Assembly (NCBI GenBank): GCA_936450465.1
Contig: OW388296.1
Coordinates: 49,551,750-49,615,749 of the forward strand
Length of the DNA: 64,000 bases
Direction: 5' to 3'
From: Gibbula magus
Lineage: Eukaryota; Mollusca; Gastropoda; Trochida; Trochidae
Part shown: in pieces, positions 1 to 64,000 of the stretch
Layout of the letters: every line of letters begins with the position of its first letter
Position numbering within the stretch: position 1 is the stretch's first letter
Notes under the pieces: generated by a model
Seen by the model: the letters and a program-made list of their open reading frames with translations, nothing else
Told to the model about the DNA's origin: nothing
The model's database searches: none
Position numbers and translations under genes: made by a program

Positions 1-42
1 GACTGATTTAAAGTAGATGGTCAACTTTTCCAGGGTCAAGTT

Positions 43-408
43 TTAAAGGGGCAGTAGCACGTTTTATTGCAAAATTTAATTTTTCAAATTTCCATTTATA
101 ATGATAGTTTATGTCATTTAAACTAACTTAAGAGGGTAAAACATCTTATTACACAATCCAATTATCTGTAGCAGTAAAAAATATGTTGCGTATAAAGCAA
201 ACATTGCATGGCGGCCATTTTATTGTGAACACAATTTATTATTTTATATTACAAAAACGTTTCCCATGGCTCAGTTTACCGAAACATGTACACTCATTTT
301 AAACTTTATTTTCCGAAGAGAGAAGGATGTTTTACCATTGGTGAAAGTATTTTTCAAATACATTTCATCAACTTATTTGAGCGAAAAAACGTGCTACAGT
401 GCCTTTAA
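43..408 (+). mobile_element. TTAA-flanked MITE, copy 1 of 5
   Basis: A short inverted-repeat element starting AGGGGCAGTAGCACG and ending with the diverged complement CGTGCTACAGTGCCT, flanked on both sides by TTAA. Four further copies lie at 2827, 16694, 43324 and 59003. There is no coding capacity. TTAA duplications are typical of piggyBac-type transposition, so it may be mobilised by such a transposase; that is inference from the flank only. Confidence 0.8.
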
Positions 409-631
409 GTTCCTGCACAGGATATTCCTTATTACGGATTCTTGATCTTCATATTTTCAGGGATTTCATTTTACAGAGGTTGGGTTTCCGATCATGAACT
501 TCTTTTATGATTGCCTCTTGTTTAAGTTTATTACATTTCTATTTCTTCTGAGTGTGATTCTAGAGTCTTCTCAGCGTCATCTACTGGTGATTCGGTGTCA
601 GCCGCATCAGTCTCTATCTTCGCGATTGCCT

Positions 632-872
632 CTATGAGATCAACTTCCCAATGCAAGGCATAACTCTTGCCAGTCTTCATTACTGGCTGATTTAGGCCTT
701 GCAATATTTCCTTAAAAAATCTGTGTTTAGAAATCCAGGCCCGCTATGCATTTCTGGTGCAGCGATTCACTATTTTGACACAACAAAGCGAGGGAAATAC
801 CGCATGGGTTATATCAGCCAGTAATGCAGACTGGCAAGAGTTATGCCTTGCGTTTGGAAGTTGCTATGAGAT
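632..872. mobile_element. 222-bp TIR MITE with 9-bp target duplication, copy A
   Basis: The element proper is 641-863, begins CAACTTCC and ends GGAAGTTG, with long imperfect inverted arms that include GCAAGGCATAACTCTTGCC. It is bounded by the exact 9-bp direct repeat CTATGAGAT at 632-640 and 864-872. A near-identical element with a different 9-bp duplication is at 53715-53936. A 9-bp duplication is characteristic of Mutator-like (MULE) elements. There is no transposase ORF. Confidence 0.88.
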
Positions 873-1172
873 TAGCATCTACCCGGTCTATCTTTTTTGA
901 AAGGTTTCTTTCTGAGGACAATATCAGTTCCCTATATTGTCATGTAGACTGATTGTATCAGACCCGCCAGAAGAAATGGAAACATTAGTTGCAGAACTAG
1001 TCTGTCATCTAGACCCTAGAGCAACATATTCAATTGAAGACCACACCAGTCTAGAAAATTACAGCAAGTCTAGGTTACTCAGCTATTAAGGCACCTTTAG
1101 GGCTCCATTTGGTATAACTGTTGAATTGTTTGTAAAAATGTTGCTGGTAAGAAAAGAAAAAAGATTTCTGAG

Positions 1173-1342
1173 ACTAAATGCACAGGGGCTTGTATTGTCG
1201 AAACTAGCGATTACAACGAATATGAAGTCGACGATCCAGCCCCATATATTTACTTTTTTTTTATAGTATATGGGGCTGGATCGTCGACTTCATATTCGTT
1301 GTAATCGCTAGTTTCGACAATACAAGCCCCTGTGACTAAATG
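1173..1342. mobile_element. hAT-like foldback element with 8-bp target duplication
   Basis: 1181-1334 is an essentially perfect hairpin. Two arms of roughly 70 bp (CACAGGGGCTTGTATTG inward, and its complement) flank a short AT-rich loop. The exact direct repeat ACTAAATG sits at 1173-1180 and 1335-1342. The 8-bp duplication and the CAGGGG-like ends fit hAT-type MITEs. Related copies lie at 52507-52640 and 60110-60260. The near-identity of the arms suggests a recent insertion or arm homogenisation. Confidence 0.88.
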
Positions 1343-2376
1343 TTAGTCTAGTTGCAGAACGTGTACTGTCAGATGGGCCGAGTGGGCGGGTCGCCATATT
1401 GTTTGTGTTGAGTGTTGTCTCACTATATATAGATATCGTGTATCAATACACACATAAATTCAAAATTCACTTACAATGAGTCCCACGTGATCATGTATGA
1501 TGTCATATCAGTTTGTGAGCACCAATTCTTCTTTTGATTACATTACCACATTATTTCCTGGAGCTCGTAACTCTCTGCTCACTTATAAATGACCTTCATA
1601 TGTCAAATAATGCCTTAAAAATTCATATTTAGTATTATTGGGTTCTGAAGACATGACATAACGCTGTTGCAGTCGTATGTATCGCCCATGGATTGAAATA
1701 TCCCTTTTTTTGTATGGGGACGTTTCTTTTGCACGTGAGTTTACATTCAATGTCCCAAAGTTGGTAACTTTCTTATAGGTACATGTAGGGTTCTGTCGCC
1801 ATTTTGAATATTTTGCATTACGTAGAATGAAAACATGCTATATTGTACCCAATTTTGCAACTTTTTGATAACTAAAGACATACAACGATAGCGTATTCAC
1901 ATATAGTAACACATAACATGAAATAAAACTAATAAACAATTTGCTGTTATGCTGTAGCGAAGTTTTCAAGACTCGCAGCGCCGATGAATGGCTTCAGTTC
2001 TTATTTTTTTTATTTTATAACAAATGTGCGCTTGTGTTTATCAAGTTGTGAAATATAAAGTCATCAAAGTATTAACTTCATTAATATCTTTCAATTTGAC
2101 TGTGTTTTAATCATACATTAAAAGCATACTGTAAACGGGAATATCCTCTCGAATTTCATTTCCACAAAAAATACCCCGATAGAACCCTCCTTTTAACTAA
2201 GATAGTCGTTTCGTGTATCAAACATTTATTGATATACGAGAAGCACTAAGAAAGCTCCGAGATTTATTAACCTGGGTCCATTTTCGAAGGTCTCTTAGCA
2301 CTAGGACAGTCGTAAGCCAATATTAATGTATTGTCCTTACAATTATCTCAGAAAATCTGTGTCCAGGATGATATAA

Positions 2377-2427
2377 AGTGAGTGAGTGAGTTATTGTTTA
2401 ACGCAGTAATCACAGCCATTAGCAGCT
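2377..2427 (-). mobile_element. Truncated SINE tail (GTGAG-rich)
   Basis: The stretch AGTGAGTGAGTGAGTTATTG followed by TTTAACGC and CAGCCATTAGC matches the 60-bp insertion at 32265-32324 and resembles the tail of the longer SINE at 43963. In the tRNA-to-tail sense it lies on the minus strand. AGGATG occurs on both sides and may be a decayed target duplication. Confidence 0.6.
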
Positions 2428-2551
2428 AGGATGTAATTTAATTGAATAATTTCATATTTAACAGAAATGCACGTTTGCAGGTGAATTCAAACAAACGTAA
2501 ACGTATCTATATAGATTGCAATATGACAGCTTATTATTCCTTTTTGCCCAG

Positions 2552-5500
2552 ACGTTCAAGAAGTGCCGCGGACAAGGGGGGACGTATGCGAATGTTGGTC
2601 GCCCTCACATGTCAGAGTTGAACTTGTCGATAACAACACCCTGATAGTGTCGTGGTATCCATTCTACGGTCATGATGACCTCCGGATTAGAGTTGAAGAA
2701 ACGGATTCAAATACAATGAGAAATGAAACGAAACTTCCAAATTATAAGGTGATTATATATTTGTTTATTACAAGGGCAATCAAATCTGGGTAGATCTTAT
2801 ATTTAATCATAATTTGTGGTGGTGACTTAAATGGGCAGTAGCACGTTTTTTTGCTGAAATAAGTCGATGAAATGTATTTGAAAAATAATGTCACCAATAG
2901 TGAAATACCCTTCTCTCTCCAGAAAATCAAGCTAAAAGATGAGTGTACACGGTTCCGTAAAGCCATGGGAATAGTTTTTGCCATTCGATATAATAAAATG
3001 TGTTCACAATAAAATGGCCGCCAAGCGTTTGTGTAATAAGATGTTTTACCCTCTAAAGTAAATATAAATGACATAAACTATCATTATCAATGGGGAATTT
3101 GAAAAAATAAAATTTGCAAAAAACGTGCTACTGCCCCTTTAAGGTCATAAACAATGTTCTGTCAATCTATCAATGAATTTAACCCAAAGACATACACAAA
3201 TGAGTGTATACTTCAAACGTATAATTTACATTCTCTTACGTTTATTAAATAATTGAGTTCATGTACCGTGACATTTATGAACGTGATCGGATGATATTAC
3301 GTAATGTTCAACTCTCATGAAATAATATTTTATTTCATATTCATATTTTTAGCTTTGCCAGAGCAGAATACAGAACATCACTTTCACTGACTTTGAACCG
3401 GGAACTTACGTTGTCATGGTAACCATGTATTTATTACTACTTTCTCTAAACCAACAATACCTAATCAGTTAAAACTTGAAAATACCACAAATCCTTGAAT
3501 AATCCCCTGCCTTGAACAATCGCCGGGTTAAATTTAGCAAATAAAAATAAACTAATGGCTATCACAGTTTCAAAAATAGATCCGGCATAAGCATATTTAT
3601 TCGACTTTTAAACTCATGACATGCACGTTTATAATATTCATAATTTAAAACATACTATAATGATGTTTTTGTTATAATTTTCCTAAATTTCACATATATA
3701 GTATGGCTAAAAATAATCGACTGCCTCGAATAATCGCCTGACCTGAATAATTGCGGGTCAAACTGGTGTTTTAAATTAATAATCGGCGAGCGATTATTCA
3801 AGGATTTACGGTTTATCTTAAATTTTGAATTTTTTAAATCAATGAAAAGTTTTTTTTATAACATTTCTTTCAAAATTCCAGATTTTTACAAATGACAATT
3901 GACCTAAATATTAATTTTATTTGTTTGTGTTTATTTTTATTTATTCTTATTTTTTATTTTTACTACCAGGTGGGAGCTGTTGGTTGTGGATGTAAAACTA
4001 AAAGTGAATCTATCACCATCGACAGACTCACCGTCACGAAACCAGGTGAGAATTTTGTACATCTAGTCAACACTTCATCTACAGCTGCGTACCGACAGTT
4101 TGTTCACCTACTTGTGTATTCTAGTCCAACATTCCAAATATCATGTACTGGGCATGTCTTCGAAGCATCCTATCAACACGACAACTTAACCGATCATTTT
4201 GCATGTTTGTATTATATATAAGAAGACAGTTGATTGTTCCATAAAACAATCCGATTTGAAGACAGACAGACAGACAGACAAATGTTTATTAGAGTCTCAC
4301 CCACATACAATATAAAACATACATAAATATATACATAAAAAGGGCCATCCACAAGTGAGATTATGAGAGACTATAACTAAAATATACCTAAAATATATAT
4401 ACACATAAATAGAACATTGTTACATATAAGGCTAGAGTAAAAGGAAATATGTTGGTAAAAATACGAGTATAAAACCTGTTTTCTCTTCAACAAAATCTTT
4501 TGGCAGGTTTTGGCAGCAATCATAAAAACATAAACATTTGATAGTATAAAACCCACTTTCTTTAAATCATTAAAACTACTTATTGTAAACAGTTATAGTT
4601 TTGGCAGCTCTTTGAAGTGACCAGGGGTCAATCTTTTCAAAACTTTAGTATTTAGTTTCTTCTGTGAAATGTTCAGTAATTCATCAACTGGGTCAACATA
4701 TATTTTCTCTAAAACTCATTCAATGTATTTGTGATGAAATTGTTCTCGTTTAGTCGAAATGGAAACTTTAATTCGAACATTAATGAAGTTTGCATTTTCA
4801 AAATTTGACCCATATCTATTTAATAATGGCAAATTTCATAAACATGCACCACTGATGTGATGGTCACAGGGTACGTTTAAGAATGGTTGTTTTACTCATG
4901 GATATATTTATGATGATTCATTGTCATTGTATATGTGATGCAAGTTTATTGAAGTTACAATGAACGTCAATTTACATGATATTTGCACTAAGATACACAT
5001 GTGAACAAACTTTCGGTATAAAGCTGAACGTTCGCAAATTTTGGATGACACAAATTTTACTCAATCAAAATCCACCCCAAGACAAGCCAGTGATGTTTTC
5101 ATTGTTTGATTTTTGACATCGCTGGATACGTTCAAAACGGAAATTTCTCTAGACAGTAATATTGATAATTCAGATGTCTTTTGTCACCGTCAATGCTTAT
5201 GTTATACAGTGTAGTATCAGTCCAACGCCCTGTCATATTCTCATGGTACGATTTTCAGGAACGACATGCGGTATACAACTCATAAACTCATAAAGTAACT
5301 CATTAACTTCATTACATGCACTATTTTGTTTCACTGTGTTTTTATATCCTTCACCAATACAGTTTTACAGTTTTCAAAGAGTGCGTGGAAAGGGGGGGGG
5401 GGGGTCAGAGAGGACGGTACTTCACACCAGTCTGATTAAAATCGACCCAGTTCCGAGTAATAATTGTTGAAAAATATTAAATTTACCAGGATACGAAATA

Positions 5501-8500
5501 ATTCGATAGATTCCTCAATTCAAGATCTGAATGTAATTTGGATGTGCGCATGTTCTGTGCCCAGTTTAGTGCAGACAAAACCTAGTCAAACCACATCAAC
5601 CCACATCACAGCTTTTTAAATGATCGCCATTTTGAATGCATACGGAATAATTCTTTAAGACGTTGTTAATTTGACGAAAACAGCCGAAATAATGTTTGTC
5701 TGGAAGTACATGCCCCTAGCTTCTCGCACCGAAAGCATTTGTTGGAATCCTTGTGATTGGCTAACTGTGTCAGAACGACCGCCTATGCGGAAAGTCATCA
5801 GACCATTTAGAACGAAAATTCCAAGCGATAGGAGTTAAAATTTCGGTATATGCAATATTTTGCAACTTCTATTCCTCGGAACTGGGTCAGTTGTAATCAC
5901 CTTTTACACCTTTCATATCTTTCAAACAATATAATTTATAAGCTATAAATCACTTTACAGAAATCAGGACAATCAGCGCTTCCCCAGTCACTAGGGATCC
6001 AGAGGTGAACATGACGATCGTGTTGGCGGTGGTGGGGACATTAGCCTTCATCAGTGTGTTAGCGCTGGGGCTCATTCTCATCATACGTCGGAATCGACAT
6101 TTGCAGAGTGAGTTAATAGTCGAATTATGCCTTATAAATTTGTGCTTGAAATATGGAATTATTTTATTACTGATCTACATGTATACATAATATTACCGTA
6201 ATTTCGCATAGCATCAAACGTGTGCATACAGTTGTCTCCCTTGAATAACAAAATCACCAAATGTACGACTCTGTGTTAGAGTAATGGAGTATATTGTTTA
6301 AAATCAAATGAAAGTTAACCATGTTAAAGCTGTTCCTACTAGATGAAAGGTTGGAAATACAATCGTGAATTACGTTCTGAAAACATTAAATCAATCTTTG
6401 GTTTTTTTTTCAGATTATCATCCCGTTTATCAACCCCAGGAATACCAAGGTGAGCCATGAGTATCTATTCAGTTTACCTATTCCTCATATCGCCTATACT
6501 CATATCGCCTACAATACAAGACAATACTGACAAATGTCATGATTATCTTCGTTTAATGTTTAATTTCATTTTTTGTTATCCTTGTCGGTAGAACAGCACT
6601 AACATTGAAGTGTAGATGGGGAGAAGCAGTGTTAATTTTTTTATTCCTCGTGAAACTTCAGTAAGACTAAGAGTTTGGATAAAACTCCTGAAACTTTCAT
6701 ATTACTCATGAAACTTAGATAAAACTCCTGAAGCTTAAAAATAATGAAAATAAATCTGTATAACTCGTGAAACAACCGATAACTCGTGATTATTATCAAA
6801 TATTATGGAGCCAAACATTCACCTGCTGAAACTAAAATAACCTTCATAAAACTTACAGATTCAATTGATCATTTGCGATTGATTTGTGTTCCTCTCAGTG
6901 CAATCTAAAATCATCAGAACATTTGGTTACAGACACAGAAAAACGAGCTGTGGAGCGAGTCTCCTCCCACTTGAAGGAACTGCTTCAAGGGTCGGATGTA
7001 AGAGTAACCACAAAGTCAAGCAGAATTCAGAACAATGAAAACGAATTAGAGTTGCATGTCTCTTTGGATGATGCCAACTACATGCCAACAGAATTGCCAA
7101 CGACGAGGCTAGAGGTGCTGATGGACCACACGGAAGTGGACCCCTGTACCCTGCCCCTCAAGGTGTGGGTTCACCCGGACTGTCCCCACCCAGCGTTCAG
7201 GGGGGTCAGGATGGAAGCGCCGGGTTCCCTCCTGACTCTCAGAAGAGTCATACAGTTATTGATGCCAGGATTCGACTTTCACACCGCAGAGTTTGGGGAG
7301 TTTGGGGAGTGTGTAAAAGAAGAATCGAGACAAATGAAAGGTTAGTTAACCTTGATATTGATCTTATCGAAAATGGCAATACATGTATGAAATTAGAATG
7401 GTTTCAGATATTCACATAAAAGCCAAATATAACTGTTTCTGTGTAAGTTCTGCTGTGTTAATTTGCCACACGTTTTGTCTTAAAATGAAAACATTATTTA
7501 AAGTTACCATTGGGTTATCAAGATAATAAAATTCTAGCATATATATATAAATTATTTCAAAGTAAAAAGTTGAGTCCAACATACATTCAAAACGTACATG
7601 ACAATTGTTCTTATCATTATAGTCCGTATGGTAATTGTCCAAGATGGTAATTATTTGTTAAGGTGGTAAATGTTCTCGATGGCAGTGTTGTCGATGCAAT
7701 TGTCCAATGTTTCAATTTCCTCGGTGATAATTTTCATAAGTGACAATTGTTTTAGTTGCAATTTCCTCGACTGCAACTGTCCTTCATAGTAACTGTTCTC
7801 GGTTGCATAGTCGCCGTTGCCAGTTATTGTCCGCAATGGCAATTGTTTTCGGGTTTAATTGTCATGTTTCAAGGCCGTATTCTCTTGATCTGTATGACCC
7901 ACCGTCCCATTGTTGGTATGGGTGTCTGTCATTTTTCTTAATGTTCTGTTCACAGGAAATATACAGAACATCCTTCTGGTATCCGGCAATGGTCACGACC
8001 TTCACGTCGATGCATGTAAGGAGCTGTGCAGAATACTTCGAACATTGGGGAAGACGGTCAAATACGTACTGGACGATTCCAATAGAAGAGAACTGAGAGA
8101 AGAAGGACCTTTGGTTTGGATGGACAAACACCTCCAGACTACAGATCTGGTCATCATTGTCGCTTCACAGTACTTACACAAACTTATGGATAAACACACG
8201 CGAGGGATAGACTGCGTTCAGTTGTCTGGATACCTTGGCAGCTGTGCAACTTTTGTTCTCACCAAGTTAGCCGAGGGGTCCCAGAGATGCAGAGTTGCAT
8301 ATGTGTCATTTGGCTATGAATCTGAATCCATTGAAAAAATTCAGGCGGTTTCGGGAGTGAACTGTAGCATGCGCTATGACCTTGTTGAGACCGGTGGGAG
8401 AGGTCAAGGTCAACATTCGGCCTTAAAAGTATTTCTTTCAAGGTTATCGTCAGATCCTTCTCTTATTCAAACAGCCTGTGGACATTCAGACACGTTCCAA

Positions 8501-8653
8501 GACAATGTTGAAGCAATGAAGGAGTTTCTTATCCATAATCAACATTGGTTGAAAGACAAGTTTTCATCAAGAGACAATGTTCTATCAGTGAGTGTGTGTT
8601 CTTCTAGTAACAGTGGTCAGAGCATGTATTTCGAGCAAGAGACATGTTTGTGA
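2552..8653 (+). CDS. Interleukin-17-receptor-like protein, 5' end missing
   Basis: Seven exons join in phase: 2552-2748, 3353-3418, 3970-4045, 5961-6107, 6414-6449, 6918-7340 and 7956-8653 (TGA), giving about 547 residues. The first visible exon begins in mid-codon, so upstream exons are missing. The order is: a cysteine-containing fibronectin-III-like ectodomain with N-glycosylation sites (NET, NIT, NMT); one transmembrane helix (MTIVLAVVGTLAFISVLALG) followed by basic RRNRH; a 140-residue cytoplasmic module I do not recognise (exon 6918-7340); then a SEFIR-like domain starting NILLVSGNGHDLHVDACKEL and containing TTDLVIIVAS. SEFIR domains of IL-17 receptors recruit Act1/CIKS-type adaptors, so a role in IL-17-type immune signalling is inferred. 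The 6918 acceptor was preferred to the AG at 6898 because only 6918 keeps phase. Which receptor subtype it matches is unknown. Confidence 0.82.
2827..3142 (-). mobile_element. TTAA-flanked MITE, copy 2 (reverse)
   Basis: TTAA flanks an element that starts ATGGGCAGTAGCACG and ends CGTGCTACTGCCCCT. The internal sequence is the reverse complement of the copy at 43. It lies in the intron between the first two visible exons of the IL-17-receptor-like gene. Confidence 0.8.
3483..3813. repeat. Inverted-repeat element with ACCGTAAATCC-type ends
   Basis: The left arm reads CAAATCCTTGAATAATCCCC and the right arm reads GATTATTCAAGGATTTACGG, with several internal repeats of 'aataatcg'. Elements with similar ends are at 12202 and 53953. 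It has no ORF and is probably a non-autonomous DNA element in an intron of the IL-17-receptor-like gene. Confidence 0.55.
4258..4850 (-). mobile_element. LINE 3'-end fragment with (GACA)n tail
   Basis: Read on the minus strand, this AT-rich segment ends in GAGACTCTAATAAACATTTG followed by (TCTG)n. A plus-strand segment at 21300-21465 ends similarly: GCGAGACTTTAATAAATAAT then (TCTG)n. Short tetranucleotide tails of this kind are common at the 3' ends of CR1-like LINEs. No intact reverse transcriptase frame is visible, and the upstream boundary is approximate. Confidence 0.4.
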
Positions 8654-8784
8654 CACGAACTGTTAAAATGTTAAACATATCTAAAAGAGTGTGCAATTTA
8701 TCAAAAACCTACCTGTTTTCTCCCAAGGTCAACATTACCTGTTGGGAATATCCTGCCGGTGTCAAACATCCATCCAAAGCCACC

Positions 8785-8790
8785 ATTAAA
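8785..8790 (+). promoter_or_regulatory. Possible polyadenylation signal (ATTAAA)
   Basis: ATTAAA lies about 130 bases after the stop codon of the IL-17-receptor-like gene and before the next transposable element. It is the nearest plausible poly(A) signal; the context is otherwise weak. Confidence 0.3.
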
Positions 8791-8874
8791 AACTTTCCGG
8801 CTTGAGATTTTAGGATGACTTTTTACTGGCTTTGCATGATTGAGAACCAGGCGTTTCACTCGACGTACGCCACC

Positions 8875-9373
8875 TTAAAGGTACATCCATTGTGTTGTTG
8901 GGGGTAAAATATGCCAAACGTTATAAATGGTCTCACTTTATTGAGAAGTACCTACTGTTACAGAAAACAACCATTTTGATGATACTGGGCTTAGTATATT
9001 GACGATATGAAGGTAAAAGTAGTGATTTCTGATCGAAAACCGGACAATGCACCGCGTGTCGCGCGCGCCAATGAGTCAAACGTAATTTTGGAATCTTATT
9101 TAAACCAGACAACATAACAAATTTGGGTTGAAAAAGTTTAATAGGTCATGTAACTACTGTGCATGTAAATAGGACGTGTACTTTTGGTTTCTGCACATGC
9201 ATAATGAACGTTTCTTGATTTTAATTGGAAACTAGTAATAATGATATATTTGGCAATTGGGGATGAATATGCAAGCTGAGTGAATTTGTTTGTATTGTAA
9301 ACAGCACAATTGGTATGTTGGAACGGATTAAAGCCAAATAAAATTTTATGAAACACAATGGATGCACCTTTAA
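8875..9373. mobile_element. TTAA-flanked non-autonomous TIR element (~491 bp)
   Basis: Ends AGGTACATCCATTGTGTT and AACACAATGGATGCACCT are inverted repeats, each next to TTAA (8875-8878 and 9370-9373). Its right part recurs at 22705-22884. There is no transposase frame. Target and end style match the shorter AGGGGCAG MITE family. Confidence 0.75.
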
Positions 9374-9750
9374 CCGGCGTACCAATTTAATGGCTGTGCT
9401 TGATTCATACGCCGACCACGTGACCAGGTATATAGGAAAACGTAGCTTAGTTTCGGCCTAAAACCCAATGTGGTGTTCTTTTAGGGCTTGTAGACCATGC
9501 CGATACAGTAAACTGAATGTAATTGTAATTAATTGTTTCAAAACTAATGGGTTGGGTATATTACGAATCTCTGATTAGAATGAATACGTTATTTATCTGT
9601 ACTATATACATTGTATGTCTATGTTATAGTGCTGATTTTATAATGCGTACACAACTTGTGTGTCTCATGTATAAAATTCCAACAAAGAATAAATCATGTT
9701 CATGACTTATTGCTTTTATCTACATTTTCATGAATGATGCTTGACACCAG

Positions 9751-10203
9751 GATATATTTTGACGATAAACTGTCAGACAATGCATTTATCCTCGTATGGT
9801 AAAGATAAAAATTGTCAGAGACCATTTTCCGAAACATCACCCTCTAGTCCAGAGTACAACAATCAACATCATACTTGTTCAGAGACAGTACTTTGTGTAG
9901 TACAGTATTACGTTGATCATGTACATCCAGACCCGAATCCCGTATATCCTGAAACCCCGCCATCCGAACGATTTTCCAATGAAACGAATGAACTATTTTT
10001 GGTATTTGTCTCTGATTTGGTCTTCTTTATTTATCAGCATGTTTATCATCAATTGTTTTCACAAAATCAAATAGCATATTTCGAGGAAAACACGTTTAAC
10101 GAGAAAACGTTTATCCTACGTTTATCTTATCATTATGACGCAAATGTCACTTTTACATCGGCGTCGCTGATTGCACAACTAGATTCAATTGCAACCAATT
10201 AGG
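9751..10203 (+). CDS. Unrecognised open frame, possible exon or TE remnant
   Basis: An open frame of about 150 codons follows a plausible acceptor (acaccag/gat) and ends at TAG 10201-10203. The middle is proline-, serine- and acid-rich (for example HPDPNPVYPETPPSERF), resembling a receptor cytoplasmic tail. A potential donor (TTTTTG/GTATTT) near 9999 would end an exon there. It lies 1.1 kb after the IL-17-receptor-like stop codon, so an alternative 3' exon is conceivable. I recognise no domain, it lacks an ATG at its start, and it could be fortuitous. Confidence 0.25.
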
Positions 10204-10514
10204 ACACTCTAGTTCTGCCCTAGGACACAGGCGATGTAGAGCAGAGGTTAGGATAGGAAATAGAATGCAGATATATTCGAAGGACATATGCTAATTAGCA
10301 AGATCCTTTATCTATAGAATCAAAAGCTTATGTCACTCTGTCGAAATAGCCGCTGAAAGATGACTTTTCATTGGTTAAGAATCTGGGATACAGTATGGGG
10401 TTCTTTTACCCCCGAGCAGAGAAAAACCGAGAAATCCAACCCTTGTAAAACAGAGGGTAGGATCGGAAATCTGAAGGGAGTAACCTCTGTTGGAAGAGAA
10501 TGCCAGCTTCTCTA

Positions 10515-10715
10515 TACGCAAGGCATTACTCCCGTCAGTCTTCATAACTGGCTAATTTAAGCCTTGCAACATTTATTGACTTTTCTGTGCTAACTTAGCG
10601 GAGCGCTGTACCTGAAATATATAGTAGGCTCTGATTAGCTAGCAAAGAAATCTTAAGGACAAACGACAAGCCTTAAAATAGGCAGTAATGGAGACGGACA
10701 TGACTTAGACCTGGG
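10515..10715. mobile_element. Diverged copy of the 222-bp TIR MITE
   Basis: Contains ACGCAAGGCATTACTCCCGT, then CTGGCTAATTTAAGCCTTGC, with a decayed inverted partner (ACAAGCCTTAAAATAGGCAG). This matches the arms of the elements at 641 and 53715, but the ends and the target duplication are no longer clear. Confidence 0.5.
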
Positions 10716-10753
10716 TGGAGAGTAGTTGCAGGTGATCATGAATTTTAGCGCTA

Positions 10754-11039
10754 ATATAGGTTACGCAACACAGAGATGGAATGACCAGTTTTCGTTCGTA
10801 CATAGGGAAAACAGGACTCCGTTCCATAACAGCGAGCGCTTATAATCGCTCATTGATCACTCAATGTAGCGCTCAATGTAGCGCATTCTCTCCTGAACGA
10901 CACGGTGCGATTCTTCGAAGTTTGCTCGCCTTGCTACGTAGCGCTACATTGGGCAATCGCGTTCAAGAGAGGTTTAAAAGTATTCGAAACCTCTCTTGAA
11001 CATGGCCCTTGTGAATTCCCTGTGTTGCGCAACCTATAT
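10754..11039. mobile_element. TIR element with ATATAGGTTRCGCAACACAG ends
   Basis: A 20-bp terminal inverted repeat (left ATATAGGTTACGCAACACAG, right CTGTGTTGCGCAACCTATAT) encloses about 245 bp rich in 'gcgctcaatgtagcg' motifs. The interior recurs in reverse orientation at 56722-56930. No coding capacity. TA dinucleotides flank both ends, which would fit a Tc1/mariner-like MITE. Confidence 0.65.
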
Positions 11040-12201
11040 AATATTCATCATGGCAAGAAATATAATGCAAGTTGATATTACAGGGAGTATATCTTTATTT
11101 TTAATGTTAAGTATGCATCATTAGGATAAATACCCCGTCGAACAACTTTTCCATGAAATATAATCTGATCTTTAAAACATATAATACTAATATGTATACG
11201 TTTAAGATTATGATTACACCTCGATGGTAGAAGCTTTAGTTGAACATGTGGACAGATATTCATGATTTTGATCACAGACATGTTGAGAGAGATATTTGGG
11301 ATAACGAAACTGAAAGTGTAATCATCAGTGCAAAGATAAAAGTTATGTTAGTTGATGAAAGAAAACGACAATAAAATTATGTTCAACATAACTTTAACGT
11401 TTAACACGACCCGCTTTTGCTGTAGTTCCTGGGGGACATTTAGAATAAACCTAAAATGTTGGAATAGATGACAATTTTAAAAGGTCACTAGAAATAATTA
11501 ATTACAACGAACACTCGGACTCATTTTTTCCTTATAAATCAGATTCAATAAGCGCTATATATAAGGACAAATCGGTCAGACTTCGTTGTGTAATGACCTT
11601 TCTAAAGCAATGAGAAATAGTTTTCTAACAAACTGCATGAACTCAAAAGAATCCCATTTTTTGTTGAAAAGGGATGAATTTCACCATCTTGAAACCTTTA
11701 CATGTGAAAGACAACTTTATACCAAAATTACAGTATCGTCACAAGTTATAATTCATAATTCAATAAATCGATGCATGTGTGATTTTAGCTCAATCAATTA
11801 GCCTCAAATCGTCCGTTTGCCTTCAGTAGTGATTTTCCCTCGGTGTATTCTAACATTCCAACAACATCACATATTATATTTGAACTATATGGTGGTGCGG
11901 TACTTTTTTCCAGCTGTATACAGCTCAGCCCCGGAACCTCAGCTCACTTCAGTGCTTATTACCTATGTCCAAATCATCCACCCCTACAATGCGCACGTCT
12001 TGAGAGCTTATGAGGATATAGAATGAAGACTGGACAAACCTGTGATTAACTATATGTTCAAATAACTGGCTGTCAGGGCACATCGGCCGTGGAACAGTTT
12101 AAGAGTATATTTATTATAATAAGAATGTGTGTTCACTGTGTTGTAATATAAAGGACGAGTGGTGGTATCTTTATTTATGTACGTGGGTCCTTTATACATT
12201 C

Positions 12202-12476
12202 CTTATGTACCGTAAATCCGTAATTAGACGCAGGGCGTCTATATGTTATCTTCACCATAGGCGTCTATTCGAGGCAGGATTCAATTCAAGGCAGGCGTCT
12301 ATTTCGGAAGAAGGCTTGTAGAGATACTAGAGATAGACGGTAGGGAGCAATAATTGTAGAGTTTAATTTCATTTTACCTAGCATTTCATTAAGGCAAGCG
12401 TTTATTGTTTTCAATAAGCTCTGTGCAAGGGCGTGCCGCGTGTATTCAAGGCTGGCCTCAAATAAGGTTATACGGT
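12202..12476. repeat. TIR element with repeated GGCGTCTAT motif
   Basis: The left end (tACCGTAAATCCGTAATTAG) and the right end (CAAATAAGGTTATACGGTAA) are imperfect inverted repeats. Inside, 'gcgtctat' occurs several times. The layout resembles the element at 53953, with ACCGTA-type termini. Confidence 0.55.
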
Positions 12477-12873
12477 AAGCATGAAAACAATGGCATCGAG
12501 TGCCATGCAGTATAGAACATTGTAAATCATTATCATAATAATCTATATACACATGTACTTTATTATAATAAGTTTTATAAAACGTTAATCCCTTTCTTCA
12601 TTCATAAAAAAAACGTTTTTGGCTAATCATATTTTTTTTTAAATCAGGACTCTTAGCGGTTAATAGCTGAATGAATCTTGAGTATATGAAGGGTATTCTA
12701 TATAATAATACTGGCAGTGTTCTAAAGTGCAAATTAATCGAATGAGGATTTAATGCATGTTTATAACTCTATATCTTGCGTTACCTTCCTATATGTTAAC
12801 ACCATTCCTGTTGCTTTCCTTAAATAGATTAATACAGCCCACATCCTAAAAACAAGAAGATTTTCTTAATCAT

Positions 12874-12920
12874 CTGACGTTCCACATGATGAAGGAGTGA
12901 GCATATACTCCGAAACGTCG
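12874..12920 (+). other. Hammerhead-like hairpin of a Penelope-type remnant
   Basis: TGATGA (12887-12892), a GGAGT/ACTCC stem, then GAAAC (12912-12916), with GACGTT and ACGTC able to pair outside. This order recalls the hammerhead core carried by Penelope-like elements. The C that should precede TGATGA is A, an extra A follows it, and stem I is missing, so self-cleavage is unlikely. The sequence after it (AAAGAAGTTGTTATCC) resembles part of the insert at 59154. Confidence 0.3.
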
Positions 12921-13715
12921 TGTATTTTCACATTAAAGAAGTTGTTATCCAGAAAATCATTCTGTTATTATGCATGCTACGTCTTAATGCCCTTCAAATG
13001 CTTAACCCATACCTAAAGCGCCCACTGCCACCGAAATCACAGCTAAATAGTAAACAAATATGATATTTTAGTTAAAAAATAAATCAAACACAAATTAAGT
13101 CATTCATACTACTGCCAAGTGGTGTTATTGTATCATGCATCTCATTTCTTTATAATACTGAAGTTATCGAAAAAAAGTGAGTGTTATACTTTCTTTGGCC
13201 CGTCAGTATATAAGGACAGGCAGACAGTGGTTATTAACCTCTCATGTCAAATGGTATCAAATTATAATTATTAAAAGAGCAACTCCTTCAGGAGTTATGA
13301 GAGACGAAACACATTAATTTACAGTGTAAACAGATCACAATAGGTAGCATAAAACGAATACTAGTACTATATACAGATAAAAACTTTGAAGGTCTAAACA
13401 GTATATAAAATAAAATTACGTATATTAAAATCGCTTTGCACATTTTGACACTTACAAGTACAACATTAGAATGTCCATCGACCAAGATGTAGAATTAGTT
13501 TACATAAATTATCGCGGACCCGTATACAGAAAGAATGTTTAACTCCCAATATAGTTTAGTACCATACATTGAACGCGAGAATTTGTTTAAATATTGATAT
13601 CAAAGATTTGAAGCAATATACGTTTTACACATCGAATTATTCGTTCATCCAGATCCCTTAATTATTTTAGACATGTCTACAACATGACTCAAGAGCTCAG
13701 TATTGAAAATCAACA

Positions 13716-14666
13716 CATCTCGGAGGTTAGGTCTCATACTGCCTACAGTCCCAATCTGCCTACATCCCACTCTGCCTATACAAAATATAGTGTAGGCAGT
13801 TTGGGAAAGGATTTTTTACCCATAGCATAATGGAACAACCCATTTTCCAGTTACTAACATCACGACAGAGTCGCACTCATACAGAAACAGTTAACCTGTT
13901 TATTTAGTATTACAAATAATCATGTCAGAGTACGAACATTCTTGCATCTACTAACCATTTTACTAACAGCTTTTAACAGTTTTTAAAAATGTGTAAATTT
14001 CAAGGAGAGAAATTGGTTTAAACAATATTTATTCAGGTCCTCAGGTACAGGGGGATCAATAAACAGGGTTTCCCCTATATAAAAGAAAATGATGACTGTG
14101 CATCTTCATACGCATGACCACAGGAACATCGTGAATCATCAATAAATTCATGTTCAATTAACGATTACAGTGATAATGACTTCTTTGAAAAATTACAAAC
14201 TATCATTATTATATTATATCATGTATTATATTATGAACATATTTTTGAGGAAATGAGTTTAGTGAGTAGAGGAAATGTGTCTTTATTAATTTTAACTAAT
14301 TGATAGAGTAACAATAACTAATATTTTTCAGCAAATAGCTGGGACATGAAATTTACACCTTTTTTAAGTTGACTCATAAAATTATACAGAAACAGTTAAC
14401 ATGTTAACTTAGCATAACACAAGTTATGTCAGAGAAGGATAACTGAATCCCTGTATCTTCTCATTCACATGTTTCTTTACTTACACAAAACTGTTAACCT
14501 GTTTATTTAGTATTACAAATAATCAGTTGACAAATAAAGATATTTGGAACCGATAATTTGGTTGAGTTCCTGATCCTGACTTCCTGATCACTGGACCTTA
14601 ACATGTTGTTATAAGCTGTAGGCAGATTGGGACTGTAGGCATTATGGGACGCTACCATCTCGGAGG
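13716..14666. mobile_element. 929-bp non-autonomous TIR element with 11-bp target duplication
   Basis: The exact direct repeat CATCTCGGAGG at 13716-13726 and 14656-14666 flanks an element whose ends carry inverted CTGCCTACAGTCCCAATCTG-type arms (about 29 bp, nearly perfect, slightly internal to the very tips). Inside, a roughly 35-bp block with AGTTAACCTGTTTATTTAGT occurs twice, with a third diverged copy. No transposase frame is seen. The duplication length fits MULE-like insertion (9-11 bp). Confidence 0.8.
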
Positions 14667-15020
14667 GACCTTTCTATGTTTTAATTTTACACACAAAAAT
14701 AAGTCCAGAGGATCAGTGATTAATTAACTCAGAGGTTCCTTTCATTTTATTTAGAGTTTTGCCTACACATTTTAGACGAAGGTTCTGTTGATATAAACAG
14801 ATAGTAGGATATTTGAAGAATATGTTATTGGATGGGGTTTAGTTTGTTCGATGACATAAATGGGGTTTTTTAAATATTGTAAGAAAATGCATTATTTTGT
14901 ATGGTTTGACTAGACTTGAAGGGGCCTTTTCAAATATTTGTTTTATTGCACCTGTTAGATTTAATTATTTCTAATTCAACATTTTTTTTATTTTCTAAAC
15001 AATGGCATTGTTTCAAGTCA

Positions 15021-15054
15021 TCTTTCTTGCTATTTGTTAGCCCTGAAAAGGGCT
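15021..15054 (-). terminator. Histone-type 3' processing signal of acidic gene 1
   Basis: On the minus strand, 15054-15039 reads AGCCCTTTTCAGGGCT: a 6-bp stem with TTTC loop that matches the replication-dependent histone stem-loop consensus except that the outermost pair is A-T instead of G-C. Nine bases later comes CAAGAAAGA (15029-15021), the classical purine-rich histone downstream element recognised by U7 snRNA. It starts about 44 bases after the stop codon, as in histone genes. The identical arrangement is found after the paralogue at 18846-18879. Confidence 0.85.
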
Positions 15055-15097
15055 GTCAGAACGTCCTGTTCTGTAATTGAGTGTTCAGCTGCTCTGT

Positions 15098-15544
15098 TCA
15101 GCTGATTGTGGCGTCCATCTCTTCCTCCTCAACTTCCTCCAAGTCAACCTCCTCATCTTCCTCCTCCACATTCTCGTCTCCTCCTTCATCCATTAGGTCC
15201 TCGACACCCTCGTCTCTCTCCCAGTCCTCATCGTCTTCACTGTCCTCGTCCTCGTCCTCCGAGTTACCGTCCAGCTGAGACACTTCATACCGCAGTTCAG
15301 CAACTCTCTCCGCCTTCTCACAGGCGTACTCGTAATACGCGTTGCGTACTCCTTCCACGCAGGCCATTTTAAGACGAAGGTTGTATCTGAAGGAACGATG
15401 ATTCTCGGTCCTGGCCTTGTCATAACGACGCTGCAGACCCTCCAACTTGTCGTTCAGGAGAACGACCTGCTCACACCCCTTCTTGAACTTCATCTCGGTT
15501 TCCCGGAGGTTCGAATACAGTTCTTCATTGTTCAGGTTGTCCAT
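15098..15544 (-). CDS. Small coiled-coil protein with acidic tail, tandem copy 1
   Basis: An intronless frame of 148 residues. Residues 1-90 are charged and helical with heptad-like spacing (for example VVLLNDKLEGLQRRYDKART), suggesting a coiled coil. Residues 92-148 are almost entirely Asp, Glu and Ser. The ATG is supported by the equivalent start in the paralogue at 19360 and by a TATA box about 55 bases upstream. There is no signal peptide or membrane segment. I do not recognise the family. The acidic tail and histone-type 3' end suggest an S-phase or germline chromatin-associated or chaperone-like role, which is inference only. It is about 90% identical to copy 2 over the first 90 residues, whereas the tails differ in length and order. 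Confidence 0.8.
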   Translation of the reverse strand: MDNLNNEELYSNLRETEMKFKKGCEQVVLLNDKLEGLQRRYDKARTENHRSFRYNLRLKMACVEGVRNAYYEYACEKAERVAELRYEVSQLDGNSEDEDEDSEDDEDWERDEGVEDLMDEGGDENVEEEDEEVDLEEVEEEEMDATIS

Positions 15545-15597
15545 CTCGCTAGTCTGATTCGCTGTCTGGAAGTGAAGCCTGTGTCTGACGACTACTG

Positions 15598-15790
15598 TTT
15601 AAATAGCTGGTAACCGACCTGCCATTTGGAATTACAGTAAACTCTCCGCCTGCCATGACGTAACTAATTAGCGTGTTAATCAACTGGCTTGAAGAACAAG
15701 TGGCTGTCACGGGTGGACGATCACGTGTCCGCTGTGCTGACAATTAGCTGTCAACGAGGCGTGTTAAAAAGTAATGTTATTCTAACTGTC
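15598..15790 (-). promoter_or_regulatory. Conserved compact promoter of acidic gene 1
   Basis: TATTTAAA lies at 15605-15598 on the minus strand, about 55-60 bases before the ATG. Upstream of it, to about 15790, the sequence is strongly conserved with 19431-19620 ahead of the paralogue, including TTACGTCATGGCAGG (a CRE/ATF-like TTACGTCA) and AACACGCTAATTAG. The short distances imply a 5' leader of only about 25-30 bases, similar to histone genes. Confidence 0.65.
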
Positions 15791-16693
15791 TGAGCGAGTT
15801 ACAACATCACTTAATCCTAAGATATGCCACTTCAAACTTTCTAGCCAATGTTCGCATTGCTCGCTTACGCACACGACTGATTGCAACTGTTTATTATATA
15901 AGGCGAAATTACTGATGGTATTGAATCTGGTCTCCAAAATATAGTATTCCTTGATAGTTTTATCAGTTCGTGATCAGTAAAGCAATGAAGAATTACAAGC
16001 CTACCAAAGAAAAAAATCAATATACATCGAAAAGCATTGATACATTTTGAGACGAATTCGCATCGCAATTTAGCGGTATGGTTTTAAATTAATCGAATTT
16101 GCAAACAAATGCGACGCAGTGACTGCGCATGTGCTGTCCAATTCCAAAATAGCGGATGAGTTTTGTGTCTTCGATTGGGAAGTTCAAGGAATTAGAAGTG
16201 ATATACGTCTTTGGGAAGTTGTTCTTCTTATTTTTTTACTTAGTGATGGTTTATAAATCGAAGAAGGTTGGAAATGTTGTTTTTCTAAAATGTTGATAAA
16301 ATAAATAACTTACCTTCATCGCATCAGTGAAATGTCATGTTTGCTCCGTATTTGTTCATGAGCATGCGCAGACACAGTTTTGCGCTTCGTGTGTTTCATT
16401 TCAAATCTTATTACACAATTAAAGACGACTCGTTTTAGTGGAATTAACTGGCTTGTCAGAGCGAAACCTACAAGCGCGGTTGTGTCAGCAATTTTTACCT
16501 AATTGACCGATTCATTTTGTGATTTTACGCTTAATTGGTTGAATCACTGTTAATTGGTAGATTTAAATTTACAGATTGTTCAAGTTTCACGATGCTTACA
16601 CTTCAAACGAAAAACTTGTTTCAAATAATGTTATGTAGTCAGACAGCTCTATTGAATCTACTGGTATTTTGCCAGTTTCTGTTAATGAAATGT
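15791..16693. other. Spacer between the tandem genes, proximal part
   Basis: AT-rich sequence with no credible exon. A short block near 16498-16560 (tgtgattttacgcttaatt) faintly resembles 20130-20190, suggesting that the original duplication extended about 0.9 kb upstream of each gene. Confidence 0.4.
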
Positions 16694-17060
16694 TTAAAGG
16701 GGCAGTAGCACGTTTTTTTGCAAAAAATACTTTTTCAAATTTCCCATTTATAATGATTGTTTATGTGATTTATATTTCCTTTAGAGGGTAAAACATCTCA
16801 TTTCCATTAACCCATTATCCGTAGTGGTATTAACAGTGTTACGTATAAAGCAAAAAAATGCATGGCGGCCATTTTATTGTGAACACATTTTATTATATCG
16901 AATGACAAAAACTATTCCCATAGCTTTACGGAACTATATTTACACTCATTTTTAACTTTATTTTCCGAAGAGAGAATGGTGTTTTACTATTGGTGACATT
17001 ATTTTTCAAATACATTTCATCGACTTATTTCATCGAAAAAACGTGCTACTGCCCCTTTAA
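16694..17060 (+). mobile_element. TTAA-flanked MITE, copy 3
   Basis: TTAA at 16694-16697 and 17057-17060 bounds AGGGGCAGTAGCACG ... CGTGCTACTGCCCCT. It is the best-preserved pair of ends of the five copies, and it sits between the two tandem acidic-protein genes. Confidence 0.85.
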
Positions 17061-17689
17061 AAGGAGAGAAATGTTTTCTTCTTTATTACAATTAATTTTT
17101 CTATATAAATCATGCCATTCGCGTTGAAATCTATGGTATTTTATCTGAGAGTGTCTCGAAAGTCTACATGGTCTACCGTCATGATCATTATGATGAAATA
17201 CGATGTTGTCCAACCTTGCGTTTGAAGCTTTTAGAGCATTTTATGAAGTAATTACAGGTATATTCAAACACCTAAAGTCAAACCAAATTCTGTCTTTGTT
17301 GTCTTTTTTGATAAAACTAATATGTATGTAGGAAATACTGGTTTACTGAGATTAAAGGGGTGCAGCTGGCACCATGCATTAGTCTAGGTTTTCCATAATA
17401 TGTCAAAAAGCGTGCAAAAGTACAGTTAAGTTAACACATTATGAAATTTGGAAATTTAACGCATTAAACATGTTATCGGCATAAATAACCTTCTTGGACT
17501 TTAATTTGTTAAAGCATCATGACTGCAGGACGTCAAAAAACAAGGCAAAAAGTCCTGTTTGACTCTCTTAACTCGTCTAATAAAGGAGATTCGAAAACGA
17601 TGATTTCTTAAAATGCGCGTTTTTCATAAATAATCCAACAGATAAATGTGTTGAGGTATGCCATGTTTGAAGAGATCAACATCAAAGGA

Positions 17690-18078
17690 GGTGAGGTATG
17701 ATGGCTGAGAGGGGCCATTTGATTTCGTGTTAACTTTCCAACACGAAATCGCGAAATCGCGAAAAAATCAAAACGAAATCGCGAAATTTAACGCCGCTTT
17801 CAAGAGTAGTTCACTTATATCGCGGCCGCTAGCATTTTGGCAGGGAGAAAGCCCGCAACGCCATGTGGCTATGCACTGCGGTGAAAGCTGAGAGCATCGT
17901 CTGGAACTAGCGAACCATGGGTGGAACTACGTTGAAATTCAGTGTAGCATTGCACCCAAACCTTACTGCCTGTAGAACAGTTCTCTACTGTATACAAAGT
18001 TGCCGTGCCCCTGACGGGATTCGAACCCCGGACCTCTTGATCCGAAGCCGAACGCGCTAACCACTGCGCCCTTCATTA
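17690..18078 (-). mobile_element. tRNA-derived SINE with internal CGAAAT repeats
   Basis: On the minus strand it starts with a tRNA-like head (18072-18009) carrying an A box (TGGTTAGCGCG) and a B box (GGTTCGAATCC), followed by a body shared with copies at 29744, 39630 and 43963, and the TTAAACG tail core. A run of 'cgaaatcgcg' units at 17745-17788 interrupts the tail. The flank CATGTTTGAAGAGATCAACA is shared with the copy at 39630, so these two copies have an extended common unit. Confidence 0.75.
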
Positions 18079-18845
18079 ATATGAACAGATATTTATTCTA
18101 GTATGATGACGTTTCTTTAGCAAGTGAGTTTATGTCTGTCAGTTGGTAGTTGTGATTGGAACAGTCTACTCATTCGGTAATGCTCCCTTTACACTGGATG
18201 GGGACCTGGTTTCTTTGAAAGTATTCAAAACGCCTTTAAATCCTCGAATAATTCACGTAGAAGGCCCGAAAAGGCAAGGTGAAGGCACAATGAATTAAGG
18301 CGCGAAGAAGGCAGAATGATTGGGTAAGTCGTAATTCGAAAACAGAACATAATGCCTTTGCCACGAGAGGTACAGATATTCGACGAATTCTTTTTTTAAA
18401 ACCATTTCAGCATATATATTGAAAATACAATCATAGCAAGTGCGTGACCCATTATGAAGATTTGCTAAATTAATGGAACTTCAATGCAGTCACCATCAAC
18501 TGTCCATAATATCCTTCATTACAGAGTTCTAGCATACCGTAGAACCTAGCATAGATCGATCCTTTATGGCTTTCATAATGACTATGTTCAATACTTCGAC
18601 ACTCATTTAGCTAGAGGAGATTTATTTGAGAGTTTAAGATATTATAGAGATATGTCTCAGTTGCTGTAATGTCAAACCCCCTGAAGATTAAGTTGAAACA
18701 TATTATAAGGCGGACATGATGGTCATTTTATTTGTTCTAGTCAGTGTAACCGGAATTTTCTTTTAAGGCTATCTAGTCCTATGCCATGTTTGTTTCAATT
18801 TAAGTATTTATAGTTTTTGTATATTAAACGCATTGTTTCAAGTTT

Positions 18846-18879
18846 TCTTTCTTGCTATTTGTTAGCCCTGAAAAGGGCT
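18846..18879 (-). terminator. Histone-type 3' processing signal of acidic gene 2
   Basis: The minus-strand AGCCCTTTTCAGGGCT stem-loop (18879-18864) is followed after nine bases by CAAGAAAGA (18854-18846). Both elements and their spacing are identical to those at 15021-15054, while other 3' flanking bases differ. It lies about 52 bases after the stop codon. Confidence 0.85.
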
Positions 18880-18931
18880 GTCAGAACGGCCTGTTCTGAA
18901 ATTGAGTGTGCAGCTGTTTTAGTACTAGACT

Positions 18932-19360
18932 TCAGATGTCTGCTGCGTCCATTTCTTCCTCCTCCTCAACCTCCCCCTCCACATTCTCTCCATCCTCTCC
19001 TTCTTCCATGACGTCTCCATCCCAGTCCACGTCGTCTTCGCTCTCCTCCTCCTCCTCATCATCATCATCATCATCATCCTCCGAGTTGGAGTTCAACAGG
19101 GATAACTCGTATCGCTGTTCAGCAACTCTCTCCGCCTTCTCACATGCGTATTCGTAATACGCGTTGCGTACTCCTTCCACTGTGGCCATTTTAAGACGAA
19201 GGTTGTATCTGAAGGAACGATGGTTCTCGGTCCTGGCCTTGTCATAACGACGCTGCAGACCCTCCAACTTGTCGTTCAGAAGAACGACCTGTCCACACGC
19301 CTTCTTGAACTTCATCTCGGTTTCCCGTAGGTTCGAGTATAGTTCTTCAGTGTTGTCCAT
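18932..19360 (-). CDS. Small coiled-coil protein with acidic tail, tandem copy 2
   Basis: An intronless frame of 142 residues, paralogous to the gene at 15098-15544. The first 84-90 residues differ at only a handful of positions (for example KFKKACGQVV against KFKKGCEQVV, and KMATVEGV against KMACVEGV). The last 50 residues consist almost wholly of Asp and Glu, with an uninterrupted run of seven Asp and then five Glu that shows repeat expansion (GAT/GAG codons). No signal peptide, membrane segment or known domain is seen. Same strand, same promoter block and same histone-like 3' end as copy 1, so this is a functional-looking tandem duplication rather than a retrocopy. Confidence 0.8.
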   Translation of the reverse strand: MDNTEELYSNLRETEMKFKKACGQVVLLNDKLEGLQRRYDKARTENHRSFRYNLRLKMATVEGVRNAYYEYACEKAERVAEQRYELSLLNSNSEDDDDDDDEEEEESEDDVDWDGDVMEEGEDGENVEGEVEEEEEMDAADI

Positions 19361-19422
19361 CTTCAGTGTCTACCTCTGTCTGCAGTGTGTCTGGAAATGA
19401 AGTCTCCGTCCGGCGAACACGG

Positions 19423-19620
19423 TTTAAATATCTGAGAATCGACCTGCCATTTGGAATTACAGTAAACTCTCCGCCTGCCATGACGTAACTAATTAGCGTG
19501 TTAATCAACTGGCTTGAAGAACAAGTGGCTGTCACGGATGGACGACCACGTATAGGCTGTACTGACAATTAGCGGTCAACGAGGCCTGTTAGTGCTGTTA
19601 TTCTAACTGTCTGAGCGAGC
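19423..19620 (-). promoter_or_regulatory. Conserved compact promoter of acidic gene 2
   Basis: TATTTAAA (19430-19423, minus strand) lies about 65 bases ahead of the ATG. The upstream block to 19620 is nearly identical to that of copy 1, including TTACGTCATGGCAGG and the sequence complementary to ACAAGTGGCTGTCACGG. Conservation stops near 19620. Confidence 0.65.
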
Positions 19621-21299
19621 AACTACCCTTTCATCGTCAAAACGTAGATTTTCAAAAGCAGCCATCTCGTATTACTCACACAGACAGGTGCCAGTTCTTT
19701 GAAATAAATTTAAGATATCAGGCCCCCGAAGTAATTGAAGGAAATGCGTCAATTTTGAAGAAAACCCATCCAAATTTGAAAGAAACGCGCCCATTACGGA
19801 AGAAAATGCCTTCTTTTCTCGAAACACAGCAATCTCTTATTCTTATTATATTGTGAATTTATTCATTTATTTTCTTGTGGCGCAACAACTTTAAAATGTA
19901 AACTCCAACTACATTTTCACATTTTCAGCCGTAGTGACATATTGTTGACCTTTTATTTCATATATATTTTTATCATATTGTACATTTTGATTAATTAATT
20001 TAAAAAGATCTACTCAAAAAAAGGAACATGTGTCATATACAGACGTCTATACACAAATGTTATAAGTGTAACTAAAAACATCTCGTAGAAACGACAACCC
20101 CGTTCACTTTTTAGTAAGTCTTTATTAGACAATTAACTTTTAATTGACTGCCTAGTTTTGTGATTTCACGCCTAATTAGTAAAGCGACGTTAATTGACGT
20201 TGATGGTTGTTTATTCAAAGGTAAGATGTTGATGTGAATTGTTAGTTTAAAGTATGCCGTAACGTTGTAATAACACTGCCATAATGAAAAGCCTTAATCT
20301 CTCACTGTGCAGAACTAATTCTAATATGTTATAGTCTCTCATAACTCATATTAAGTTTTTCTGTACTTTTATCAGACAGATAGTTATATCTGTGTGTTAT
20401 GCAAACATGTATATATTTAATAGTTTGATGTACAGAAGTAAGACTCGAATAAACAATTGTCAATTGTCTGTATAATTAATACAATATACACTATTTATTT
20501 ATCTCAACAGTTTGTATAATATCCAATTGGAACTCACATTTGATACACACTTGATACACTGTTGACGGATCGTAAAAGTACCACACTGTGTTACATATGT
20601 GTTCAAATCATGTAGATGAAGTCCTGTCTTATAAATGTTTGTACTACGAGTGAGACAGAAATAATATCTTCTTCACTTGACACAATTGACGGATTCTATA
20701 TAAGTACCACAATGTGTATCATGTGTATGTGTAAAAATCTATTATTTTGTTGTAGATGCACATGTTTTAACGGGGCTCGTTAGCTAAAAGGCCGGTTGCA
20801 ATGTGATATTGTTTTAACGTGTCCAAATGTATACGGATATCATATATGATGTTGGTCCTTATACCAGGGTAATGATGTGTGTAGCGCTTTGAGGACAGCC
20901 CTTGTATTGTGGATTTGGCGCGATATAAGTATCCTCATTATTAATTATTATCATGTGACACAAACAATAAAATGTATGTCTTCTTCTTCTTCTTCTTCTT
21001 CTTCTTTGCAATGTATCGTAGATCACATGATGTATACTTGTTTATGTGAAATACATGTCATTTGAAAAACATGACGGTTTAAATACATTCTAAATACATG
21101 CCATTACACTAACGGGCAAAAGAAACGCCTACATGATTTTGTTGGAGATGTAAACTTCAATACTTTCTAAAATAAAATAATGGTTGTCTCCAAGTTATGC
21201 TGAAACAATAATTAATTTGATAGTCCATTGAAATGTGGAAAAAGTGTAATCGCTGAATAACTTTTAAAAAACCACCCCAATGAAGACCGGTACGTGTTT

Positions 21300-21465
21300 A
21301 TTTATTACTGTCTTTTTATTGATGTAATTCCTTTTAGTCTCTCATAACCCTTTTGGTTGGCTCACTTTTTACGCTTTTGTAATTTGTATCATAATTATTA
21401 GTAATTCTTTTTGTAAAAATGAGGCGAGACTTTAATAAATAATCTGTCTGTCTGTCTGTCCGATT
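21300..21465 (+). mobile_element. LINE 3' end with (TCTG)n tail
   Basis: GAGGCGAGACTTTAATAAAT followed by (TCTG)5-like repeats, matching in reverse the segment at 4258. It is probably the 3' UTR of a CR1-like LINE that is heavily 5'-truncated. No coding sequence is recognisable. Confidence 0.45.
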
Positions 21466-21719
21466 GATTCTTGTGCATCGTGACCACTTACATCATCAAT
21501 ACTTCAATGCTAGTGCGTGCCTGTATTGTTACTCGTGGTTGCCTGTTAATCTGTTTCAAATGTTATTTATTTATGTAACTGAACATTGATAAATTACTGA
21601 ACAGTTGACCTTGTCCTTGTTTCGCCATTCTTTTGTCAGAAACTTCGAAATGTTGTTCAGAAATGATGAAACTACATGCTATTGGTTACATGCTTTTTGA
21701 AGTTTCTACGAAATCTGAT

Positions 21720-21884
<165 letters not shown>

Positions 21885-22496
21885 TGTTTATTTTTGTCTC
21901 ATCTCTTACATTCAAACATATTTCAATAATACATACATCTGATAGGCGTTTCTTCTCTCCGGGAGTGTAACACATGTAACGACGTGAAAGTCATCCCATA
22001 CTGTTACACATGTCTATTGAACTGACGAGTATGGAACCAATTGAAGTATACATGACGCCGATAGAATCTTGAAATTTTATGGTGACTTAAAAGAAGGACC
22101 TACCGATGCAAATTACAGAACATTATTAGAAACAAAACAAGAATTATTGTTGATAGAATCTTACATAACACAACTTCAATGCAACCGCCGTCGACTTACC
22201 AGCATGGTTCTTTAATCCCAACCAAGGGATTATCTCAATCTCTGTCGGCGGATTATTTACTGCACCTCTCAGGACGATCACATTTCAAAGGGATTAAGTC
22301 TTTATTCCTGGTGTTGTAAATTTAAGATAAACTGATAAACTGGTATTTATAAACCAAATAAATATTGTAAATGAAGTAATATAAGATAATGAAACAATAT
22401 CAGACTGTCTATCAGAATGTTCCCTCTGGTATTAATTAGACAGAGCTAAGATTAATCAACTTACTACCCACACGCGATTCAAATGGAAATAGAATT

Positions 22497-22640
22497 GGTA
22501 ATAAGGAATAAACTAATCTCGAAAGTGTGCCATTTGACTTTTACGAATGTGTGTATAACCCTCGCTCCCGCTCGGACAATATGCACATTCGCGCTAGTTT
22601 TGTAAAAGCCAAATGACACACTCCCTCGGATAATAAACTT
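22497..22640. repeat. Foldback element with CTCGCTCCCGCTCG centre
   Basis: The arm CGAAAGTGTGCCATTTGACT and its inverted partner AAATGACACACTCCCTCGG flank a short GC-richer centre. The same arms and centre type occur at 36481-36644. Non-coding. Confidence 0.65.
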
Positions 22641-22704
22641 GATAGTTAACATTAAACATAGCTTAAAAGCAAAATCAATTTGTGTGATTTCCAAAAACAA
22701 TACA

Positions 22705-22884
22705 ATGATAAGGACGTGCACTTTCAGTTTCTGCACATGCATAATGATGATACTCGATTTCAATTGGAAACTAGTAATTATGATATGTTTAGCGATTGGG
22801 GATGAATATGCAAGCTGAGTGAATTTTTGGAACGTATTAAAGCCAAATAAAATTTTATGAAACACAATGAATGTACCTTTAAGG
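22705..22884 (+). mobile_element. Right-end fragment of the 491-bp TTAA element
   Basis: Matches 9165-9373 closely, including GGGGATGAATATGCAAGCTG and AAAATTTTATGAAACACAAT, and ends in CCTTTAA. The left part of the element is absent here. Confidence 0.7.
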
Positions 22885-23511
22885 GGCATAATGATATATG
22901 AATAATAGGAATGATAATTCATTCTACCGATACATATGTTGATGAAATGATTAAACAAGATTCTATGTCCAACCCGGAACCAGTGTTACTGGCCTAAAAC
23001 CTAAAACTTTAGCAAATACATTTAATAATGTGATTAGATTAGTTTTTCGTGCACCTTTCTTGTATAAGGAAATAATAATTCATTCAACCCATTGATTAAA
23101 TTACATTAAACTAGATTCTGTGATATGCGAGTAAGCCAGTGCTAGTGTTTTTTAATTTAAAAAAACGTGATACGACTGAATAAGACTCTCTGCAATAAGA
23201 AACCCTCCAGCTGCACCTTCAACACATTCCAGTAGCACAAATTCCAGTATTTCACAAACAAATTACGTGTTAGACGGGGTATACCTACACAATGGTAACC
23301 CAGACACATTCAGGTAAATACAGAGTGAAACACGCTGGGATACCCTGTAATTGCTCCTTCCACACAGCTCCAACTATGTCATCACAACCATCGTTGGAAA
23401 AGGGAATTATTGCCCAGTTATTATCAATATCCAATTCTGTGTGAAATCAGATCACACATGAGTCAGTTAGAGGTCTGTGTAACTGAAGAAAAGAGCTTTC
23501 AGTGAACAGAC

Positions 23512-25623
23512 ATGGGAGCTAAACTACCAAAGGAACTGCGTCTCAACAACGTGTGCTTGAACAGGTGCTCGTCTCAGTGCTTCTACACTTCTCAGGTGAG
23601 ACATTATGACCTCAAAGAAATGGTTGGACCTGGTGTTGTTGTTTTTTGCTTTGAAATACACTAATGGGCAAAAGAAACTTGACCTTATTTTATACAGAGT
23701 CAAACACATAGAGGATATTGTATGTATATGAGTGTCTATGTCATACTATGTTTACGACACATTTGGGTGAATATTAGTATTTCCCGAGCGAGAGCGAGGG
23801 ATATACCGATATTCAGACACGAGACTTAGACACGACATAGACTTATAACTTGGAAGAGAGTTATATAATTGAAACGACACACTGTTTCACTTAGAAGTTG
23901 ATAATCAAAGAAGAATTCTAATTGGATAGGTAAATCGTGCTTTATAAATAAGCTGATAATTGAGAGAGCTACGGCTTCAAAGTTTAACCATAATTCATAG
24001 AGGAAAGCTATGCTTTGACCATACTTAACATACATGTAGGTTTATAGTAGTTCATTCAAATATCAATTATATTTATAAAAGCAGTAACATCATAGTTCGC
24101 ATATAAATCTAAGACCGTAACAATAAGTCATCCTCGATAACAATGAATATCTACTGAGCTTTATCGGAACGTATCCCCTGGAGTTCTCAAGGATGGGAGG
24201 AGGTGGGGTCAAGACACTACGTTCTAATGGCTAGATTAGTATTGGACTCGTTTGTACCAGGGAAAAGTTGGGTCAAGGTAAACAATTACTTATATCATTC
24301 CAACAATTTCTTAGTATTCAAATATCGACCAATATGTATTCTATTTTCCAGTGGCGATGCCCCTACCCTGTATATCTCGCCTATCGGTGGATACTGGCCC
24401 TCTATACTGTGAGCGCATTTATCTACATGGTGGTTGTGATACAACAGCTCCATACCAGCCACCCTGCACAGAGCCACAGCGCAATGGTGTACTTAACGTC
24501 TTGGGCGTATCTGGCGTTGACGTGTCACTTTGTACTTGCTGCCGTCATAACGTCGATTTGCAGCACCAAGAGGAATCCGCATTTAGACGTCGAATCTCCT
24601 GGTCAAGTTTCGAGTGGAAATCTGGACATGGGGTTAAAGTCTTTGAGAACAAAGCAACCAGATACTTCACCCCACGTTTGCAGCCAGGATGTCAAGGGGA
24701 CACCGAACTCGGACGCCGAATCTACTGGTAAAGGTTCTCGTAAAAAGGACAGGAAATCTAAGTATTTGAGAGGCGAAGAACGATATACTGTCCTACCTGT
24801 TATTGCTTCTGGTACTGGGAAGTTAGAAACTGTTAACAAAGGGATAAGTCGTTGTACAGAAACAAGGCAACTAGAACAAGATTCTTCCATCGTCACACAC
24901 GTTTCAGAGCATGGAAGTACCTCTGAAGAACCCAATGAGGATGACACACTTGAGCGTGATATAACAGATAGCATAGGTGATTCATATAAAGTCGATGATT
25001 ATCCTTTGAACACATCACACTTTACAAACGTGGAACACATTGAATCCGGGCATATTGTTCCCGACGAAACCATTGATAATGGAAGTGACGTTGAGCGTGA
25101 TAGAACCCACAGAGACTTGAGTACCACAAACAATGCCAATGGGAGTGTTGATGGAAACGAAGTGGTGAGCACTGACGGTGCTGTTATACCATGGTATTGC
25201 AAACTGTCATGGGTTCTAGCAAATATATCCTCCACATTCTCCCTTGTGGTGACTGGTATCTATTTCGGAGCGATGTTCAAAGGGTCATTCCGAGATATAT
25301 TCAATGACGTCAACACTCATATTCTCAACGCTGTTTTGGCCATTTTGGACAACTTCATCAGCGCTCGACCGACTCGTATACTTCACGTTGTCTACTCGCT
25401 TGGCTTCGGTTCATTGTACCTCATCTTCAGTGTGGTTTTCTGGGCTGTTGACCCTCGTAACGTCATTTATCCTGGTTTAACAGACTGGAACAACCCGGGT
25501 GTTTCCTCAGCTGTCTCTGCAATAATAGCCTTTCTTATTTTCATATTTCATGGACTTCATTTTGTCATGTATAAAATAAGGCTTAGAATATTCTACAGAA
25601 TTTATAGACCTCGGGCACATTGA
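23512..25623 (+). CDS. Rolling-stone-family multi-pass membrane protein
   Basis: Exon 1 is 23512-23595 (28 residues, beginning MGAKLPKELRL and ending TSQ) and exon 2 is 24352-25623, phase 0, giving 451 residues. The SQ|WRCP junction and following hydrophobic segments match the start of rolling stone (Rost) family proteins, first known from Drosophila myoblast fusion. Predicted helices: about 37-61, 72-98, 312-334, two between 345 and 390, and 405-430. Residues 100-308 form a hydrophilic, Ser/Asp/Glu-rich loop, making the protein much longer than the roughly 270-300 residues usual for the family. The ATG at 23512 is in good context and follows an AT-rich leader. Cellular role in this animal is not known; plasma-membrane location is inferred. 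Confidence 0.8.
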
Positions 25624-25860
25624 TTTTGAACTATAAAACCAGGGACTCTATATACAATAATTTTAGATTTTATTCATAAATTTATTAACATGTTTAATAG
25701 AAAGAAGCATGTATATTCCTTGTCAAAACAGCAGTGTTAAATGTACTCAGTAATAATGTGAGCTTTTCTCACTTATATTATATTATGTGGGGACATTTCT
25801 TACATGTTTTACACCTAGTATCCAAAATAATACTTTCAATTGAACTAAAACAAGTATTTG
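25624..25860 (+). other. 3' flank of the rolling-stone-like gene
   Basis: AT-rich presumed 3' UTR. No canonical AATAAA is seen close to the stop codon, so the cleavage site is not determined. Confidence 0.4.
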
Positions 25861-26822
25861 TCACTAAGGTGACATGATCCCCGCCGCAAATTAATACTTC
25901 AAAATTTAAAAATAATGTCAAGATCAGCAAAATCGACTGTCAAACATGTCGCAAAAGTCAAAGTTCCACTGTGACCTTGAGAAAAATGTCAAGGTCACCA
26001 AAATCTAATCAGCCCTTTGTTTTTCCTAGGAGGTGCATTATATAAGATATGATGGAATTCCGGTGAATGGTTCTTGAGATATCCCGCTGACAACCTTTAT
26101 ATGTTCATTAACATGTCAAAAAATTCAAAGTTCCGCTGTGACCTTGAAACTTATGTCAAGGTCACCAAAATCTAATCAGCCCGTTGTCTTCCCTAGAAAG
26201 TTCTTTGTGTAAGAAATGATGGAATTCCGGTGAATGGTTCTTGAGATACCCTGCTGACAAGCTTTACATGTACATTAACATGTCGAAAAATTCAAAGTTC
26301 CGCTGTGACCTTGAAAATAATGTCAAGGTCACCAAAATGTAATCAGCCCGTCATCTTCCCTAGAAGGTGATCTAAGTAAGAAATGATGGAATTCCGGTGA
26401 ATGGTTATTGAGATATCTTGCTGACAAGCTTTACATGTACATTAACATGTCGAAAAATTCAAAGTTCCGCTGTGACCTTGAAAATAATGTCAAGGTCACC
26501 AAAATCTAATCAGCCCGTCGTCTTCCCTTGGAGAAGCTATGTGTAAAATATGAAAAGAATCCAGCAAATGGTTATTGAGATATCCCGCTGACAAGGGTAA
26601 AATGACAAAGTCTCATTGTGACCTTGAAATGAAGGTCAAGGTCACAAACCTCTGTAGGAACATTACTCTTGCTATGATGAACCCATATGCAAAATATGAA
26701 AAGAATCGAGTGAACAGTATTTGAGTTATTCCATTTCGTACGGACGTACGGACATACGGACGGACGCAGCCGAATACTATATCCCCTGCTTCGCGCTAAA
26801 CGCGCGGCGGGGAATAATAAAG
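25861..26822. repeat. 167-bp tandem array with paired TCAAGGTCA sites
   Basis: The landmark 'aaatctaatcagccc' (one copy with a single change) recurs at 26001, 26168, 26335 and 26502: a constant 167-bp period, with partial units on both sides. Each unit contains TGACCTTGA followed by TCAAGGTCA (five pairs, from 25972 to 26644). The block is bordered by CCCCGCCGC on the left and GCGGCGGGG on the right, suggesting that it lies within a TIR element. The right end also carries a short (GGACGTAC)-like run. Similar arrays are common molluscan repeats. Confidence 0.85.
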
Positions 26823-29800
26823 GCTTGTCGTTTGAAGTGAACAATATTGTACTTTCCCGAATTACAGAGTAGCATTGCATCCAAATATAACAAATGTATT
26901 AACGGTCTCAAACCAGATAAAGTCTTCTCATAAAAACATTAACATAACTCCATATTAATGATCACCTTTTATTTCATTGACAATGTTCCATTTTGACTGA
27001 AAGGTAGCATTGGTGAAGTATAACAATAAATGAATATATTGAGTAAGAGTAAGAGGGCGAGGTTGAACAAGAACATCACAAATACATCACAGATTATACA
27101 TACAAAGACACTGACTATGAACTGTATTGTTTTGTATGGAGGTACATACAGCAAAGACCTATTATCAAGAAATCGACAATGGAATATGAAGTATGATTGA
27201 AAATTATGTATATTACTTATGATACATAACATTCAAACTTTTAAATGTCCACTCACCATTTTTTTCAGTATATCAGATAAGTATAAGACGAGAATTGAAC
27301 ATATTTTATTTTTTCTATTTTTACCACTGTTATGTTGAATTTCCATCATTGTACATAATAAAATAAAATCGTTTCTTTTCTTCCGAGTTATCATTAAGAA
27401 TAAACACAATGCAAATTGGAATGATTGACAGCTTACATATTTTCTGTCAGAAATTCATTTTGTATATATATAAAATGAACATTTTATGATATAATGAATG
27501 GAAGATAAAGATAGAGATCGTTTTTGGAAGGCATTCTGTTCAATTTGTTTCTGTGAAAAAGATAATGAATGGGATGTGATTATAGTGTCAAACAAAATCT
27601 GAAAGTTGATATTGTATAGATATTAATTTGTTTTCTCAAAATTTCTTACAAAATTTCTATACCTACACATTTCTAACATATCTTGAGCATTATGTGTCTT
27701 TTGATTAATCATTTTGACGCAAATCTAATTAACCATAAACAATGTTTAAAAAAGATGCAAAAAAATGTTTTTTAATGAGAATTATTATAGTTGATAATTT
27801 ACTAATTGAAATGAATTTCATTTCGACTAAATGAGCATAACCATAACAAAAGATAAACCATTGAAACAAGTATAACAGGGAATAACAAGTTAGAAAAGTA
27901 GAAAACAAAACATAGTTACAACTACACACAAACTGCAGGATAATCAGAACTTCACAACACTCAAAATATTACAGACAGATTTTCCTAAAATATATATGTA
28001 TGTCACTTATAAAAGAAATAGAGACTTCAAAGATTAAATATATGGTCACTTAGGCTGCATAAAAAATGTTAAATATTTCTCGGGCATTTAGTTTTATTAT
28101 GATGGAGTATGATTTTCATTTTACTTTTTATAGAAACATAATGACCTGGGAGGAGCCAATTTGATATTTTTTCAACAAAACATAACTTGGAAGTGCAAGA
28201 ATTGCTCAAGGTTAAGCACAAGTGTCCTTATAGTAATCAATAAAGTAGGTGAACAAATTGATTTTGGGGTTGTAGCTAAAATTATGCGGTAAATTCTTTT
28301 ATTTTTTAAAAAGAAAATAAGAATCTGTTACACCACAGATAAAATTGATGTGCCAATACAAGAGAAACATTTCACTTTTTAAATTTAGCCTTAAAATATT
28401 TCTGACATCTAGTACATGTCACATATAAAAAGTTGTGATGTTTTATTCACTAAAATCAATGATAATATATATATCAGTAATATTATGCAAATTTGATGAA
28501 TATTAAAAAGACAGATAACCATATGTTCACAAACACAAACTAGATAGAGTGAGAACTTCAAAACTGCTCAAAACTCCATACAGTTCATCACTCCGTTCAG
28601 TTTATCAGCAGCATTACAAGTAAACAAAACATGTCAACATTTCATATATTTACAAATATGTGCTAAAATATGTATCAGAAACACTCAACAAAACAATCAA
28701 GGTAACAGGACCAGATATACAATATTATATTTTTATGTTACATATATTTTACCAGTGCATGAAATAAGGCAAGTGACCTGGTTCCTTTTAGCCAAAGTTG
28801 GTAACTTTTTGGATCTTTTTAAAAATTAATTTTAACATGAAAATTGACAAAAAACTATGCTTTTGGACTGGTAACCTTTTAGGCTTATACAATAAACTGA
28901 TTTCACCCATGAATTTTTAGTAACACTAAAGTAACTCATTTTGTTAAAACAAATTAATAAGTAGAATATATTCATAGCAAAGACAGAACAGCATTAAAAG
29001 ATGGTGAACAATTTCACAGATATGCCTCATAATTTAAACAGTGAACGCACATTTAAATAGATGTAATGCATGTGCAATTAGTAGGAAATGTGCATCTACA
29101 ACTCTGATTATAGTTAAAAGAGTTATTCAACAAATCCTATATCATACATCATACCAACAAGACAGTAATCAATGTATTTGAGACAAAACATCAAATGCAT
29201 TACATCATATTCTTTGTCGTACTCTTAAGAAGTCAACAAAAATGTTTAACATGGTTTTATGGGTGAATTTCACATGATTTCATGTCACTTTTTCAATTAA
29301 TCTTTAAATGTCATAGAAGCAAAACATGTCAATAAATTAAAGGACAAATAATCAACAACATTACCCTAAAACCATTTGCTGCTATAGTTGAGCTCTTCTG
29401 TACAATTCAAATGATCCAGCAGTAACAGTGATATCCTTCCTAAAATACTTGATGTATGATTTAAACAATATTTATTCAGAAAAATGGATTGGTAAACAGG
29501 CATAACACCTTGAAAATACCTTGCTATATTTCAAATGAAGTGAATTGAGTAGTAAGAGTATTACTAGTTATAAAATATAACACTAAAATTGTCTATAATT
29601 CGACCAATTCCACTACAATCAAACCATTTCATTTTGTTCCTCCTTGTTGTCCTACTTAACTACACCCTTGAGTCATAGCTTACATCCAATCAACACATGT
29701 TGATGGGTCACAAGCAGCACGGGAGACACATATTTGACTTGATTGGGGTTCTATGCTGCTTTCAAGTTTATTTCACTTCACAAGACTGCTAGTATTATTG

Positions 29801-31493
29801 CAGGGAGAAAGCCTGCAACACCATGTGGCTATGCATTGCGGTGAAACCTGCGAGCATCGGCTGGAACTAGTGAACCATGAACCACTCGAATTCGGTCTAA
29901 CATTGCACCCAAACCTTACTGCATGTAGGACAGTTCTCCACAGCAGACAAGTTTGTCAAGCCCCTGGCAAGATACAAACCACAGACTTCTTAATCCGAAG
30001 CCAAACTGCTAACCAGTGTGCCATGACGCCATCCCACCCCCCAAATATTGAAAGGGTGTCAAGACCAAATGTACAAACTTTAGTCTCCATCAGAAAATGG
30101 CTCACCCATACCATAATCTCTGACCATACAGAATTGATGAACTAAAAATAGAGCAAAAGTCTAAGAGTCAAAACAGCAGTCTGGTATAGATTATGGTACA
30201 TTGAAGGTCATTTCTATAGTGTGTGATATTTAGGAGCAAGACTTAACCTTTAAAGTTAGTCGTATGAGGGTAAAGAAGTGATGTTATGCAGATGTATAAT
30301 GAAGACAACAAGCTGGCCTGGTTTCAGGATGTTTGTTCAAAAACTGGCTTGCAATTATATTGCACTGGTATTAATACTTCGTTAAAGACCTGAGAGATAA
30401 TAGGGGATGATAAAGTTGATTATGGTAGCATAATGGACACCTTATTCAACAAAGATGGAGAATGACTGATTTCAGAGAACGCAATCTATTGGTTTGATTC
30501 TAACATTAAAAGTATCAATGAATTTCTTCATTTTGCAATTAAAACAAGCAGACAGTCTACTATATCCCCTGCCAAGTGGGAAAGTTTCAAACAGCGAACA
30601 ATGATTATGGAACTTTATTCTTTAATAACTCATTAGTTATAAATTCACGCTTAAACCCTAAAAGGCACATCTACACATGATGACTGGTCCATAGATTTTG
30701 AGTTCCGGTCTGGAAACAAAACCAAGATGCGCAGACGATGGGACAGACAGAGGTCATATCTATATCCATCGACAACTTGGTTGTGGAGGGGATAATAAGT
30801 AGTAACTAACTAGGTTAACACAACTAATTCCTCTTTAAATCTAAATTTTGGTTTCAATGGAACACGGTTCAAATTTATATTTCACATTTTGAAATTTTAA
30901 ACTCTAGTTAAGCCTTTAGCGTCTACATTCATTGCTAACAAACCACTCCTGTTTAAAATACATACAACCAAAAGAGTCTAATAACTCACTACAAGTGGTG
31001 AGGTTACGACTTCTTTATATTTCCTTTAAGAGGATGGACTAGCAAATTCACATCCATGCTGCAGGTTAAGTTATTCAAACCAGATGAATTTAAAGGGAGG
31101 GTTCTATCTTTTTGTGGAGACGAAATAAGAGGGCACCATCCTGTTTATACATATGTCATTAATATGTTTATAACACAATCCATTTGAACATATTACTGAG
31201 GGTTGTGTTGGTGAGTTTAGATTTTGATAAAGAATAGCACACATTCATTTAAAAATAAAAACAATGAAAAGTGAAGCCATTTTCCAGGAATAACTAAACA
31301 TTGTTGATTCTAAGGATAATATTTGTTACTTTGTGGACATTCTATCTCATATATGTTTTATCCTTAAAAGTTGGAATCAGTAAAAGTACATCAATTCTCA
31401 ATTCACGTAATGAAAAAAACAAAATGGCAGGCAACTCTGATAGATCCCTCTCTTTAACATTTCTCTACCAGTTTTCTATGAGTTCTAGTCAGG
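26823..31493. other. AT-rich region, possibly long copine 3' UTR
   Basis: A 4.7-kb stretch lacking convincing exons and notably poorer in TIR elements than its surroundings, apart from a SINE at 29744. It lies immediately downstream of the copine stop codon on the minus strand and contains several minus-strand AATAAA sequences (for example near 29470 and 26968). A long 3' UTR is possible but unproven. Confidence 0.35.
29744..30041 (-). mobile_element. tRNA-derived SINE, diverged copy
   Basis: Shares CCATGTGGCTATGCATTGCG and GAGCATCGGCTGGAACTAG with the copies at 17690, 39630 and 43963. The tRNA-like head at the right end has decayed B-box bases. Open frames crossing it are spurious. Confidence 0.75.
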
Positions 31494-51222
<19,729 letters not shown>

Positions 51223-51680
51223 TTTGAAACTCTTTCGCAAGAAAGGTTTATTCTTGCATACTCGCACTCCGCACAGCGACATTGCGTGCACAAGCACATA
51301 CGCGGAGTATTCAAACCATTTCCTTTTCACAAGTTCTTCTTAACGTGTATATGTAATTAAAAGCGAACATTTTGTGATGAAAACATAGTGCGAAATTAGT
51401 ACCACATATGTTACTTATATTTTAACCAAATTGCAAAGTGATTTAGAAAGATTAGCAACATTTTGAATGTATAGGCCTAATAAAAAATTGTTGGTGTTAC
51501 TGTTAGGCCACTTTTTTATCCGGCATACTACATTTGTGTACGTACTATATATTAGCCAACAATATCTTGTAAACTGGCAGTTGGCCTGAACTAATATCAA
51601 ATAGATATGACAGACTCAGAGACTAATTAAGGGCGTTTGTAAATAATTATTCAATAGTTTCATTTTCTATTTGGAATGTA
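51223..51680. other. Presumed copine promoter and 5' flank
   Basis: Immediately upstream (minus strand) of the copine ATG. No TATA box is evident; the first 100 bases are comparatively rich in CpG (for example around 51264-51305), which fits a dispersed-start promoter. Nothing else recognised. Confidence 0.4.
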
Positions 51681-52510
51681 AAGCCACACGGCTGTAGGAA
51701 AACTCCTACCCAAAACGAACTCGTACCCACAAAAATCAGAGAACTCGTACCCAAATCCGCAGGAGAACTCGTACCCACTTTTTATTTTTGGTATTAGATG
51801 TATTAATAATATAAATACAACTAATGTATTATATTATTATCAAACAAGAATAATCTATTTGTCTATAACTACAATTAAAAACAATAACTTAATAAATAAT
51901 AAAAATGATTGTTTATTGGTATATAAAGCGATTAATTAGTGGATGACGCTGTTAATTAATGAACAATGACTAGGCAATTATCTCAAGTAGCAATTGAATT
52001 GTTAATCTGTTATCCCTTCTATTCACTCGTCCCATTCCTGCATCACGAGGCAGAATTCTTGCCGCTTGAAATCAAAATGATCATTGATTGTCAGCTAAAC
52101 CGTCGCCAGACAGGAGCCCAGAAGCTACAGAAGCCCAGAAGCTACTTTGAGCTGTGGGAGCCGTAGCAAAAATTAACGGGCTAATTGCTCTCCCTGAACT
52201 GTCCTGAACTATCCTGTGATTTTAGTGCTATGATCGTTATTCTTTTTGTGATAAGTGCTGTATTGAAATGAGCTGTTTTTAATGATGTGATAATAAAGGT
52301 TTTTATGTTAATGGATGTTATGTTATGTTATGAAACTATGCAATAAACATCATACAAAAGCAATATTATTGTCTTGTCTCTCCTATTTATCTATAAATAA
52401 TAAGTGGGTACGAGTTCTCCGATTTTTTTGGGTACGAGTTATCCGTGGGTACGAATTCCCGATGGGGACGAGTTCGTTTTGGGAACGAGTTTTCTGCATC
52501 CCAAGCCACA
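51681..52510. mobile_element. 814-bp TIR element with reiterated 13-mer ends and 8-bp duplication
   Basis: The element 51689-52502 is flanked by AAGCCACA at 51681-51688 and 52503-52510. The ends are inverted (AGGAAAACTC against GAGTTTTCTGC). Each arm contains three or four iterations of a GAACTCGTACCCA-like motif, inverted between arms. An 8-bp duplication suggests hAT-type mobilisation. No transposase frame is visible in the AT-rich middle. Confidence 0.8.
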
Positions 52511-52640
52511 GCTAGGGGCTTGTATTGCTGAAAACAAACAATTCCTAGGTCCAATACTTTGATACGATATACTCTATACTAATAAATAAAGATACGGTGT
52601 ATCGTTTCGAAGTATTGGACCTACAATACAAGCCCCTGTG
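52507..52640. mobile_element. hAT-like foldback element, copy 2
   Basis: Runs from CACAGCTAGGGGCTTGTATTG to CAATACAAGCCCCTGTG-type ends, with internal GGTCCAATACTTTGATACGA and its inverse. Related to 1181 at the termini and to 60110 throughout. Its left tip overlaps the target duplication of the adjoining 814-bp element. Confidence 0.75.
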
Positions 52641-52650
52641 TGTCAGACTC

Positions 52651-53132
52651 GTGACACTTATATTCGTATGGTGACGTTATTTACATACAGACTTAATTGC
52701 ATGTTAATTTAGTCTGGGATAAATAATTTTCATGAAATAATTTCTGTTTAGATCAATGTTAAATTTTTCATACTGATTTTAAATCATCTCAGCTTGAAGA
52801 ACCTGATTTAAATTAAATTTTCGGACGATAATTGAACTAATGTCATCCGATTTCCCTACATGTGTACGTTAGATAAAAACGTTTCCCATAGACCGCCATG
52901 TTAAATGTTTTCACAACTATGTATATATGTTGATCAAATTACTGCCATTCACAAAATAGAAAACGGAAAATTAAACTTAAATTATGAGTTTGAAGCCAAG
53001 ACAATTTCCCCACAAACCTGATAAATGTGAATAGAATAGGACACAAATCGTATCTATGAAAATTATTTGTCCCAGGCTAAATTAACATGCAAGTCTATGG
53101 AAATAACGTCACCGTACGAATATAAGTGGCAC
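52651..53132. mobile_element. 482-bp element with ~75-bp inverted arms
   Basis: The left arm starts GTGACACTTATATTCGTATG and the right arm ends CGTACGAATATAAGTGGCAC. The pairing continues inward through GCATGTTAATTTAG and GGGATAAATAATTTTCATG. No ORF and no clear target duplication. Confidence 0.65.
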
Positions 53133-53705
53133 GGCACTGTATATACGGTCTAATACGTCAATCAAAATAAATTTAGATTGACATATTTTTAAACTAAAGT
53201 GTAAACAAAAGTTTGTAATAAAATCTTGTTTCGACAACTAAGTTCACTAATATTAGAGTGTCAAAAATATTTCGGCACCAAAAGATGCTCTTGAATATTT
53301 TTTATATCGCTTGTTTTAGCCTATATAAAAATTAAGATTTCATACATACCAACTAGTACCACAACATACGTTTCGTATACCACCTTTTGAGGGAAGAGGT
53401 CATAATTAATCAAATACGCCTAAACATCGTGAAGGCCTATGTAGGCCTACGTTCATAATAGAGTTGTATCCAGGAAACCTTGATCTCTTATGTAGGCCTA
53501 ATCTGCTTCAAAATTTTGATTCCCTCCAAATAATTATTTTAGGCCTATATATTTGTTTTGGTGTAAAATAATATTTTTTCATTTAAGCTTCCATTCAAGG
53601 TATATATGGCTCTACAGAATATGACCCCATGCAGTCCCCGATAGAGTATTGGAAACCCGAATGAGTCAATAGAAAGCGCTGGAACATGAACTAAGGTACA
53701 CTCAA

Positions 53706-53945
53706 TACCAGTCCCAACTTCCCAACGCAAGGCATAACTCTTGCCAGTCTCCATTACAGGCTGATTTAGGCCTTGCAGTATTTCCTTAAGAAATCTGTGT
53801 TTAGAAATCCAGACCCGCTATGCATTTCTGGTGCAGCGATTCACTATCTTGACACAAAAAAACGAGGGAAATACCGCAAGGTTAAATCAGCCAGTTATGC
53901 AAACTGGCAAGAGTTATGCCTTGCGTTTGGAAGTTGTACCAGTCC
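53706..53945. mobile_element. 222-bp TIR MITE with 9-bp target duplication, copy B
   Basis: The element 53715-53936 begins CAACTTCC and ends GGAAGTTG. The exact duplication TACCAGTCC lies at 53706-53714 and 53937-53945. It is about 90% identical to copy A at 641-863. Confidence 0.9.
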
Positions 53946-53952
53946 CTACAGA

Positions 53953-54377
53953 GTACCGTATTTCCTCTAATAAGCGCAGGGTCTTAAATAAGCGCGGGGC
54001 CTCTAATTGATTGAAAAATATATTATATTCATTTAAGAAATGGATAGGGCAAAAGTTATAATCGATGAATATTTGACAAGGCTCAAATACATAACACAAA
54101 ATCATGCAGAAAGGAATTTAAAAAATGTACAAGTGAAGTAGATAAACTTTTAGTGGGTAAACATGAATTATACATTATTAGAAATATAATTCTTATGACA
54201 AATACATTATGAAAATCGTCGGGTCTGAACCATTAGAATAATGCTTCCTTGGTAAACTTAAATTTTCTATTAAAGAAATAAGCGCCTTGTCTCCAAAAAG
54301 CGTCGGGCCTCTAATAAGCGCCGGGAGGTCAGGGGGTGCTGAAAAAATAAGCACCCGGGCGCTTGTAAGAGGCATTA
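53953..54377. repeat. TIR element with AATAAGCGC repeats
   Basis: The left end ACCGTATTTCCTCTAATAAG and the right end CGCTTGTAAGAGGCATTACG are imperfect inverted repeats, with several internal 'aataagcg(c/t)' units. End style as at 12202 and 3483. Confidence 0.6.
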
Positions 54378-56049
54378 CGATAGATCATATTCATTTGTCA
54401 AATCGAGTATAGAAAACATCGACACATTGAAATGTCTGAGCCCCTCAATATGATATTCAGGAGTTACCTGGGCTTCTTGTCTTGAGTGGTATTTATTCAG
54501 ATACTATTATACTACAACTTAACAAATTTACAAAAAAAATTATACTACATCTCAAAAGACAGATTCAGTTTGCAATCCTTTCTCAAAGAATGCCTATATA
54601 ACAACCAAATGTTCAAATGATAATGGGGGTGTATAGTAGTTTAATCATTTAAGATTTTAGAAACGATTCGAAACTATTGAAAAATGTTAATACTAGTTTT
54701 GCCTTTAAATGGCAATATATTATTATTTACATTGCATGTATACATGTGTTAATGAATAGCGAGAAACTATTCTGAAGAAGACGGAGTGGGAATGTGTCTC
54801 CAATTTTGATGTTATTGGTTGAACTTGAAGCGCTCGTATAATCCATAGGAGTTCTTTATACAAACCATCTTAGAATGTTTACCTTACAAAGTCACTCAAT
54901 TAAATGTTTCAAGATCGATATTGCGAGCAGAAAACTTTTTCATAGCTTTTATTAAATACATAACAACCTTTCTGCACCAAACTCTCGATAAATGACATGC
55001 CTAAAAAGGAAAACATTTTAATTTGACATTAACATTAATGACTGATGTCTGGATGTAAAACGCATCATGTGGAGCAATCTTTGCTAAGTACCTGTAATTT
55101 TCTTTGAAAAGCAGTTAAACAGTGTTATTATATACAATATTAACTGCACTAAGTGACTTTCAAGCACTGTTACACATGTAACATAATTATATTTTCCCTG
55201 TTAAACACATGGAGGTTAGCATGCGATGAAAGAATATTTCGTTTATTTCTGACCTGTCTTAGTCGGGAGTGAAATGACTGAAATATCAGTGATACCAACT
55301 CCAGAATTAAATTCATGTTATGTATCTATTACAATTTTACATGATTAAACCACAGACTCTCGGGCTGTTGCTAAAAAAAAACAACTGAGCCGACCCCCGA
55401 CTTTGGGGCGGGGGTCATCTCAATATATTTTTACAAAATAGCGTGTGAATATTTCTGGTCCCAGCCCAAAGGCCTGTGCTTAAAGAGGCAAAACCTCATC
55501 ATAATAAATATTAATAATAAATATTTCTGCCACCTTTTAAGCTTTTTCCGGCTTGCCTGTTAAATGAACAGCTTAAGAACATATGACGTCACACATTATG
55601 TGACGTCATACACATTAAATAGGCCTAAATAGGGTTCACATGACTGCTAAAAAATTTGATTCTTCTATTTTAAGAGATATACACGTAGGTCATCATGTCC
55701 CAGTGTGTACGCCAACTCCAATTTCATACCCTGTCTTACAACCCCACTCAAACCTGCTCGATGTGACCTATGATCTAGGAACTATTTAAAAATAGAGAAC
55801 CAATGAGAGTGCTTTAAAGGCGAGTCGGCAATATTAAGATTCGTAGGCTTGCCATATTGTTCAAAGATAAGAAACCGTCTTTACAATCAACAGGCATTCT
55901 CTTCCAACAGAGGTTACTCCCTTTAGATTTCCGATCTTGACGCAGGAGAGACGTAACAGCACTGTTGACTGTGATGAGTGTGGGATACATTATGAAATTC
56001 CCCTTTTTCCCGCTAGGTGATTTTGCTGGAGCCTTGAAATTCAGGCAAT
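54378..56049. other. Intergenic, nothing recognised
   Basis: AT-rich with scattered simple repeats. A CTGAAGAAGACGGAGTGGGA hairpin at about 54772 recalls Penelope-type ends but is too short to classify. From 55905 a block (CTCTTCCAACAGAGGTTACT) is the inverse of the minisatellite unit at 56050. Confidence 0.4.
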
Positions 56050-56220
56050 GTAGAACAGAGGTTAGGATAGGAAATCTGAAGAGGGTAACCTCTGTGTGAA
56101 GAGAATGTTAGGATCGGAAATCTGAAGAGAATAACCTCTGTGGGAAGAGAATAACCTCAGTGGGAAGAGAATATTGGGATCAGAAATCTGAAGAGAGTAA
56201 CCTCTGTTGGAAGAGAATGT
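56050..56220. repeat. Minisatellite with GAAATCTGAAGAGAGTAACC units
   Basis: About three imperfect direct repeats containing GGAAATCTGAAGAG and AACCTCTGTGGGAAGAGAAT. One inverted unit is at 55900-55940 and a single unit is at about 10450-10500. Confidence 0.75.
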
Positions 56221-56721
56221 CATACAGGTGGTCACGTACCATGGTCTGCGTCTAACATAATTAAACGGGGAAAAAGTTTTCCATTTCAGCTCGCTGATGT
56301 AATAACGTCGCCATTTTTCGGAAAAGCAGAAGAGCCAAAGCCAACTGCAGTTTGAAAGGTCATCTGTGGTTGGCTGAATTTTATCGCATACCATCGCGAT
56401 AAAACTATTTGATTGGCTGGATCAGAGGTCAAATCGCGCTACTTTCAGTGGGGGTCGTAACCCAGGGTATGAAAGTGGAGAGGAGCGTATACGTTTTACC
56501 TGGGACAGGATGCGCCTAGGCATGTCATTCTTCTATGACTCAAATTATTAACGTCTTAAGAGAGGGTTGAAGGTGAAACAGAGATAGATGCCATCTACTC
56601 CCTTAACATGTGTAGTTTAAAGATATTTGTCTTTTAAAATAATGTCTGTGATATGAACATTCTTCTGCTGTCCTCTGTGTCCGCGTGGTATGCAAATGCA
56701 GTTCATGCATTCGATCTGGGA

Positions 56722-56930
56722 CATGTTCAAGAGTAAATCGCTCAATTAGCGATTACTTTAAACCTCTCTTGAACGCGATTGCTCAATGTAGCGCTACGTA
56801 GCAAATTGAGCGAACTTTGAGATTGTGCACCGTGTCGTTCAGGAGAGAATGAGCGCTACTTGAGCGTTACATTGAGCGATCAATGAGCGATTATTAAGCG
56901 CTCGCTGTTATGGAACGGAGACCAGTGTTG
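56722..56930 (-). mobile_element. Partial reverse copy of the 10754 TIR element
   Basis: Contains the reverse complement of 10800-11000, including AACCTCTCTTGAACGCGATT and CTCGCTGTTATGGAACGGAG. The TIR tips are not preserved. Confidence 0.65.
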
Positions 56931-57671
56931 CAAACTAGATTGCAGGAATAACATTTTGAAACGTTGGAAAGGGATTTCAACTCTTTGTCTCCTTTTCAAC
57001 TTACACACAATGTAGGGCTTTATAAAATATGAATATGTTGCGTAAGTTAAACATTGATTTCTTAATGTTTTCACTAATAGATCACGAGGAACTTTCCAAA
57101 TCGTGAAAATGACTGTGACATTCATTCATGAATGTTAATAACTAAATTTTGATATTTGCCTAGCGGCAATAATCAACTCAACTGCTTGTTTTAACCCAGT
57201 ACGTGCGAATCTTAAAACTTGGAACACCTTTGAGAATATACAACTGCATAGGCGCGTCAAGTTAAGACTTTCCCAAATTTTACACATGTTGACTGTGACG
57301 TACAAAACATATACCATACATTCAAATTCTCGTTACTTTGTGTATATATTTCTGAGACCACATTCTGGCCATTTACAAACTTATTAGGAAAATGTATCCA
57401 CAAGTTATACATTTTCAGCATCTGGTTGAACGACAGTCACAGTATCGCATTCGTGTCAAATTATGTTGACATACAAAAACTGTCATGATTGCATTTCTGA
57501 ATGATAATGATCCTATGTTTAACCTTTAGAAAACCGAATCACTGGTGTTATGTAGAATCAAACGTTTTTAATTTCATTTGGCGCCAATGATCGGGCAAGG
57601 GAAATGAACTATTACTGACATAAATAGTGTCCTTATAATGAGGGTTGATTTCATAATATAGCCCCGGTAAG

Positions 57672-57680
57672 TATTTAAAG
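57672..57680 (+). promoter_or_regulatory. TATA box of the secreted Ig-like gene
   Basis: TATTTAAAG lies 40-48 bases ahead of the ATG at 57720, implying a very short 5' leader. Confidence 0.5.
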
Positions 57681-57719
57681 GCGAGGTCCCATGTCCTTGC
57701 TTCCCATAGATGTACAGAC

Positions 57720-58113
57720 ATGGCGAACACAATGTCAACATTAGATGTGTGCATCTTCCTTGGACTTCTCTCCTTGGCTCATGTAAGTAAATCTTTCAGA
57801 ATCATAAGTGATATAGTCTATTTAAAAACTTAAAATTGATAAATATTCCTAATATTATTAAACATATACATCTGAAAGAAAAATTGTGGTCCTCTTATGT
57901 GGAATAAAGCTCAGTTTCCGTCTCTGTCTTTGACTCTCCCTGTCTCTCTCTGTGTGTGTCTCTCTGTGTGTCTCTCTATGTGTGTCTCTCTCTGTGTGTC
58001 TCTGTGTCTCTATCTGTGTGCCTCTCTCTCTGTCTCTATCCGTCTCTCTTTTCGTGTCTCTCTATCTCTATGTCTCTGTCTCCCTGCCTCTCTGTCTCCC
58101 TGCCTCAGTCTCT

Positions 58114-58212
<99 letters not shown>

Positions 58213-61200
58213 TCTCTATCTCTCTCTCTCCATCTCTCTATCTCTCTCTCCCTCTCTCAAATTGGCTTACCATACTGTAATTGTTTCCACAATTGGTACG
58301 AGCCTGACGTCATTTACGGTGTTGTCGTGCTGTATCCAGTTTTACCACGTTAAAACACAGGCTTGACTCATTGTTATTCACACGCTTTAAACAAGTTTGT
58401 TTTGTAAGACGTCATCATAACGCAAACTATATAGTTGCAATAGCTGCTTGTCATTTATATCTAACTTGCTAAGTACTATAATTATAAATGGTGTACAAAT
58501 GAAAAGGCGTACATTTCAATAATGAATAGTACAGCTTATAAGAGTTGGCGCCCTTTCTAGTTATAGCAGGGATTTCTTAATTCAACAATGTTTATTATTT
58601 TCAAATAAATCAGTTACCTATACTACCTTATTGTCGAAAGCAAGTAAAAAAAATCATTTATTGAAAGCCGCGAGGATGAGGTTTGACGATCGCAGTGTAC
58701 CTACCCCCACTCTCCATTTGCGGGTCATTTCAAATCGGCGCATTGGGAGTGCGTCTGAGAGTTTCACCGGGTTCCAATGAAGTTGGCCGACCTGTATTAC
58801 ACCATTCAATGTCGTTTCACCCCAGCCCTACCATATTTTAAAATATTTTATATTGTTTCAGTCTAGTTTCTCTCCTAGAATGGCTAGAGTGAGTGAAACT
58901 CCAAACGACACAGTCTACACTGCTTTCTTTGACGGCTCCCCGGATATGGTCGTGCAATGGGAGTACAGATTCGACACGATCTTTCCTAGAGGTAAATCGC
59001 CTTTAAAGGGGCAGTAGCACGTTTTTTGCAAATTTTATTATTTTTTAAATTTCCCATTTTTAATGATACGAGTAGTATATGTCATTTATATTCACTTTAG
59101 AGGGTGAAACATCTTATTACACAAACCAATTATCCGTAGTGGTAATAACGGTGAAGAAGACAAATATTTATGGATGATCAACTTCTTTATTAACAATAGC
59201 TAATGGCTATTGTTAATAAAGAAGTTTATCATCCATTAATATTTGTCTTCTTCATCACACCAACTTCTAGAATGCCTCTCAAACAGGTTATAACGGTGTT
59301 GCGTATAAAGCAAAAATTGAATGGCGAATGACAAAAATGTTTCCCATGGCTTTACGGAACCATATACACCCAATTTAAAACTTGATTTTTCCGGAGAGAT
59401 TATTTTTCAAATACATTTCATCGACTTTATTTGAACGAAAAAACGTGAACTGCCCCTTTAAAGACCACTAACCCCGAGGGGGTTTGTTTTATACAAATTA
59501 TTATGACACCAGTTAAGAAATAACATTACCACCTAATTTTGGTCAAATCAAATCGAAATAAGTTAAAAATTCGCTGTAAGAAGATACTTCACTAAAACAG
59601 TCAGCAAACGTTTCAATTAGCCAATATTCCGCATCCGATGTAAACCATGCCGTCATTTACTATATTTGGGCACTGTGATGACGTTATAGTGTACGTCATA
59701 AGCCCCAATTCCACCGGAAGTGAAAATTGTTTTCGTGACAATCGTGCCAGACTTGTGAACAATGAATATGTTTATATATATATATTTAACATATCTAATA
59801 AATGTTTTTCTTTCCTGGGCAAATGCATGTATCACTTTGATTCAGGTAAATCACACCTTTGTTGCACTGACCACTGACCATGCACTGACCACTGAACGAT
59901 ATATAGAGGATACTAAACGATTCTCCATGTAGTACGATTTTTATTAAACGAATTCATGATTAAGTATTAAACGAGCGAAAGCGAGTTTGATACTAAATCA
60001 TTCACAAGATGGTATTATATTGAATGTAGTTAAGTGTTCTGTTTATTACTCGCTGGTTTAGTCAAGCCGAGAGCGTGCTGGAATGAGATTTCAGCGATTC
60101 AATTATACCCACAGGGGTTTGTATTGCTGAAACAAAACAGGTCCCAGGTCATATACTTCGATACGATACACACTATACTCTTTATTTATTAGTACAGGGT
60201 GTGTCGTATCGAAGTATTGGACCTGGGAACTTTTTTGTTTCAGCAAAACAAACCCCTGTGGTTATACCATTGTGTTGACGATACTCCGTACACATAAAAC
60301 GTCACAAATGTCTACTAGTGTGACGTCATACTTGCAGCTGTATTACACTCTAGTTTAATATTGCCCTCTAAAGTATTAAACTGCAGTATTTCCACGAGCG
60401 AGTAGTAATGTGAAGTTAGAAATACACAACAGATTCGGTAAAATCAACAAGTGAATGTTTTTTAAAGTTTCTCAAGTACAAGTAATAAAAGTCACGGGTA
60501 AAAAAATAAAAAAAACATTAAAAAGATTCGACAAAATCAATTTAAAAAATATTTAAATTGTAAGTGAATGGTTATCTAAGTATATGTAATGAATTCACAC
60601 GAAAAAAAAAACAGTTTTTAACTAATTGATATATGTTTACTCCTCGGATCAGGTGGTGTGTTCATGATAATGGTTTAGATTGCCTCAAAAGGATATCTTT
60701 TTCCAGATGCAAATGAGATGACCGTCAATCCGGAGGAAGCTTCAGCTAGCCTTAATCTGTCTGGCTTCCATGAAATTGTACGTCTCGTCTTGTACGAGAA
60801 CGAGCGAGACATGGCGGGATCCAAAGTCTACTTCTTAAAACTTGACAGGGAGGAAATGCTGCCAACAATGGACGTCTCTCTCAGTCCCGACGTCCTCCAT
60901 GTCAATAACACCCTTTATGTGAACGTCACCGTCTACCCACCGGACCGGTCTTTTCTCGACGAATTTAAAGTATCTGCCGAGTTTATCGGAGTGGACAACT
61001 CCACCGGGTCACCCAAGATAATCGAGATCCCGTCTTTCCAACACCAGGCTCATATCCCGGTTAAAAAAGTATCCCAAGAGGGGGACACGTACAGGTATGA
61101 AATTACCCCCCCTAGCCACGAGGGTCTTCTGTTTGTCTTCTCAACCGCCTTTGCTGCATATAACCGCGAATTTCATCCTGGAGTTGCAGTTGTTAGTGTG

Positions 61201-63297
61201 ATGAGAATTCTGCCAGATGGATCCAGTAGCTTGTTCCAGGACGGCTATTTTGGCGTCAAATCCAATACAGATGGTACTGGCAAATTGTCCTGCACTAGTC
61301 ACAGGTCAGTCCCTTGTTTGGTGGAATGTGTAGCCATGGGTCCTGACATCCAGGGCATTGAGCTCTACGCCCAGAACAACTCCTTGGCCTACACCTCGAG
61401 AGAAGATATCCGCCATGGCGACACTTTCATGAGAAGCAGGTTCTCCTTCGATGACAAGACTCTTGGAGAGAAAGGTCCCCTCACCTGCCTGGCGACCAGC
61501 GGATCAAGGAGTGTCAGTGATGTCTTTGGTGTGATGGTCTACGAGCACGTCAACATAACGTCAGCTGACGTTGAGAGTGACGGTAATCAGGTAAGGTGAC
61601 AATTGAACTAACGTCGCCATACAAAATACACTATATTTCAATCCTCGGCTGATACATACGACTGAAACAGAGTTACATCATATCTTCATAAGTCAACTTA
61701 ACTAAATATATTTATTGATATATATTAAATTTTCCAAAAAGTATATTTGTTCATATATGCAAGAAACAAGGGTTTAAAGGAATCGTTGTTTTGGAATCCC
61801 CTCAACTTGATGAGATAGGAGAGTCAAAAATCGCTTTTTGGCTTGTTTTATGACGTCCTGCTCAGCAGTTATGATGCGTCAACAAATTAAAGTCCAAGGA
61901 GGTACTTGATGTCGACAACATATTTTATTAATTAAATTTATATAGTTTGATCATTTCTAACTTACATGCCAAACATCCTGGTAAAAAAACAATGCTGGAA
62001 AAGCGATTTCAGCATCCCAAGTGTATTTGAACAGACATAGAAATAAAAGCATTATACTCTGACACATTTTCCTATCAATTACAATAAAAAAAAATGCTTA
62101 TTCTGACAACAATAATTCGTTTTATACTCTCTTTACAATGTAAGAACGTTTCTTTTGCACGTGAGTGTATCTTCGACAGGTTCAAACCCGCGTCAGTCTC
62201 AATCACTGGCTAATTTAAGCCTCAACATTTCTTTAACTTTTCTATGATAACAAAGCGGACCGCGGCACCTAAAATGCAAAGTGGGTGCTAGCACAGACAA
62301 TTTCAGGAAATGCGGCAAGGCTTAAATAGCCAGTGATGGAGATTGGCTCGAGTTATACCTAGCGTATTGCGGGGAGGAGGTGGTAAGATGGTAATGCTAG
62401 ATTTATCCGAAGTTAAAATGTGCACAAAATCTGGTTGTTTTTTCTCGTGCTTGGCTTGTATGGATATGATTCAACACGAGGCTAATTGGCAGAATGATGG
62501 TATGTTTGGTCTTCAAGCAATACAATTGTGCTATTTTACACACACACAAAAAGAGTTTTAAAAAGCTTTGTGCCTATCGATTATAAACGCTTCTCGATGA
62601 GAGTGTAAACTAATATAATTGAAAACAATTTCGATTTAGATATTTGAATCACGGGTGGTCAAAAGTTTTAACTAAACATTTCACGTATCAGGCTTAACCA
62701 GCACTTCTTTGAGGTAAATAATGACCACGTGAAGCTCAAACTTTCAGTATAGCATATTTGTTACATGAAGACTTAGGTTTGTTAATTTGGTATTGACCCC
62801 CCTCAATTATGGCGATTATTAATGTATGATCTACATAACTTTTGTTTATATCATCATTATATTATATTTCTTCCATCTATTTCAATTTTAATTCAGGATA
62901 GCTCTCGTTCCTATTTTCAGAGGAGTTCCATTGTTCGGCAGGTTACAACACATTATGATCTACAGTGATTTTTGTTATTTTAATTATTTTAATTAATTCC
63001 TACTGAGATTATATCATTATATTTCCTCCATATAGTTTCATTGGATTGAATTTTTCTATTTCCTGTTTTCAGAGGAGCTTCCATTGCTCAGCCACAGGAT
63101 ACCCGGAGCCGAGATTCACTATCATAATCAACGACAAGGATAGGTTTTTCGATGAAGTTAGTTTCGAGACTCAGATTGAAGACGGGGTGAAGACGGCCAC
63201 CTACATATACAATAACTCCGATAACGTCACAATGCTTAACTGCCAAGCGCAGACCGACTATTCATTCGATTTCAAGCAGATTGACAACCCAACTTAG
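57720..63297 (+). CDS. Secreted protein with Ig-like regions, function unknown
   Basis: Exons 57720-57782, 58862-58991, 60707-61590 and 63073-63297 join in phase to 433 residues plus stop. Exon 1 encodes a signal peptide (hydrophobic VCIFLGLLSLAH). The mature part has many N-glycosylation sites (NDT, NLS, NNT, NVT, NNS, NIT) and paired cysteines in two stretches: residues about 260-340 (KLSCTSHRSVPCLVECVAMG to GPLTCLATSGS) and the last exon (FHCSATGYPEPRF to VTMLNCQAQTD). The spacing and the CSATGYPEPRF motif are typical of Ig-like domains. There is no transmembrane helix or GPI-like tail, so secretion is inferred. No specific family is recognised; a secreted immune or adhesion factor is possible. 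The long internal exon (884 nt) carries more than one domain. Confidence 0.72.
58116..58208. repeat. (CT)n microsatellite with imperfect flank
   Basis: A pure CT run of about 93 bases, within a longer CT/GT-rich tract (57910-58258), in intron 1 of the secreted Ig-like gene. All open frames across it are artefacts. Confidence 0.97.
59003..59461 (+). mobile_element. TTAA-flanked MITE, copy 5, with nested insert
   Basis: TTAA at 59003-59006 and 59458-59461 and the family ends AGGGGCAGTAGCACG and CTGCCCCT. Located 11 bases after the donor of exon 58862-58991. A 136-bp insertion at 59154-59289 splits it; another region near the right end is shortened compared with the other copies. Confidence 0.85.
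59145..59298. mobile_element. Nested 136-bp foldback insert with 9-bp duplication
   Basis: ATAACGGTG at 59145-59153 and 59290-59298 flanks the insert. The other MITE copies have a single 'taacggtgtt'-like site there. The insert has arms AAGAAGACAAATATTTATGG and the inverse, then a unique end. A related sequence lies at about 50625. Probably a Penelope-type fragment. Confidence 0.75.
60102..60268. mobile_element. hAT-like foldback element, copy 3
   Basis: 60110-60260 starts CACAGGGGTTTGTATTGCTG and ends AACAAACCCCTGTG, with inverted internal arms (CTTCGATACGATACACACTA). Flanks ATTATACC and GTTATACC give a 7-8-bp duplication with one mismatch. It is in an intron of the secreted Ig-like gene. 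Confidence 0.78.
62180..62372. mobile_element. Diverged 222-bp-family MITE copy
   Basis: CAGTCTCAATCACTGGCTAA and TTTAAGCCTCAACATTTC on the left, GGCAAGGCTTAAATAGCCAG on the right: the arms of the family at 641, with outer ends lost. Confidence 0.5.
62911..62946 (+). pseudogene. Decayed duplicate of the last-exon start
   Basis: CTATTTTCAGAGGAGTTCCA followed by TTGTTCGGCA mirrors CTGTTTTCAGAGGAGCTTCC at the genuine acceptor (63063-63082). Upstream AT-rich sequence is also similar over about 100 bases. The downstream reading frame is lost within a few codons, so it is a dead exon copy. Confidence 0.55.
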
Positions 63298-64000
63298 GAG
63301 GTCTTTTTCTCAAATACTTAATCTTCATTCAGTACTTAACGACTACATGGCTATAACACAAAATATTTGCTATTTACAACTCGCTAAGGATCAAATCCTT
63401 GATTTCTTAACAAATATAACGATTACAAAATGTATTCAAATGTTGAAGCTTATTTGAAGTATAGACTTAGGTCTTAGACAAAGGTTGTCATTGAATTTCT
63501 TGGATCACAACCTGCATATTTCCAAACTCATTTGTTTGGCACTTTAAAAGTATGGTATGCGACATTTCGCACAGTTTTAAACTTGATAACGACACTGTGT
63601 CGAAATTAACGTCCTATATCATGAATAAATACGTTGTTATCAATGTAGTTATTGTCATTCTTATGAACGGGAAGGGGACAAAACGGCTACCCCTTATGAA
63701 CATGACCTCAATTATGATATGGAGTTAAATCTTGGATTTGATCCTGACGATACCTTGTATATTTTATATGAAATACAAGATTTCTTGCATGATTGAAAAA
63801 TGGCAAAAACATCTACACAAGATTAGTGAAGTTTGTGAATAAAGCCATCGCTTATCGTTGAAGTATGGTCTGTTTTATCTACAAACACTTCTAGATTTCC
63901 ATAAAATGGTATATAGAGTCGATGAAGTATCAAGTTCTTTCAATAAAATTGATCGAGGAATATTCATACACCTATTTATCAAGAAATACATACAGCTGCA
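63298..64000 (+). other. 3' flank of the secreted Ig-like gene, with poly(A) signals
   Basis: AATAAA occurs at 63624-63629 and 63838-63843; either could define the 3' end. No further exon or repeat was recognised up to the end of the window. Confidence 0.45.

Follow-up and report, generated by a model that had tools for sequence, protein, structure and literature searches.

The 3' ends of histone mRNAs are formed by a pathway that comprises SLBP, the U7 snRNP and CPSF73. Published summaries describe histone mRNAs as the only known animal mRNAs that end in a stem-loop (PMC6303110; PMC10388802), and present the stem-loop together with a downstream element as the marks of replication-dependent histone genes (PMC2642717; PMC5011920); among molluscs, stem-loops have been reported for clam histone mRNAs (PMC6210712). 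In the literature, as represented by the titles listed and the opening parts of abstracts, with few subscription papers among them, no description was found of a histone 3' end on a gene for another kind of protein. The family described here, from the gastropod Gibbula magus, is conserved, encodes a non-histone protein and carries the full signal; it thus breaks the "histones only" rule at the sequence level.

The window, i.e. the whole stretch of 64,000 nucleotides that was analysed, corresponds to positions 49551750-49615749 of chromosome 8 of G. magus; the genome note gives 1,470.4 Mb for the genome, and 80.45 and 77.31 Mb for chromosomes 8 and 11, respectively (PMC10394393). A first-pass annotation had proposed that one gene in it has a stem-loop after the stop codon and, nine bases further on, a histone downstream element. 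We confirmed this arrangement, with CAAGAAAGA as the element, in both copies of the gene present in the window, whose features are as follows (window coordinates):

15098..15544, minus strand: coding sequence of copy 1, 148 aa, single frame including the stop codon (ORF analysis)
15039..15054, minus strand: histone-type stem-loop AGCCCT-TTTC-AGGGCT of copy 1 (AGCCCTTTTCAGGGCT), 43 nt 3' of the stop codon
15030..15038, minus strand: spacer of copy 1, 9 nt, AACAAATAG, between stem-loop and downstream element
15021..15029, minus strand: purine-rich histone downstream element of copy 1, CAAGAAAGA
15005-15010, minus strand: CAATGC of copy 1, inside the 62-nt model match
14999..15060, minus strand: 62-nt match of copy 1 to the own-histone covariance model, end to end, 54.1 bits, E 1.2e-9
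15598..15605, minus strand: TATA-like box of copy 1, TATTTAAA, 54 bp 5' of the ATG, assigned by eye
18932..19360, minus strand: coding sequence of copy 2, 142 aa, single frame, same family as copy 1
18864..18879, minus strand: histone-type stem-loop AGCCCT-TTTC-AGGGCT of copy 2, identical to that of copy 1
18846..18854, minus strand: downstream element of copy 2, CAAGAAAGA, identical to that of copy 1
18824..18885, minus strand: stretch of copy 2 fitting the own-histone covariance model, 58.8 bits, E 1.1e-10
19423..19430, minus strand: TATA-like box of copy 2, TATTTAAA, assigned by eye

The gene had also been called intronless with short UTRs, and this appears to hold: copy 1 runs from ATG to stop in one frame, with the stem-loop and the TATA-like box at the short distances listed, which is the single-exon, short-UTR organisation of replication-dependent histone genes as far as the sequence allows it to be judged. 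The TATA-like box was recognised by eye in all six chromosome 8 members of the family. These came from a protein search of the genome, which placed six genes on chromosome 8 and a further 144 matches on chromosome 11; the counts are lower bounds, since 150 of 1164 candidates were scored. Five of the chromosome 8 genes form a loose cluster at 49.567-49.636 Mb, which holds the window copies, and one lies at 53.8 Mb. At a distance of 59-66 kb the two window genes are matched by closely similar copies on the other strand, next to which lies a further copy (C8:49566850-49635971); the arrangement resembles an inverted segmental duplication immediately beyond the window. By eye we noticed a second inverted repeat, CAGAAC...GTTCTG, on the minus strand just 5' of the stem-loop (window 15057-15073 and 18882-18898). 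It occurs in five copies of the window cluster, with the outer pair broken in one (L006); the chromosome 8 gene L004 has TAGAAC...GTTCTA instead, a paired double change, and no repeat of this type was seen in the chromosome 11 unit.

The closest described system is provided by the core histone genes of the animal itself. H4 has 70 matches in the G. magus genome (60 full length at 100%; 10 partial, changed or interrupted), with arrays at the end of chromosome 8 and on chromosome 2. About one repeat unit was read from each array (loci L055 and L056); each unit carries H3, H2A, H2B and H4 in ~4.1-4.2 kb, and no H1 was recognised in these two pieces. The 3' ends of all four genes have the form AAC-GGTCCTTTTCAGGACC-ACCAAAT, followed by a purine-rich stretch (e.g. 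ATCTCAAAAGAGAAC) and CAATGC. GGTCCTTTTCAGGACC is found in nine of the ten ends, the remaining one (an H2B) having a loop change, and ACCAAAT, the purine-rich stretch and CAATGC follow the stem in all ten. A covariance model trained exclusively on eight of these ends, with the second H4 copies left out, found two strong places in the whole window, namely copy 1 and copy 2, the third-best of its eight rows reaching 15.4 bits (E 0.57). Applied to 12 further loci, the same model returned 28 rows: the six chromosome 8 genes, all recovered at 52.8-63.5 bits, 20 places in the chromosome 11 array at 29.2-40.8 bits, and two weak rows at 15-17 bits.

The family and the histone 3' ends can be aligned over about 60 nt, with a layout that is common position by position; chromosome 8 copies align with the H4 end without gaps, and array units with a one-base insert. 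Invariant in all 19 aligned rows are AC before the stem, nine of the 16 stem-loop columns, CAAAT and AATGC, and the array paralogues have ACAAATATCTTAAAAGA in common with H2B save one or two bases. The putative downstream element (CAAGAAAGA in five chromosome 8 copies, CACAAAGGA in L004, TCTTAAAAGA in the array) aligns with that of the histones at the histone distance. The family thus resembles the core histone genes in its uninterrupted reading frame, in a stem-loop of 6 bp and 4 nt near the stop codon with a purine-rich element equally far from it, and in the occurrence of tandem arrays; CAATGC, further downstream, is common to the histones and the chromosome 8 genes, with TAATGC in the array. 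It differs in encoding a non-histone protein, in its stem (AGCCCT/AGGGCT versus GGTCCT/AGGACC, with an A-U instead of a G-C closing pair), in the spacer (AACAAA versus ACCAAA) and, for array units, in the loop UAUC. The general Rfam model Histone3 (RF00032) is less sensitive to it: the window copies score 17.5 and 19.9 bits and the family members 17.5-25 bits, versus 34.8-39.5 bits for the ten own histone ends, so that a scan of the window gave no match at the gathering cut-off of 34, and copy 1 (in L001) is absent from the matches at E <= 1. The proposal of a non-histone gene with a replication-dependent histone 3' end is nevertheless supported by the strongest sequence test available, because the likeness to the H3, H4, H2A and H2B ends extends over about 60 nt, beyond the hairpin alone.

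The stem itself bears signs of constraint. Between histones and family, pairs 1 and 3 have changed on both sides (G-C to A-U and U-A to C-G) with pairing kept, which together with the model scores identifies a histone-type stem-loop of 6 bp and 4 nt, and some array units have a U-G intermediate at pair 3. Pair 2 is constant, and its G, which SLBP is reported to require (PMC10388802), is present and paired in 18 of 18 distinct rows. Altogether 99.1% of stem cells are paired, versus 91.4% in shuffled alignments, none of 500 of which came as high, and sliding the partner by one to three columns lowers pairing to 12-67%. Two of five covariation measures fall within the shuffle range (both-side changes, 304/500; pair types, 500/500); independent events are few, since the rows represent three related groups, namely histones, chromosome 8 genes and array units. 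When copy 1 is compared with one array unit, anchored and without gaps, 17 of 20 positions are identical from the start of the stem-loop, versus 0-4 of 10 in each of 13 other 10-nt windows; this comparison understates the likeness 3' of the stem, where the one-base insert shifts the register and a gapped alignment is fairer. At synonymous sites, divergence between the two gene types has reached saturation. The sequences thus show a 3' signal held under constraint while the sequence preceding it diverged.

Histone-type 3'-end formation is the best reading of these genes, which combine a complete histone-type signal in the form used by the animal's own histones with a non-histone protein that is conserved and with paralogues arrayed in tandem at high copy number. 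We consider it very probable that a non-histone protein family has here joined the replication-dependent histone regime. By analogy with the histone pathway, Pol II transcripts of these intronless genes would be expected to be cut and not polyadenylated: SLBP would bind the AGCCCT-TTTC-AGGGCT hairpin, the U7 snRNP would pair with the purine-rich element 3' of it, and cleavage would take place about 5 nt past the stem. From the same pathway we infer that the mRNA lacks poly(A) and is made and kept mainly in S phase, alongside those of the histones. A search with the Rfam family for U7 snRNA gave no match in the genome, and none in any control genome either. Such genes could have been missed, as poly(A)-selected RNA libraries would presumably under-represent them. 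As a natural experiment, the family also allows the recognition requirements of SLBP and U7 to be tested.

Compatible with histone-type processing is the possibility that the genes have dual 3' ends, the histone-type end being used in dividing cells and a downstream poly(A) site in others. Sequences resembling AATAAA lie 3' of several copies, i.e. within about 100 nt of several chromosome 8 genes and also 3' of the array stem-loop, so that poly(A) ends could form there, and H2A.X has been reported as a precedent (PMC7807067). H2A.X and the dual-signal histone genes likewise combine a stem-loop with possible downstream poly(A) signals, although they encode histones, and the poly(A) signals considered here are putative. 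On the other hand, the flanks examined by eye contain no poly(A) signal at a shared position, and such hexamers are expected by chance, the flank being A+T-rich. We therefore regard dual ends as possible but rather doubtful.

Chromosome 11 carries a tandem paralogue array, to which 144 of the 150 scored protein matches belong. The array stem-loop element has 407 matches genome-wide with at most two mismatches (reversed control: 0); the 100 of these that were listed all lie on chromosome 11 at 46.10-46.34 Mb, and array units run on to at least 46.705 Mb (C11:46100000-46706000; loci L021, L024-L027 and L039). We infer that nearly all 407 belong to the array, which would apparently place most of the family in about 400 copies. 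On one strand there are 401 of the 407 matches, the other six lying around 46.186-46.193 Mb, and an ORF resembling reverse transcriptase by eye breaks the array in L039 (2-2056). Sampled neighbours are spaced by 1337, 1338 or 1347 bp in 23 of 35 cases, and each unit comprises a single gene of 101 aa. The array thus differs from the histone repeats in having one gene in ~1.34 kb, versus four in ~4.1-4.2 kb, and in occupying a separate chromosomal place. Its 407 element matches compare with 60 identical full-length H4 genes, which means that a protein hitherto undescribed is apparently encoded in more copies than H4 in a mollusc genome. The stem-loop is missing from its fixed offset in one of 47 units, in which the frame stops early. 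Among 54 sampled units, 40 have an intact ORF (from the usual ATG), 14 do not, and 52 have a fully paired stem, in a favourable sample restricted to units with at most 25 differences from the consensus and without length change. Distinct variants among the units number 30 that change an amino acid and 9 synonymous ones, which is near neutral given an expected ratio of 3.69.

Histone arrays undergo concerted evolution and tolerate dead units, and near-neutral change among units would be expected in a redundant array that evolves in this way. The hundreds of near-identical units, the 14 without an intact frame and the near-neutral change between them could also be explained if the array were a selfish, satellite-like repeat with a captured histone 3' end, its proteins having no role in the organism. 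We find this improbable in view of the strong constraint on the protein: dN is 0.12, with saturated dS, between the gene types; two chromosome 8 gene pairs have dN/dS values of 0.042 and 0.049, and a third pair differs by 7 synonymous changes and no non-synonymous one (four of seven named genes were kept, three chromosome 8 copies having been dropped by the start-codon pattern). It is also at odds with the 514 database matches described below, including those from Patella, Mya and Dreissena, and with the fact that the animal's own H4 has imperfect matches too (10 of 70).

Searches for relatives of the protein support a family conserved in other molluscs, both gastropods and bivalves, as judged by sequence likeness. 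A first protein search gave 55 relatives, an alignment-based search 514 database matches, and a third one, with a distant member as the query, 7 proteins; 24 columns are invariant across 57 protein sequences. Six of the 120 listed among the 514 matches carry species names (Mya arenaria, Patella caerulea and Dreissena polymorpha, e.g. MAR_007173, SNE40_011378 and DPMN_063043, respectively), all annotated as "hypothetical protein"; profile search assigns them to the same family, and their records bear neither a function nor a Pfam domain. For 53 of the first 55 relatives the longest source contig measures 0.6-2.6 kb, and the 514 matches include two clusters of 135 and 35 members, which hints at arrays in other species, but fragmentary assemblies fit as well. 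In two proteins predicted from Mya arenaria (P0056 and P0057) the helical domain occurs repeatedly in the same chain, which may reflect either fused array units or a gene-model artefact. No relatives were found in viral contigs (three alignments) or other genome contigs (two alignments), and the canonical histone 3' end pattern yielded no relative in viral contigs.

According to the first-pass annotation, the protein is not a histone but a coiled coil with an acidic tail. Its non-histone character is upheld, as is the tail, whereas a two-helix hairpin is predicted in place of the coiled coil. The AlphaFold2 model of copy 1 has helices at residues 6-47 and 50-93 and a poorly ordered acidic tail, with block means of pLDDT of 95-99 for residues 11-90. 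The core carries a net charge of +1 to +3. The tail charge is -34 in copy 1 and -33 in copy 2, compared with -6 in proteins of the array type, so that a long acidic tail is a feature of the chromosome 8 genes and not of the family at large. The two window proteins match no Pfam family at its cut-off. Across the 57 members, 22 families are matched weakly and in a scattered manner, with no histone family among them; we rejected these matches as a guide to identity, all those of the window proteins being below the cut-offs and the best one (E 0.0002) being confined to a single member. A PDB sequence search gave at best E 0.051 (BAP31), and a CENP-S match at E 0.16 over 34 residues is within noise. 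Foldseek found nothing in the PDB at E <= 0.001, its top rows being helical hairpins of ING and LSD1 (E 0.34-0.53), a fold too generic for a function name to be derived from such matches. The genes, then, encode neither a core nor a linker histone. As the 3' end, the tandem arrangement and the uninterrupted frame are shared with histones, one might think of the protein as a histone, or a variant of one, that has diverged strongly, which would leave the "histones only" rule intact; the Pfam results, the predicted hairpin of two long helices, which is not a histone fold, and the Foldseek and CENP-S results make this highly improbable.

If the family has indeed entered the histone regime, the acidic tail and an expression presumably shared with the histones suggest, with less weight, a chromatin-associated or histone-escort protein that would be needed in bulk at DNA replication, e.g. 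in oogenesis and cleavage, and such a need would explain the high copy number; another role in S phase or in the embryo is an alternative. As a tentative proposal, molluscs may possess, beside the histones, a further class of array-encoded replication-dependent proteins, namely an abundant acidic-tailed hairpin protein made in S phase via SLBP and U7 and acting, in the egg and the embryo, either in the assembly of chromatin or in the storage of histones. We deem this possible, though short of probable; if it is true, the rule that this kind of 3' end is confined to histones does not hold for animals.

Simulations address the signal of the window copies from another side. The strict stem-loop followed within 30 nt by AAGAAAGA was found at two places when both strands of the window were scanned, and in none of 60 simulated 64-kb single strands generated with a first-order Markov model; the strict stem-loop alone has a frequency of 0.13 per simulated strand. 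With loose patterns each part alone is at chance level in the window, with 5 matches versus 3.8 expected for the stem-loop and 25 versus 28 expected for CAAGAAAGA with at most one mismatch. A chance coincidence of a hairpin and a purine run is refuted by the simulated pairs, by the own-histone model (E 1e-9 to 1e-10) and by the recurrence of the stem-loop behind each of the six genes on chromosome 8 as well as behind hundreds of array units.

Other features of the window include a weak tRNA-like stretch at 18015-18070 that scores 25.5 bits, short of the cut-off, and may be a SINE of tRNA origin, a 429-aa ORF matching the Pfam family Rost (protein rolling stone) at 24334-25623, and a LINE-type element with an 831-aa ORF that contains endonuclease and reverse transcriptase domains at 46165-48660.
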